From Anaerolineae bacterium (GTDB lineage Bacteria; Chloroflexota; Anaerolineae; Aggregatilineales; Phototrophicaceae), in contig JAJDZV010000003.1 of the NCBI GenBank assembly GCA_022824465.1, positions 1 through 64,000 of the forward strand: a DNA stretch of 64,000 nt, in the 5' to 3' direction. This document shows, in pieces, positions 1-64,000 of this stretch. The notes under the pieces were generated by a model. That model had not been told where the DNA came from and ran no database searches. It was given only the letters and a program-made list of their open reading frames with translations. Position 1 is the stretch's first letter. Each line of letters opens with the position of its first letter. Position numbers and translations under genes: made by a program.

Positions 1-1
1 C

Positions 2-727
2 ATCGACAACAAAGGGCATCGTTTCGCTTCGGCCGGTTTCGCGCTGGGCATCGAACTCTTTGATGAAGACGGCAACTTTGCCCTGGAAGACGACGCCGGC
101 TATCGCGCTTTTGCCGAATGGATGAAAGCCTGGTTCGACAACGGCATGACGCCCGCTGAAGTATGGCTCGGCGGCGGGCAGTATTCGTCGGCTCGCGATT
201 ATTTCGTCAATGCCGAAGTCGTCATGCTCTATTCCGGCAGCTGGCAGATCAATGGTTTTGGCAGCGAAATTGGCGATGCCTTTGACTGGGTGCTGGCGCC
301 GAATCCGGTGGGCCCGGGCGGCAGCGCTGGCGCATCTGGCGGCGCGTCAATCGTCGGCTACGCCCAGACCGAGCATCCCGAGGCTGTGGCGCGGGTGATG
401 GAATATCTCCTGCAGCCCGAGGTCGGGCAAGAGTTTGCTTCGCGTACACTCTTGATTCCGCCCAATCCGCCAGTGGTGGCTTTGGGCGTGGAATTTGATA
501 CCGACAACGCGGCCATATCGGCGGCGCTGAATCAGGCCGGCATAGACGGCACCAAGGTTACCGAAAACGGCGTGGCGATGAACTTGCATCCGCTGGCGTT
601 CGCTTACTACGACGCCTCGAATACCCGTCTGGCGCAGTACTTCGCCGGCGAGTTGACGCTGGACGAGGCCATGTCGCGCCTTCAAGCTGATCTCGACGAA
701 GCCGCGGCAAACATGGCGGCGGAGTAA
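2..727 (+). CDS. ABC transporter extracellular sugar-binding protein, 5'-truncated by window edge
   Basis: Frame is open from base 2 (IDNKGHRFASAGFALGIELFDEDGNF...) into the 122-727 ORF; closely similar to the next ORF (YYDASNTRLAQYFAGELTLDEAMSRLQ). Confidence 0.9.
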   Translation: MDNKGHRFASAGFALGIELFDEDGNFALEDDAGYRAFAEWMKAWFDNGMTPAEVWLGGGQYSSARDYFVNAEVVMLYSGSWQINGFGSEIGDAFDWVLAPNPVGPGGSAGASGGASIVGYAQTEHPEAVARVMEYLLQPEVGQEFASRTLLIPPNPPVVALGVEFDTDNAAISAALNQAGIDGTKVTENGVAMNLHPLAFAYYDASNTRLAQYFAGELTLDEAMSRLQADLDEAAANMAAE

Positions 728-837
728 GGCCGAGGTAAGGCAACAACAGTCAGGGAGCGGGCGACATGTCTGCTCCTTTGTGTTTGCGCCATTTTGGTGG
801 CGCGCTTTTGTCAATCGAAAGAAAAGGAGCAGAAGAG

Positions 838-2133
838 ATGAAACGCTTGGCAACTTTCTTGTTGTTGGTAGCGCTGATTCTGTCGCTGGGGACAGCGGCG
901 CTGGCGCAGGATGCGGTTGAGTTGGACTTCATGTGCTATCAAGATGGCAGTGAATGCGCCGTGCTTGAAGATCTGCTCGGTCGCTTCAGCGACGAGAGTC
1001 CGGATATCAGCGTCTCGGTTAATGTCGTGCCCTATACCACCGTGCGCGATCAATTGCGCGTACAAGTGGAGGCCGGGCAGGCGCCGGATATGGCGCGCAT
1101 CACTGACTTTGCCGGCATGGCGGGTTTCTATTTGGATGTCCGTCCGCTGATGGAAGATCCGTCGCTGTTTGAAGACAACTTCAATCCGGCGATCGTGGGC
1201 GCTTTCCGCGCGGGCGCCGATGACAACGGGCTCTACGGTTTCGCCGACCAACTGAGCGTCACCGGCCCCTATGTCAACGCCACGCTCTTTGAGCAAGCCG
1301 GCGTCGACTTGCCCAGCGAAGTCTTGGACGCACCTACCTGGGACGATTGGTTGACGGCTTTGGACGAGGTCGCGACCGCGACTGGCGTGCAATACTCGAT
1401 GGCGATCGACAACAAGGGACATCGCTTCGCTGGTCCGGCCATGAGCCTGGGCGCGAACTTCTTTGATGAAGACGGCAACTTCGATCTGGCGGACGACGAG
1501 GGCTTCCGCGCTTTCGCCACGATCCTCAAAGACCTGATCGACGCCGGCAAGTCTCCGGCTGAGACCTGGCTGGGCACGAGCCAATACACCGGCGCGCAAG
1601 ATTACTTCATCAATGTCGAGACCGTGATGTACTTCAGCGGCAGTTGGCAAATCGGGCGCTTCGCGGCGGATATCGGCGACGCCTTTGACTGGGTTGTCGT
1701 TCCGAATCCCTATGGACCTGGCGGCAGCACTGGCGTCGCCGGCGGCGCGGCCATCGTCGGCTACGCGCAGACCGAGCACCCCGAAGCGGTCGGCAAAGTG
1801 ATGGAATACCTCTTGCAACCGGAGGTCTACGGCGAGTATGTGGCGCGGGCGCTATTCATCCCGGCGCATCAAGCCGTGATTGAAGCCGGCGTGGAATTCC
1901 AGACCGATAGCCCGGCGGTGGCCGCGGCTCTGACTGGCTACGCCAACGAAGTGCCGAAGTTCCATCCGCAGGCGGTGGCGCTGAATCCGCACCCGCTGGC
2001 TTTCGCCTACTACGATGCCTCTAACACGCGCCTGGCGCAGTACTTCGCCGGCGAGTTGACGCTGGACGAGGCGATGTCGCGCTTGCAGGAACAACTCGAC
2101 GAAGCGGCGGCTAATATGGCGGCCGGCGGCTAG
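838..2133 (+). CDS. ABC transporter extracellular sugar-binding protein (paralog 2)
   Basis: MKRLATFLLLVALILSLGTAALAQ signal peptide; SBP family 1-like architecture; AAAGGAG upstream of ATG at 838. Confidence 0.92.
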   Translation: MKRLATFLLLVALILSLGTAALAQDAVELDFMCYQDGSECAVLEDLLGRFSDESPDISVSVNVVPYTTVRDQLRVQVEAGQAPDMARITDFAGMAGFYLDVRPLMEDPSLFEDNFNPAIVGAFRAGADDNGLYGFADQLSVTGPYVNATLFEQAGVDLPSEVLDAPTWDDWLTALDEVATATGVQYSMAIDNKGHRFAGPAMSLGANFFDEDGNFDLADDEGFRAFATILKDLIDAGKSPAETWLGTSQYTGAQDYFINVETVMYFSGSWQIGRFAADIGDAFDWVVVPNPYGPGGSTGVAGGAAIVGYAQTEHPEAVGKVMEYLLQPEVYGEYVARALFIPAHQAVIEAGVEFQTDSPAVAAALTGYANEVPKFHPQAVALNPHPLAFAYYDASNTRLAQYFAGELTLDEAMSRLQEQLDEAAANMAAGG

Positions 2134-2175
2134 CCCCCACCCCCAAACCCCCTCGCCCAAAGTGGGAGAGGGGGC
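2134..2175. repeat. G/C-rich palindromic repeat (family B)
   Basis: CCCCCACCCCCAAACCCCCTCGCCCAAAGTGGGAGAGGGGGC. Confidence 0.65.
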
Positions 2176-2208
2176 TTTCGAATGCCGTTGTTCGCCAGCG
2201 CACGCAAC

Positions 2209-2233
2209 GTAGGGGCGACCCATTGGCTCGCCC
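2209..2233. repeat. Dispersed palindromic repeat (family A)
   Basis: GTAGGGGCGACCCATTGGCTCGCCC. Confidence 0.65.
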
Positions 2234-2279
2234 TCCCGCCCATCATTATTTTGCCCATCCATCCGGCAATTCGGGGTAA

Positions 2280-3566
2280 ATGATGCGTAAATCACTGCTC
2301 GCCATTCTGTCGATGATCGCTCTACTGTCCGCAAGTGGCTTGACCGCTTCGCAAGAGGCGGCGCCACTGCGCTTTCTCTGTTTTCAGGACCGCAATGAAT
2401 GCGAGGTGTACGCCGACTTGCTGGACCGTTTCTCGCAAGAGAATCCTGATATCAGCGTCGCGGTGGAAGTGGTCGCAGAGGCGGTGATTCATGAGCGGTT
2501 GTCCGCTGACGTGGAAGCGGGGGCGCCGCCGGATTTCGCGCGAGTAAGTGACCTGGATGTCTTGGAAGGGCACTATCTCAATCTGCGCCCGCTGCTGGCT
2601 GATCCGGGATACTTGTACAAGAGCTTTCCCGAATTCATCTTCCGTTCCATGAGCAGCTATTTCCAGGATATTGGCCTCTACGGCTTTCCTGATACGGCAA
2701 AGGTCGTCGCGCCCTTCGTCAATCTATCACGATTTGAAGAGGCGGGCGTACCTGTCCCCGGCGCTGGCGGCGAAGTTGCCAGTTGGGATGATTGGCTGGC
2801 CGCGCTAGGCAAGGTCGTCGCAGCGACCGACGCTTCTTACGCGCTGTCGGTGGATAACAAGGATCATCGCCTGGTGGGTCCAGCCATGAGCTTGGGCGCT
2901 GATTACTACCACAATTTGAAATTGAGCTCGGCGGATCTTGACGGCTTGCGTGAATTTCTAATGATCCTCACAGATCTCTTGGAAGACGGCAAGACGCCGA
3001 GCGACACCTTGCTCGGTACAGGAAAGTCTCAGGAGTATTTTGTCCGCGGCGAAGCCCTAATGTATATTTGCGGCAGTTGGAAAGTAGAAGAAGTGGCCGC
3101 CCAAATCGGCGATGAGTTTGACTGGGCAATCGTACCCAATCCGTCTGGCGAAGGCGGCAGCACGGGTGTCGCCCAATTAACCGGACTTGTCGCTTTTGCC
3201 GCGACTGCGCAGCCTGAGGCTGTCGCCAGAGTCTTTGAATATCTCTTGCAACCGGCCATAACCACTGAGTTTGCGGCGCGCACGCTAAACATCCCTATTA
3301 GCGAGAGGGTGGTCCGGCGCGATATCGACTATGCTACGGATGATCCGGTTGTCTCGGCGGCCCTGAGCAGCTTCGCGCGGGAAGTGCCCCGGCTGCAATT
3401 TCAGGGGATTGCGCTTGATCTGCATCCCTTGACTCCCGTCTACTATGAAGCATCAAATATTTATCTGCGGCGGTATTTCGCCGGCGAGTTGACGCTGGAC
3501 GAGGCGCTTTCGCTACTGCGGGAAACAGTTGCCGAGGCGGAAGAAGATCGGTATGCCGAGGGATAG
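2280..3566 (+). CDS. ABC transporter extracellular sugar-binding protein (paralog 3)
   Basis: Signal peptide MMRKSLLAILSMIALLSASG; alignable by eye with the two upstream paralogs. Confidence 0.9.
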   Translation: MMRKSLLAILSMIALLSASGLTASQEAAPLRFLCFQDRNECEVYADLLDRFSQENPDISVAVEVVAEAVIHERLSADVEAGAPPDFARVSDLDVLEGHYLNLRPLLADPGYLYKSFPEFIFRSMSSYFQDIGLYGFPDTAKVVAPFVNLSRFEEAGVPVPGAGGEVASWDDWLAALGKVVAATDASYALSVDNKDHRLVGPAMSLGADYYHNLKLSSADLDGLREFLMILTDLLEDGKTPSDTLLGTGKSQEYFVRGEALMYICGSWKVEEVAAQIGDEFDWAIVPNPSGEGGSTGVAQLTGLVAFAATAQPEAVARVFEYLLQPAITTEFAARTLNIPISERVVRRDIDYATDDPVVSAALSSFAREVPRLQFQGIALDLHPLTPVYYEASNIYLRRYFAGELTLDEALSLLRETVAEAEEDRYAEG

Positions 3567-3676
3567 TTCTTCCATCGCTAAAGGCGCTTCCTTGTGCCGG
3601 CGAGCCGGTTTTGCGCCTCGGTCGACGCGTGTCTTTTGGCGGCGGTGGTGAGTCTTGCGCTTAGTTCGGTAGTGCC

Positions 3677-5797
3677 ATGAATCGATTCGTTGACAGTTTC
3701 GTCAGCCTTTTTGACGGCTTCTTCAATCGCATACAAAAGTTCACCGGCGTGACCGGCATGGCGTATGTCTTCGTCGCGCCGAATATGCTTGTTTTTTCTG
3801 TTTTTGTGCTTTTCCCCATGCTCTTCAACTTCGTCTATACCTTCACCGGCAGCGACAAGCTCTTTCTCAATCAGCGCCCGTATGTCGGCGCTGCTAATCT
3901 GGAACGGCTCTTCGATTGCGGCGACTTCCTGCGCCCGGCCACTTGCGATGAAGATCTGTTCGCGGCAGCGGTGCTGAACACAGCCGGCTTCGTCGTCACG
4001 CAGGTGGCGGTGATGATCGGCGTTTCGCTGCTGACGGCCGTTGTGCTCAACGGGCGGATTCGGGCGCGCGGCTTCTTCCGCAGCGTTTTCTTTTACCCGG
4101 TGCTGCTGTCGCCGATCGTGGTCGCGCTGATATGGCGCTGGATGCTGCAAGAGAACGGCTTGTTCAATGCCGTCATTGTCAGCTTGGGCGGGGAGAAACT
4201 ACGCTTCCTCACCGACCGCAATTGGGCGCGCTTCTGGGTGGTGATGGTCAGCGTCTGGTCGCTAATGGGTTTTTACACGCTGATCCTGCTGGCGGGTTTG
4301 CAAGCCATCCCGGCCGACCTGTACGAAGCGGCGGCGATTGACGGGGCGAGCAGTTGGCGCGCCTTTCGCTCGATTACCTTGCCACTGCTGGCGCCAACGA
4401 TGCTGGTGGTCATCGTCCTCTCCACCATCCGGGCGGTGCAGATATTCGATGTGGTCTTCGCCTTCACCGGCGGCGGACCGGGCTCGGCGACGCTCTACAT
4501 CGTGCATTACATCTACAATAACGGCTTCGCCAGCCCCTTCCGCGAGTTTGGCTTGGCCGCGGCCACCTCGCTTGTGATGGCCAGCGTGCTCATCGTCTTG
4601 ACGATCATTCAGATTCGTGTGCAGGGCACCGGCCTGGAAGCGGAAGAGGCGAGCAAAGCCACGGGCTTGCCGCTTCCCGACGCCGCCGGTTTACGCGCTG
4701 GCTTGGCGCGGACATTCGCCCCGGTCCTGGCGCTTCTTCAGGTCGCGGTCGATTCGCTTGGCGACGCGCTCGGCTGGCTCTTCAGCACGGACCGGCGGCG
4801 CGGCTTCTTCACCTATGGCTACCTGCTTCTCGGCGTCATCGTCATGTTTGGTCCGGTGCTCTGGCTGGTGATGTCTTCGTTCAAGAGCTCGGGCGATATC
4901 AAGCGCTTTCCGCCGCGCTTCCTGCCATATCATCAGGAGTTGGTGGCGGTCGAGGGCTATGACGAGCCGCTGCCGCTTTACCGAGTGAGGCTGGAGGACG
5001 GCTCGAGCGCGCAACTGGTTCAGATCCGCCGCGTGGGCTTGGAGGCGCAGATGATCGACCCGGCCGATCCCGAAGCCGGCATCATCAAGGTCAAGCTGAA
5101 TGACCGCGAGCCGGTCGAGAGCGTGCGCTTCAGCTTCGACAACTACACCCGCGGCGTCGAGAGTTTCAACTTCTGGCGCTACCTGGCCAACAGCGTCACG
5201 GTGACGGCGGCGGCGACCGTTCTGACGCTCTTTGTCAACAGCATGGCGGCTTTCGCGCTGAGCAAGTATCGCTTTCGCGGGCGTGGCGTCATCTTCATGC
5301 TGATCATCAGCACGTTGATGGTGCCGCTCTCGGTGATCCTTGTGCCGGCCTTCCTGCTAATCACGGCGCTGGGCTGGAACAACCAGTTAATCGGCATCAT
5401 CATCCCGACCATCGGCACGCCGACGGGCGTCTTCCTGCTGCGGCAATATATGCTGACGATCCCGGACGAATTGCTGGATTCGGCGCGGATAGACGGGGCG
5501 AGCGAGTGGCGGATTTATTGGCAAGTGATTCTGCCCTTGGCGGCGCCGGCGTTGGCCGTGCTGGCGATATTTTCGACCATCTGGCGCTGGAATGATTTTC
5601 TCTGGCCCAAGATCGTCATGACCACCGATGAGATGTTCACCCTGCAAGTCGGGCTGGAGACCTTCCAGGGCGACCTGACCATACAGTGGGACTTAATCCT
5701 GGCGATGACGGTGCTGACGGCGCTGCCGATCACTTTCGTCTTCGGCTTTTTGCAGAAGTACATCACGACTGGGATTGCGACAACGGGGATGAAGTAA
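3677..5797 (+). CDS. Fused sugar ABC transporter permease (MalF-like plus MalG-like in one polypeptide)
   Basis: 706 aa with two EAA-type loops: YEAAAIDGASSWRAFRSITLPLL and LDSARIDGASEWRIYWQVILPLAAP. Confidence 0.9.
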   Translation: MNRFVDSFVSLFDGFFNRIQKFTGVTGMAYVFVAPNMLVFSVFVLFPMLFNFVYTFTGSDKLFLNQRPYVGAANLERLFDCGDFLRPATCDEDLFAAAVLNTAGFVVTQVAVMIGVSLLTAVVLNGRIRARGFFRSVFFYPVLLSPIVVALIWRWMLQENGLFNAVIVSLGGEKLRFLTDRNWARFWVVMVSVWSLMGFYTLILLAGLQAIPADLYEAAAIDGASSWRAFRSITLPLLAPTMLVVIVLSTIRAVQIFDVVFAFTGGGPGSATLYIVHYIYNNGFASPFREFGLAAATSLVMASVLIVLTIIQIRVQGTGLEAEEASKATGLPLPDAAGLRAGLARTFAPVLALLQVAVDSLGDALGWLFSTDRRRGFFTYGYLLLGVIVMFGPVLWLVMSSFKSSGDIKRFPPRFLPYHQELVAVEGYDEPLPLYRVRLEDGSSAQLVQIRRVGLEAQMIDPADPEAGIIKVKLNDREPVESVRFSFDNYTRGVESFNFWRYLANSVTVTAAATVLTLFVNSMAAFALSKYRFRGRGVIFMLIISTLMVPLSVILVPAFLLITALGWNNQLIGIIIPTIGTPTGVFLLRQYMLTIPDELLDSARIDGASEWRIYWQVILPLAAPALAVLAIFSTIWRWNDFLWPKIVMTTDEMFTLQVGLETFQGDLTIQWDLILAMTVLTALPITFVFGFLQKYITTGIATTGMK

Positions 5798-5884
5798 CTG
5801 CCGGGGGATTGACCTCAAAGATACAGAGACTTTTGCTGAGAGCGGTCTGGGAGGCCGCTTGCAGTTTTTGCAGGAATTATTGAG

Positions 5885-7324
5885 TTGCGGCAAGATACCG
5901 TTTCAGGCAACAGGCGCGCTATTGCGCCACCCAAAATCGTCGTCATCGGCGCGGGCAGCGCGGTTTTCGGCTTGGGCGCGCTATCCGCCATCATTCAGCA
6001 TCCCGCCATGAAAGGCGCGGAACTCGCGCTCTGCGACATCAACGCCGAAGGACTGACGATCATCCATCAACTGGCTGATATCATGAACCGCGCTTGGGAT
6101 GCCGAGATGACCATCAGCAGCTCGACCGAGCGGCGCGAACTGCTGCCCGGCGCCGACTTCGTGCTGGTCTCGATTCAAGTAGGCCAGCGCGAGACAGTCT
6201 GGGAGCAGGATTGGCGCATCCCGATGAAGCATGGCCTGCGGCAGCCTTATGCCGAGAATGGCGGACCGGGCGCCTTCGCCCATACCGCGCGCAACCTGCC
6301 GCTCATCATGGCGATCGCGCGGGATATGGAGGAACTCTGCCCCGATGCCTGGTACTTGAATCTGGTCAATCCGCTGATTCGCCTCACGACTGCCATTCAT
6401 CGCTACAGCAAGATCAAAGTCGTCGGCTTGTGCCATCAACTGCTCTGGGGCTACACGATGGCGGCGACCGTGCTGGCCGATCGCTGGGGCATCGCCGTGC
6501 CGGCTGGCTTCCATGTGCATACGGATGCCGACAATATGCCGGCATTCTTGTCGGTGGCGGGGGAGGCGGTGAAGCATCTCGAAATCAAGGCGGCCGGCAT
6601 CAATCATTTCTCCTGGGTATACGAGATCCGCGACAAACATACGGGCGAAGACCTCTACCCGGAGCTGCGCGATCGCTGGCTGAATCATTTCCGCCGCGAC
6701 TTCGAGCCGCTTAGCCGCGACGTCTTTGAGATTTATGGCTTAATGCCCACCGCCGGCGACAGCCATCTCTGCGAATATCTGACCTGGGTCAGCGATTCCG
6801 CTACGCAGCCCTGGCTTAAGTACGATCTGAAGTTGCAGAGTTGGGCGGGCAATCGCAAACGCCGCGCCTATCGGGACAAGCTGGCGCGAGACATCGTGGC
6901 GGGTCGGGTTGATGTCAATGACCTGCGCGATCTTTCGCGGCACGGGATGCTGGACGAGGGCATCCCGGAGTTGGTGGAAGCGGCGCATTACGACCGCCCG
7001 TATCAGCATCCGCAGCTCAATATCCCGAATCGGGGGTATATTCCGAACTTGCCGGACGGCGCCATCATCGAGACGCCGGGCGTCGTGAGCGGGGCGGGCT
7101 TTGTGGGCGAGCGCTTCCCGCCTTTGCCAGCGCCGATCGCCGAGTTGTGCCGGCGGGAGCTGGCTTTGAGCGAGCTGGTGGCCGAGGCGGCGCTGACGGG
7201 CGATCGCGAGTTGGCTTTGCAGGCGCTGCTGCTTGATCCGATGTTGACGGATATTGACAGCGGGCGCGCCATCCTTGATGATTTGTTGGCGGCGAATGCG
7301 GAGTATCTGCCGCAGTTTGGGTGA
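5885..7324 (+). CDS. Glycoside hydrolase family 4 (alpha-galactosidase / 6-phospho-glucosidase-like)
   Basis: N-terminal NAD-binding KIVVIGAGSAVFGLG, NPLIRLTTAIHRYSKIKVVGLCHQ, GINHFSWV motifs typical of GH4. Confidence 0.88.
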   Translation: MRQDTVSGNRRAIAPPKIVVIGAGSAVFGLGALSAIIQHPAMKGAELALCDINAEGLTIIHQLADIMNRAWDAEMTISSSTERRELLPGADFVLVSIQVGQRETVWEQDWRIPMKHGLRQPYAENGGPGAFAHTARNLPLIMAIARDMEELCPDAWYLNLVNPLIRLTTAIHRYSKIKVVGLCHQLLWGYTMAATVLADRWGIAVPAGFHVHTDADNMPAFLSVAGEAVKHLEIKAAGINHFSWVYEIRDKHTGEDLYPELRDRWLNHFRRDFEPLSRDVFEIYGLMPTAGDSHLCEYLTWVSDSATQPWLKYDLKLQSWAGNRKRRAYRDKLARDIVAGRVDVNDLRDLSRHGMLDEGIPELVEAAHYDRPYQHPQLNIPNRGYIPNLPDGAIIETPGVVSGAGFVGERFPPLPAPIAELCRRELALSELVAEAALTGDRELALQALLLDPMLTDIDSGRAILDDLLAANAEYLPQFG

Positions 7325-7333
7325 GGGGGCATT

Positions 7334-8470
7334 CTGAAGAAAAAGCTGCATTTTACCGGCACTGTCAAACGCATTGATTATGATCCGCAACTGCGCACTG
7401 GCCTGCTGCCAAAGCTGGACTTTGATACGATAGACATTAACGACGCGCCACCATGCGGCATGCTCGTGTTTGATGAAGAAACGATGTTTCCCTACTGCAA
7501 ATGGCTATCCCCGAAGCCCAGCCGCTCCTATGGCCCTGCGCGCACATACAAGACCTACCACCTGTCCAAAATGGTGACGGTGATCCCGGTGCTGAAAGAT
7601 GAAGGCGGCGGCTCGCAGAATAACGACCGGGTGACCTTCACTACTTTATCGCGCATGAATCTCATGAATGTGCATATTGCCTTGGCCTGGTACGAACGCG
7701 CGCAGCCACATAAAAGGCTGCCGAATCGCATTACGGATCAGCGGTTAAACCAGCAATTCGTCATTGCTCGACTCCACGAGATAAAACGCTACAAATTGTC
7801 GGCGCATCACTGGAATGAGATGCACTTCGAGCGTGACTATGAACGGGTGTATCGCCGCGCGGTGGAGTGCTACCAAGAGATCGGGCAAAGGTATGATCTG
7901 GTCATGCATCGAGCAGAAAATCACTTGCGGCTGCTGGAGCAGGCTATGGTTGACGGCCGCTTCAGTATCGCCGCCTTTGCCGAGCAGTCGTCGAAGCGCT
8001 CATCTCGTTCCTCAAGGAGCGAAGCAGCGACCCTGCATGAACTTGAATTTCTGCGTGATGGTCGAAAGGCGTCGATAGACCTCAACAATTTTCTGGGTGG
8101 CAGGTATCATCTGACGGCGGATGAAGTCTTTTGGGAAGGCGACCGGCTAATCGTTCAGGAATCGAAGAACAGCGGCAAGGGACGCTTGCCCAGCCTAGAC
8201 GCAACACGGGATGCCTTATTCAAGAATATACTGTTTATGAGTATCGGGAATTTGTATCTTGATGGCCACGAGATACCATTTGAGACGAGGGTAAAGCTCA
8301 CCGGTAACTTGCAGGGCAGGCTCAGACTGCCGGCAGATGACAGGCGTGACATCACGGTGTTCGCTGAACAAAATCAGTTGTCGCAGGACCATGTTAATTT
8401 GCTCAACGCGCTCCAGAATGAGGTTCTAGTTAATCCCGGCTTTACTATCGAAATCGCGCCGAACAAATGA
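7334..8470 (+). CDS. Putative restriction endonuclease-like protein (PD-(D/E)xK candidate)
   Basis: Translationally coupled (ATGA overlap at 8467) to a Dam-like methyltransferase; candidate motif EVFWEGDRLIVQESKNS. Track ORF starts at ATG 7460 but the frame stays open with coding-like sequence back to CTG 7334. Confidence 0.55.
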   Translation: MKKKLHFTGTVKRIDYDPQLRTGLLPKLDFDTIDINDAPPCGMLVFDEETMFPYCKWLSPKPSRSYGPARTYKTYHLSKMVTVIPVLKDEGGGSQNNDRVTFTTLSRMNLMNVHIALAWYERAQPHKRLPNRITDQRLNQQFVIARLHEIKRYKLSAHHWNEMHFERDYERVYRRAVECYQEIGQRYDLVMHRAENHLRLLEQAMVDGRFSIAAFAEQSSKRSSRSSRSEAATLHELEFLRDGRKASIDLNNFLGGRYHLTADEVFWEGDRLIVQESKNSGKGRLPSLDATRDALFKNILFMSIGNLYLDGHEIPFETRVKLTGNLQGRLRLPADDRRDITVFAEQNQLSQDHVNLLNALQNEVLVNPGFTIEIAPNK

Positions 8471-9276
8471 ATGCTGTAAAGAGTCCTTTACGCTACCCCG
8501 GCGGCAAGTCGCGCGCTATCAAGCAAATCCTCCAACATGTGCCGGCGCACATTGAGGAATACCGCGAGCCATTCGTCGGCGGCGGCTCGGTCTTCCTGGC
8601 GATCAAGTGTCTCTTTGGACGGCGAATCCAGCGCTATGTAATTAACGATCTCAACGATGACTTGATTCACTTTTGGCAGGCCGCGCAACAGAATATCGAC
8701 GAACTCGCGCATTGTGTACAGTCATTTAGGGACGGTTATAACGATGGGCGCGAGCTATGGCGCTTTCTACACACGCCCGGAACAATGTGTACGGAAATGG
8801 AACGGGCGGTACGTTATTTTGTCTTGAACCGCATCACCTTTTCCGGCGTGGTGGATTCAGGCGGATATTCGCAATACGCCTACGAGCGTCGCTTCACACA
8901 GTCCTCAATTGGCAGATTGTGGCGACTTGAGCCGCTGCTTAGGGAAGTGGATATATGCCATGGCGATTACGAGGCCTTGCTGCACAGCGAAGGTGAAAAC
9001 GTCTTCGTCTTCCTCGATCCGCCTTATTGGAAAGCGACGCAGTCGAGACTCTATGGTGTAAACGGCGAGCTTCATACCAGTTTCGACCACGAGCGATTTG
9101 CAGAGAACATGCGCCGCTGTCCACACAAGTGGCTGATAACTTATGATGATTCGCCGCGAATCCGCGACCTATTCAGCTTCGCGAATATCAGCGAGTGGAC
9201 GCTGCAATATGGTATGAACAATTACATGCAGGGCAAAGCGGAAAAGGGAAAAGAGCTTTTCATCAAGAACTATTGA
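8467..9276 (+). CDS. Dam-family N6-adenine DNA methyltransferase
   Basis: SPLRYPGGKSRAIKQIL, FVGGGSVFLAI and FLDPPYW motifs. Confidence 0.93.
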   Translation: MNAVKSPLRYPGGKSRAIKQILQHVPAHIEEYREPFVGGGSVFLAIKCLFGRRIQRYVINDLNDDLIHFWQAAQQNIDELAHCVQSFRDGYNDGRELWRFLHTPGTMCTEMERAVRYFVLNRITFSGVVDSGGYSQYAYERRFTQSSIGRLWRLEPLLREVDICHGDYEALLHSEGENVFVFLDPPYWKATQSRLYGVNGELHTSFDHERFAENMRRCPHKWLITYDDSPRIRDLFSFANISEWTLQYGMNNYMQGKAEKGKELFIKNY

Positions 9277-9331
9277 TTATCCGCAGAAGCTGTGGCCATG
9301 TTGACACCAAAGGTAGCGCGGAGGTGACAAC

Positions 9332-10159
9332 ATGTATTCCATCTATCACTTTTTTGCTTATCTCGTGCATGTACGCGGACGTTTTCAGTTCGTGCCGAAT
9401 TTGACGAGATATCCGTTTCCTTCGCAGCCCATGTCCTATCAAGGCAAAGGTGACTTCCCATCGCTCGCGCTTCGCATGAATCCCGGTGGCGACCCGCCGG
9501 GCGGCGAGTTGATCGGACTAAAAAACAGTAGATCGTATTCTATACCGCTTTTCCGATCGCATGTCCCCTCTGGCGCGATGTCCATTGATTCATTAGGGCA
9601 TGACAAGGCAAATGAGATTTACAAGTCCATGAAAGCGGCTGGCGAAGAGGCGGAGTCAATGTTGGTTCGCGAAGTCTATTACTTGATTCGAGGCAAGCGT
9701 CTATGTTACACGAAGGTTTGTCTCGTGCACGGCAGCTTCTTTGAGACGGTCAAGACAGAGCAAGTCGTTCGGCTGGCGCTTGTTCAGGCCTTATCCGACT
9801 GTATGGGTGAAGACAAGCGGGCAATAAGTCCCGAACTAATGGATTTGCTTTCACGCGCGATGGCGCAAGAGGTCATTTCCCAACAGTTTCGCCGTGTCAA
9901 GAATGCATCAGTGGCCTTCAGGCTTGAAGTTGATACCGATGTCATCAAGAAAGCGAATATCTTGGATCCGGATTACTTTCCAGCGATAAGGGATGACACA
10001 ATCAATTTAATAATCCCATATGGTATGGATGAGGAGTTCCGTGAACGAAGACGGCATTTGAAGAGCGTGTTAACGAAAGAAGAATGGGCAGCGGCCCGAA
10101 AGCTGATCATAAAGCATCCGATGAATGGGGACTTCTTCGTCCTGAGCTACGCCTTGTAA
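9332..10159 (+). CDS. Hypothetical protein of the restriction-modification-like cassette
   Basis: Co-directional, directly downstream of the methyltransferase; contains NPGGDPPGGELIGLKNSRSYSIPLF. Confidence 0.6.
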   Translation: MYSIYHFFAYLVHVRGRFQFVPNLTRYPFPSQPMSYQGKGDFPSLALRMNPGGDPPGGELIGLKNSRSYSIPLFRSHVPSGAMSIDSLGHDKANEIYKSMKAAGEEAESMLVREVYYLIRGKRLCYTKVCLVHGSFFETVKTEQVVRLALVQALSDCMGEDKRAISPELMDLLSRAMAQEVISQQFRRVKNASVAFRLEVDTDVIKKANILDPDYFPAIRDDTINLIIPYGMDEEFRERRRHLKSVLTKEEWAAARKLIIKHPMNGDFFVLSYAL

Positions 10160-10214
10160 GACCCGCCCCATCGTTGGACAATACAGCCTAATCAGACCGC
10201 AGAAAGGTGCCCAA

Positions 10215-10529
10215 ATGAAAAAAGTATTCGTCGTCTACGCCACCGACAACGTCGGCACCGCCGTCCTCGAACCCATCCAAACCGGCGACCATGTCGGCTG
10301 CAACGGCGAGCGCAGCGACCTCGAAGTCATCGCCCAGGCTGACATCGCCTACGGGCACAAGATCGCGCTGATGGACATCGCCGCCGGCGACACCGTGCTC
10401 AAGTACGGCTTGAGCATCGGCTCGGCCAGTTGCGACATCAAAGCCGGCGACCACGTCCACACGCATAATGTCGAGAGCAATCGCGGCCGCGGCGATCTGG
10501 CTGAGCGCGTAACTGTGTCCGCCGAATGA
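10215..10529 (+). CDS. UxaA-family altronate dehydratase, N-terminal (SAF-domain) subunit
   Basis: 104 aa SAF-like; immediately upstream of the UxaA C-terminal domain protein; GDHVHTHNVESNRGRGDL. Confidence 0.85.
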   Translation: MKKVFVVYATDNVGTAVLEPIQTGDHVGCNGERSDLEVIAQADIAYGHKIALMDIAAGDTVLKYGLSIGSASCDIKAGDHVHTHNVESNRGRGDLAERVTVSAE

Positions 10530-10537
10530 AGGCGCGC

Positions 10538-10562
10538 TGTAGGGGCGACTTATCAAGTCGCC
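10538..10562. repeat. Dispersed palindromic repeat (family A)
   Basis: TGTAGGGGCGACTTATCAAGTCGCC. Confidence 0.65.
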
Positions 10563-10631
10563 TGCCGCGTATAGGGATTCACTGGCGCCACCCACCGGGT
10601 CGCCCGCAAACACCACAAGGAGAACATCAAA

Positions 10632-11804
10632 ATGTCACAATTCATGGGTTTCCACCGCCCCAACGGCGATGTCGGGATACGCAATCATGTATTGATTCTT
10701 TCGGGCACGGTTTATGCCAACACTGTCTGCGAGCGCGTCGCCGATACCATCCACGGCGCTGTGCCCATCGTGCATGCCAACGGCCGCTGTCAGGTGGCGC
10801 CCGACTTGCGCGTGACGCGGCGATTTCTGGCGGGCACGGCGATGAACCCGAATGTGGGCGCGGTGGTCATCATCGATCATTTCAAAGAAGAGGGCATGAC
10901 CGCCGAAGACCTGGCCGATGATATCGCGCCGACGGGAAAGCTAATCGCCACCGTGAACATCCGCGGCGAGGGCGGTTTCATCAGCGCGGTGGAGAAAGCC
11001 ACCCGCTATGCCCAGGATTTCGCGCGACGGATCAGTCTCTATCAACGCGACTTGGCGCCGATGAGCAAGATCCTATTCGGGACCGAATGCGGCACCTCCG
11101 ATACCACGTCTGGCTTGGCCAGCAACCCGGCTAACGGTCTCGCCGGCGAGCTACTGATCGCGCAGGGCGGGCGCATGTTGATGGCGGAATGCACCGAGTG
11201 GATGGGCTGCGAGAATTGGCTGACCGAGAAAGCCGCCAGCCCAGCGGTGGCGGAAGCGATCCTGGCTGGCGTGCGGCACATGGAAGCGCGGGCGCTTGCC
11301 AGCGGCGAGGACATCCGCGGCTCCCAGCCCACCGGCGACAATATGGCGGGCGGGCTGACCACCATCGAAGAGAAATCCATGGGCGCGGTCAAGAAAATCG
11401 GCGACAGCCCTATCATCGAATACCTCGAGATCGCCGAAGCGCCGACCAAGACCGAAGCAGGCAACTACGTCATGTACGGGCCGGGCATGGGCGCGGAGAG
11501 CATCAGCAGCATGGCGGCGGCCGGCTGCCAGGTGCTGACCTTCTGCACCGGCGGCGGCCACACCTCCAACCATCCCATCATGCCGACCATCAAAGTGACG
11601 GGCAATCGCGGCTCCTTCGAGCTGATGCGCGACACGGTCGATGTTGATGTCAGCGGCGTCTTCACCGATGAGATTACGCTGGCGGAAGCCGGGCGGATCG
11701 TCTACGACGAAGTGGCGCGGGTCTGCAGTGGCTATCTGACCAAATCCGAGGCGCTGCGCGACAACAACAGCTTCGCCATCCATCGTGTCGGTCCGAGCAT
11801 TTAA
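10632..11804 (+). CDS. UxaA-family altronate/galactarate dehydratase, C-terminal subunit
   Basis: GFHRPNGDVGIRNHVLIL, FGTECGTSDTTSGLASNPANG, FCTGGGHTSNHPIMPTIKVTGN. Confidence 0.9.
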   Translation: MSQFMGFHRPNGDVGIRNHVLILSGTVYANTVCERVADTIHGAVPIVHANGRCQVAPDLRVTRRFLAGTAMNPNVGAVVIIDHFKEEGMTAEDLADDIAPTGKLIATVNIRGEGGFISAVEKATRYAQDFARRISLYQRDLAPMSKILFGTECGTSDTTSGLASNPANGLAGELLIAQGGRMLMAECTEWMGCENWLTEKAASPAVAEAILAGVRHMEARALASGEDIRGSQPTGDNMAGGLTTIEEKSMGAVKKIGDSPIIEYLEIAEAPTKTEAGNYVMYGPGMGAESISSMAAAGCQVLTFCTGGGHTSNHPIMPTIKVTGNRGSFELMRDTVDVDVSGVFTDEITLAEAGRIVYDEVARVCSGYLTKSEALRDNNSFAIHRVGPSI

Positions 11805-11832
11805 CTTCCCATTCCCCACCAGATTGCGAACC

Positions 11833-11857
11833 GTCGGGGCGAGACACTGGCTCGCCC
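11833..11857. repeat. Dispersed palindromic repeat (family A)
   Basis: GTCGGGGCGAGACACTGGCTCGCCC. Confidence 0.6.
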
Positions 11858-12114
11858 GCTTGCGCTCGAGAATCTCACTAGCTTATACGCGAACATTTGG
11901 TCGCCCATTCCCTATCGTTTTCTGCTACCCTCGATATCATGAACACCGAGTCGCCTGTCCCGCAGGCAAGACCAAATCCGCGCTGCCTGACCTCTAATGC
12001 AGACTCTATCCCGCTCCCCCCCCTGTAGATACAGTATCTATATAGTTATGATTTTGCGCGCATTTCCGGGAGGCTTTAGCGAAGTTGACGGAACAGTGAT
12101 CCGCTAGCTGCATT

Positions 12115-13419
12115 GTGCTCGATCGCGACCGAAAAAGGATGGACGAGATGCAAGTCGAGATTCCCTACGGAATGAATCATCTGAGAGCTGAATTGCCGGG
12201 CGGCTATGCGCTTGAGTTTGTTCTGCCCCGCGAGCAAGCGTCCGCGGAAGACCCGGCGACCTTGGCGCTGCAAGCCGTTTACAATCCGCTCGGCGAAGTC
12301 AAGCCGCCGCGCGCCGGACAGACCGTCGCCATCGCCATCAACGACAAGACGCGCCCCGTGCCGCATGAGCATTTGTTGCCGCCGGTGCTGAATGGCATGC
12401 GCCATGCCGGCGTCCGCGCTGAGGATGTGCTCTTCATCATCGCGACCGGCACGCATCCGCGCATGGCGCCGGCCGAGTTCGGAAGCATTTTGCCCGAGGA
12501 GATTCTCAATACGTATCGCGTCGTCTGCCATGACGCGATTGACGAGGCGAATCTGACTCACCTGGGAGAAACGGCGCGCGGTACGCCGGTCTTCATCAAC
12601 AGCGACTACATGGCGGCCGATTATCGCATCGTCATCGGCAATATCGAGCCGCATCAGTTTCAGGGTTTCTCCGGCGGGGTCAAGAGCGCCGCGATTGGTT
12701 TGGCCGGCGAGCGCACGATCAATCACAATCACGCGATGATGCAAGAGGCTGGCGCTCGTCTGGGCGAATATCAGCGGAATCCGGCGCGGCAGGATGTGGA
12801 AGACATCGGGCGTCTGATCGGCATTGATTTCTGTGTGAACGCTATCTTGAACCGCGAAAAGCAGATCATCCGCGCTTTTGCCGGCGATGCCTATGCCGTA
12901 ATGCAGGCGGGCATACCCGAGGCGCGGGCTTTGTTTGAAGTCCCGGTGGCGGCGCCATTCGACCTGATGATCGCCTCGCCGGGCGGGCATCCCAAAGACA
13001 TCAACCTCTATCAGGCGCAGAAGGGCATGGCGCATGCCGCGCTGGCGACGCGCGCTGGCGGGCGGTTGATACTCTGCGCCGCCTGCCCCGAAGGCAGCGG
13101 CAACCGGGAATACGAATACTGGATGCGCCATCCGCGAATCCGCAACCACGATGACGTATTCGAGCGCTTCGCCCGCGACGGCTTCAAGGTGGGGCGGCAC
13201 AAGGCTTTTCAGGTCTCGCGCGATGCTTCCCGGGTGAGTGTGAGCCTGGTATCCGAGTTGGATGATGACCTGGCGCGGGACTTGCTGCTGCATCCACAGC
13301 CGGACTTGCAGGCGGCGATTGAGCGGGCGCTGAGCGAACTGCCTGGCGATGCGCGGGTTGGGGTGATGCCGGCGGCGAATTCGACGATGCCGGTGATAGC
13401 GCAGAAAGCAAGTGACTAA
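12115..13419 (+). CDS. Nickel-dependent lactate racemase (LarA / DUF2088) family protein
   Basis: AINDKTRPVPHE, IATGTHPRM, EPHQFQGFSGGVKSAAIGLAG, INHNHAMM. True start may be ATG 12139 or 12148. Confidence 0.85.
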   Translation: MLDRDRKRMDEMQVEIPYGMNHLRAELPGGYALEFVLPREQASAEDPATLALQAVYNPLGEVKPPRAGQTVAIAINDKTRPVPHEHLLPPVLNGMRHAGVRAEDVLFIIATGTHPRMAPAEFGSILPEEILNTYRVVCHDAIDEANLTHLGETARGTPVFINSDYMAADYRIVIGNIEPHQFQGFSGGVKSAAIGLAGERTINHNHAMMQEAGARLGEYQRNPARQDVEDIGRLIGIDFCVNAILNREKQIIRAFAGDAYAVMQAGIPEARALFEVPVAAPFDLMIASPGGHPKDINLYQAQKGMAHAALATRAGGRLILCAACPEGSGNREYEYWMRHPRIRNHDDVFERFARDGFKVGRHKAFQVSRDASRVSVSLVSELDDDLARDLLLHPQPDLQAAIERALSELPGDARVGVMPAANSTMPVIAQKASD

Positions 13420-13868
13420 TGGCTGATGCGGATTTGACGCAGGCCGAAGCTGACGAGCTAATGCGAATGGAGAAGCATCGTTTGGCCACCGATGCTGTTC
13501 CGTTTCCTGCACCGGGACTGAGTTTAACCATTGCATTGCGGTCGACGGACGGTCGCGAAGAGTTTCTGCTTGATGTGTGGCGCAGCGCCAAAAACGCGCG
13601 CAGGGCCAGGTTTCAGCTGCGGGCCAGACGGACGGTGATACTTGCTCGCATTGATCTCGGTGGGCAGCCTCATCACAACGAGAAAGACGAAACAGATTTT
13701 CCGGCGCTGCACCTCCACCTATATCGGGAAGGGTGGGGCAGTGACTGGGCGAGACCCGTGCCATCCGAGCACTTCACGACTTTGGACGACCATCATAGGA
13801 CGTTGGAGGAATTTATGATTTACTGTAACATAACTGCACCGCCCAAATTTCAGTGGGACTTGCTGTAA
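13419..13868 (+). CDS. Hypothetical protein (DUF6978-like)
   Basis: 149 aa ORF joined to the next gene by TAATG overlap; family assignment from memory of similar proteins. Confidence 0.6.
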   Translation: MADADLTQAEADELMRMEKHRLATDAVPFPAPGLSLTIALRSTDGREEFLLDVWRSAKNARRARFQLRARRTVILARIDLGGQPHHNEKDETDFPALHLHLYREGWGSDWARPVPSEHFTTLDDHHRTLEEFMIYCNITAPPKFQWDLL

Positions 13869-14638
13869 TGATTGCTGAGTTTCATGAGCTGAAGGAACTA
13901 TACTTTTCCTGGCTCAAAGAAAAGACCACGTTGGAAGCGATTGACGATTGGGTTGAGGTAACAACGCCCTTCCTTGATCGACACAATGACTATATGCAAA
14001 TCTACGTCAGACGCGAAGCAATGGGATACCGGCTGACGGACGACGGCTATACCATTAGCGACCTGGAAATGTCCGGCTGTCAGTTGGACACGCCTAAGCG
14101 GAAGAATCTCCTAGCAATGACGCTGCGGGGTTTTGGCGTGCAAAAGGACGCGAAGACTAACGAACTCTTTGTGACGGCCAGCAGTGGAGATTACCCCGCG
14201 CGAAAACACAATCTGATTCAAGCAATGCTTGCAGTCAATGACATGTTTTACTTGGCTTCGCCCCACATGGTTAGCTTCTTTCTGGATGATGTCGAGACTT
14301 GGCTCGAGTCTCACAACATTCGGTATTTTCCGGGCGTGAAATTGACTGGAGCCAGCGGGTTTGACCATCACTACGATTATGTTATACCGAAGTCAAGGTC
14401 GCGGCCTGAACGCGTGCTGCTAGGTATTAATCGCCCGGATCGCGCCAGCGTCGAGAGAACGGTCTTTGCATGGGAAGACACAAAGAGGGCGCGACGTACC
14501 GAAACGAGCGCGTTTGTACTCTTGAATGATGTAGAGCAGACTATCTCTGATAATGCCTTGTCCGCATTGCGAGCTTATCAAGTGACGCCAGTCCCCTGGT
14601 CCGACCGCGAATCGGTGCGCGAAGAACTCGCCGCCTGA
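13868..14638 (+). CDS. DUF1828/DUF1829-like protein
   Basis: Start at ATG 13868 (MIAEFHELKELYFSWLKEKTT), overlapping the upstream stop; VEVTTPFLDRHNDYMQIYVRRE.. YRLTDDGYTISDLEMSG resembles DUF1828, C-terminal part resembles DUF1829. Confidence 0.7.
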   Translation: MIAEFHELKELYFSWLKEKTTLEAIDDWVEVTTPFLDRHNDYMQIYVRREAMGYRLTDDGYTISDLEMSGCQLDTPKRKNLLAMTLRGFGVQKDAKTNELFVTASSGDYPARKHNLIQAMLAVNDMFYLASPHMVSFFLDDVETWLESHNIRYFPGVKLTGASGFDHHYDYVIPKSRSRPERVLLGINRPDRASVERTVFAWEDTKRARRTETSAFVLLNDVEQTISDNALSALRAYQVTPVPWSDRESVREELAA

Positions 14639-14641
14639 TTC

Positions 14642-15904
14642 ATGACAGAACCCGCCGACAGCCACCTGCGCCCCGCCGCGCGGATTGTAGTTGTCTGCTC
14701 GCTCTCGCTCTTCATCATCTTCGGCATTCGCCTGTCCTTCTCGGTCTTCTTCGCCGAATTCGTCCTGACTGAAGGCTGGAGCAACGAAGCCTCGGCGGCG
14801 ATCTTCAGTCTGAATATGCTCTTCTTCGCCTTGACTGCTCCGCTGGCCGGGCTGGCGCTCGATCATTATGGTCCGCGCCCGGTCTTCGGTCTGGGCGTCT
14901 GTTTGATGGCGGCCGGTCTGTGGCTGAGCAGCCGGGCGACCTCGCTGACTGATCTGATGCTGTCTTATGGCGTCATCGAAGGTTGTGGGCTGGGCATCAC
15001 CGGTTTGGGTCCGGTGGCGTCGGTGGTGGCGGGCTGGACGACGCCGGCCCAGCGTGGACGGGCAATTGGCATCGCTTTCGCCGGCACGGGCTTGGGCTCC
15101 TTGGTCTTCGTGCCGCTGACGAACTGGCTCATCACATTCTTCGACTGGCGCGGCGCTTATTTGGTTTTGTCGCTGATCTGCCTCATTGTGCTCATGCCGC
15201 TGATGGTGCTGGGATTGGAAAGACCCCCGTCGGAACGGAGCTTTCATGGTCGCTCGCTCCAACCGAAGACGCCCTGGCGCAGTTTGCTGCGGCAGCCGAC
15301 TTTCTGGGCGCTGCTGCTCGTGGGCTTGACGGCGCTGGGTCCGGTGCGGAGCTTGACCGTGCATCAGATCGCGGTTATGGAATCGGCGGGCATTGATCGG
15401 GCGACGGCGGCGAATGTGGTGGGCTTGGCTGGCTTGCTGACGAGCGGCAGTTTCATCGCTCTGGGCTGGGTGTCAGATCGCTTTGGGCGCGTGACTGCCT
15501 TCACCATTGGCGCGGCGGGTTTGCTCGGCGCGGTGGCTATGTTGCAATGGCTGCCCGCTGCGGATAGCGTTGTTCTCCTCATGTTTTATGCCTTGTTTTT
15601 CGCGCTTGGCGAAGGGACGCGCAGCAGTCAATCGACGGCGCTGGCCAGCGATGCCTTTCAGGGACAGGGCTTGGGCTTCATCAACGGGCTGATGGGCGGC
15701 ATGTTCGGCATCGGCGCGGCGCTGGGTCCCTGGCTGGTCGGCCGCCTGCGCGATGAGAGCGGCAGTTATGACAGCGGCTTGCTTGTGATTGTCGCGATGG
15801 TGCTGGCGTCGGTCCTCGCGTTTTGGTACGTGGCGCGTCGAGAAGTAGGCAAACGGGTAAGCTACCAGGTCGCATCTACAAATATCGGTAAGCCGGCAGA
15901 GTGA
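14642..15904 (+). CDS. MFS transporter
   Basis: 12-TM-like hydrophobic pattern; GWVSDRFGRVTAFT; 420 aa. Confidence 0.9.
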   Translation: MTEPADSHLRPAARIVVVCSLSLFIIFGIRLSFSVFFAEFVLTEGWSNEASAAIFSLNMLFFALTAPLAGLALDHYGPRPVFGLGVCLMAAGLWLSSRATSLTDLMLSYGVIEGCGLGITGLGPVASVVAGWTTPAQRGRAIGIAFAGTGLGSLVFVPLTNWLITFFDWRGAYLVLSLICLIVLMPLMVLGLERPPSERSFHGRSLQPKTPWRSLLRQPTFWALLLVGLTALGPVRSLTVHQIAVMESAGIDRATAANVVGLAGLLTSGSFIALGWVSDRFGRVTAFTIGAAGLLGAVAMLQWLPAADSVVLLMFYALFFALGEGTRSSQSTALASDAFQGQGLGFINGLMGGMFGIGAALGPWLVGRLRDESGSYDSGLLVIVAMVLASVLAFWYVARREVGKRVSYQVASTNIGKPAE

Positions 15905-17471
15905 GAAACTCGCTGAATTCGTCGGCGCGGATCATCTCGTCAAAAAGCTGCATCGCCAGTTGGAAGCGGCCGCTATCGAAGCGGTCAGCGCCGACTTCGC
16001 CGCGTATGGCGTCCATTTCTTCTTCCAGCAGCTTGCTATAGAGCGCGAGCGTAAGCGGACGGCCGTCAGCCAGTGTCGCGCTGTTGTGCAACCACTGCCA
16101 GACCTGGGCGCGGCTTATCTCGGCGGTGGCGGCGTCCTCCATCAAGTGATAGAGCGGCACGCAACCGTTGCCGCCGAGCCAGGCTTCCAGGTATTGGATG
16201 CCGACCTTCAGATTCAGACGGACGCCGTCTTCGGTGATATCGCCATCGCTGGGCTGCAGCAGGTCGGCGGCGGCGACGTTCACATCATCGCGCTGCCTCT
16301 CGACTTGATTGGCTGCCGGCATGTACTCGTCGAAGACCTCGGTCGCGATTTGGACCAAGCCCGGGTGAGCGACCCAGGTGCCATCGTGCCCTTCTTTCGC
16401 CTCGCGCAGTTTGTCGGCGCGGACTTTGTCCAGCGCGGCATGATTGCGTTCGGGGTCGTTGCGGATGGGGATTTGCGCTGCCATGCCGCCCATGGCGTGA
16501 GCGCCGCGGCGATGACAGACTTTGATGACATGCAGCGTATAGTTGCGCATGAAGGGGACGGTCATGGTGACCTCTGCGCGATCGGGAAGCAGATAATCTG
16601 CGTGATTGCGCAACTTCTTGATGTAGCTGAAGATATAATCCCAGCGGCCGCAATTCAAGCCGGCGGAGTGCTCGCGCAATTCGTAGAGGATCTCTTCCGC
16701 CTCGAAGACAGCGAGGATTGTCTCGATGAGCACGGTCGCTTTGATCGTGCCTTGGGGAATGCCGAGGGTGTTTTGTGCGTAAACAAAGACATCGTTCCAG
16801 AGGCGCGCTTCCAGGCGGCTCTCGAGTTTTGGCAGATAGAAATAAGGACCGGCGTCTCGCTCCAGAGCGGTATGAGCGTTGTGGAAGAAGTAAAGTCCGA
16901 AATCGAAGAGTCCGCCGGGGATGGGCGCGCCGTCGACGACGAAGTTGCGTTCGTCCAGGTGCCAGCCGCGCGGCCGCGCCATCAAAGTGGCTGTCGTTTC
17001 GTTGAGTTGATAGAAGCGGCCGTCGGGATTGGTGAAGGTGATGGAGCCGTCGACGGCGTCACGCAGGTTGATCTGCCCTTGGAGCATATTGTCCCAGGAA
17101 GGCGCGTTGGCGTCTTCGAAATCCGCCATGAAAACTTTGGCGCCGCAGTTGAGGGCGTTGATGACCATTTTGCGGTCGGTGGGACCGGTGATTTCGACGC
17201 GGCGGTCTTGCAGGCCTGCGGGAACGGGGGCGACCCGCCAGCTAGGGTCGTCGCGGATGGTGGCGGTTTCGGGCAGGAAATCAGGCAGTTCCCCGCTGTC
17301 GATGGCGGCTTGACGAGCTTCGCGAGCGCGCAGCAGTTGGTCGCGGCGGTTTGTATAGCGGCGAGCCAGGTCGGCAAGGAAGGCGCAGGCGTCCGCGCTG
17401 AGTATGGATTCGTATTCGGGTCGGATTTCGCCGCGGATGTCGATGTTGGCGGGGAGGTCGGGTTGGGTCAT
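15876..17471 (-). CDS. aceB: Malate synthase A
   Basis: FMADFEDANAPSWDNMLQGQINLRDAV, PRGWHLDE, YFYLPKLESRLEARLWNDVF, HAMGGMAAQIPI. Confidence 0.95.
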   Translation of the reverse strand: MTQPDLPANIDIRGEIRPEYESILSADACAFLADLARRYTNRRDQLLRAREARQAAIDSGELPDFLPETATIRDDPSWRVAPVPAGLQDRRVEITGPTDRKMVINALNCGAKVFMADFEDANAPSWDNMLQGQINLRDAVDGSITFTNPDGRFYQLNETTATLMARPRGWHLDERNFVVDGAPIPGGLFDFGLYFFHNAHTALERDAGPYFYLPKLESRLEARLWNDVFVYAQNTLGIPQGTIKATVLIETILAVFEAEEILYELREHSAGLNCGRWDYIFSYIKKLRNHADYLLPDRAEVTMTVPFMRNYTLHVIKVCHRRGAHAMGGMAAQIPIRNDPERNHAALDKVRADKLREAKEGHDGTWVAHPGLVQIATEVFDEYMPAANQVERQRDDVNVAAADLLQPSDGDITEDGVRLNLKVGIQYLEAWLGGNGCVPLYHLMEDAATAEISRAQVWQWLHNSATLADGRPLTLALYSKLLEEEMDAIRGEVGADRFDSGRFQLAMQLFDEMIRADEFSEFLTLPAYRYL

Positions 17472-17636
17472 CGGGAGATCTGCCTTGCTCAGCTAGTTAC
17501 GGTTTTGAATACAACTATAAGTGAAAAGCAGACGGGCGAATAGAGAATGTTGATTCTTATACCTGCAGAAAGTAAACGCTATTTTGACGGACAAGGCACT
17601 ACATCGGGTTTTGCTGTTTTATCTGATCTAGCGAGA

Positions 17637-18221
17637 TTACACGTCGAGTATATTGGCGTACTCGCGTAAACTAGTGGCTGTAGCTACAAGCTCTATTTCG
17701 GTTAGACTGTCAAGATATTCGCTGATGGTGCCCTTCATTCTTACGTGTCGTCCCCGGATCTTGCGTACAGCGGCACAGAATTTGCCTGGAAAGAGATCAA
17801 GGTGATTTGCCAGGAAGACATCGGGATGTTGCGCCTCTAAATCAAACTTGCTCATTATCTCTTTGGGAAAATCTTTCAAGTTGTACGTGACAATTACATC
17901 GCAGCCGCCGACAATTGCTGCGGCCAAAACGTGGCGATCGTTATTGTCGGGCAATTGCAACGAATCGATCATCATCTCGTAGCCGTCTATGAGCGCGTCT
18001 CTAGTCTTGGCATTCATTTGATCGCGTCTCTTTACCAAGCTTTCTAGCTGAATATCCGGGTGAATTCTCTGCACTGCTCTCATCCACTCGTCGTGTATAT
18101 CTTGTGTCCATTTTGCGCGAAATAGGTCATCTACTGCAAGCTGGACGAATAAGTCTGTCAACCGAATAGGAACTAGGACGTTGGCGTCGAGCAGAGCAGT
18201 GTATCGACGCCGGCTAGTCAT
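17637..18221 (-). CDS. PIN-domain toxin-like protein
   Basis: YTALLDANVLVPIRLTDLF, LPDNNDRHVLAAAIVGGCDVIVTYNLKDFP; overlaps the antitoxin gene by 8 nt. Confidence 0.88.
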   Translation of the reverse strand: MTSRRRYTALLDANVLVPIRLTDLFVQLAVDDLFRAKWTQDIHDEWMRAVQRIHPDIQLESLVKRRDQMNAKTRDALIDGYEMMIDSLQLPDNNDRHVLAAAIVGGCDVIVTYNLKDFPKEIMSKFDLEAQHPDVFLANHLDLFPGKFCAAVRKIRGRHVRMKGTISEYLDSLTEIELVATATSLREYANILDV

Positions 18222-18663
18222 AGAGTCCTAGTTCCTCAGCTTCCCGAACCATCTGATCAAGAATCGCTTCGCGTGCTCGGTCAATTCGTCGCTTGTAATC
18301 CAAAAGGTCATCCAAGCGAATACGACGATGCCTTCCAACTTTATGGAATGGAATCTCGTTCGCGTCGAGCAGCTTGACAAGATACGGTCGTGAAACATTT
18401 AGAATGTCCGCGGCCTCCATTGTAGTAAGTTCGGCGTGTCGAGGAATAATCGTCACCCCGTGCCCGGCAGCTAATGCCTCCATAACCCGTTGAATTAACG
18501 GGACGGCGATGGTAGGCACCTTGATCAATTGCTCTTCCGCCTTTTCGCTAACTAGGAACTCCAAAGGTTTGTGATCGCGAAGAAATGGAATAATCTTCGC
18601 ACTTGCTTCGCGAGCCAGATCTGAGTCCTCTGCAGTTGGCAGATCATAATTGTAGGCTACCAC
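18214..18663 (-). CDS. Excisionase/HTH-type antitoxin
   Basis: LTTMEAADILNVSRPYLVKLLDANEIPFHKVGRHRRIRLDDLLDYK; likely GTG start at 18663 preceded by GGGAG; track ORF extends to 18699. Confidence 0.85.
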   Translation of the reverse strand: MVAYNYDLPTAEDSDLAREASAKIIPFLRDHKPLEFLVSEKAEEQLIKVPTIAVPLIQRVMEALAAGHGVTIIPRHAELTTMEAADILNVSRPYLVKLLDANEIPFHKVGRHRRIRLDDLLDYKRRIDRAREAILDQMVREAEELGLYD

Positions 18664-18701
18664 TTTCGTCTCCCTTCTATTACAACTAGAACGTACCACA
18701 C

Positions 18702-18737
18702 AAACGCAACAAACGCAATAAGTGAAATAAACGCAAC
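18702..18737. repeat. 9-bp-period iteron-like array upstream of the toxin-antitoxin genes
   Basis: AAACGCAA at 18702, 18711 and 18729, with a degenerate unit (AAGTGAAA) in the 18720 slot. Confidence 0.65.
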
Positions 18738-18747
18738 GATCCTAGCG

Positions 18748-21700
18748 CTACTTGGATTGCAGAACCGTATCGCCCAGCGCCTCGGCGAATACATCCATGA
18801 ACAGATCCACATGCTCGCGCCGGAAGATGATGGGCGGCTTGAGCTTGAGCACATTGTGATGCGGTCCTTCAGTGCTCAGCAGGACTCCGCGCCCCTTCAT
18901 GCGCTCGACGATGTAGCTCGCTTCCCAATCGGCTGGTTCGCGCGTGGCGCCATCGCGAATCAGGTCGATGCCGAGGAAAAGCCCCGAACCGCGGACCTGC
19001 CCAATGATAGGGAAGTCGGCTTTCAGCGAGTTCAGGCGCTTTACCCAGTAGACGCCGATATCAAGCGCGTTCCGCTGCAAGCCCTCGTCTTGGATGACGC
19101 GCAGCGCCTCCCTGCCGATGGCGCAAGATACCGGATTGCCGCCGAAGGTGTTGAAGTATTCCATGCCGGTGTTGAAGGCGGCCGCAATTTCCGGGGTCGT
19201 AACGACAGCGCCCAGCGGATGACCATTGCCCATCGGCTTGCCCATGGTCACGATATCGGGCAGGACGCCGCTCAACTCGAAGGACCAGAAGTGGCTGCCG
19301 ACGCGACCAAAGCCAGTCTGCGCCTCATCGGCGATACAAAGGCCTCCCGCTTCTCGCGCCATGGCATAGGCATGACGAAGGTAGTCGACTGGCATAGGCA
19401 TTTGCCCGCCGCAGCCCATGATGCCCTCGGCGAAGAAGGCGGATAGCTGCGCTCCTCGCGCTTTAATCGCGGCGATATTTTTCGCGACTGAGCGAGCGTA
19501 GAATTCGCCGGCTTGCGCATCAAACCCGCGGCAGGCGCCCCGGTAGCCATCGGGCATCGCGGCGACATGAACGTGTTCGCGTTTGCCGCGCCCGCCGGGT
19601 CCCTTGAATTTGTAGGGGCTGATGTCGATCAGCGCGTTAGTGTGGCCATGATAGGCGTGGTCGATGACGATGACATCGCGGCCGCCGGTGGTTGCCTGCG
19701 CCAGGCGGAGCGCCAGTTCGTTCGCTTCGCTGCCGCTGTTGACGAAGAAACAGACCGAGAGCCGATCGGGCAGCGTCGCGGTCAAGGCTTCGGCGTATTC
19801 GACGATGGTATCGTGCAGGTAGCGCGTGTTGGTGTTGAGCAGCGCCAATTGGTCTTGGGCGGCGCGGACGATGCGCGGATGACTGTGCCCGATGTGAGCC
19901 ACATTGTTGACGCAGTCGAGGTAGGGCAGCCCATCCTCGTCATAGAGATGATGCAGATAAGCGCGGACGATCTTGAGCGGCTGCCGATAGGACAGGCTGA
20001 GGGCGGGATTTAGCGCCGCTTTCCGCCTCGCTGTGAGTTCGGCGGGAGTCGATTTTGGCGCCGGTTGCAGGGAGTAGGGCAGGCGTAAGATCAGATTGGG
20101 ATCGGGCGAAAGCGATGTCCAGAGCGCGCGCCCTCGCGGTGAACAGACGCCGGGGAAGCTGTGCTTGAAAGCGAGCATATCGCTGATGATTTGGAAGTGC
20201 AGATGCGGTGTCCAATTGCCGTTGCGCGGGAAGTCGCCGATATGCGCGATGAGATCGCCAGCGGAGACTGCCTGCCCGACTTGCCAGCGCTCGAGCGTCT
20301 CCGGCGAAAGGTGGCCATAGAGCGTATAAAAGCGGATGTCCGGACGCGGCTGATGTTTGAGGATCAAGACCGGACCGTAATCTTGTTCGTCGATCTGATC
20401 GGCCAGGCTATGGATTTCGCCATCCAGAGGCGCATGAATCGCGGCGCCCGCCGGCGCGAAGAGGTCGACGCCGATATGCACTGTCCGCCGTTCCTGATGG
20501 TCGATGGCGAACATGTCGGCCAGGTAGATTGGGCGGACTTCATTGTAGAAGCCGATTCCGACCGTGCCATCGCCGAGATGATCGCGCAAAGGCTGCTCAT
20601 ATCGGCGGGGATCCGATAGATCGTCGACGCGCGCCAGGATTCGGCTGGTCAGGCCGAGGTCGATCAGCTTGCTGTTTTCCGCGGTTAAGGGAAAGCCGAG
20701 GATCGGCAATGATGCTGTTGATTTCAGCCAGTTGACGATGGCGGCTGTTCGAGGGCAGGGGGACCGGCCGCAGGCGGCGCGGAAGCTGTAGTGGGCGTAG
20801 CGTGGATGAGTCGCCCGCAGTGTTGCCAGTAATTCCCAGGCGCCGCGTTCGCTGATGCTGAGGTGGCGATTGTCCGGCTCCTGCCGTTGCTGATGCCAGG
20901 AGATGCAGACGCTGAGGCAGAGGCGGGCGGCGATCAGCGGATAGAGCAGGCGAATTTCCTGGTCGGTCAGCGGAAAATCCTCGTCATAAGCGCGAATGAC
21001 GGGGGCGGCTTTGTCCAGCGGCTGGTCGCCGTCCATCATGATATAGGCGAGGGCGATGGCCAGATCGGCGATTGTGGGAGCGTGGACCATATCGCCGAAG
21101 TCGATCATGCCGGCGACGCGCGGCGCTGCGGGACCGCTGGCGCGAATGAGGATATTGCTGTCGTTGGGGTCGTTGTAGATATGGCTGTGGCGCAGTTCTG
21201 GCAGGGCGGGCAGGAGCTCCTGGTCGTAGAGGCGCAGGAAATGGTCCAGAAGCGACTTTTTCTCCGGCGGCAGGTCGGCAGCGTATTGCGCTACCTCTTT
21301 AAGATTGAGGATGTTCCAGCGGTAGGTTGGCCGCTTTTCGTCGTGGCGGAAGCTCTGCATGCGCGCGCTGAGCTGGCCAAGCTGTCGCCCGATATCGGCG
21401 AGCAGGTCGTCCGAGAGCGGACGGAAATCACTGAGCGGGCAGCCCTCGATATAGCGCAGCAGGCGGGCGCGGTAAGGTTCGCCATTAGACCCGCTGACAT
21501 GAATCGTTTCGGCGCCGTCCTTTGCCGGCATCACTTCGGGGATGATATCCAGCGTGACGCGCAGGTGGCGCAGCGTGCGGTTCTGCAAGTCGAGGACCTC
21601 ATCGCTGACGCTGCTGTGGGCGATCTTAAGCACGCATTCCCCGCTCGCTTTTGTACGCAGGAGGAAGTTCCGGTCCAGCTCGGCGGGCAACTCCTGAATG

Positions 21701-21792
21701 GAAGCGGGCTGGATGCCGTAACGCTCTTCCGCGATGGACCGCGCCTGGTCAAGCGAGATGGGCGGGCGGATATTGTCTTCCATCAATGGCAT
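18748..21792 (-). CDS. Aminoglycoside/homoserine-type kinase + M23 peptidase-like domain + class III aminotransferase fusion
   Basis: Kinase: [43 protein letters not shown]23: [37 protein letters not shown]. Aminotransferase: [40 protein letters not shown]. Confidence 0.93.
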
Positions 21793-21978
21793 GGGTCGGC
21801 TCAGTCGGCTGCGCTTTTCTTTCGTTCATCATAAGTCGACGTGTATGGCGCGTGAAGGGTGGGCGGGACGCCCTGGTCGTATAGACCCGGCCCGCAATCC
21901 AGCGATATCACGTCGTGCCTGCGGGCAGCCGCCGGCTCGCCCCTATACAATTCGCTTTGCGCAAACACCTTGACAAAA

Positions 21979-21994
21979 TAGTACAAATGTTCTA
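21979..21994. promoter_or_regulatory. LexA-like SOS box in the imuA promoter
   Basis: TAGTACAAATGTTCTA, palindromic TAGNACANNTGTNCTA, immediately 3' of TTGACA at 21970-21975. Confidence 0.6.
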
Positions 21995-22039
21995 AGCTCT
22001 CCATACACTGTATTGACACGGTGAAAGGCAGGGAAACAG

Positions 22040-22705
22040 ATGTCCCTTGAATTGCTCGTGGCCGATATACAACAGCGCTTCGGTTATCAGACGCTGCGGC
22101 CGGCGGTTGAGCTGGCGCCTTTGCGCGAGACCTTGAGCACCGGCATGGCGGCGGCCGATGAACTGCTCGATGGCGGCTTGCTGCGCGGCGCGACGCATTG
22201 CCTCAGCGGGCAGCCGACATCGGGCGCGACCAGCTTGCTTTACAGTGCGGTGGCCTGCGCGCAGGCGGAGGGTTTGACGGTGGTCTACCTGGATATGGGG
22301 CGGCTTTTCGACCCGCCCAACGCGGCGGCGGCCGGCGTCGCGGTCGAGCGCTTGCTGCTGCTCAGCGGGACGTCGTTGAAGCGCGCGCTTTTTTTGCTCC
22401 GCGCGCTGGCGCAGCGGCAACTGCCTTGCCTGGCGGTCGTCGATCAGCCGAGCGCCTTGCCGCTGACCCAGATCAAAGCCGTCTTGCGCGATGCCCCCTT
22501 GACCCTGCTGACTCTGTCGCCGGTGCCCCTGCCCGGCATGCAAGTGGCGCTGGAATGTCGGCGGCAGGATTGGCGGCTGGACCGCGGGGACATCATCGGC
22601 TTCAACAGCGAATTGCGCCTGACTGCCCACCCTTTCCTGCCCTACCGACAAGTTCGCGCCACCTTCGCCATCCCGCGGGAGGAAGCATGTTCAGCGCTCT
22701 GGTGA
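22040..22705 (+). CDS. imuA: ImuA-like RecA-fold protein of the SOS mutasome
   Basis: LSTGMAAADELLDGGLLRGATHCLSGQPTSGATSLL; followed directly by an ImuB-like gene and dnaE2. Confidence 0.8.
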   Translation: MSLELLVADIQQRFGYQTLRPAVELAPLRETLSTGMAAADELLDGGLLRGATHCLSGQPTSGATSLLYSAVACAQAEGLTVVYLDMGRLFDPPNAAAAGVAVERLLLLSGTSLKRALFLLRALAQRQLPCLAVVDQPSALPLTQIKAVLRDAPLTLLTLSPVPLPGMQVALECRRQDWRLDRGDIIGFNSELRLTAHPFLPYRQVRATFAIPREEACSALW

Positions 22706-23847
22706 TTTGGGATTTGGCGGCGACCATCGAGCGCTTGCAGCAGCCAGGGCTGGGCGAAGGTCCGCTGATCCTGCTCTGCGGCGAGCATCATCTGAAGGTG
22801 CTGGCGACCGATGCGCTGGCGCGCGACGCCGGCGTCCGCCCGGGCGACAGCCGCAAACAAGCCGAATTGCTCTGCCCGCACGCGGCGCTTGTTCAGGCGC
22901 GCGACGAGGTTTATCGCCGCCTCTTCGCCGAAGTCACCGCTGACCTGGCGGGGCATATCGACAAGGTTGAGCCCATGTATCAGCCCGGCAAGGCTTGGTT
23001 TTTCGTGCCGACCGATCATCCGGGTGAACTCGAGATCCTGCGCGGGCGGGTTGAATGCCTGCTGGGCGGCAAAGTCACGATTGGCACAGCCAGCGGCAAG
23101 TTCGTGGCGCAGGTCGCCGGGACGAGCGGGGCGGCGCATTGCCGGGTGGCGCCGGGCGAAGAAGCGGCTTTTCTGGCGCCATTTCCCGCCGCGCTGCTGC
23201 CGCTGAACGCCGATATGCAGCGGCGCTTGCCGATGATGGGCATCCGCAGCATCGGCGACTTCGCGGCGCTTTCGCGGGCGGCCGTCTTCGAGCAATGGGA
23301 GCGCGCGGGCTGCTTTTGTCATGACCTGGCGCTGGGCGTCGATACGCGTCCGCTGCAAGCCTGTCAGCCGCCGGCCCTGCTCGCGGGTTCGCTATCTTTT
23401 GATGAGTCGATTGCCGATCGCGAAAGCCTGCTGGCCGCTTGCCTGCGCCTGGCGCCGGCCCTGCTCGCTCAACTGGGGGCGCGCGAAGCCGGACGGCTGG
23501 TCGTTCTGCTGGAGGATGAAAACCGCGGCAAGCATGAACTGCACTTGCAGCCCAGCGCGCCGCTGCGCCGCCTCGGGCAGTTTGAAAAGCAACTGCCACT
23601 CCTGCTGGAAAGCTTGACGGCCCAGGCCGGCATCAGCGAGCTGAGCCTGCAGCTCAGCGAATTGGCGCCCCTGCAGCCGCAGCAGCTCTCGCTCTTTGAG
23701 GTCGCGCGCGAGGGGCGCTCGCTGCGGGGCGCGGTCAATGCCTGGGGGCGGCGTTTTCATGAGACGGTTTACCAACTGAGCTTGACCGATGCGCCGCGCC
23801 ACTTCCCGCCGGCGCTGCAATACGAAAGCGAGGCGCTGAGCGCGTGA
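22687..23847 (+). CDS. imuB: ImuB-like Y-family polymerase homolog
   Basis: MFSALVIWDLAATIERLQQ.. Y-family-like; start at ATG 22687 overlaps imuA; carries QLSLF beta-clamp-type motif. Confidence 0.82.
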   Translation: MFSALVIWDLAATIERLQQPGLGEGPLILLCGEHHLKVLATDALARDAGVRPGDSRKQAELLCPHAALVQARDEVYRRLFAEVTADLAGHIDKVEPMYQPGKAWFFVPTDHPGELEILRGRVECLLGGKVTIGTASGKFVAQVAGTSGAAHCRVAPGEEAAFLAPFPAALLPLNADMQRRLPMMGIRSIGDFAALSRAAVFEQWERAGCFCHDLALGVDTRPLQACQPPALLAGSLSFDESIADRESLLAACLRLAPALLAQLGAREAGRLVVLLEDENRGKHELHLQPSAPLRRLGQFEKQLPLLLESLTAQAGISELSLQLSELAPLQPQQLSLFEVAREGRSLRGAVNAWGRRFHETVYQLSLTDAPRHFPPALQYESEALSA

Positions 23848-24143
23848 GCCGGCTGTGGGGTCGCGGTGACACTGACCCGTCGAGTCGCGCAGACACGGAC
23901 CCGACGGAAGCGGATGGCGAAGCGCTAGAGGTGCGGACGCGCGACGCGCTGCCGACGGCGATTCGCTGGCGCGGCGCATGGCACAGGATAGAGCATATCG
24001 CTTTGAGCTGGCAGCTGGACCTGTGTTGGTGGCGCGCGCGCATCTACCGCGATTATTACAAGGTGCTGGCCGGCGGCATGGCCCTGGTGATCTATCACGA
24101 CCTGCTGACGGACCGCTGGGCGCTGCAGCGGCTTTATGACTAA
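23844..24143 (+). CDS. DUF6504-like small protein of the mutasome operon
   Basis: Overlaps the imuB stop; RWRGAWHRIEHIALSWQLDLCWWRARIYRDYYKV. Confidence 0.7.
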   Translation: MSRLWGRGDTDPSSRADTDPTEADGEALEVRTRDALPTAIRWRGAWHRIEHIALSWQLDLCWWRARIYRDYYKVLAGGMALVIYHDLLTDRWALQRLYD

Positions 24144-24144
24144 A

Positions 24145-24172
24145 CCAACCCCTCCCACAAGGGGGGAGGGAC
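24145..24172. repeat. G/C-rich palindromic repeat (family B)
   Basis: CCAACCCCTCCCACAAGGGGGGAGGG. Confidence 0.65.
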
Positions 24173-24260
24173 TTTGCCTGCACATATCAGTGTCTGCTTT
24201 ATTTTCAAACGCCTGCATCGCGCGAACATCATGTCCAATACCAACTTCGCGAGTAGAGTC

Positions 24261-24301
24261 ACCCCTCTCCCTTTATGGGGGAGGGGTCGGGGGTGGGGGT
24301 G
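24261..24301. repeat. G/C-rich palindromic repeat (family B) abutting the dnaE2 start
   Basis: ACCCCTCTCCCTTTATGGGGGAGGGGTCGGGGGTGGGGGTG. Confidence 0.7.
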
Positions 24302-27300
24302 AATAACTACATCGAACTGCGCGCCCACTCCGCCTACAGCCTGCTCCGCGGCACAGCGCCGCCGGAGAGCCTGGTCGCCGAAGCCGCCCGCCTGGGCCTG
24401 CCCGGCCTGGCGCTGACCGACCACAACAATGTCTACGGCGCGGTCAGCTTCCAGAAAACAGCGCAGGCCCTGGACATCCAAGCCATCCTCGGCGCCGAAC
24501 TCACCATCGCACCCCCCTCCGCCAACGTCGAAGCCCCCCTCTCTGACGCTTCGGAGAGGGGGGGTGGGGGGAGGGGTAAAGCCCCCCTCTCTATTTCAAT
24601 GGAGAGGGAGGTTGGGGGGACAGGCAAAAGACTCCCCCTCTCCCCTCGTGGGAGAGGGGGCCGGGGGGTGAGGGGGCCGGAGGACGCCGCACTCACCCTC
24701 CTCGTCGCTGACGAAACCGGCTGGGAGAACCTCTGCTGGCTGATCACGCAAGCCCAGCACCAGGCGCCAAAGGGCGAAGGCTTGCTGCATTTCGAGCAGC
24801 TTGAAGGGCGCGCGGCCGGGCTGATCGCTTTGTCCGGCGGGCGCGAAGGCGCGGTGGCGCGGACGCTGGAAAGCGCCGGCATGGAGGTGGCTCAGCAGGT
24901 CGCGCGGTCTTATGCGGCGCTCTTTGACGATGGCGCTTTCTTCATAGAGCTGCACCATCACCGCCGACCCTATGACGAGCAGCGCGTCGCCGCCCTGGTC
25001 GAGTTGGCCGAGTCGCTCAAGCTGGAGGTCGTCGCGACCAACCATGTCCACTATCCCACGCCGGCGGAGAAACCTTTGAGCGATGTCGTGACCGCCATCC
25101 GCCACAATTGCTCGCTGAACGCGGCACGGGCGCAGCTCTTCCCCAACGGCCAGCACCACCTGAAATCAACTGAATCGATGGCGGCGCTCTTCTCGCGTTA
25201 TCCGCGCGCCTTGAGCAATACCCGGCGCATCGCGGAAGCCTGCCGCTATCAACTGCCCTCCGAATTGCAGGCCCTGCCACAACATCCCGTGCCGGCTGGC
25301 ATGAGTGCGCAGGGCTATCTGACCGGGCTTTGCCGCCGCTCGGACCGCTATCGCCCGCATATGGAAGCGCGCTTGCAACACGAATTGCACATCATCGAAA
25401 CGACCGGCTTGGCGAATTACTTTTTGGTGGTCTGGGATATCGTGCGCTTCGCCTGGGACAAGGGCATCCGCTGCCAGGGACGCGGCTCGGCCGCCAATTC
25501 GGTCGTCGCTTACTTGCTCAAGATCGCGCCCATCGACCCCATCGAGCACCGCCTCGTCTTCGAGCGTTTCCTCTCGGAAGAGCGGCAGATGACGCCCGAT
25601 ATCGACATGGACTTCGATGCCGAAACCCGCGAAGAAGTCATCCAGTACCTCTACGAAAAATATGGGCGCACGCACGCCGCCATGGCTTGCACCTTCGTCA
25701 CCTACCGCCATCGCAGCGTCCTGCGCGATGTCGCCAAAGCCTGGGGTTTTGCGCCCGCCATGCAGCCGGTTCTGCGCGACCATTGGGAAGAGCGCGGCCA
25801 GCATACCCCGCCGCATCTGGGGCAATTCTTTGATATCTGCGAGCAGCTGCTGGGCAATGTGCGCCATATCGGCATCCACAACGGCGGCGAGATCATCTCC
25901 GATGTGCCGCTCTCGCGCCGCCTGCCCACCGAGCCGGCGACAATGCCCGACCGCACGGTGGTGCAATGGGACAAAGAAGCGCTGGAAGACGCCGGCATCA
26001 TCAAAATCGATGTGCTGGGTTTGCGCATGCTGGCGGCCATCAGCGAAATGGTCGAGCGTACCGGCATCGACGCCGAGAGCATCCCCTTTGACGACCCGCG
26101 CGTCTACCAGATGATCACCGAAGCCAAGACTTTTGGCGTCTTCCAATGCGAAAGCCGGGCGCAGATGAACACCCTGCCGCGCCTGAAACCGCGCGAGTTC
26201 ATCGACCTCGTCATCGCCATCAGCTTGATCCGCCCCGGTCCCATCATGGGCAATATGGTCCATCCCTACCTGCGGAGGCGGCGCGGCGCCGAAGAAGTGA
26301 CCTACCTCGATGAGCGCCTCAAACCGGCGCTGGAAGAGACCCTCGGCGTCATCCTCTGGCAAGAGCAGGTGCTCAAAGTGGCGCACGATATAGCAGGATT
26401 CAGCCACGGCCAAGGCGAGATGCTGCGCCGCGCCCTGGGCAGCAAATACTCCTTTCAACTGCTCGACCAACTGGAAGTCGTCTTTATGGAGGGCGCGCTC
26501 AAAAACGGCGTGGACGAAGATGTCGCGCGGACGATATTCGAGCAACTGCGCGGCTTCGGCGCTTATTCCTTCGCCAAGAGCCACGCCGCCAGCTTCGCCG
26601 TGCTGACTTACCAGTCGGCTTGGTTCAAGCTGCATCACCCGGCGGTATTCTACGCCGCCATCCTCAATCATCAGCCCATGGGTTTCTGGTCGCCCAGCAC
26701 CCTGGTCTACGACGCCATGCGGGGGGGCATCAGCGTGCTGCCGCCGGATATCAACGACAGCGCCGCCGATTGCGCGGTCCAGGACGGCGCTATCCGCATC
26801 GGGCTGGGGTATGTCAAGGGCTTGAAGAGCCACCGGCTGGACCCGCTGCTGGCCGAGCGCGCGCGCGGTGAATTCGCCGATCTGGCTGATTTCATCGGGC
26901 GGGTCAAGCTGCCCCTGCGCTTAATCGAGCGCCTGATTCAAGCCGGCGCGCTCGACCGCTGGCATAAGTCGCGCCATCAGTTGCTTTGGGATGCCGGCGT
27001 TCTCTACAAAACGCGCGGACGCCTGCCCCTGCGGCTGGAGGCGCCGGCCGCGCAGTTGTCCGAGCCGACGGCGATGGAGCGCCTGAATATGGAGTTCGCC
27101 GCGACCGGTTTATCCACCCAGCACCATCCCATGCAGTACTTCCGAAAATGGTGCGCCCAGCGGCGTATCCTGCACAGCAAGCAGATGATGCGCGCGCGCA
27201 AAGGGGCAGTGGTCGAGACGGCCGGCATGGTCGTCATCATCCAAGCGCCGGAGACCGCCAAAGAAATCCGCTTCATCACGCTGGAAGATGAGTTCGAATT

Positions 27301-27541
27301 GATCAATGTGGTGGTCTTCCCCGACCTCTACCAGCGGACGCGCAAGGTCATTCGGGGCGAGCGCTTCTTGTGGTTCAAAGGCGTGGTCGAGCGCGACGAG
27401 ACGGTGACCACCCTGCGGGCGACTGGCGTGCGCGCCTTGCCACTGGACGCGCCCAGCCTGCCCAGCCTGCCCCGCTGGCGCAGCCACATGAGTATGCCGC
27501 AGCCACGCGATAGCGGCTTGCCCTTCACGGCTGGGTTGTAG
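24299..27541 (+). CDS. dnaE2: Error-prone DNA polymerase DnaE2 (ImuC)
   Basis: YIELRAHSAYSLLRGTAPPESLV PHP start, PDIDMDFDAETREEVIQYLYEKYG, GRGSAANSVVAYLL. GTG start at 24299 (track ORF starts at 24275). Confidence 0.93.
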   Translation: MNNYIELRAHSAYSLLRGTAPPESLVAEAARLGLPGLALTDHNNVYGAVSFQKTAQALDIQAILGAELTIAPPSANVEAPLSDASERGGGGRGKAPLSISMEREVGGTGKRLPLSPRGRGGRGVRGPEDAALTLLVADETGWENLCWLITQAQHQAPKGEGLLHFEQLEGRAAGLIALSGGREGAVARTLESAGMEVAQQVARSYAALFDDGAFFIELHHHRRPYDEQRVAALVELAESLKLEVVATNHVHYPTPAEKPLSDVVTAIRHNCSLNAARAQLFPNGQHHLKSTESMAALFSRYPRALSNTRRIAEACRYQLPSELQALPQHPVPAGMSAQGYLTGLCRRSDRYRPHMEARLQHELHIIETTGLANYFLVVWDIVRFAWDKGIRCQGRGSAANSVVAYLLKIAPIDPIEHRLVFERFLSEERQMTPDIDMDFDAETREEVIQYLYEKYGRTHAAMACTFVTYRHRSVLRDVAKAWGFAPAMQPVLRDHWEERGQHTPPHLGQFFDICEQLLGNVRHIGIHNGGEIISDVPLSRRLPTEPATMPDRTVVQWDKEALEDAGIIKIDVLGLRMLAAISEMVERTGIDAESIPFDDPRVYQMITEAKTFGVFQCESRAQMNTLPRLKPREFIDLVIAISLIRPGPIMGNMVHPYLRRRRGAEEVTYLDERLKPALEETLGVILWQEQVLKVAHDIAGFSHGQGEMLRRALGSKYSFQLLDQLEVVFMEGALKNGVDEDVARTIFEQLRGFGAYSFAKSHAASFAVLTYQSAWFKLHHPAVFYAAILNHQPMGFWSPSTLVYDAMRGGISVLPPDINDSAADCAVQDGAIRIGLGYVKGLKSHRLDPLLAERARGEFADLADFIGRVKLPLRLIERLIQAGALDRWHKSRHQLLWDAGVLYKTRGRLPLRLEAPAAQLSEPTAMERLNMEFAATGLSTQHHPMQYFRKWCAQRRILHSKQMMRARKGAVVETAGMVVIIQAPETAKEIRFITLEDEFELINVVVFPDLYQRTRKVIRGERFLWFKGVVERDETVTTLRATGVRALPLDAPSLPSLPRWRSHMSMPQPRDSGLPFTAGL
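24533..24677. repeat. Three family-B palindromic repeat units within dnaE2 coding sequence
   Basis: CCCCCCTCTCTGACGCTTCGGAGAGGGGGGG; CCCCCCTCTCTATTTCAATGGAGAGGGAGG; CCCCCTCTCCCCTCGTGGGAGAGGGGG. Confidence 0.8.
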
Positions 27542-27585
27542 ACGCGAAGGCAGCGACAATGAACCGGCAGCAGACCAGATTCGCG

Positions 27586-28458
27586 CTAAGCCCCGAAGAG
27601 CGGCGTCGGCAGCCCCTTCACCCCCGGCTGGTAGCTGAACAAGCTGCCCGCCAAGGGATACTGTTTCAACTGCTCGTCCGACATGGCCGTGCTCGCTGTG
27701 ACGATATAAAGCGTGTCCAAATCAGCGCCGGCGAAAGTACAACTGGTGATATTCAGCGCCGGCATCGGCACGACTTGCAGGATCTCGCCCGCCGGCGAAT
27801 AACGCGTGAGGCGCGCGCCGCCGAAATGCGCCACCCAAATGCAATCCTCGCTGTCAGTCGTCATGCCATCGGGCACGCCTTCATCATCCTGCGTGAATTG
27901 GGTGAAGACGCGCTTGTTGCTCAGCTCGCCGTCCGGTGCCATGTCCAGGGCGTAAATCGTCCGCTTGATGCTGTCGGTGTGGTAGATGACGCTGTTGTCT
28001 CGGTTAAACGTGGGGCCGTTGCAGATGATGTAATCGCTGTCGCATTGCCGCACGCTCAGGTCAGGATCGAGCCGATACAGCGCGCCGCTCTCCTCGGTTT
28101 GGCCGATGTCCATCGTGCCCGCCCAGTAGCGTCCGCTCTTGTCGACCTTGCCATCGTTGAAGCGGTTGCCGGGCATATCGGCTTCCGGCAGGACGATCGG
28201 CTGGGCGGAGAGCACATCAAAGTCGAGCCAGACGTAGCCATCGTTGATCGTGCCGATGAAGCCGCCGCCTGCGCGCGGACTCAAGCTGGTGACTGCAAAG
28301 TCGAATGTCCAGGTCGTCTTGCCGCCATCGGCCAGAGCATAGCGGTGGACCTTGTTCTTAAAGATGTCGACCCAATAGACCGCGTTCTCCGCCTCGACCC
28401 ACAGCGGCCCCTCGCCCAGGATCGCGGGAATCTCCCATACCAACTGTACTTCACTCAT
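27586..28458 (-). CDS. SMP-30/gluconolactonase/LRE family protein
   Basis: LGEGPLWVEAENAVYWVDI, RFNDGKVDKSGRYWAGTM, GVPDGMTTDSEDCIWVAHFGG. Confidence 0.92.
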   Translation of the reverse strand: MSEVQLVWEIPAILGEGPLWVEAENAVYWVDIFKNKVHRYALADGGKTTWTFDFAVTSLSPRAGGGFIGTINDGYVWLDFDVLSAQPIVLPEADMPGNRFNDGKVDKSGRYWAGTMDIGQTEESGALYRLDPDLSVRQCDSDYIICNGPTFNRDNSVIYHTDSIKRTIYALDMAPDGELSNKRVFTQFTQDDEGVPDGMTTDSEDCIWVAHFGGARLTRYSPAGEILQVVPMPALNITSCTFAGADLDTLYIVTASTAMSDEQLKQYPLAGSLFSYQPGVKGLPTPLFGA

Positions 28459-28555
28459 ATTCGCCTTCCTGTATACACGGAGTGCTGTATTTTAACCACA
28501 GCCGTTCGCAAGTCACAATTTAGCCCACAGGATTTTGAAACCACAAACAGTGTGC

Positions 28556-28584
28556 GTACGGGCGAGCCGGTGGCTCGCCCCTAC
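28556..28584. repeat. Dispersed palindromic repeat (family A)
   Basis: GTACGGGCGAGCCGGTGGCTCGCCCCTAC. Confidence 0.65.
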
Positions 28585-28755
28585 AGAATTCGACGTGAGC
28601 GTGATTGGCAATCCGCCGGGTTTCATAAGCAAGTGAACACAAAGGGCACAGAGAAAGACGCTGCGGTTTTGGCTACCATAACCAAAAACGTCACGACTGA
28701 ACTCGGTGATCTCGGTGTCCTCGGTGGTAAGGAAACTTTACCATACTTGCCCATT

Positions 28756-29889
28756 CTACCAATTCGTGAACGAGCCGTCCGCCCGGCGCAGATGCGTTCG
28801 CTCGCCCAGACTGTAGGGATACTTGCCGATTGCCTCAGCGTTGAACTCGATGCCCAGGCCCGGCGCAGTCGGCGGCAGCAGGTAGCCGTCCACCCATTCC
28901 GGCTGGTTCAGCACCAGATCGGGCATGCTTTCTCCCGGGCGCTTCGGCAATTCCTGCACAACGCAATTCGGCGTCGACAAACACAAATGCAGAAAGGCCG
29001 AGCCGGCGACCGGACCGATGGGATTATGCACGGCCAGGTCGATATAATGCGTCTCGCACATGGCGGCGATCTTCTTGGCTTCGGTCAGCCCGGCGCAAAT
29101 GCACAGATCGACGCGCGCGTAGTCGATCAGCTCTTCTTCGATGATTTGGCGGAACTCCCACTTGGAACTGTATTGCTCGCCCGCGGCCAGCGGCACAGTC
29201 GTTCGGGCGCGCAGTTGCCGGTAAGATTGCGAATTCTCGACGCGTAGCGGGTCTTCAACGAAATAGGGGCGATATTGTTCAACTTCCTGGCACAGCCATA
29301 GCGAGTCCGCCATATTCAGGCGCGTATGCACATCAATGACGAGCTTGACCTCGTCGCCCAGTGCCAGTCGCAGCGCCTCAAACTCCCTGATCGCCCGCCG
29401 TACGGCCTCGTCAGGTTCCAGGATTTCGCTCTGCTGATGCGCCAGACCCCAGCGCAACATCTTCCAGCCCTCGGCCACCGACTGCTGGCAGCACTCGACC
29501 AGCTCCTCGACTGTCTCGCCATTGTTGTGGTTGTAAGTCAGCACCCGGTCGCGGACGCGCCCGCCCAGCAGCTCATACACCGGCACGCCCAGCGCCTTGC
29601 CTTTGATGTCCCACAGGGCGATGTCGATGGCGGCGATGGCGGACGTCAGAATGCGCTGCGCCGGGAAGAAACCGCCGCGGAAGAGCAGCTGCCAGATATG
29701 CTCGGTTTGGAAGGGATCCTGGCCGATCAGCAGGGGTCTGAAATGCTCAATGGCGCCAGCCACCGCCAGTTCGCGGCCGGTAAGGCCGGATTCGCCGATG
29801 CCGCTGATGCCCTCGTCGGTTTCGACCACGACGAAGCAGAAGGTGCGCCACTCCCGCGCCAGATGAACTTTGACGTCTGTGATTTTCAT
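28756..29889 (-). CDS. Mandelate racemase/muconate lactonizing enzyme family (sugar-acid dehydratase/cycloisomerase-like)
   Basis: MKITDVKVHL..GLTGREL..AIAAIDIALWDIKGKALGVPVYELLGG; KLVIDVHTRL; FVEDPL. Confidence 0.92.
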   Translation of the reverse strand: MKITDVKVHLAREWRTFCFVVVETDEGISGIGESGLTGRELAVAGAIEHFRPLLIGQDPFQTEHIWQLLFRGGFFPAQRILTSAIAAIDIALWDIKGKALGVPVYELLGGRVRDRVLTYNHNNGETVEELVECCQQSVAEGWKMLRWGLAHQQSEILEPDEAVRRAIREFEALRLALGDEVKLVIDVHTRLNMADSLWLCQEVEQYRPYFVEDPLRVENSQSYRQLRARTTVPLAAGEQYSSKWEFRQIIEEELIDYARVDLCICAGLTEAKKIAAMCETHYIDLAVHNPIGPVAGSAFLHLCLSTPNCVVQELPKRPGESMPDLVLNQPEWVDGYLLPPTAPGLGIEFNAEAIGKYPYSLGERTHLRRADGSFTNW

Positions 29890-30045
29890 GTAGACTCCAT
29901 TCCTTGCCGGATTCGTTGAAGGCTTATTCTAACCATAGAGACACTGAGGGCATAGTGAAATAGCTTGGCAGCCTTGTCGTTAAGCCAGCGGCAGGCTTGC
30001 TTCGTAGAGATAGTAGCGCGCCCGGTGATTACCGCGTAAAGCAGA

Positions 30046-30074
30046 CCGCCCCGCAGCTGATCCCAGCGGGGCGG
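30046..30074. other. Strong hairpin downstream of the GH16 gene
   Basis: CCGCCCCGC - 11 nt loop - GCGGGGCGG, 9-bp perfect stem; no clear T-tract, so terminator function uncertain. Confidence 0.5.
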
Positions 30075-30106
30075 CAAAGTGTCCGTTGAAGTTGACCGTA
30101 GAACGC

Positions 30107-32842
30107 CTACTCTGTCTTCAGTTGATATACGCGAACGTAATCCACCAGCATTTTTTGCGGGAAGATCGTTGTCTCATCGGGCACACCGGGCCAGTATCCA
30201 CCAACCGCGACGTTCAACAGCAAGAAGAAATCGTGATCGTAGACCCATTGCTTGCCTTCGAGGTCGTTGACGCTGATCAAGTTGACCAGCTCGCCATCAA
30301 CGTACCAGCGAATGACATACTCGTCCCAGTCAATAGCGTAGACATGGAAGCCCTCGTCGAAGTTGACATCGGCGCGATAGGCATGGCCAAGGTTGCCGGC
30401 GCCGCTGTAGCCGGGGCCGTGCAATGCGCCGTAAACCACGTTCTTCTCGCCCACATTCTCCAAAATGTCAATCTCGCCGCTCTGGGGCCAACTGACTTCG
30501 GGGAAGTTCGCGCCCAGCATCCAGAAGGCGGGCCAAATGCCCTGCCCGTTGGGGATGTCGATGCGGGCTTCCACGCGCCCGTAGGTGAACTCGACCTTGT
30601 TCTGCGTGATGCAGCGCGCCGATGTGTAGAGGCATTCGCCGTAGTGGCAGCTTGCCCCGTCCAGCGTCTCCTCGCGCGCCGTGATTACCAGATTGCCCGC
30701 GCCGTCATGGGCGACATTCTCGACGCGCTCGGTGTAGTATTCCAATTCGTTGTTGCCCCAGCCATGCCCGCCGACTTCGCAGGTCCAGGATTCGCCGTTG
30801 ATTGGAGCGCCGGCTTCCGCGTCAAACTCATCCGACCAGAGCAGGTCCCACTCGCGCGTATCCCAGCCGATGCTTTCGTCAATCTCGACTGCGGCAAGGG
30901 TCGCAGGCGCAACGATGCTTACCATGCTGGCGTCCTCAACGACAACGACTTCCACCTGATCGAGATAGGCGGTTCGCGCTCCGACATTGGCTGGGAAGCC
31001 AAAGGCGAAGCCATGGACTGCGTCCAGGTTGAAGCCGTCGTCCGGCGCCCCGCCCGGCTGCCAGTCGCTGCGCCGCTGGAAATAGGCGAAGGGGATGGTG
31101 AATTGCTGCCAGCCGGCATAATCGTCGAGCAGGTGGTAGAAGAAGCGCTCGGCGGTATCGGCCCTGTTGCCGGGCGCGCGATTGTCGAAGATTTCGATTT
31201 GGATGATTTGCCCGGTGTCGTTGCCATGGAGCCAGAAGCGCAGGGCGTTGTGCCCGGTCCAGTCCTGGCTCGCCCAGCCCGCGCCGTCAGTGAAGGCGTA
31301 GGTGAAGCCGCCCCAAGCGCCAATTTCGTAGTCGACGCGCAAGACCTGGTCGTGCGCCGTGGCTTCGGGGCGCGCCAGCCACGTGAAGGGAATCGCTTGC
31401 GCAATGCCGATGACGGCGTTGCCGGTCGAATCACCCCAGGGCACAAAGCCGATATCGGCGCCATCCTCCTGCTTGACCAACTTGACGCCGTCTTCAAAGT
31501 CGGCGATCAGCAGCGGCTCGGCATAGGCTATCGGCGCCAGCAAAGCTTGGTTGAGCGCGACCGCGGCCAATTGCGCCGGCTCGGGAGCGTCTTCCGCCGC
31601 TGCTTCAGGGGGCGCGTCCGCTTCCGGCAGGCTGTAGCCCGCCAGGAAGACCAATTGCACATCGTCAATGACGGCGAAGGCTTTCCCCGTACCCGTTGGG
31701 AAGCCGAAGGCATAGCCAGATACCGCATTCAGATTGAAGCCGTCATCGGGCGCGCCGCCCGGCTGCCAGTCACTGCGCCGCTGAAACTCGCTGAAAGGAA
31801 GCTCAAGCTGTTTCCAGCCGAAAGAATCGTCAGTGAAGCGGATGAACCAGCGCTCGGCAGTATCGCCATCCAGCTCCGGATTGCGGTTGTCGAATATCTC
31901 GAACTGGACTTCTGCGCCCGTGTTGAAGCCGAGGAACCACAAGGCAATGGCATTGTACTCGCGCCAATTCTGGCTCGTCCAGTTTTCGCCGTCGTTCAAG
32001 AGGTAGCTGAAGCCGCCCCAAGCGCTGATGTCGTAATTGACCGTCAGCGCGGTCGAAGGCTGGCCGCTGCGGACTGCTTCCGTCAGGCTCAATGTGACAT
32101 TGTCCGGCGTATCGCCCCAGGGCGCGAAGCCGATATCGTTGCCGAAGCTGTCTTGCGCCAGGAAGAGTTCGTCCATTTCAAAGTCGTTGAGGATCAGCGG
32201 GTCGACGCCTAAAGTCGTTAATGCCACGTCGTCCAGATAGGCGGTTTGGGGACCGGTTCCGGCCGGGAAGCCGAAGGCATAGCCCGAGACCTGGTTCAAG
32301 CCCAAGCCGTCGTCCGGCGCGCCGCCCGGCTGCCAGTCGGTTCGCCTTTGGAAGCTGCGGAAAGCGATGGCGAATTCCTGCCAGCCGGCGTAGTCGTCGG
32401 CGATGCGATAGAACCAGCGCTCGGCGCTATCGCTGTTCAGGTTGGGGTTGCGGTTGTCAAAGATCTCAACCTGCACCATCCCGCCGGTATTGTTGCCATA
32501 GAGCCAGAAGCGCAGGGCGTTGTGCCCGGTCCAGTCATCGCTGATCCAATTGCCGCCGTCGGTGAGCGCATGCGTGAAGCCGCCCCAGGCGCCGATATCA
32601 TAGTTGATCTCCAGCACTGATGTGGCGGACCCGTCCCGTTCCATTTCGGCGAGACTGAGCGCGACATTGCCAGCGACATCGCCCCAGGGCGCGTGGCCAA
32701 TCGCGTTATTGTATTCGTCGCGCCCGGCGAAGACGTCGCTTGTTTCAAAGTCGTCTATGGTCCGCGTCGCCGAGTCTTGCGCCAGCGCCAGCCCGGGCAG
32801 AAAAGTCGCCAGCGCTACAAGTATCAGGCTTCTAATCATCAT
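30107..32842 (-). CDS. Secreted GH16 endo-beta-glucanase (laminarinase-like) with three tandem CBM-like modules
   Basis: Signal peptide MMIRSLILVALATFLPGLALAQ; three repeats of ..INYDIGAWGGF..; GH16 catalytic WPQSGEIDILENVG. Track ORF extends to 32884. Confidence 0.92.
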   Translation of the reverse strand: MMIRSLILVALATFLPGLALAQDSATRTIDDFETSDVFAGRDEYNNAIGHAPWGDVAGNVALSLAEMERDGSATSVLEINYDIGAWGGFTHALTDGGNWISDDWTGHNALRFWLYGNNTGGMVQVEIFDNRNPNLNSDSAERWFYRIADDYAGWQEFAIAFRSFQRRTDWQPGGAPDDGLGLNQVSGYAFGFPAGTGPQTAYLDDVALTTLGVDPLILNDFEMDELFLAQDSFGNDIGFAPWGDTPDNVTLSLTEAVRSGQPSTALTVNYDISAWGGFSYLLNDGENWTSQNWREYNAIALWFLGFNTGAEVQFEIFDNRNPELDGDTAERWFIRFTDDSFGWKQLELPFSEFQRRSDWQPGGAPDDGFNLNAVSGYAFGFPTGTGKAFAVIDDVQLVFLAGYSLPEADAPPEAAAEDAPEPAQLAAVALNQALLAPIAYAEPLLIADFEDGVKLVKQEDGADIGFVPWGDSTGNAVIGIAQAIPFTWLARPEATAHDQVLRVDYEIGAWGGFTYAFTDGAGWASQDWTGHNALRFWLHGNDTGQIIQIEIFDNRAPGNRADTAERFFYHLLDDYAGWQQFTIPFAYFQRRSDWQPGGAPDDGFNLDAVHGFAFGFPANVGARTAYLDQVEVVVVEDASMVSIVAPATLAAVEIDESIGWDTREWDLLWSDEFDAEAGAPINGESWTCEVGGHGWGNNELEYYTERVENVAHDGAGNLVITAREETLDGASCHYGECLYTSARCITQNKVEFTYGRVEARIDIPNGQGIWPAFWMLGANFPEVSWPQSGEIDILENVGEKNVVYGALHGPGYSGAGNLGHAYRADVNFDEGFHVYAIDWDEYVIRWYVDGELVNLISVNDLEGKQWVYDHDFFLLLNVAVGGYWPGVPDETTIFPQKMLVDYVRVYQLKTE

Positions 32843-32899
32843 TGAGCTTTCTCCTTTTCGAATGCTAGTGTCTGACGATGTCATTCCGTTTTCGCCGTC

Positions 32900-34015
32900 T
32901 TACTTGTCTACGCCCGTGACCACAATCCCCTGGATGAAGACGCGCTGCGCCAGGAAGAATATCGCCAGCGGAGGGATCATTGATATCACGGCGGCTGCCA
33001 AAATCAGTTGCGTCTCTGAGCTGTAGAGGCCGTTGAATTCGGTCAAGCCAACTGTGATGGGGTTGGCTTCGCGATTGCCCGCCAGGTAGATCAGCGGACC
33101 GAAGAAATCGTTCCAGGCGAAGAAGAAATGGAATAGCGAGACAGCGGTCAAGGCAGGTACCGCTTGCGGCAGAATCACCGAAACGAAGGTGCGGACGCGC
33201 CCGGCGCCATCGATTTGCGCCGCTTCTTCCATTTCACGCGGAATCGTCAGGAAATATTGGCGCAGCAGGAAGATATTGTAGGCATTGCCGAACATCGCCG
33301 GCACGATTAGCGGCAACCACGTCCCGCCCCAACCGAGGACGTTGACGAAGAAGGCGTAGGTCGGCACAAGCGTTACCGCCGGCGGCAGGACGATTGTGCC
33401 GATCATGATCATGAAGAGCACATTCTTGAAGGGAAAGTTGAAACGCGCGAAACCGTAGGCGGCGCAAGACGACGCGGCCACCGTGCCAATCATGGTCACG
33501 AAGGCGTACATCAGCGTATTTGCCAGGAGCCGCGCGAAATCGATCGTTTGCCAGGCGCGCGGATAATTGTCCCACTGCACCGCGAATTCGCGCACCGGCT
33601 CAAGCTGACGCCAGTTGCCCTCCCATTGGATCAAGCCGCCAGCCGGATTCGCGGGATCGACGAATTCGCTCGCGCGGCGTCCTTTCTTGACCAGCGCCCA
33701 ATGGCGGATGCCCGACTCGGTCGGCACTTGCAGCACATCATAGTCGTCGCCTTCATAGGCGTAGCTGACCGCTTCCGCGGGCCAGACCGGCGCGCCCGGG
33801 TCGGAGGTTTGCGCCTTGCTCTTCAGCGAGGTGATGACGCCGTATGCCATCGGCATCAAATAGACGGCCAGAATGACCAGCGCGCCTAACGTCACCGCCG
33901 CTTGCAGCAGCAGGTCGCGGCGTCTTCTCGACAATTCGTATTCCGTGGAGTTCACGTTTGTCGCTGCCATCATTTGCTCTCCCCGGCGTAATAGACCCAG
34001 AAGCGTCCGGACCAA
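32900..34015 (-). CDS. Sugar ABC transporter permease (MalG-like)
   Basis: EMEEAAQIDGAGRVRTFVSVILPQAVPAL EAA loop. Confidence 0.92.
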   Translation of the reverse strand: MVRTLLGLLRRGEQMMAATNVNSTEYELSRRRRDLLLQAAVTLGALVILAVYLMPMAYGVITSLKSKAQTSDPGAPVWPAEAVSYAYEGDDYDVLQVPTESGIRHWALVKKGRRASEFVDPANPAGGLIQWEGNWRQLEPVREFAVQWDNYPRAWQTIDFARLLANTLMYAFVTMIGTVAASSCAAYGFARFNFPFKNVLFMIMIGTIVLPPAVTLVPTYAFFVNVLGWGGTWLPLIVPAMFGNAYNIFLLRQYFLTIPREMEEAAQIDGAGRVRTFVSVILPQAVPALTAVSLFHFFFAWNDFFGPLIYLAGNREANPITVGLTEFNGLYSSETQLILAAAVISMIPPLAIFFLAQRVFIQGIVVTGVDK

Positions 34016-34959
34016 AAGAGAAAGATGGTGATGCCCAACCCGATGATGAACATAAACCAGGCAAGCGTCGCGCCGTAGCCCATGTTCTGGAAGGGGAAGG
34101 CTTGCTTATAGAAATAGATCATGTAAAAGTTTGTTGTGCCTTCGGGGTAACCGTTGCCGCCGTTGAGCACGTAGGGCACGATGAAATACTGCAGCAGACC
34201 GACCACGCTAAGCACCAGGTTATAGAAGATGACCGGTGTGACCATCGGAACGGTGATCGACCAAAGCTGCCGCAGCCAACCAGCGCCGTCAATTGAGGCC
34301 GCTTCATACATCTCCGTCGGCACGCCCTGCAAACTGGCCAAATTGATCAAAATCGCGTTGCCGATGCCCCAAAGCCCGATAAAGGTATAGGCGACGTAGA
34401 TCAGGTTCGGGTCGTCCAGCCAGCGCAAGCCGTCCATGCCGACGGCGTCGATGCCGGTCAGCGCGATCATTTGGTTGAGCCAGCCCGTCTGCGGATTAAG
34501 CACCCGCGACCAGATCAGAATCGCCGCGATCAGCGGAACCATCGTCGGCGCGTAAAAGAGGGTACGCAGCACATTCCGCCCCAGCAGATGCTTCGAGTTG
34601 AGCAAGACCGCCAGCAAGAATGCCGACACCATGCCGATCGGCAGCGAAATCAAGGCGAACTTGAAGGTGACGAATAGCGCCTCCCAGGTATTGGGGTCTT
34701 CCGCGAGCATTCGACGCCAGTTTTCCAAGCCCACGAAGCGGGCTTCATCCGGCGCCGTAAGCACGAAATCGTAAAGTGAAAACAGGAACGAAACGATCAT
34801 CGGCGCGAAGTAGAAGAGGGCGAAGCCGATCAGCCAGGGGCTCAGGAAGAGCAAGCCCCACTTGGCTTCGTCCCGTTGCGCTCCCGTTAGCCGAAACGCC
34901 GCTCTCAGGCTCCATTTCGCCTGACCGCGCGCGGCGCCAAATTCAGTAAGCATATCCAT
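33970..34959 (-). CDS. Sugar ABC transporter permease (MalF-like)
   Basis: EMYEAASIDGAGWLRQLWSITVPMVTPV EAA loop; adjacent to the MalG-like gene. Confidence 0.92.
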   Translation of the reverse strand: MDMLTEFGAARGQAKWSLRAAFRLTGAQRDEAKWGLLFLSPWLIGFALFYFAPMIVSFLFSLYDFVLTAPDEARFVGLENWRRMLAEDPNTWEALFVTFKFALISLPIGMVSAFLLAVLLNSKHLLGRNVLRTLFYAPTMVPLIAAILIWSRVLNPQTGWLNQMIALTGIDAVGMDGLRWLDDPNLIYVAYTFIGLWGIGNAILINLASLQGVPTEMYEAASIDGAGWLRQLWSITVPMVTPVIFYNLVLSVVGLLQYFIVPYVLNGGNGYPEGTTNFYMIYFYKQAFPFQNMGYGATLAWFMFIIGLGITIFLFWSGRFWVYYAGESK

Positions 34960-35050
34960 GACGATTACCCTTGCGCTAGAGATTTCGGGTTGAGCCCGGC
35001 GGCGAGCGTATTACCTTCTCCGCCGGGCACGAAATTGTCGTCAGGATGCG

Positions 35051-36442
35051 CTACATATCGGCGTCGAAGATGGCTTGCAGGTCGTCCCGCAGCGCATCGA
35101 GCGCCGCATCCACGTCTTCATCGCCGTTGTTATCGACGAGTTGGCCGTATTCGCCGTAGCGCGCGCTCGCTTCCAGGAAGCTCGGCATGCCCTCCTCGTG
35201 ATTGGGGTTATCCGGATACTGCAAACCAGCCAGTACCGCATCCCAATTCAAGTTGGCCCAGTCGATATTCGGGTAGGCTTCGCTCTGCGCCGCAACCGTG
35301 CGCTCGATGAAGTCGCCTTGCAGGCTCAAGCGCGCCGGCATGCCGCCATAGAGGCTCGTCAGATCCGCCGCGCGTTCGCCCAGCAGATAGGTCAAGACTT
35401 CAAAAGCCGCTTCCGGGTTGTCGCTGCTGTTCATCACGCCGAAGGTATCGGCATGCAGTTTGGCGGTGGTGACGCCGTTATGCGAAGGCACGGGAGCGAA
35501 GTCCCAAGCCGCGTCCAGATTGGCGGTGCCCCAGCCGAGGAACCACAAGTGAATCGTGATCATGCCCATATTGCCGGTATCGAACCAGTTGGCGCTGCCG
35601 CCACCCATGATCTCGCTGCCGCTGTATACCGCGTTCGGCATGAAGTAGTCTTCCCACATCGCGTTGTGGTACCAGTGCTCGGCTTCGCGCCAGACATCGG
35701 GAATGACCGCGTTGCCCTCGGCATCCACGAAGTTGGCGGAGCCAAAGAGCGTCGCGCGGCCGCGGACATCGGTGAACTGGCTGCCGTAGCCGAATTGCAC
35801 GATATTGCCCGTGTCGAACTCGTCCATGGAGGCGTCGTTGCCGTTGATATCGACCGAAAGCAGTTTGGCTACCTCGGACAGGGTATCGATATTCCACTCA
35901 TGCTCGTTGCCTTCCCAGTCCGTGTACATCTCGCCATAGGCGCTCGGCGGATAGGGAATGCCGCCCTCGTCAAACAGGTCGATGTTGTACATCAGGAATG
36001 AGGGGAAGACGGCGAAGGGGATACCCAGCTGCCCCTCGCCCTCGACGCGATAGAAATCAATCAGCGCCGGGTCGAAGTCGCTAAGGTCATAGTCATTGGC
36101 CTCGATCAGCGAGGTCAGATCCAGCCAGGCGCCGGGGAAGGACGCCCGCCCGCGAATGCCCATCGGACCGACGATATCGGGCGCGTTGCCGGCGGCGATC
36201 TGGGTGCTGAGGACATCGTACGCTTGCGCGTTGTCTACGATCTCCAGCACCAGCTCAATGCTGTCTTGCGAGGCGTTGAAGTCGGCGACAATCTCTTCTT
36301 GCGCCGCCACCAGGGGCGCGTCTGTGCCCGCGCCCAAGCCGACATACCAGCGGACGCGAACCCGATCTTGCGCTTGCGCCAGGCCAACCGCCAATACAAG
36401 CAGCAGCAGGGCGCATAGGGTGATCTGTTTGGTTGAACGCAT
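35051..36442 (-). CDS. Sugar ABC transporter extracellular solute-binding protein
   Basis: Signal peptide MRSTKQITLCALLLLVLAVGLAQAQ; upstream of two permeases. Confidence 0.92.
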   Translation of the reverse strand: MRSTKQITLCALLLLVLAVGLAQAQDRVRVRWYVGLGAGTDAPLVAAQEEIVADFNASQDSIELVLEIVDNAQAYDVLSTQIAAGNAPDIVGPMGIRGRASFPGAWLDLTSLIEANDYDLSDFDPALIDFYRVEGEGQLGIPFAVFPSFLMYNIDLFDEGGIPYPPSAYGEMYTDWEGNEHEWNIDTLSEVAKLLSVDINGNDASMDEFDTGNIVQFGYGSQFTDVRGRATLFGSANFVDAEGNAVIPDVWREAEHWYHNAMWEDYFMPNAVYSGSEIMGGGSANWFDTGNMGMITIHLWFLGWGTANLDAAWDFAPVPSHNGVTTAKLHADTFGVMNSSDNPEAAFEVLTYLLGERAADLTSLYGGMPARLSLQGDFIERTVAAQSEAYPNIDWANLNWDAVLAGLQYPDNPNHEEGMPSFLEASARYGEYGQLVDNNGDEDVDAALDALRDDLQAIFDADM

Positions 36443-36592
36443 TTCTCTCTCCTACATTTATTCACTATCCGGCGTGGAACCCTGTGCTTGAAACCGGCTG
36501 CAAAATAGGCGAGTGCCCAGCGAAACCGATTTCAACCTGGATAAGAATTCTGTCAATAAGCCGCCTCCTGACTCTACCTTTACCTATGACTC

Positions 36593-37612
36593 CTAGCTGA
36601 CCGCGCCGCTGCTGGCGCGGATGACTAACTCGACCGGCAAGACAATATGCCGCGCTGGCTTGGGCGATGTCTTCACGATATCAATCAAGGTCTCGACCGC
36701 CAGCACGCCGGTGCGGTTGATCGGTTGGCGCACGGTGGTCAAGGGCGGGTCAGCGCTGGATGCCAGCGGCATATCGTCAAAGCCGACCACGGCGATATCG
36801 TCCGGCACGGTCAAGCCGCGATCGCGGATGGCGCGGATGGCGCCCAGGGCGATGGCGTCGGACTGGGCGAAGACCGCGTCCGGCTCGCGATCCAATAATG
36901 CCTGCATGGCGCCGTAACCGCCGGCTTCGCTGAAGTCGCTTACTTCGATCAGCGACTTGTCGAAGGGCAGGCCGCGGTCGCTTAGCGCCTGACGATAACC
37001 GGCGTCACGATCAGCGCCGGCGGTGTTATGCGCGGTCGCCAATTGACCGATGCGCCGGTAACCAAGCTGCATCAAGTGGCTCGTGGCCAGATAAGCGCCC
37101 GCTTCATTGTCGACATCGACATAACTGACATCGGCGAGGCTGGAGCGGGGCGGGCGGCCGATCTGCACGAAGGGGATATCGTATTGCTGAATCTTGTTGA
37201 CGAAGGTGCTTTCGATGGTGTCGGCAGTGACGATGATGCCGTCGATCAAGCCGCTGGCGACAATGCGCTGGCTTACCTTCTCCTCTTCTTCCACCGTTTG
37301 AAAGAGGAAGAGCGCCGGGGTGTAATCGTTCCGATTGCAGGCGTGGGAGATGGCTTGGATGACGAGCGGATAATAGGGATCGGCAAAAGCCGATTGCAGG
37401 ATGCTGGGCATAACCAAGCCGAAGACGCGCGACTGGCTGGAGGCGAGGGAGCGAGCGGCGGAATTGGGCTGATAACCGGTCTGGCGGATGACATCCTCGA
37501 CGCGCTGGCGGACGGGCGCGCTAATGTTGGGATGACCATTGATCACGCGCGACACGGTTGAGCGGGATACGCCGGCGAGCTCTCCGATTTCTTCCAGGGT
37601 CAAGCGTTTCAT
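36593..37612 (-). CDS. LacI-family transcriptional regulator
   Basis: LTLEEIGELAGVSRSTVSRVINGHPNISAPVRQRVEDVI HTH; VGFDDMPLAS. Confidence 0.95.
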   Translation of the reverse strand: MKRLTLEEIGELAGVSRSTVSRVINGHPNISAPVRQRVEDVIRQTGYQPNSAARSLASSQSRVFGLVMPSILQSAFADPYYPLVIQAISHACNRNDYTPALFLFQTVEEEEKVSQRIVASGLIDGIIVTADTIESTFVNKIQQYDIPFVQIGRPPRSSLADVSYVDVDNEAGAYLATSHLMQLGYRRIGQLATAHNTAGADRDAGYRQALSDRGLPFDKSLIEVSDFSEAGGYGAMQALLDREPDAVFAQSDAIALGAIRAIRDRGLTVPDDIAVVGFDDMPLASSADPPLTTVRQPINRTGVLAVETLIDIVKTSPKPARHIVLPVELVIRASSGAVS

Positions 37613-37717
37613 AAAAACTGTCTCAATTCTGGGAGCGCTCTACGCATTGCTGGCTATGGCGAGAGGTTGAACATCGCGAATTGTTGGTCTGAATTAGGTC
37701 AGGGCGTTTCAAGAGAA

Positions 37718-37733
37718 TTGAGAGCGCTCTCAA
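37718..37733. promoter_or_regulatory. LacI-type operator candidate
   Basis: Perfect 16-bp palindrome TTGAGAGCGCTCTCAA upstream of the lacI-like gene; second partial copy with GAGCGCTC core at 37633-37640. Confidence 0.65.
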
Positions 37734-37798
37734 CTTTTGCACATAGTATAAGCGCGAGTTTCAAGGCTGTCAACCAGGAAATTGAAATCAAATCAAAA

Positions 37799-37822
37799 GA
37801 GCCCGGTTGCGGCGCCGGGCTC
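37799..37822 (-). terminator. Intrinsic terminator of the GH3 gene
   Basis: GAGCCCGG-TTGCGGCG-CCGGGCTC hairpin followed on the minus strand by TTTTGATTTGA. Confidence 0.75.
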
Positions 37823-37850
37823 GAGTGCGATTGCAAGCTTGGCAGGTCGG

Positions 37851-39602
37851 CTAGTAGGTCAAGCCGAAGCCGTATTTGAAGAGCGGATCGTCTGAGTCGT
37901 GCGGCACATCGGGCGCTTGAGCGCGGACTGCTTCCATCGACGACGGCAGCTCAAAGGGCAGCGTTGCCGATGGCTGGAAGCGGCCGAAGATGACATCAAG
38001 CGCGGCGGCGTCGCTGGCGCCAAAGCTGGCGATTAGGCCGGCGCTGGCTTCAGCGATCTCTGGGATGACGGCGGCGCGTTCCAGATAGATATCGACGATG
38101 GTCGGCGCTTTCGCCATGAGGCGGCGTATGCGGCTAAGCTCCGGTTCTTTGAAGTCCAGGTCGCCTTGATGGAAGAAATTCTCCAGGAAGGTGTTTGACC
38201 GCGGCTCGAAGGGCGTGCGCAGGCGGAGGATGTTGAAGTCGGCGTCGGCGGGATCGTCGACAATATCGCCGTATTGCGCCGCGACTTCCGGTTTGATGTT
38301 TTCAACGTAGATTCTCGGTCGGCCCACAAGCGGCATCTCCCCGTCATTTTTGAGCAGGACGATGGACTTGCGCTGCGCCAGATCGCCGGCGGCGCGGAAA
38401 GCCGGCTTGCCCGCGATGTTGGCGGCGTCTGTCTCATCGACATAACGATTCTCGAACAAGCCCAGTCGGAATTTGTCCCGCAGCAGACGGCGCACGCTGA
38501 TATCGAGTCGCGCTTCGCTTACCTGGCCCGTCTGCACGAGTTCAACCAGGGCTTCGGCGCAGGATTCGCCGCCGAATTGATCGACGCCAGCCTGCAAGGA
38601 CTTGATGATGCGTTCGCCCAGGCTGAGATTTTCGACTCCCCAGGCGCGGGCGGGAAAGTGTGTGCCCATGATTTCGTCATCGGTCAGCGTGCCCCAGTCG
38701 GTGCAGACGACGCCATCGAATCCGTAATGATCGCGCAGCAGCCCAGTGATGATGCCCTTGTTGAAGGCGAAGCCGACTTCTTCGTGCTCCGTGCCGACCG
38801 GCATACTGTAGTAGGGCATGATCATTGCCGTGCCGGCTTCGAAAGCGGCTTCAAAGGGCAGCAGGTGATAATCGAAATTGTCGCCTGGATAGACCTGCTC
38901 GCGCCCATAGTCGAAGTGCGAGTCTTCTCCGTCCTTCTGCGGTCCGCCACCGGGGAAGTGCTTGGTCATGCAGGCGACGCTGTCCGGGCCGATTGTCTCG
39001 CCCTGGAAGCCGCGCAGATAGGCTTTCGTAAGCTCGGCGGCTAGGATATTGTCCTCGCCGAATGTGCCATTGACGCGCGCCCAACGCGGCTCGGTGGCCA
39101 GGTCTGCCATTGGGTGCAGAGCGGCGCGCAAGCCGACGGCGATATACTCCTGGCGGGCGATATCGGCGAATTCCTCGACCAATTCTTCATCGCCTATGGC
39201 TGCCAGCCCCGGTGGCTCGGGCCATTGCGAGAAGGCCATCGTGGCATTGAAGGCGCCGGGGTTGTCAGTGAAGCTGTGGCGCGGATCGGAGGATAGCGTC
39301 ACCGGGATGCCCAGCCGACGTTCTTCGGCGAGTTTCTGCAGTTGATTGGTCCAGGCCGCCATCTTCTCCGCGGGCGCCGAGCCAACCAGGTTGAAGTGTG
39401 TCAGATGCTTATCCAGCGATTCGCTCAGCGTGGGCATATTCATCGGGTTGAAGTCGGGCATGAAAGCGCCGTCGGGCGGGATCATCATCATCGCCTGGAA
39501 CATCATGCCCGCTTTTTCTTCCAGCGACATGCGCGCGAGCAGGTCTTCAAGGCGTTCGTCGATTGGGCGGCTGGCGTCTTGGTAGGGTAGGTGATCCGAC
39601 AT
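37851..39602 (-). CDS. Glycoside hydrolase family 3 (beta-glucosidase-like)
   Basis: RPIDERLEDLLARMSLEEKAGMM, CMTKHFPGGGPQKDGEDSHFD, GFDGVVCTDWG. Confidence 0.93.
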   Translation of the reverse strand: MSDHLPYQDASRPIDERLEDLLARMSLEEKAGMMFQAMMMIPPDGAFMPDFNPMNMPTLSESLDKHLTHFNLVGSAPAEKMAAWTNQLQKLAEERRLGIPVTLSSDPRHSFTDNPGAFNATMAFSQWPEPPGLAAIGDEELVEEFADIARQEYIAVGLRAALHPMADLATEPRWARVNGTFGEDNILAAELTKAYLRGFQGETIGPDSVACMTKHFPGGGPQKDGEDSHFDYGREQVYPGDNFDYHLLPFEAAFEAGTAMIMPYYSMPVGTEHEEVGFAFNKGIITGLLRDHYGFDGVVCTDWGTLTDDEIMGTHFPARAWGVENLSLGERIIKSLQAGVDQFGGESCAEALVELVQTGQVSEARLDISVRRLLRDKFRLGLFENRYVDETDAANIAGKPAFRAAGDLAQRKSIVLLKNDGEMPLVGRPRIYVENIKPEVAAQYGDIVDDPADADFNILRLRTPFEPRSNTFLENFFHQGDLDFKEPELSRIRRLMAKAPTIVDIYLERAAVIPEIAEASAGLIASFGASDAAALDVIFGRFQPSATLPFELPSSMEAVRAQAPDVPHDSDDPLFKYGFGLTY

Positions 39603-39619
39603 TTTAGATCCTTTGATGA

Positions 39620-41152
39620 TCAGCTGAGTCCGTAGAGGTCGCTGTATTTTCGCTCAAGATAGTTCAATAGCGGCGCCGGATTCAGTCCCTCGCCCGAGAC
39701 GCGCTTAAGCAGCTCGTCGGGGCTGTAAGCGCGTCCATGCCGGTAGATATTCTCGCTCAGCCAATAAAGCAGCGCCTGATAATCGCCATTCGCCAGACTC
39801 GCGACCAGATCGGGCAACTGCGCGTGAGCGGCCGCCAAGACTTGCGCCGCCATGATATTGCCGATGGTATAGGTGGGGAAGACGCCAAAGCCGCCGAATG
39901 ACCAATGCACATCTTGCAAGACGCCGCGCCGATCGTCCGGCGGCGTCAACCCGAGATATTCTTGCATTTTCGCGTTCCAGACTTCCGGAAGATCGTCGAC
40001 CGCGATCGCGCCTTCCAGCAGCGCCATTTCTATCTCCGTGCGCAGCATGATATGCAGGTTGTAAGTGACCTCGTCGGCTTCCACCCGTATCAAACTCGGA
40101 CGCACGCGATTGACCGCCCGATATAAGAGTTCCGCATCGGCCTCCGCCAGCTGCTGTGGGAATGCCGCCTGCAAGCGCGCGAAATGACGCTCCCAGAATG
40201 CATGGCTGCGACCGATCTGATTCTCCCACAAACGCGACGAGAATTCGTGCGCGCCAACGCTCGCGCCGCCGATCGCGTACTGCCCGAGGAAATCGGCTGT
40301 CAGCGCCGTACGGGTCAGCTCCCTTGCGATGTTCTGCTCGTAGAGTCCATGACCCGCTTCGTGCAGCGCGGCGAAAAGCGACATCGGCAGATAATTGGCG
40401 TCGTAGCGCGTCGTGATGCGCACATCGTCGCGTGTGAACGAGATCGCGAAGGGGTGCGGCGCGCTGTCGAGCCGGCCCCGGTCATAGTCAAATCCGATCA
40501 GCTCGGTCAGCTTGTGGCAAAGTCTCTTCTGTGCGGCGAGATCGTATTCCGCCTTCCAGAGGTCGATGGCTAGCGGCTCGTCGACGGCGACGATTCGCGC
40601 CAAGAGCGGTGAGATGCTGGCTCTTAATTCGGCGAAGATCTGATGCAGGCGAGCGGCGGTCATGCCCGGTTCGAATTGCAGGATCAGCGCGTCGAACGGG
40701 TGGTCATCATAGCCAATTGCCTCCGCCAATTCGATGTTGAGCGCCAGCATACCCTTTAGGAAAGGCTTGAAGCTGGGGAAGTCGTTTTCGGCTCTCGCCT
40801 TCGCCCAAACCGCTTCCGACTCGGCGCCAAGCGCCGCCATGCGAGCGACAAGCTCAGCCGGAATCCGCTTCTGAATCTCATAGGCGTCGCGGGTTTGTCG
40901 CAGGGCGCGCGCTTGATACGAATCGCAGTCGGCGCCAGCGATCTCGGCTTCGACGGCATCCAGCAGGCGTGCCGTTGCATCGCTGACGAAGATCGACTTC
41001 GCGAGTTTGCTCAGGGTCGACAGTTGCTTCCCGCGGCTGCGCGCCCCGCCGGCGGGCATCATCGCGCGCATATCCCACCTCAGCGTGTTGAGTATGCAAA
41101 GCAGGTCGTTGTACTCGGCGATATGCGCCGCCAGCGCCTCATAGGCTGTCAT
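39620..41152 (-). CDS. M32-family carboxypeptidase (thermostable carboxypeptidase 1-like)
   Basis: HEAGHGLYEQ zinc site, HPFAISFTRDDVRITTRYD; start at MTAYEALAAHIAEYNDLL (ATG 41152); upstream extension to 41554 looks artefactual. Confidence 0.92.
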   Translation of the reverse strand: MTAYEALAAHIAEYNDLLCILNTLRWDMRAMMPAGGARSRGKQLSTLSKLAKSIFVSDATARLLDAVEAEIAGADCDSYQARALRQTRDAYEIQKRIPAELVARMAALGAESEAVWAKARAENDFPSFKPFLKGMLALNIELAEAIGYDDHPFDALILQFEPGMTAARLHQIFAELRASISPLLARIVAVDEPLAIDLWKAEYDLAAQKRLCHKLTELIGFDYDRGRLDSAPHPFAISFTRDDVRITTRYDANYLPMSLFAALHEAGHGLYEQNIARELTRTALTADFLGQYAIGGASVGAHEFSSRLWENQIGRSHAFWERHFARLQAAFPQQLAEADAELLYRAVNRVRPSLIRVEADEVTYNLHIMLRTEIEMALLEGAIAVDDLPEVWNAKMQEYLGLTPPDDRRGVLQDVHWSFGGFGVFPTYTIGNIMAAQVLAAAHAQLPDLVASLANGDYQALLYWLSENIYRHGRAYSPDELLKRVSGEGLNPAPLLNYLERKYSDLYGLS

Positions 41153-41274
41153 AGGATCCTCGTTATGTACCTGAATGTTGCTACCGCCGCCGTGTCGGTC
41201 TTCTGGTCGTTGCCGCGGGCCAGCTTGCCCGCCACAGCCGCCCACGCTACACTGGACGTGAGCGGCTACGGTAA

Positions 41275-41586
41275 ATGAAAGCTTCGGCAATGCTGACAGA
41301 CGACATTCGACTGGAACGGATAGAAAGCGAATACCAGGCGACGCGACGCGCCCAGGACCGCGCCTTTGACAGCATGAACGGCTTGGGCGAGCAGATTGAC
41401 CGGCTGAAAGAGGCGGTCGAGACCAACCGCAAAGGCATCGAAGCCAACAGCGAGGGCATCGCCGCCAACCGCGAAGAACTCTTGCTGCTGCGCCAGGCTG
41501 TCGCTGAAAATAGCCGCATGCTCTCCGCGATAATCGAACACCTTGATGTGCCATACCGCCCCATAGGCTTCGACCATGGCAACTAG
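41275..41586 (+). CDS. Small coiled-coil hypothetical protein
   Basis: ETNRKGIEANSEGIAANREELLLLRQAV heptad-like repeat pattern. Confidence 0.55.
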   Translation: MKASAMLTDDIRLERIESEYQATRRAQDRAFDSMNGLGEQIDRLKEAVETNRKGIEANSEGIAANREELLLLRQAVAENSRMLSAIIEHLDVPYRPIGFDHGN

Positions 41587-41592
41587 CTGCCG

Positions 41593-42375
41593 CTAAATCG
41601 CGCGCGCGGCGCCGCCATCGACGCGCAGCGTGGCGCCGGTGATATAGCTGGCCGCTGGCGAGAGCAGGAAAGCGCCGGCGCGTCCGAAGTCGTCGATCGT
41701 GCCATAACGCCCCAGCGGGATCCCGGCCAGGCTGCGCTTCTGCACCTCTTCAATGCTGATTCCCAGCTTCTGCGAACTGACGGCGTCGAGTTGGGCGACG
41801 CGGTCGGTGTCGATCCGCCCGGGCACGAGATTATTCACGCGGATGCCATCGCCAGCCAGTTCATCCGCCAAGGTCTTGACCAAGCCCGCCACGCCGGCGC
41901 GCATCACCGTCGATAGCGCCAGCCGCGGGATCGGCTCGCGGACGGAACCAGAGGTGACCGTCAGGATAGAGCCGCCGTCCGTCATGTGCGGGATAGCCAG
42001 CCGAATCATGCGGACGCTGCTGAGCAAGGTCAACTCAAAGGCCGCCTGCCAGTCTGCATCATCCAGTTCCTTCACGGTCTTGGCGGGCGGTCCGCCAGCG
42101 TTGACCAGCAGGCAGTCGATCGCTCCCCAAGCGGCGATGGTCTTATCGACCCAAGCCTGGATATCGCCGAGCACGGTGACATCGCAGGCGGTCGCCAGAG
42201 TTTCGACGCCGGTGTCGTCCGCGAGCCTCCGGGCGGCGGCGGTCACGTCGTCCTCACTGCGGCTGCAGAGCGAGACCTTTGCGCCTTCCGCGGCCAATGC
42301 CTTTGCCACGCCGTATCCCAAACCCTTGCTCGAAGCCGCGACCAGGGCGACCTTGTCTTTCAATCCCAAATCCAT
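41593..42375 (-). CDS. SDR-family oxidoreductase
   Basis: KVALVAASSKGLGYGVAKALAAEG; VNNLVPGRIDTDRV; C-terminal YITGATLRVDGG. Confidence 0.93.
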   Translation of the reverse strand: MDLGLKDKVALVAASSKGLGYGVAKALAAEGAKVSLCSRSEDDVTAAARRLADDTGVETLATACDVTVLGDIQAWVDKTIAAWGAIDCLLVNAGGPPAKTVKELDDADWQAAFELTLLSSVRMIRLAIPHMTDGGSILTVTSGSVREPIPRLALSTVMRAGVAGLVKTLADELAGDGIRVNNLVPGRIDTDRVAQLDAVSSQKLGISIEEVQKRSLAGIPLGRYGTIDDFGRAGAFLLSPAASYITGATLRVDGGAARAI

Positions 42376-42391
42376 GTGTCATTTCCCTTTT

Positions 42392-42760
42392 CTAGTTGAT
42401 CAGTTGCGCCAGCAATCCTTGAACCGCGTAAATATCTACGCTCTTGTTGAACTTCTTTTCTATCGGCTGTGGGTTGCTGCCAATCCAAAGTTTTAACTCC
42501 GCGTCCAAATCAAAGGTCCCGGTCGTTTCCACGCTGAACATCGTGATCTTGCCATAAGGAATCGACAGGTATTCCTTTTTTCGCCCGGTCATGCCTTGCA
42601 CATCCACTAAAATCAGACGTTTGGCGGTGAATATCCAGGTGTCGCGGAAGACCTTGAACCCCGCATGAATGGCTTCTCCTTCGCCTAGCAGTATCCCAAA
42701 GTCGCGCTGTAAGTTATCGACGCTCACAGCGCCAGCGTTACCTAGCAGTCGGCCGAACAT
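42392..42760 (-). CDS. Bacterial PH-domain protein
   Basis: Start at MFGRLLGNAGAVSVDNLQRDFGILLGEGEAIHAGFKVFRDTWIFTAKRLILVDVQGMTGRKKEYLSIPYGKI; C-terminal PH-like. Confidence 0.85.
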   Translation of the reverse strand: MFGRLLGNAGAVSVDNLQRDFGILLGEGEAIHAGFKVFRDTWIFTAKRLILVDVQGMTGRKKEYLSIPYGKITMFSVETTGTFDLDAELKLWIGSNPQPIEKKFNKSVDIYAVQGLLAQLIN

Positions 42761-43094
42761 GCGCCAGAATTCCCTTGATTTGGATATGTTCAGGGGATTA
42801 TAGCGCTTGCGGTTGAATTGTTCAGCGGGGAATGCGCCGGGACTCGGGGCAATCGCTCCAAAATGGAGGCGCATCGGAATACAGAGAACTAGCTGCAATT
42901 CCGCCGCCGAGTACGCCGAGCGAAAATGAGGCCACAGTGACGCTTTTATCCTTTTGCCAATTTACAGCAATTGTGGCGGAAAGAGGGCGGAGCCTGCTAG
43001 TGCCGCTCAACTGTATTGATTGCTTTTCTCTGTGTACTCGAATTTACTTGGTGTACTCGGTGGCAAGTCTTTGTTCATTTCGTATGTGCGCCGG

Positions 43095-44348
43095 TTATTG
43101 CGGCAGGGTGAAGCTGAAGGTGGTGCCGTCGGACTCGACGCTGGTCGCCCAAATGGCGCCGCCATGCGCTTCGATGAATCCGCGCGCGATCGCCAAGCCC
43201 AGCCCGGTGCCTCGCGCGCCATCGTCGGCGCGGACGCGGGAGCCCTCTCCGCGATAGAAGCTCTCGAAAAGCCGCGGCAGGACGTCTTGCGGGATGAAAG
43301 AGCCGCTGTTGTGGATATCGATGCGGACTTCGCCGTCGATGGGCCAGGCGCGCAGGGTCACGCGGACACCGCGATTGGCGTATTTGATAGCGTTATCCAG
43401 CAGGTTGGTCAAGACGCGCTGGATTTTGTCCGGCGCCATGACGATCATGTCGACTTCGTCCGATACCTCGCCAATGAGTTCAATGCCGCGCTGAGCCGCC
43501 TTGGCTTCCATGCTGCCGATCGTATCGGATATGAGATCGCGAATGGAGGCGCGCTGCATGTCCAGCTGGAGGTGACCGACGTCCAATTGCGCCAGTTCAA
43601 AGAGGTCGTCGATTAGATAACTGAGATGCTCGATTTCGGCTTTGCTGCTTACGAGATAGCGCTGCACGGTCTCGTCGTCGGCAACCACGCCATCGAGGAT
43701 CGCTTCTATCATGACCCGCATCGATGTCAGTGGTGTCCGCAAGTCGTGGGATACCCAGGCGGTGAGGTCGCGGCGCGTCTGTTCCAATTGGCGCTTCTGC
43801 TCTTCGACTTCTTGCAGATTGCCCGCCATAGTGTTGAAGGTATCCGCCAGTTGGGCGATTTCGTCGTTGCCGGATATTTTCAACCGGACGGTGAAGTCGC
43901 GGCGCGCCAGGGCCTGCGTCGCCTGGTGCAATTTGCTCAGGCGGTCGGTCATGGTCTTGGAGGCGAAGAAACCAATGGTCAGCGCGGACAAGCCAGCGAA
44001 GACCAGCAAGACCGATGTCAGCGTGAGGTAGTGGCTCTGGATGAAGGTAAAGCGCGCGATCACCCAGACGTTGAGGAAGATCATCAGCACGAGCAGCGCG
44101 ATAACCATCCAGATCGCCCAGCGTAAACTGCGAAACCACTCTAGGATGCCCAGGCGGTAAAAGGCGAAAGACAGCAGCGAGCTCATGATGCCGGTCATCG
44201 TCATGAAGGCCACCAGTTGCTGCACTTCGCCGCCAGGCAGATCGAACATGATCAGTTCGCTGAAAAGCGTGCCCGCGATGGGTATGACCAGCACGACAAG
44301 GAAAATTAGTATAGGATTCTGGAACAGGCGGCGGGGCATACGCGCCAT
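43095..44348 (-). CDS. HAMP-domain sensor histidine kinase
   Basis: WVSHDLRTPLTSMRVMIEAI H-box, GTGLGLAIARGFIEAHGG G-box. Confidence 0.95.
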   Translation of the reverse strand: MARMPRRLFQNPILIFLVVLVIPIAGTLFSELIMFDLPGGEVQQLVAFMTMTGIMSSLLSFAFYRLGILEWFRSLRWAIWMVIALLVLMIFLNVWVIARFTFIQSHYLTLTSVLLVFAGLSALTIGFFASKTMTDRLSKLHQATQALARRDFTVRLKISGNDEIAQLADTFNTMAGNLQEVEEQKRQLEQTRRDLTAWVSHDLRTPLTSMRVMIEAILDGVVADDETVQRYLVSSKAEIEHLSYLIDDLFELAQLDVGHLQLDMQRASIRDLISDTIGSMEAKAAQRGIELIGEVSDEVDMIVMAPDKIQRVLTNLLDNAIKYANRGVRVTLRAWPIDGEVRIDIHNSGSFIPQDVLPRLFESFYRGEGSRVRADDGARGTGLGLAIARGFIEAHGGAIWATSVESDGTTFSFTLPQ

Positions 44349-44360
44349 ACTCGACCCTTT

Positions 44361-45089
44361 CTAACTGTCAGACGGGACCTCGAACTTGTAGCCGACGCCC
44401 CAGACGGTCTGTACATAAATCGGCTTGCTCGGATTAGGCTCCAGTTTCTCCCGCAGGCGGCGGACGTGCACCGTTACCGTGCTCTCATCGCCGTAGAATT
44501 CGTAACCCCAAACGTTGTTGAGCAATTGCTCCCGTTTGAAGACCTGGCGCGGATGCCGCAGCAGGAACCAGAGCAGGTCGAATTCCTTGGCTGTCAGCGA
44601 AACGGCTTTGCCATGCACGCTGACCGAGCGGCTGCGGGGATCGACGAGCAAGCCGGCGTATTCCAATGGGTTCTCGCTTTCGTTTTCCTGCGGCGACGTG
44701 CGGCGCAAGACGGTCTTCACGCGGGCGACCAACTCGCGCGGGCTAAAGGGTTTGGTCACGTAGTCGTCGGCGCCGAGCTCCAAGCCGGCTACGCGATCGA
44801 CCTCGTTGCCGCGGGCAGTCAGCAAGATAATTGGGATGTCGTCGTCGGCGCGCAGCGAATAGTCGTCAGATGCGCCGCGCAACCGTCGGGTGATGGAGAA
44901 GCCATCCACGCCCGGCAGCATGATATCAAGCACGATCAAATCAGGCTGGCTCTGCTGCAAGAGCGACAGCGCCTGCGGTCCGGTCTCGGCTTCGGTGACG
45001 CGGAAGCCCTCCAACTCAAGATAACGGCGCACGACTTCTCGTATGGTCCGCTCGTCATCGACCACCAGAATGTTGCGTTTCTTTGACAT
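44361..45089 (-). CDS. OmpR/PhoB-family response regulator
   Basis: NILVVDDERTIREVVRRYLELEGF; LIVLDIMLPGVDG; winged-helix ESTVTVHVRRLREKLEPNPSKP. Confidence 0.96.
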   Translation of the reverse strand: MSKKRNILVVDDERTIREVVRRYLELEGFRVTEAETGPQALSLLQQSQPDLIVLDIMLPGVDGFSITRRLRGASDDYSLRADDDIPIILLTARGNEVDRVAGLELGADDYVTKPFSPRELVARVKTVLRRTSPQENESENPLEYAGLLVDPRSRSVSVHGKAVSLTAKEFDLLWFLLRHPRQVFKREQLLNNVWGYEFYGDESTVTVHVRRLREKLEPNPSKPIYVQTVWGVGYKFEVPSDS

Positions 45090-45266
45090 ATCCGTCCGCC
45101 TGTACGTGATTCGGCATCTTAGACTATTCTAGCCTACACCGGATTTCTGTCCGAAGTGTTACTCGGCGAGGGCCGAAAGCGTCCACCGGGCAGGTTCGAG
45201 GCGGACAAACAGCCGGCCTTGCGCTACTATGGCGGCGCGCCAATTGCGGAAAGACGAGGGAAAACG

Positions 45267-46646
45267 ATGACCGATGCAATCAGAAACGCCATTGAATATC
45301 TGCAGGAGTCACGGGACAAGATCATGGAGGACTACACGGAGCTACTGCGCTTCCCCTCCATCGGCGCGGACCCCGCCCATGCCGACGATGTGCGCGCCTG
45401 CGCCGACTGGATCGTGAGCCAGTTGGAGGCGCTTGGCTTTGAGAACTGTGAATCGATCGCCACCGATGGCTTGCCAGTGGTCTACGGCGAATGGCTGAAA
45501 GCCGGCGCCGACAAACCGACCGTGCTGGTATATGCCCACTATGACGTGCAGCCGGTGGATCCTCTGCCGCTCTGGCATTCGGAACCATTTGAAGCCGTCA
45601 TCCGCGACGGGAAGATCTTCGCTCGCGGCGCCAGCGACAATAAAGCCGGTGTTTGGGGAAATCTCAAGCTTTTTGAGGCGCTGCTGCAGGCGAATGGCGC
45701 GCTGCCGGTCAATGTCAAGATCATGTTTGAAGGCGAAGAAGAATCCGGCTCGCCGAGCATTGAAGCCTTCGTCGAAGCCAACAAAGAGCGACTGGCGGCC
45801 GATGTATTGTTGAACTGTGATGGCGACTTCGAGCCCGATAGCCCGCAACTGGTCTATGCCGGGCGCGGCATCGTCAGCGCCGAAGTCCGGGTCAGCGGGC
45901 CCCAAGCCGATATTCACTCGGGCCTTTACGGCGGATTGGTGCAGAATCCCTTGCACGTCGCGGGCAAGATTATCGGCTCCTTCCATGACGAGAGCGGGCG
46001 CGTGCTCTTGCCGGGCTACTACGACAGCCTCAACGAAATCAGCGCGACTGAGAAAGAGCGGGTTGAAGCCGGCTTTCAAGCGGAGGAGATGCGGGAAGGC
46101 GCCGGCGTCGCCGCTTTTTGGGGCGAGACGATCGCGCCAGCCTCGGAGCGCGCCACCGTATATCCGACGCTGGATGTCAATGGCATGTGGGGCGGCTACC
46201 AGGGTCCGGGCAACAAGACCATCATTCCGGCCGAAGCCGGCTTCAAGATCACCATGCGCATCGCCCCTGATCAGGATCCGCGCGTCGTCTCGCAGCTGCT
46301 TAAAGCGCATGTGGAGAGTTTCGCGACCGAGACGGTCAGCGTGGCTTGCAGCATCGGCGAGGAAGCATGGTACTTCCAGCTTGATACCGATGGACCGTGG
46401 CTGGAAGCGGTGCAATCGGCGATAGAGGAAACCGTTGGCGCGCGCGCCAAACTCGTGCGGACTGGCGGGTCGATTCCCATCCTCGGCGTATTCAACCGGC
46501 TGATCGGCGTCCCCATCACGGCATTCGGTTACGGGCATGGCGAGGGCATCCACTCGCCGAACGAAAGCCTGGATATCGACGCCTTCTTCATTTCGCTGGA
46601 GGCGGCTGTGCGGCTGTATCAGAATTTGGGCGCAGTTGAAAAGTGA
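45267..46646 (+). CDS. M20-family dipeptidase
   Basis: VLVYAHYDVQPVDPLPLWHSEPFEAVIRDGKIFARGASDNKAG; start at ATG 45267. Confidence 0.95.
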   Translation: MTDAIRNAIEYLQESRDKIMEDYTELLRFPSIGADPAHADDVRACADWIVSQLEALGFENCESIATDGLPVVYGEWLKAGADKPTVLVYAHYDVQPVDPLPLWHSEPFEAVIRDGKIFARGASDNKAGVWGNLKLFEALLQANGALPVNVKIMFEGEEESGSPSIEAFVEANKERLAADVLLNCDGDFEPDSPQLVYAGRGIVSAEVRVSGPQADIHSGLYGGLVQNPLHVAGKIIGSFHDESGRVLLPGYYDSLNEISATEKERVEAGFQAEEMREGAGVAAFWGETIAPASERATVYPTLDVNGMWGGYQGPGNKTIIPAEAGFKITMRIAPDQDPRVVSQLLKAHVESFATETVSVACSIGEEAWYFQLDTDGPWLEAVQSAIEETVGARAKLVRTGGSIPILGVFNRLIGVPITAFGYGHGEGIHSPNESLDIDAFFISLEAAVRLYQNLGAVEK

Positions 46647-46708
46647 GGCGCGATTGACAGGCTGATGTTTCTTACACGTTTCTGACGGCGGTCTGCGTTA
46701 CGGCCGCG

Positions 46709-46735
46709 CTTTCATGGCGTTGTATGCCATGAAAG
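46709..46735. other. Perfect inverted repeat upstream of a small ORF
   Basis: CTTTCATGGC-GTTGTAT-GCCATGAAAG, 10-bp stem, 7-nt loop. Confidence 0.65.
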
Positions 46736-46753
46736 AGGGAAAGGAAAAACTCA

Positions 46754-46951
46754 ATGTTTAAGAAAACGTCAGCTTCAGCACAAGGTCCTGATAATCGAGA
46801 CTTGGTGTACGGATTGGCGACGCCGTTCTCGTTTATGGATATCTTTGCTTATCTTCGCCTTAACGCGACATCGGAGGAAGAGACCTCAACTTCTCAACGC
46901 GAAGATATGGTCTTCTACAGCTATCGCAAATGGCGCGCGCGTTGCTCTTGA
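46754..46951 (+). CDS. Small hypothetical protein (65 aa)
   Basis: ATG preceded by AAAGGAAAAACTCA; no recognised homology. Confidence 0.35.
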   Translation: MFKKTSASAQGPDNRDLVYGLATPFSFMDIFAYLRLNATSEEETSTSQREDMVFYSYRKWRARCS

Positions 46952-47015
46952 TCCAATTTCGACTAGCTGAGGCAGTTGGCGCATGGCTGCGCCTTTGCCG
47001 TGCGGGGTCTGCCGG

Positions 47016-47240
47016 CTAAATCAGCAGCCCGAAAGCCACGAAGATAAGCCCAAGCAGCACGAATATCAGCGCGGAGCGGCGTGTCTTGATGTCCCAGGCG
47101 TCGGTGCGCTCCGGGTTATCAGCCCGCCAGCGCGGCTCAAGCGAGTAGAGACGCCAGACGATATCGCGCCGAAACAGGCATAAGCCAGCCAATAGCCAGA
47201 AGGCGAATCCGCCGAGAATCAGAATCCAATCGCCCATCAA
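47016..47240 (-). CDS. Small membrane protein with two predicted TM helices
   Basis: WILILGGFAFWLLAGLCLF and ALIFVLLGLIFVAFGLLI. Confidence 0.6.
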   Translation of the reverse strand: MMGDWILILGGFAFWLLAGLCLFRRDIVWRLYSLEPRWRADNPERTDAWDIKTRRSALIFVLLGLIFVAFGLLI

Positions 47241-47333
47241 TCGACCTCTGCGCGTTTGTCGCGCTCTGCGGGCGAGCCAGCGGGTCGCGTAGACACTGAC
47301 CGGCGCTTGCCCCTACGATTTTTGCAGGTAAAC

Positions 47334-48485
47334 CTAATTTGGCTGCAAGATGATCTTGGCGTCCTCGCGGCTCTCCAGACGCTTGAATGCCGCGATTGCG
47401 TCATCCAGCGGCAGGCGCGCGCTGACCATCTTACGCATATCAATCCGCCCGGCCGCCATCATGCGGATCACCTGCTGGAAGGGTCCGCCGGCATGGCCCA
47501 GGGAACCGGCATATTGGACGCCCATGCGCTTGTAAGCCACGATGGGCACAGTGGGATTGGCTTCTCCCATGCCGATATCAATGATAGACGCGTTCACCGC
47601 CAGGCAGCGGTCGAGCCGCTCGATAGTCTGTTTGGCGAAGCCAGCGCATTCCACCACGAAGTCGACCCCGCGCCCCAGGGTCTGCTCCATGATGGCTTCA
47701 TCCAGATCGATGCCAAGTGGGTTCAGCGCGACAGACGCGCCCATGCGCATGGCGGTATCGCAGCGACTCTCGGAGGGGTCGTAGACGATGACGCGCCCGG
47801 CGCCAGCGGCAATGACAAGCGCTTGCGCCGCCAAGCCGATGGGACCAGCGCCGAAGATGACGACATTGTTGCCCGGCTGCCAATTCTGCAGGCGATAGAA
47901 CAGACCCTGATAGGAGACGCCGGTCGGCTCGACCATGGCGCCCATGACCAGCGCTTCTTCTTCGCCATAATGCTCGGCGATCTCATCCAGCTTCCAGCAA
48001 TACTTCGCTCGTACTGGCAGATATTGCGCCATTGCGCCCGGGATGGTGAAGCCGGTTTCTTCAATATCCAGGCAATGGTTGACGAAACCACGGCGGCAGG
48101 CGATGCATTCGCCGCACCACTGAATCTCTTCCACGGCCACCAGATCGCCGACCTTCAAGCCCTTCACCTCGGGTCCGACTTCAACGATGCGCCCGGAATA
48201 CTCATGTCCGATGATGTTCGGCGTATGCACCAGGCCGGGATAGACCATATAGTCGTCCGCGCCCGCTTCGTACATGTGCATGTCCGAGCCGCAGATCCCC
48301 ACCGCCGCGACTTCCAGAAGCGCCTGATCAGGCCTTAGCGTCGGGTCGGGTACATCGCCGAGCGCAATCCTCGGTTGCTTCCAGGTCATGTTGGCGTTGC
48401 GCGGACGGCGCCGCTCGCGCTCGCTGTCGGTGAGATCATAGCCGGGCTTGGGCGCCCATTCCGCCGTCAATGTCAGCGCTCTCAT
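47334..48485 (-). CDS. Zinc-dependent alcohol/sugar dehydrogenase (MDR family)
   Basis: VGICGSDMHMYEAG, GHEYSGRIVEVG, VIFGAGPIGLAAQALVIAAGAG; start at ATG 48485. Confidence 0.93.
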   Translation of the reverse strand: MRALTLTAEWAPKPGYDLTDSERERRRPRNANMTWKQPRIALGDVPDPTLRPDQALLEVAAVGICGSDMHMYEAGADDYMVYPGLVHTPNIIGHEYSGRIVEVGPEVKGLKVGDLVAVEEIQWCGECIACRRGFVNHCLDIEETGFTIPGAMAQYLPVRAKYCWKLDEIAEHYGEEEALVMGAMVEPTGVSYQGLFYRLQNWQPGNNVVIFGAGPIGLAAQALVIAAGAGRVIVYDPSESRCDTAMRMGASVALNPLGIDLDEAIMEQTLGRGVDFVVECAGFAKQTIERLDRCLAVNASIIDIGMGEANPTVPIVAYKRMGVQYAGSLGHAGGPFQQVIRMMAAGRIDMRKMVSARLPLDDAIAAFKRLESREDAKIILQPN

Positions 48486-48519
48486 CTGGTAGTCTCTCCC
48501 CTTTGCGTTTATTCGCTGG

Positions 48520-49488
48520 TCATACGCTGGCGCCATGAAAGGCGTCCCACTGCGCTTTGTAATCGCGCATGCCGTCGAGGACTTTGTACGTGCTTCGTCC
48601 CAAGGCTTTGGATGTCTTTTCGTTGCTGCTGACGGTGCGGAAGGGGATGCGGATATGCCGGTAGCGATCCAGTACCTGCGGATCGGTCGGCACGGGCGCA
48701 ATCAGGGTCCGGTCGACCTGGAAGGCGTCGGCGAAGTGAAAAGCGAATTGCAGACGCCCCACCGCCTCGCTGCCCCAGCAATGGAAGATGCCGTTCTCAT
48801 CGTGTTCCGCCAGGCGCAGCAGCATCTCCGCGCCGTCTGAGGCCAGCGTGGGATGCGCCACATCGTTGACCTTGGGTCCGGTCCAGATCTCGGCGACAAG
48901 ACCCCGCGAAAGCTGATCGACGACATAGTTGCCCAGATCGAAGCCGACATCGTTTTGCTTTCGCAGCAGCGACGGACTGCTGTAGTTGATGCCATAGACG
49001 CCGGCCAGCCGGCCGATGCCGTAGCTCAAGCCGGCGACGCCCATGATGTCGCGCTCGCAGACGGCTTTCATGAATCCATAGTAGAGCACCGGCATCGGTG
49101 GCGAATCCTCATCGACCAGCGCTTCCTGTCCGTCGAAGACCCAGTCCGACGAGACGAAGACATAACGCGCCCCTACCTCAGCGCAGCTTTGTGCGAATGC
49201 CTGGTTGCCGTCGACAGTCGCGCGCCAGGCGGCCGCTCGGTTTTCATGCATCCAAACATGATCGAGGATAGCGGCGCAATGGATCACGGCATTCGGCTGG
49301 TAACGCTGGATTGATGCGCGCACGGCCGCCGTATCCGCCATGTCCAGCGGATCCAATATGTAGTCGACATCCCATTCCGGCGGCGGACCGTACTGCGCCG
49401 CGATGATTTCGATATCGCCGCGTCTCCGCGCAAGGCGGATGATATTGCCGCCGACCAATCCTGTTCCCCCGGTGATATAGAGTCGCAT
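48520..49488 (-). CDS. NAD-dependent epimerase / dTDP-4-dehydrorhamnose reductase-like protein
   Basis: MRLYITGGTGLVGGNIIRLARRRG; YVFVSSDWVFDG; start at ATG 49488. Confidence 0.88.
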   Translation of the reverse strand: MRLYITGGTGLVGGNIIRLARRRGDIEIIAAQYGPPPEWDVDYILDPLDMADTAAVRASIQRYQPNAVIHCAAILDHVWMHENRAAAWRATVDGNQAFAQSCAEVGARYVFVSSDWVFDGQEALVDEDSPPMPVLYYGFMKAVCERDIMGVAGLSYGIGRLAGVYGINYSSPSLLRKQNDVGFDLGNYVVDQLSRGLVAEIWTGPKVNDVAHPTLASDGAEMLLRLAEHDENGIFHCWGSEAVGRLQFAFHFADAFQVDRTLIAPVPTDPQVLDRYRHIRIPFRTVSSNEKTSKALGRSTYKVLDGMRDYKAQWDAFHGASV

Positions 49489-49609
49489 TGAGTTCCTTTC
49501 GCGGGCTGCAATCCTCGAACGTGACGCGCGTTGCGGCAAGCGCGCTAAACATATATGATAGTCTGCGCAATGTCAATCAGACGCGTCCCCAGTTGAGCGC
49601 CGGGCGCTG

Positions 49610-50530
49610 ATGGATACTTCTATGCTCTCAGGCATCGCCCCGATTCTATTCACCCCCTTCGATGCAAATGGCGACATCGACGCCGACGGCTTGCGCAATG
49701 TCCTGCGCTTTGAAGTGGAGGGCGGCGTCCACGCGATCGGCATCAACGGTTTCGCCAGCGAAGCCTACAAGATGACTGACGACGAGCGCCTGGAAAATGT
49801 CCAGATTGTCGCGAGCGAATTGGCAAAGGCTGTACCGCTTGTCATTGGTATGGCTCCGACCAGCCTGGAAACCGCCATCAAGCAGGCGCGCCAGCTTGCG
49901 CCATATCATCCGGCCGCGTTGATGACGCTGCCGCCGCCGACGATGGACAACGGTCCGCAGTCCCTGGTGGATTTCTATGTCGCGTTGGGCAATGCCAGCG
50001 ATGCGCCGATCATGATTCAGCAGGCGCCGCATATCCCCATGTACCGCCATACTGAATTGCCAGCGGACTCTCTCGCCGAAATCACTCAGCGCGCGCCCAA
50101 TGTGAGATATTACAAGATCGAAGGTCCCGGTTCAGCGGCAACAATGAAGGAACTTGCGCCTCTGCTCCCGGATGGCGCGCGGATGTTCGGCGGTGGCGGC
50201 GGCATCACCGTGCTCGACGAGTTGCGCAGCGGCGCGGCTGGCTTGATCCCCGGCGTCGGCTTCAACGAGATCTTCCTGGCCGCCTGGCGCCAGTGGACGC
50301 GCGCTGAAACCGACGCGGTCATCAGAATCATCAACGAGGGCGATGCGTTGATCAAGGCGGTCTCCGGGCTCGGGCACGAATACTCGTTGCACATCCGCAA
50401 ACATCTGATGAAACGATACGGCGCCATCCGCAGCGCCTATGTTCGACAGCCGACTGTCGCCTTCGACGAATGTGATTTACCGGAGTTCTTTGCTATAGTT
50501 GACCGGCTTGACATGCGTGTCTCACGCTGA
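49610..50530 (+). CDS. Dihydrodipicolinate synthase family (DapA/KdgD-like)
   Basis: GIAPILFTPFDANGDIDADGLRNVLRFEVEGGVHAIGINGFASEAYKMTDDER; YYKIEGPG. Confidence 0.9.
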   Translation: MDTSMLSGIAPILFTPFDANGDIDADGLRNVLRFEVEGGVHAIGINGFASEAYKMTDDERLENVQIVASELAKAVPLVIGMAPTSLETAIKQARQLAPYHPAALMTLPPPTMDNGPQSLVDFYVALGNASDAPIMIQQAPHIPMYRHTELPADSLAEITQRAPNVRYYKIEGPGSAATMKELAPLLPDGARMFGGGGGITVLDELRSGAAGLIPGVGFNEIFLAAWRQWTRAETDAVIRIINEGDALIKAVSGLGHEYSLHIRKHLMKRYGAIRSAYVRQPTVAFDECDLPEFFAIVDRLDMRVSR

Positions 50531-50627
50531 GATCTCTGTTTTCGACGGACGGCAAACTACTTGAAATGCAGGGGTGAGCCATTAGGTCGCCTCTCGGGTG
50601 AAGACTAGCGCGTTGGGAGGCTACGTT

Positions 50628-52205
50628 ATGCCATTGACAGGCAAAAACATCATCGCCGGCGAGGCTTCGGCCGAGGGCGCCGAAGTATTTTACAGCGTCG
50701 ATCCACGCAGCAAAACAACCGGCGACTTGCCATTCCACAGCGCCACGCGCAACGAGGTCGACCGCGCCGTAGTCGCTGCTGTCGCCGCTTTCGAGGAGAT
50801 CCGGAGTTATCCGTCCAGCAATATCGCTGACTTCCTCGCTGAAGTCGCGGCGCAGATCGAAGCGCTCGGTGATGATTTGCTCCTAACTGCCGATCGCGAA
50901 ACCGGCTTGGGATTGCCGCGCTTGACCGGCGAACGGGCGCGCACGACCGGGCAGATCCGCGCATTCGCCGATCTGCTGCGCGAGGGCGCCTACCTGCGCG
51001 CCATCATCAACACCGAGCGACCCGGGCAGCCCGCTATCAAGCAGATGCAATTCCCGGTCGGACCGGTGGCGGTTTTCGCGGCGAGCAACTTCCCCTTCGC
51101 CTTTGCCGTCGCTGGCGGCGACTCGGCGTCGGCGCTGGCGGCCGGTTGCCCCATCGTCGTCAAGGCGCATCCGGGGCATCCCGCCACGTCTGAGCTGTTT
51201 GCCAGGGCGATAAATGCCGCCGTGGCTGCCAAGGGCTTCCCCGCTGGGACCTTCTCGCTGCTGCAAGGCAATGGCATTGACGTCGGGCAGTGGCTGGTCG
51301 CGCATGATGGCATCGAAGCGGTCGGATTCACCGGCAGCTTGCGCGGCGGACGCGCCATTTATGACGCGGCTGCGCAACGCCCGCGTCCAATTCCGGTCTA
51401 CGCCGAGATGGGCAGCGTCAACCCGGTGGTCATCACCCAAGCGGCTCTCGCCAAACGCTCGGACGAGATCGCCGATGGCTTGGTCGCCTCGGTCACGATG
51501 GGCACGGGACAGTTCTGCACCAATCCCGGTTTGATCCTGCTGGAAGACAGCGCAGCGACGCGGGACTTTATCGCCTCGGTCAGTCAGAAGATGGACGCGG
51601 CGCCGGCCGGCGTCCTGCTCAACGAAGCGATTGCGGCGGGCTTGCAAAGCGCGGTCAGCGAAACGGCGAGGCATCGGCAAATCGAAATCTTGACCGGCGC
51701 TGAAGCCATCGCCGACAGCGACTTCTTCTGTTATCGCAATACGGTCATGCAGACGACCGCTGCCGCCATCCGCGCCGATGATCGCCTGCAAGTGGAGCAT
51801 TTCGGTCCGGTCACGCTCTTCGCGCTCTGCGCTGACATTGAGGAGCTGCGCGCCACCGTCGATGCGCTCGAGGGCAACCTGACCAGCACGGTGCATGCCG
51901 AAGAAACTGAACTGGCGGATATCGGCGACCTGCTGCATCAGCTGCGCGAGAAAGCCGGGCGGGTGATCTGGAACGGCTTCCCCACCGGCGTCGCCGTCGT
52001 GCACGCCATGCAGCATGGCGGACCCTATCCCGCGACGACTGCGCCGGGCACGACCTCGGTCGGCATGAACGCGATTTACCGCTTCATGCGTCCCATCGCC
52101 TTCCAGAATGTGCCGGAGGCGCTGCTGCCGCCTGCTTTGCAAGACGCCAATCCGCTGGGGATATTGCGCTTGGTGGATGATGTGTATACGGACGACGGGG
52201 TTTAG
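50628..52205 (+). CDS. Aldehyde dehydrogenase, alpha-ketoglutaric semialdehyde dehydrogenase-like
   Basis: PVAVFAASNFPFAFAVAGGDSASALAAGCPIVVKAHPGHP; AEMGSVNPVVI; GTGQFCTNPGL. Confidence 0.92.
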   Translation: MPLTGKNIIAGEASAEGAEVFYSVDPRSKTTGDLPFHSATRNEVDRAVVAAVAAFEEIRSYPSSNIADFLAEVAAQIEALGDDLLLTADRETGLGLPRLTGERARTTGQIRAFADLLREGAYLRAIINTERPGQPAIKQMQFPVGPVAVFAASNFPFAFAVAGGDSASALAAGCPIVVKAHPGHPATSELFARAINAAVAAKGFPAGTFSLLQGNGIDVGQWLVAHDGIEAVGFTGSLRGGRAIYDAAAQRPRPIPVYAEMGSVNPVVITQAALAKRSDEIADGLVASVTMGTGQFCTNPGLILLEDSAATRDFIASVSQKMDAAPAGVLLNEAIAAGLQSAVSETARHRQIEILTGAEAIADSDFFCYRNTVMQTTAAAIRADDRLQVEHFGPVTLFALCADIEELRATVDALEGNLTSTVHAEETELADIGDLLHQLREKAGRVIWNGFPTGVAVVHAMQHGGPYPATTAPGTTSVGMNAIYRFMRPIAFQNVPEALLPPALQDANPLGILRLVDDVYTDDGV

Positions 52206-52280
52206 CCCGAAAAGAAACAGCCCCATCGCTTGATGAGGCAGTAAGTTCTATCGTCAAGTACCGGACGGACTAACCCATGG

Positions 52281-52514
52281 CTATTCCTCTTGTGGCGGCG
52301 CTTCTGAATAGCCCATCCGTCCGCGCATCCACGCCAGTGCTTCGCGTATTGTAGCGACTTCGTTTCGGAGTGAAGTCACGTCCTCGCGAATCGAGTTAAT
52401 CTCCGATCGGAGCGAGCCGATTTCTCGATCCAGCCGATTGATGTCATTACGCAGCCACAAGAACACGCCGATCACTGTGCTCACGATTATTACGAACTGC
52501 ACATTTTGGTCCAT
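52281..52514 (-). CDS. Small single-TM coiled-coil protein
   Basis: MDQNVQFVIIVSTVIGVFLWLRNDINRLDREIGSLRSEINSIREDVTSLRNEVATIREAL; the longer track ORF overlaps the next gene. Confidence 0.65.
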   Translation of the reverse strand: MDQNVQFVIIVSTVIGVFLWLRNDINRLDREIGSLRSEINSIREDVTSLRNEVATIREALAWMRGRMGYSEAPPQEE

Positions 52515-52656
52515 TGATTGCTCTGTGCTCCTCCGCGTAACTGCACCCTCATTATGCTCTAGTTTCGCGAATTCTTCAACCATGCCGGCATTGTCCGAAT
52601 CGGAGACCAGGCTCCGTGGATAACAGGTATACTGAAGCCCGACTTTATCATGTCTC

Positions 52657-54114
52657 GTGCCAGTCGCGGTGATGCCCTTGCCCCAACTCCTGTACGCCCA
52701 CAACATCCGCTTGGATGACATTGCCGACGGCGATTACGAAGCGTTATACGCCAGCAGACGCCGCGATTCCAACTTCGCAGCCGGCATTGAGGTCGGCGAC
52801 AAAATCCACGCCTTTCGCGATCAACTAGGCATCGCGCCTCTGTACTTTCGCTTCATTGATGGCGGAGTCCAATTCTCCAATCATTTAAGCGATCTCGTTC
52901 AGTCAGGCGATACATTGAGCGAAGCTGGCGTACGCGCGCTGGTCAAGCTGGGCACCCCGCGTCTGCTGCCGCTCTTTGACGAGATACACATTGCGCCGCC
53001 CGCTGCAGTCATCGAGATAGACCCTGCGCGCCGCAGCGTCAAAGCGATTCACGTCTATTCCCTGCAGCCGCGAGAGATCTCCTGGCGTCGGCCCTGGCGG
53101 GAACTGGTCGATGAGTTCGAGAGCTTGATGACGCGCGCAATCAAGCGGCGCCTGCGAAGCGATGAAGTCGGCTTGTATCTCAGCGGCGGCATCGACTCGG
53201 CGATGATCGGCATCATCCTCAAGCGGCTTGGCGCGAAGATACGCGCGTATACCTCCGGTCCCTGGGGCGAAAGCAGTTCCGATGTCATCTATGCGAAGCG
53301 AAACGCGGAGCTCATAGGCGTCGACAGCCACGAGATTCATTACCTGGGCACGGATGATTATGAGTCGGCTATGACTTCTCTGCCCGCGGCTTACGGCATT
53401 CCGCATGGCACATCAACAGCGCTCGGCGTCATCAAGCTGCGGGAGAACAGCTCGGTTGGCGATCAAGCGCAGCTCTTCTACGGGCAGAACAGCGACACCG
53501 TCATGGCCGCTATGCGCGGACAGTACTTGAGCTATTTGCTGAATCCACTGCCGATATCGATAAGACGCCGCTTGCATCCGGCAATGGCGCATCGTACAGC
53601 CAGCGAAGACTACGTTCATCTTTCGCGCAACTACATGGGCAATCTCGATGCGCTTGCGTTGCCCAGGATGCCGGCGCGCTTTACCAAGCTGCAAGAGATC
53701 ACTGCGACCGGCATGTATATCGCGCAAACACCGCACGACAGCGAAGTCTACGCGCAGCCGTCTTTTCTTGACGGTCAAGACATCGTCAGCCCCTATCATG
53801 ACATGGATGTCGTCGAGTTTGCCATGGGGCTGCCGCTGAACCGCCGGCTGGCGCTGGGCGACAAGAAGCTGCCCATTTTGGAGAAACACCTCATTCAAAA
53901 GCTGGCTTTGCGCCACCTGCCGCGCGACATCGTCACCCGCAAGAAAGCCTTCGTCGTCTCGTTCGAGCGCGACGAACGCACGCAAGCCCTTTACAGCAAA
54001 TTGCCGCGCGAGATTTGCGGGGTTGCGCTGCAGCAGCCGCATGAACGTTTCGGCGCCGAGATGCTCCTGCGCTGGCTGGAGCGCTGCGGCTATTCGACAG
54101 ATGGTCTGCGCTGA
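52657..54114 (+). CDS. Asparagine synthetase-like protein with truncated glutaminase domain
   Basis: RDQLGIAPLYFRF (C-terminal part of GATase fold), YLSGGIDSAMIGIILKRLG PP-loop. Confidence 0.85.
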   Translation: MPVAVMPLPQLLYAHNIRLDDIADGDYEALYASRRRDSNFAAGIEVGDKIHAFRDQLGIAPLYFRFIDGGVQFSNHLSDLVQSGDTLSEAGVRALVKLGTPRLLPLFDEIHIAPPAAVIEIDPARRSVKAIHVYSLQPREISWRRPWRELVDEFESLMTRAIKRRLRSDEVGLYLSGGIDSAMIGIILKRLGAKIRAYTSGPWGESSSDVIYAKRNAELIGVDSHEIHYLGTDDYESAMTSLPAAYGIPHGTSTALGVIKLRENSSVGDQAQLFYGQNSDTVMAAMRGQYLSYLLNPLPISIRRRLHPAMAHRTASEDYVHLSRNYMGNLDALALPRMPARFTKLQEITATGMYIAQTPHDSEVYAQPSFLDGQDIVSPYHDMDVVEFAMGLPLNRRLALGDKKLPILEKHLIQKLALRHLPRDIVTRKKAFVVSFERDERTQALYSKLPREICGVALQQPHERFGAEMLLRWLERCGYSTDGLR

Positions 54115-54134
54115 TGCAGCGAAGTTGATGAAAA

Positions 54135-54156
54135 GGGGGAGCCAAGGCTCGCCCCT
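54135..54156. repeat. Dispersed palindromic repeat (family A)
   Basis: GGGGGAGCCAAGGCTCGCCCCT. Confidence 0.6.
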
Positions 54157-54173
54157 AGAGTTTGCTAGTTCTG

Positions 54174-56216
54174 TTATTCGAGCAGGTCGCCCGTGATCAG
54201 GTTCACGCCGGTCTCGATGTTGCCGGCGATAAGCTCGGCATTGACCGCGTCCACCTTCTCCCAGACCGAATCCGGGATATCGGCTTCATGCGGCGGCGCC
54301 AAGCCCACGCCGTTCATCGCCGCGTCCATGAGGAAGACGCCGCCGCCCGGGAAGGCTTCCATGTCGCTTTCCGCCAGCATGGCGACCGTGTCATAGACGC
54401 CTTGGTCCACCCGCTTCATCGCGCTGGAAATGATGAATTCTGATCCTGGCGTTTCCCCATTACCGAAGGTCGTCAGGTACTCATCTTTATCGACGCCGAT
54501 GACGTAGACGCCCTCTTGGGCGCCGGCCAGTATCGCGCCACTGCCAGTGGGACCGCCGCCGCCGAAGAGCACGGTAGCGCCTTCGCCGATGAATTGCAGC
54601 GCCGCCGACGCGCCGCGATCAGGCGCCACGAAGCTGTCAATGTAAACACCGAGGATGGTCAAGTCCGGATTGACGTAATGCGCGCCCCGCTCATAGCCGT
54701 TGCGGAAGCGCTTGACCGGCGGGATATCAATGCCGTAGACGCCGGCGATCATATCCGAGCCTTGCCACTCAGCCACGAAAGCGGCCAGCACACCAGTCAT
54801 GAAGCCGGATTGATCCTCGCGGAACTGGATGCCGACGTAATTGCCTGGTCCGTCGATCACAAACTGGTCGACGCCGAGGAAATAGACATCCGGATTGGCT
54901 TCAGCAGCGGCATAAGTGGCGTCAGCGATCAGGAAGCCGACGGTTATGATGACCTCGAAGCCTTCGTCAACGCATGTCTGAATATTGGCTTCGTAGTCGG
55001 TCTCGGCTTGGGTCTCGATGAATTTGTATTCCAGGTCATATTCATCGGCCGCGGCTTCCGCGCCTTCGTGCGCCGACTGATTGAAGGTGCCGTCATTGAC
55101 GCGCCCCAGGTCGGTGACCAGGCAGACGGTCTCGACGCCCATCATCATGTCGGCGGCTTGGTCTGCCATCATGTCGTCGGCTGCCAGGTCGCCGGTAACT
55201 GGATCAATGCCCGTGCTGATGGTTCCAGCGATCATCATTTGAACGACTTCGGCCGCGACATCGAAGAAAGCGTCATCGACATCGGCTTCGTGCTTTTCCG
55301 CCAGTCCAACGCCATTCAAAGCCACATCCAATAGGTAGACGCCGCCGCCCGGGAAGTCGTCCATCGCGCCGTCGGCGATCGCGGCGACCATGTCATATAC
55401 GCCCTGATCGACGCGCTTGACCGCGCTTGAAATGATGAATTCGGAGCCGTCGGTCTCGCCCGCGCCGAAACTGGTCACCCATTCATCCTGATCGACGCCA
55501 ATGACGTAAACGCCTTCCTGCGCCGCCGCCAGGATGCCGCCGGTGCCGGTGGGCCCACCCGCGCCGAAGATAACCGAAGCGCCTTCGCCGATGAATTGCA
55601 TGGCTACCGACGCGCCGCGGTCGGGGGCGATGAAGCTGTCGATGTAGACGCCGAGCAAGTTCAGATCGGCATTGATGTAGCGCGCGCCTTGCTCAAAGCC
55701 GTTGCGGAGTTTCTTGACCGGCGGTATATCGATGCCATAGACGCCGGCGATCGTGTCCGAGCCGATCGAATCGGCGACTTGCGCCGCCAAGACGCCAGCC
55801 AGGAAGCCCGATTGATCATCGCGGAATTGAATCCCAACATAATTGGTAGGACCGTCCACAACAAACTGGTCGACGCCCAGGAAATAAACATCCGGATTAT
55901 TTTCCGCCGCCGCCCGGGTGGCATCCGCGATTAGGAAACCCACGGTGACGATGATTTCGAACCCTTCATCTATGCAGGTCTGGATGTTGGCGTCGTAGTC
56001 GGTCTCGGCTTGGGTTTCGATGAACTTGTATTCCAGGTCGTATACGTCGGCCGCCTCCAGCGCGCCCTCATGCGCGGACTGATTGAAGGTGCCATCGTTG
56101 ACGCGCCCGATGTCCGTCACCAGGCACAAGGTCTCCACGCCAGCTTGGGCTGTGGCGAGAGGCGCGAGGCCCAGCAGCAGCGCAATCAGGCTGAGCAATA
56201 TAATGAACTTTTTCAT
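54174..56216 (-). CDS. BMP-family ABC transporter substrate-binding protein with tandemly duplicated domain
   Basis: Two near-identical ~330 aa halves, each with ETVCLVTDxGRVNDGTFNQSAHEG..FIETQAETDY..GVYGIDIPPVK; N-terminal signal peptide. Confidence 0.93.
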   Translation of the reverse strand: MKKFIILLSLIALLLGLAPLATAQAGVETLCLVTDIGRVNDGTFNQSAHEGALEAADVYDLEYKFIETQAETDYDANIQTCIDEGFEIIVTVGFLIADATRAAAENNPDVYFLGVDQFVVDGPTNYVGIQFRDDQSGFLAGVLAAQVADSIGSDTIAGVYGIDIPPVKKLRNGFEQGARYINADLNLLGVYIDSFIAPDRGASVAMQFIGEGASVIFGAGGPTGTGGILAAAQEGVYVIGVDQDEWVTSFGAGETDGSEFIISSAVKRVDQGVYDMVAAIADGAMDDFPGGGVYLLDVALNGVGLAEKHEADVDDAFFDVAAEVVQMMIAGTISTGIDPVTGDLAADDMMADQAADMMMGVETVCLVTDLGRVNDGTFNQSAHEGAEAAADEYDLEYKFIETQAETDYEANIQTCVDEGFEVIITVGFLIADATYAAAEANPDVYFLGVDQFVIDGPGNYVGIQFREDQSGFMTGVLAAFVAEWQGSDMIAGVYGIDIPPVKRFRNGYERGAHYVNPDLTILGVYIDSFVAPDRGASAALQFIGEGATVLFGGGGPTGSGAILAGAQEGVYVIGVDKDEYLTTFGNGETPGSEFIISSAMKRVDQGVYDTVAMLAESDMEAFPGGGVFLMDAAMNGVGLAPPHEADIPDSVWEKVDAVNAELIAGNIETGVNLITGDLLE

Positions 56217-56683
56217 TTGATATTCTCCCGAAATAGCTTAGATGGAAGCTAGATTGCCAAAGCTTACTCTACCGTTTTGAGATGAGTTTTTCAATACGCC
56301 GGCCTTGGGGAGACGGACGTTAGATTTCTCTTTTTTTGCCCCAGAGGGCACTGAGGGATGACAAGCGTCGTAAACGCAATGAGCAACGCCGATGCGCAGG
56401 GGCGGGGCAATATTGAATTGGAGTCGGAAGTTTTTGTTGGAGAGAGAAATGTTTTTGTCCAATAGCCTCCAACGATCCAGTGGCCATTGCCGCCGGAAAA
56501 ACTTTTTTTGGCAATCTGGCAATCTGACAGTTGTCGAGGCGGATTTGCCGCAGTTGGTAGTGAGACGGGCGCAGGTGTTCATGAGATCAGGGTAGCATAC
56601 ATTGGCGCGGAAAAGTGAACACATGTTCTCAGGTTGGAAAACTCATACCATCGGGCGCGGGCGGCGATTCCGGCTTGGCTTCG

Positions 56684-57109
56684 CTAAGACATATTCGGCG
56701 TCTCTAGCGCTTTCGCTGCCATCATCGCGGCGCCTCGATCGTAGGGGATGGTGTGCTCTCGCTCATCTGGCGCCGAACGGGCGATAAGGGCCACAGAAGG
56801 CTCGCTATCGCTTAGATTGAATACCTCGTGCGGCAGGCCCGGCTGGATGAAGAGAAAATCGTCCGCTTGGTTCTCCATGACCAGTTTGCATCCATCGCCA
56901 AGCTCATGTCGCACGCGCCCTTCGAGGATATAGATCATTGTCTCTAAATCGATGTGGAGATGGGCGGGAAGAACGGCGCCGGGCGGGATCACCGCGAGTT
57001 TCATCGAGAGTTCTTTTGCGTCGACGTTGCTGTTTGAAAGCGCCGAGCCGCCGCGCAACATGCTGATGCCGCCTCTGCCAACTACCTGGGGATTCGAATG
57101 GTCATTCAT
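56684..57109 (-). CDS. Cupin-domain protein
   Basis: PPGAVLPAHLHIDLETMIYILEGRVRHELGDGCKLVMENQADDFLFIQPGLPHEVFNLSD. Confidence 0.92.
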   Translation of the reverse strand: MNDHSNPQVVGRGGISMLRGGSALSNSNVDAKELSMKLAVIPPGAVLPAHLHIDLETMIYILEGRVRHELGDGCKLVMENQADDFLFIQPGLPHEVFNLSDSEPSVALIARSAPDEREHTIPYDRGAAMMAAKALETPNMS

Positions 57110-57216
57110 CGTGACCTGTCCCGGTCTCCAAGGATCGAATTTGCATGCTGTCGCCGTATCCTGGCGACGGGCTTGCGCGCTCGATGAAACCAGCCGGCCT
57201 TTGATGTCGGCGTCGG

Positions 57217-57632
57217 CTATTCGGGCGGAATCTCAAAATATTCCGTATGGCTTGATACAACAATGCTGAAGTCTCGGCTATCGAAAGTCGCAATTTTCGC
57301 AATCTGCAAGCGCTCTGCCATTGCCATAATGCAACAATCGACCACATCGAAACGCGAGTCCGCGTATTGCTGCGCATTCTCGTAAATCCGGCTTAAGTCT
57401 TCCTGCATCATCGGTGCTATACGCGCTTGCGTATACCTGAATTGCTCAAGCCACTGTATTACCCCTGCATAACCATGGTCGCGTCTGACAGGAATCCCAG
57501 CTCCGGCAGAATGACAGCCGGCAACAACATTGGCTCAGAGTTGACCTCCTAAAAGGCTGTTGCTCGCTCATGATGAGGGTCAGCCGGCTGGAATAGCGCA
57601 TAGACAGAGCCGGTATCGACCAGGATGCTCAC
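57217..57632 (-). pseudogene. Decayed PIN-domain toxin gene
   Basis: N-terminal VSILVDTGSVYALFQPADPHHERATAF then in-frame TAG (57549-57551), EVNSEPMLLPAVILPELGFLSD, a frame change near 57480-57490, then DHGYAGVIQWLEQFRYTQARIAPMMQEDLSRIYENAQQYADSRFDVVDCCIMAMAERLQIAKIATFDSRDFSIV. Confidence 0.85.
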
Positions 57633-58009
57633 TTGTCCCAATTCCGCGTGATATAGTCAGCGAATTCCGCATTCAAGATTTCGCGGCTGCGGGCCGATGC
57701 GTCGACCTTTTTGCTGCTGAGCGCGCCAAGGTTTGCTTTACGAGCGAGTTGCGCGAGTTCAGCCAGCGAGCCAGGCGGGGGCCAGCCCTCATCACCAGGC
57801 TTGAGATCACATTTGGCTCTTGCCTCCGCCTCCGCCGCTGCCTTTTCCTCCGTCTGCCGAAACAACTCAGCGTTTTCCCTGCGGTTGCGTTCAGCGGCTA
57901 TATGGTCGCGTATTATCAGAATATCGACCATCTCACCGACGGTAAGGCGGCGATCGTCCGCCACTTTCTGCAAGCGCGCGGCGACTTCATCCGGCACTTC
58001 TTTCAGCAT
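57629..58009 (-). CDS. Antitoxin-like protein
   Basis: Stop overlaps the GTG start of the PIN gene (GTGA); MLKEVPDEVAARLQKVADDRRLTVGEMVDILIIRDH ribbon/HTH-like start. Confidence 0.65.
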   Translation of the reverse strand: MLKEVPDEVAARLQKVADDRRLTVGEMVDILIIRDHIAAERNRRENAELFRQTEEKAAAEAEARAKCDLKPGDEGWPPPGSLAELAQLARKANLGALSSKKVDASARSREILNAEFADYITRNWDK

Positions 58010-58073
58010 CTTGCGTATGTCCTTTCCCAGTACAGCCCAATAGTACCACAGGGGCGATCCATCCGAGCGCCGC

Positions 58074-59378
58074 TCACTCCTTCACATAAGGCTGGCCCAC
58101 GGCTTTCGGCGGGCTTGCGCGCCCGATGAAACCAGCCAGCACCACCAGCGTCACGGCGTAAGGGACCATCTGGAGAAACTGCACCGGGAAGCCGACGCCG
58201 ACCATCTGCAGGCGGATGCCCAGCGAGTCGCTGAAGCCGAAGAGCAGCGCTGCGCCAAAAGCCCCGATGGGCGTCCATTTGCCGAAGATCATGGCTGCCA
58301 GCGCGATGAAACCGGCGCCGCGCGTCATGCCGTCATTGAAGCTGCCGGTCGCTTCCAGCGAGAACCAGGCGCCGGCCAGACCAGCGATCATGCCGCTGAT
58401 GCAGACGTTGATCCAGCGCGTCCGATTGACGTTGATGCCCAGTGTGTCGGCCGCGTGCGGATGTTCGCCGACGGCGCGCGTCCGCAAGCCCCAGCGCGTG
58501 TAGAACATCACGATATGCGTGAAGGCGAGCATGACAAACATCAAGAAGAAGATGGGCTGATTGGTGAAGATCGCTTCGCCGATGACGGGCAGGTCGCTCA
58601 ATATCGGGATGGCGAAATTGCCCAGCTTGGCCGCGCCCGCTTCGGTGGATAGCAGGTATTCGCGCCGCACGAAGCTGGTCACGCCGACCGCCAAGATGTT
58701 GATGACCGTGCCGCTGACGATCTGATCGGTGCGGAAGGTGATGGACAGCCAGCCGTGCAGAAGGGCGATCAAACCGCCGGCCAGCACGGCGATGATGACC
58801 GCCAGCAACTGCGCTGTCTCCAGCGGCAGCGCAGTCCCACGCAGAAAGAACAAGGTGGTGAAGCCAAAACAGGCGGCGAAAAGCATCATGCCTTCAATGG
58901 CGATATTGACTACGCCGGCCCGCTCGCACCAGATGCCGGCGAAGGCGCCGATGGCCAGGGGCGTCGCCAGGCGCAGGCTCTCGGCGACGATTGTGGTCAG
59001 GTTCGTTTCATTGCCGGCCGCCGCCGCGATGATGACCGTTGGGATAAAGAGGACGCCACAGAGCGCCAGCAGCGCCAGGCTGACCCGCCGGGGGCGCGCG
59101 TCTCGGAGGTCAAGCAGGTTCAGCCCGCCACTCACGATGAATAGTAGGCCGATGAGCAGCAGATAAGCCGATGTCGGCACGGGGATATTGCCGACGGTCG
59201 GCTCTTGACCCAAGGAGGTCGATTCAAATGTCAAAGTGGTGATCAATTCGCTGTCAAGCCCGCCGGCTTCCACGAAGATGAATATGCCGAGGACGAGCAG
59301 CAGCAGCGCGATGATGCGTTTCCGCGTCACTTTGAAGGCGGGGCGGCGCGTCGATTTGGGTTTGATCGCAGCGGCCAT
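58074..59378 (-). CDS. BMP-type (nucleoside-like) ABC transporter permease
   Basis: ESLRLATPLAIGAFAGIWCERAGVVNIAIEGMML..GLRTRAVGEHPHAADTLGINV. Confidence 0.93.
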   Translation of the reverse strand: MAAAIKPKSTRRPAFKVTRKRIIALLLLVLGIFIFVEAGGLDSELITTLTFESTSLGQEPTVGNIPVPTSAYLLLIGLLFIVSGGLNLLDLRDARPRRVSLALLALCGVLFIPTVIIAAAAGNETNLTTIVAESLRLATPLAIGAFAGIWCERAGVVNIAIEGMMLFAACFGFTTLFFLRGTALPLETAQLLAVIIAVLAGGLIALLHGWLSITFRTDQIVSGTVINILAVGVTSFVRREYLLSTEAGAAKLGNFAIPILSDLPVIGEAIFTNQPIFFLMFVMLAFTHIVMFYTRWGLRTRAVGEHPHAADTLGINVNRTRWINVCISGMIAGLAGAWFSLEATGSFNDGMTRGAGFIALAAMIFGKWTPIGAFGAALLFGFSDSLGIRLQMVGVGFPVQFLQMVPYAVTLVVLAGFIGRASPPKAVGQPYVKE

Positions 59379-59380
59379 CG

Positions 59381-61609
59381 TTAGCCTCCCCAGCCGGTCG
59401 AGAAGACCAGTTCGCCCTCTTCTTCGGCGCTGCGCTTGGGCGCCCGCCAGAGGAAGCGAATGATTTGGTCGGCCGCCACAAACATGATGATGAGCGCTTG
59501 CACGATCTTGACCAGGTCGATGGAAATATCGGCGCGTATCTGCATCAGCGCCGCGCCGCTCAACAAGCCGCCCCAGAGCAAGCCCGCCCAGACCATGCCT
59601 TTGGGATTATTGCGCGCCAGCAGCGCCACGGCGATGGCGTCAAAGCCGACGCCGGCGAAGAAGCGCGGGTGCATGACGTGTTCGACGCCGCTAATCTCGA
59701 TCGCGCCGGCTAGCCCTGCCAGCATGCCGCTAAGCGCCATCGCCAGCACGACATTGCGCGGCACGCTCATGCCGGCGTATTTTGCCGCGTTTTGATTCGC
59801 GCCCACGGTCCGCAGCTCGAAGCCGAGCGTCGTGCGCGTCAAAAACCAGTCTGTCAGCCAGACCGCTGCGATCATCAGCCAGAAGCCGAAATGCAGTTTG
59901 GATTGTTCGCCGACAGCGATCAGCACCAGGAATAGCTGCAGCGCGCTCATGACAAGCGCCCAGATGATGCCGCTGCGCATTGCCGCTCGGGGATTGTCGC
60001 GGCGCAAAGGCAGATAGTTGAGGAGGAAAGCGACGATGGCGACAGCCGCCATCATCAATATCAGCGCGAGCGGGGAAGTGATCGCGTCCATCGTCGGCAG
60101 CGTCGCCGCCGGCAGGATCACCGGCGTCTTGGGCACGCTGGCGTTGATATCGCCGAGGATGATCGGATCTACCGACTTGATTAGCCAGTCGACGATGAGA
60201 ATGGCGATGAAGTTGAGCATGATGGTCGTGATGACTTCATGGGCGCCGGTAAACGCTTTGAGCGCGCCGGGCAGGGCGCCCCAGAGGAAGCCGCCCAATA
60301 TGCCGAAGAGCAGCACGGCCGGCAGCAAGATCAGCGGCGATGTCGCCGGCGCTGCGAAAGCGCCCAATGCCGCCACCGCAATCGCCCCGGCATAGAGTTG
60401 CCCCTCGGCGCCGATGTTGAAAAGCCCGGCTTTGAAGCCCAGCCCCACCGCCAAGCCGGCGATGATGAAAGGTATCGCCCTTACGATGGTCTTCTCCAGA
60501 TTCGAGGGGATGAAGAGCAAGATCTGGTCGCCCAGTCGCAAGAAGAGCACTTCGAGATCCTGCTCGTTTTTCAAGATGCCAAAGGTCAGGCTCCCAAAAT
60601 TATCGGCGCTCAGGACGCGGTTGCCCGGACGGCGTATGACCAAGTGCTGGCGCAAAGCCGCATCCAATTGTTCGTCCAGAGCCGTGTTTACGGAAGCGCC
60701 GGTCAAGTAGCCTGCTTCATACATTCTTCCGACGACGCGGAATTGCGCGCCTAGCCCGGCTGGATCGTCAATGCCCAATGCGTCCAAGGCCGCCAGCGTC
60801 TCAATCGCTTCCCGCACATCGTCATAGTCCGCCGCCACAAGCGCGGCCAGCGTCTCCGCTTCCGCGCTGCCCGCCGCTATGCCCAAACGGTCCATTTGCG
60901 CCAAGGCAATTTGACTGCGTTGAAGAGTGACTAGCCCATAGTCGTCGACCAGAGCCAGCCTTGTGCGCGCCGCGTCAAGCTCAGCCGCCGCCATGTCCGC
61001 CAGCGGCGGATAGAGCACGCTCGCCTGCGCCAGCGCATCGCCGCTCAACTCATTTGCGTCCGCCGCCATCTCGGCCAAGTCGCGCACATCGGAGCGCTTC
61101 AAGTCGGCCAGGTCATTGAGCAGCGGCTCAAGCCCGCGTAAGGTCTCCGCGCCGACGGCCGCTATCGTGTCGAGGCGTTCGGTGATGGCGACAGCTGTGT
61201 CTTCGTCAATCTCGTAAAGCGTGAAGAATGCGCCGAATTCGCGCGTTTCTTCCATGCCCACTTCGAGCACCCGCTCAAAGGGGCGCGCCTGCCGCGACAG
61301 GCTGCGCCGCGTAGTGATTTCATGGCTGGCGGCATAAGCGCGCATTTCGCCGAAATCGTCGACGCCGGCGACATCATTGATCGTCAAACCGGTGATCGAC
61401 TCGACCAGCGCCACGTAGGCTGTTGAGGAGACGCGCAAGCCTTCTTGGATATTCGGCTGCAGCGCGTTGTCGCTGACCGTTATCGTGATAAGCGGGATGC
61501 CAGCCAGGAAGGCTGTGATCACGGCGAATACCGGCACCAGACTCGGTGAGATTCTCAGCCAGAAGCCGAAGAGACCGCGCCGCTGTCGTCGTTCTGTCGC
61601 TGCGCTCAT
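59381..61609 (-). CDS. BMP-type ABC transporter permease with a ~300 aa N-proximal insertion
   Basis: C-terminal [47 protein letters not shown]-terminal TM then long alanine-rich helical segment. Confidence 0.93.
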
Positions 61610-63147
61610 GCCTCGACCGCCATTTGACTACCCTCGCGCACACCGGCCATCCGCAAGCCGACCGTATCGCGATAGGCTGCTTCAATCGGCATGATGTCGA
61701 TGATCTCGCCCTCGAACATCACGGCCACGCGATCAGCCAAGCTCAGCACCTCGTCCAACTCGGATGAGACCAGCAGAATGCCGGCGCCGGCATCGCGCAT
61801 GCGGATGATCTGCCGGTGGATGAATTCTATTGAGCCGACATCCAGTCCGCGCGTCGGCTGGGAGGCGATCAGCAATTCGACATCGCGGGAGAACTCGCGC
61901 GCCACGATTACTTTCTGCTGATTGCCGCCGGAAAGTCCGCTGGCGATATTGTTGATGATCGGCGGCCGCACGTCATATCGCTCGACCAATGCCCGCGCAT
62001 TTTCGGCGATGGCGCGGTCATCCACCACGATGGCTTTGGAAAAGGCGTCTTTATAATAGGTAGACAGGACCAGATTGTGCATCACCGTGAAGCTGGCCAC
62101 CAAACCATCGCGCTGCCGGTCTTCCGGCACATGTCCGACGCCGCTCTCGGTAACTTTGCGGGTGGAGGCGCCGGTCATGTCCTGCCCCTTGATGAAGAAG
62201 CGTCCGCTAAGGACAGGGCGCATGCCCGTCAGCGCTTCGACCAGTTCGGTCTGCCCATTGCCCTGCACGCCGGCGATACCGAGGATTTCGCCCCGCTGCA
62301 AACCGAAGCTGACGCCTTCCACCGCTGGCAAGCCTCTGTCGTCGTGCGCATGCAGATTCACGACATTCAGTATTTCGTCGCCGGGCGTCGCAGCGGCCTT
62401 GTCGACTTCCAGGATGACATCGCGCCCGACCATCAGCGAGGCCAGCGATTGCTCGGTAGATTGCTTGGGATCGGCATGACCGGCGACCGCGCCGCGCCGC
62501 AGCACCACCACCTCATCGCAGATTTCCAGCACTTCTTTTAGCTTGTGGCTGATGAAGATGATGCTGACGCCTTTGTCGAGCAGCGTGCGCATAATCTTGA
62601 AGAGACCGCGCGTCTCCTGCGGCGTCAAGACCGCCGTCGGCTCGTCGAGGATCAGGATATCGGCGTGACGATACAGCGCTTTGATGATCTCCACGCGCTG
62701 CTGAATGCCCACCGGCAGGTCGGAAATCAGCGCGTCGGGATTCACATCCAAGCCATACTCGCGCGACAAGTCTTGGATATCCCGCCGGGCCCGATCTCGG
62801 CGCAGGAAGGGACCGCTGACGCTTTCATTGCCCAGCATGACGTTTTCGGTCACAGTCAGCACGTCGACCAGTTGAAAATGCTGATGCACCATGCCGATGC
62901 CGAGTTCGATGGCGTCCTTCGAGCCGGAAATCTCGACCGGCTCGCCATTGACGAGGATTTCGCCTTCATCCGGTTTGTAGAGCCCGTAGATCATATTCAT
63001 CAGGGTGGATTTACCGGCGCCGTTCTCGCCCAGGAGCCCGAGGACCTGGCCCTGGCGCAGGGTCAGGTTGATGTTGTCATTGGCGAGCACGCCGGGGAAG
63101 CGTTTGGTGATGCCGCGGACTTCAAGCACGGGCGGGGCGGTGGTCAT
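61606..63147 (-). CDS. BMP-type ABC transporter ATP-binding protein (duplicated ABC domain)
   Basis: [55 protein letters not shown]. Confidence 0.96.
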
Positions 63148-63332
63148 GGGCGAGCCTTGTGGTGATGCGCTTGGATGGGATTATAGCGCAGAAATGGCAG
63201 CATTAAAGCGCAGTTCAAACATTCCAATCGTTGCAACATGTTGATGATAGCCACATATTTGGCTATTATTTCGCGAGTTGTGAATGCTCTCGCAACTCGA
63301 TATTCAACTGTGCAACTGTTACGAGTGAAGAT

Positions 63333-64000
63333 ATGACGCGCGAAAACAAAAGTCTATGCCTTAGTCTGCTAACGTCTGAATCTGAGGACGCAGCAATTAG
63401 ACTTCTAAAGCATTATGGATATTGGTCTGACGCCCCCTTATGGCGATCTTATGGTGATAAAGAGAACAACTTTGGGCAGATTGGAAGCCAGCAAGGGCAA
63501 CCAGCCGGCGCAATGGTCGAGAAGCTTGTCAATTCCATCGACGCTGTGTTGATGCGCGAGTGTCTGGCGCGTGGTATGCCGTTAGAAGGCCCCGACGCGC
63601 CGCAATCAATGGCCGAAGCGCTTGAGAGTTTCTTTGGCGTAAGATACGGAAACTTGGCGAACCTAAGCGCATCGGAGCGCGCGGTACTTGCTCGCAACAT
63701 AGGCTTGGTTGCTACAGGTAGTAAAAGCAAGCCAAACTATACGGTATTTGATCGCGGCGAAGGACAGACTCCGCTAAGCATGCCGAAGACAATACTGTCC
63801 CTTTCCGAATCGAATAAACTCCGCATCCCGTTTGTACAGGGTGAGTTCAATATGGGTGGTAGCGGCGCTCTGCCGTTTTGTGGTGGCGAACACAATCTGC
63901 AACTCGTCATTTCGCGTCGCTGTCCAAGTATCGCAAATGGTGGAGATCCCACTTCTACGTCCTGGGGATTTACGATTGTCCGCCGCCAAGACCCGACATA
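63333..64000 (+). CDS. GHKL/Bergerat-fold ATPase-like protein, 3'-truncated by window edge
   Basis: Translated by hand from ATG 63333, open to the window end: GAMVEKLVNSIDAVLM (N box), YTVFDRGEGQTP (G1), GEFNMGGSGALPF (G2). Not in the supplied ORF track. Confidence 0.8.
   Translation, partial: MTRENKSLCLSLLTSESEDAAIRLLKHYGYWSDAPLWRSYGDKENNFGQIGSQQGQPAGAMVEKLVNSIDAVLMRECLARGMPLEGPDAPQSMAEALESFFGVRYGNLANLSASERAVLARNIGLVATGSKSKPNYTVFDRGEGQTPLSMPKTILSLSESNKLRIPFVQGEFNMGGSGALPFCGGEHNLQLVISRRCPSIANGGDPTSTSWGFTIVRRQDPT

Follow-up and report, generated by a model that had tools for sequence, protein, structure and literature searches.

REP-like palindromic repeats in the PHP-domain hairpin loop of the error-prone DNA polymerase DnaE2 in a Chloroflexota genome and its relatives

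The window analysed here is a 64,000-nt stretch of DNA from a 3.27-Mb Chloroflexota genome (coded G000; other G numbers denote comparison genomes, and the relatives named below are metagenome-assembled genomes). On its forward strand, an ORF at 24275–27541 encodes 1088 aa from ATG 24275. This ORF scores 1026.6 bits against NCBIfam model NF004225 (error-prone DNA polymerase), above the cut-off of 939, and therefore is DnaE2 (ImuC), an error-prone DNA polymerase. Its product contains the Pfam domain set of C-family polymerases (PHP, DNA_pol3_alpha, finger, HHH_6, and OB) and the catalytic motifs PDIDMDFD and IKIDVLGL. Because ATG 24275 falls inside a repeat, GTG 24299 is favoured as the start codon; it is probably the true start and would give a protein of 1080 aa. 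Directly upstream on the same strand are an imuA-like (RecA-fold) gene at 22040–22705, matched by Pfam RecA and weakly by the ImuA model NF033429, and an imuB-like gene for a Y-family polymerase homologue at about 22690–23847, whose enclosing ORF matches Pfam IMS and which is matched by NCBIfam Y-family models, all under their cut-offs. By these RecA-like and Y-family neighbours, dnaE2 belongs to an imuA-imuB-dnaE2 cassette, which is the usual arrangement for mutagenesis. DnaE2 is a mutagenesis (translesion) polymerase and not the essential replicative one, and the replicative DnaE1 has no repeat at this place; hence, the term 'essential-type' frame used in a preliminary description of this DNA was wrong. 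DnaE1 was rejected as a further repeat target, as its homologous loop is constant in length and free of repeats in five of these genomes.

Between imuB and dnaE2 is a 99-aa ORF (23844–24143) with no Pfam match; G029, G026, G032, and G016 likewise encode it ahead of dnaE2. The gap before dnaE2 (24144–24298 in G000) is ≈100–400 bp in G000, G029, and G026 and contains REP-like palindromes in G000 and G026. In G032 and G016, the preceding ORF overlaps or abuts the dnaE2 start.

Within dnaE2, an expanded hairpin loop of the PHP domain spans 24509–24688 (forward strand), with 60 codons compared to 4 in empty-site relatives, corresponding to a net gain of about 168 bp (about 56–57 aa). We confirmed that this part of the 1088-aa open frame contains the three inverted repeats reported in the preliminary description, at their reported positions, and that they encode the peptide given there. 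The repeats belong to three REP-like units arranged head to tail on the forward strand: unit 1 (24531–24578; hairpin CCCCCCTCTCTGACGCTTCGGAGAGGGGGG and a G-rich tail), unit 2 (24579–24629; hairpin CCCCCCTCTCTATTTCAATGGAGAGGGAGG and tail TTGGGGGGACAGG), and unit 3 (24630–24681; hairpin CCCCCTCTCCCCTCGTGGGAGAGGGGG and tail CCGGGGGGTGAGGG). The spacings are 48 bp from unit 1 to unit 2 and 51 bp from unit 2 to unit 3, and thus the three units share one reading frame, encoding ...APLSDASERGGGGRGK, APLSISMEREVGGTGK, and LPLSPRGRGGRGVRG. Unit 3 is nearest to the genome consensus, with BLAST matches of 95% to G000:C2:15780-15823 and other copies. Each unit is a short palindrome capable of forming a stem-loop, and mRNA folding of the insert segment gave z = -2.67 relative to dinucleotide shuffles. 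Two of the six strong inverted repeats in the window (arms of ≥12 bases with ≤1 mismatch and a loop of 3–12) lie within the dnaE2 insert, compared to 0–1 strong inverted repeats in three mononucleotide-shuffled control windows. An Rfam search around the insert site returned no match.

Copies of this repeat are dispersed in the G000 genome, which was searched by pattern and by BLAST. The pattern CCCCTCNCN{3,30}GNGAGGGG has 39 forward matches, which reduce to 36 distinct places (one a chance match) once overlaps are removed, compared to 0 for the reversed control, and BLAST likewise recovers copies outside dnaE2; many dispersed copies are a property of REPs. The copies have a common architecture, approximately GCGCTCCCCCTCTCTGATGATTCGGAGAGGGGGCCGGGGGGTGAGGTAGAC, in which an asymmetric tail comes after the hairpin. 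The similar palindromes that the preliminary description noted elsewhere in the window are real. One same-family intergenic copy at 24262–24301 (forward strand; palindrome at 24262–24286) has a tail (GGGGGTGGGGGTG) that runs into the dnaE2 start, a second was detected at 2135–2173 (reverse strand) by the inverted-repeat, pattern, and BLAST searches, and the inverted-repeat search also found a shorter related palindrome at 24149–24167 (forward strand), between the upstream ORF and dnaE2. Gene overlap was checked for the ten longest overlapping ORFs, among which, beyond dnaE2, there is one clear internal copy and some copies at gene ends. The internal copy is an in-frame REP in the G000 dihydrolipoyl (E2) acyltransferase (L077:553-1935, reverse strand), in the flexible linker that separates the lipoyl from the E3-binding domain, which makes this enzyme a second G000 protein with a repeat-encoded segment. 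A match in the ribonucleotide reductase gene was dismissed as chance, being protein-coding sequence (IPSPEDSREG) inside a conserved domain, and the intragenic count leaves out matches close to the start of the PrpD, OppC, and BPD-permease ORFs, as these fall ahead of the domains.

In the G000 units, neither a GTAG nor a CGTC tag directly adjoins the palindrome; instead, the foot is C-rich and the asymmetric tail G-rich. Moreover, no Y1-type transposase was found in the G000 assembly, which is 87% complete. With neither tag nor transposase, we therefore infer the mode of movement of this family. Elsewhere in the window, a GTAG-type REP (GTACGGGCGAGCCGGTGGCTCGCCCCTAC) is present at 28556–28584, in the gap between the ORFs at 27586–28458 and 28756–29889, and thus a relative of the GTAG family of sister species is present in G000.

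Comparison with related genomes revealed both empty and filled sites. In three species of the same genus, G029, G032, and G016, the site is empty and is a 4-residue turn (GAELTLEGDHALTLL, GAELTLDDETALNLL, and GAELTLEHDLALPLL, respectively), as in most DnaE2 of the class. The short linker that the preliminary description took as normal is thus the common state, and the ordinary linker in all related DnaE2 that would have spoken against its proposal was not found. Five other relatives (G026, G028, G011, G002, and G018) hold repeats at the same turn. The loop is in frame wherever the assembly is complete, with 55 codons in G026 and 80 codons in G028, and the contigs of G011, G002, and G018 stop within the insert. 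The inserts of these five relatives consist for the most part of another REP family, one with a GTAG tag (GGGCGAGACnnGTCTCGCCCCTAC), whose palindrome, GGGCGAGACAAGTCTCGCCCCTACAG, differs from that of the G000 family. Matches to the GTAG REP on both strands number 43 in G026, 28 in G028, 26 in G011, 11 in G002, and 5 in G018, compared to 0–1 in G000, G029, G032, and G016 and 0 for the control pattern. The three genomes richest in this REP are those with a RAYT-like gene or a Y1_Tnp match: RAYT-like ORFs in G026 and G028 match NF047646 with E values of about 1e-18 (66.9 and 68.8 bits, below the curated cut-off of 80), and G011 has a matching Y1_Tnp match. The N-terminal part of the RAYT-like ORFs from these REP-rich genomes (L196:1456-2307, reverse strand; L197:1033-1710, forward strand) is itself a repeat run (GKPTRHSNRVA...).

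The inserts also bear signs of turnover. In one REP, the G026 and G028 versions have different loops and differ in their two arms in a matching way, a pattern suggestive of exchange with other copies. The spacer CAGTCTGCGCTAAAGGC is confined to the dnaE2 inserts of three genomes, G018, G026, and G028, implying that the insert was partly inherited and then altered. In the gene tree, G018 is the sister of G000, and thus the G000 ancestor probably already had an insert, which would later have been replaced. G029, with its empty site, is nested within the insert-bearing group on weakly supported local branches, consistent with either loss or repeated gain.

The AlphaFold model of DnaE2 (mean pLDDT 86.3) has strands at residues 69–78 and 138–144 and is folded in the remainder, and the stretch between these strands (79–137) is mostly under pLDDT 50 (residues 85–132 below 50). 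The insert is thus predicted to loop out, disordered, from a PHP-domain beta-hairpin and to leave the fold intact. The solved structures closest to the model are DnaE polymerases, and by sequence alignment the insert site falls between residues 72 and 78 of E. coli DnaE. The known exonuclease insertion of PolC lies in the PHP domain (PMC3919608). Alignments to two deposited structures (chains 9qpc_A and 3f2b_A), obtained with a PolC fragment as the search probe, show that the PolC strands IYGLEANIVDDG and PFHVTLLAQNETG, which match the hairpin flanks, border this exonuclease domain; in alignment, then, the DnaE2 insert site corresponds to the place of the PolC exonuclease insertion.

Among 44 DnaE2 of the class, the hairpin loop is the position richest in insertions. 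In G267, from a distant, unrelated lineage, the loop insert is another genomic repeat, matched 57 times by BLAST within its own genome. For G116 and G338, from two other lineages, the longer loops were not genomic repeats at the search sensitivity used, and these candidates were not supported. The latter result implies that ordinary loop growth happens at the hairpin too, and that the site is generally permissive rather than specifically targeted. Another lineage, G156, has a minisatellite-like Gly/Ala stretch of about 58 codons in this PHP loop of its DnaE2 (L182).

We consider it very likely that REP-like elements inserted into the turn of this DnaE2 beta-hairpin and have since been gained, lost, and exchanged there, their insertion and turnover being tolerated because the hairpin is structurally permissive. 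A long excursion from this loop would leave the fold and the active site untouched. Insertions that break the frame or the fold would be purged, and in-frame C-/G-rich palindromes, which code for few stops, would therefore remain. Insertion may have occurred through a RAYT-type transposase, a route that is plausible for the GTAG family and less certain for the CCCCTCTC family, or through repeat-mediated recombination, and the effect of the insert on the enzyme would be close to neutral. Counting against REP insertion are the missing Y1 transposase in the 87% complete G000 assembly and the lack of a target-site duplication in an unsystematic search. The repeat copies elsewhere in the genome, the empty site of close relatives, and the open frame support the earlier proposal that a REP/MITE-like element colonised the frame without breaking it. 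The 'new protein segment' proposed at the same time holds as far as the open frame goes, from which we infer that the insert is translated.

Other explanations fit these observations less well. A long simple-sequence loop characteristic of the group, grown by slippage without any mobile element, would agree with the variation in loop length across the class, where some long loops are minisatellite-like or unique (L182, L153, and L150). However, we regard such an ordinary linker as very unlikely, given that the G000 units match genome copies elsewhere (36 places compared to 0 for the control) and that a second, different dispersed family occupies the site in five relatives. It is still less probable that dnaE2 is a decaying pseudogene in which selection against insertions is gone, even though the gap upstream of dnaE2 is also repeat-filled and fragmentary dnaE2 matches with stops occur in G004 and G033. 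Outside the insert, dN/dS between G000 and its relatives is 0.07–0.15, with no stops in G000 and these relatives over 488 codons, and the domain set is full, including both catalytic motifs; by its sequence, dnaE2 apart from the insert is under purifying selection and the gene is functional. An assembly or binning artefact at the repeat might be suspected from the contigs of three relatives that end within the insert, which mark the site as difficult to assemble. Yet the frame remains open, G026 and G028 were assembled through an in-frame insert, and an identical unique spacer occurs in three independent bins. Assembly error, a concern already raised in the preliminary description, is unlikely because independently assembled genomes have repeats at the same site, and we give an artefact the least credence of these readings.

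Alternatively, co-option might have turned the loop into a disordered arm, rich in Gly and Arg, that contacts DNA, RNA, or partners in the mutasome and thereby alters damage-induced mutagenesis. The G000 and G028 inserts are rich in Gly and have a net basic charge (R+K 10 versus D+E 7, and 14 versus 7, respectively), the insert is partly inherited across species, and Di Nocera et al. speculated that REPs in DnaE2 and repair genes add to mutator states (PMC3733652). By contrast, neither the length nor the sequence of the insert is conserved, the G026 insert is charge-neutral, and the composition results from reading G-rich repeat tails. In addition, the empty site of G029, nested among insert carriers with weak local support, implies that such an arm is dispensable. 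We therefore consider co-option unlikely. Equally speculative is a broader scheme in which the PHP hairpin of C-family polymerases would be a general landing site where repeats seed disordered Gly/Arg-rich arms, some of them binding nucleic acid or mutasome partners and tuning mutagenesis, with the PolC exonuclease as an ancient, successful occupant.

Tolerated REP insertion and turnover, our preferred explanation, suggests that the DnaE2 PHP loop is able to take up foreign DNA without breaking the enzyme. The genus offers a natural comparison, in which the same loop is empty or filled with one repeat family or another, for a question left from 2013: whether repeats in repair polymerases are harmless or create mutators. 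The match to the PolC exonuclease site suggests that a polymerase may gain a domain via a turn where nearly every insertion that keeps the frame is tolerated.

In-frame REPs were reported in many repair genes, with DnaE2 named, by Di Nocera et al. in 2013, who made the case that such repeats are neutral in loops and also that they may have mutator effects (PMC3733652), and thus the kind of insertion described here is known. Like their REPs, the present ones are short palindromes with dispersed copies that occur singly or in groups and lie in frame in an error-prone DnaE2; their grouped intragenic REPs encode 43–82 aa (PMC3733652). The GTAG tag and RAYT-like gene of G000 relatives likewise resemble the GTAG/CGTC-REP system (PMC3733652), whereas the G000 family has neither tag directly beside its palindrome. 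Rickettsia palindromic elements also lie in frame in functional genes and add a peptide segment (as described in PMC3733652), but they belong to another phylum and are other repeats, and we set them beside the present case by description only. In the earlier survey, insertion sites differed among genes of one category, except for recB in Xanthomonas (PMC3733652). Here, by contrast, sister species carry two repeat families in a single dnaE2 loop, and a distant lineage has a third there. As in PolC-type DNA polymerase III, the same PHP hairpin accommodates an insertion; unlike PolC, which gained a folded, functional exonuclease domain, DnaE2 has a repeat-derived insert that is predicted to be disordered. 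What is new is that, in sister species, unrelated repeats have repeatedly occupied one homologous loop, that near relatives have the site empty, and that the site corresponds to that of PolC.
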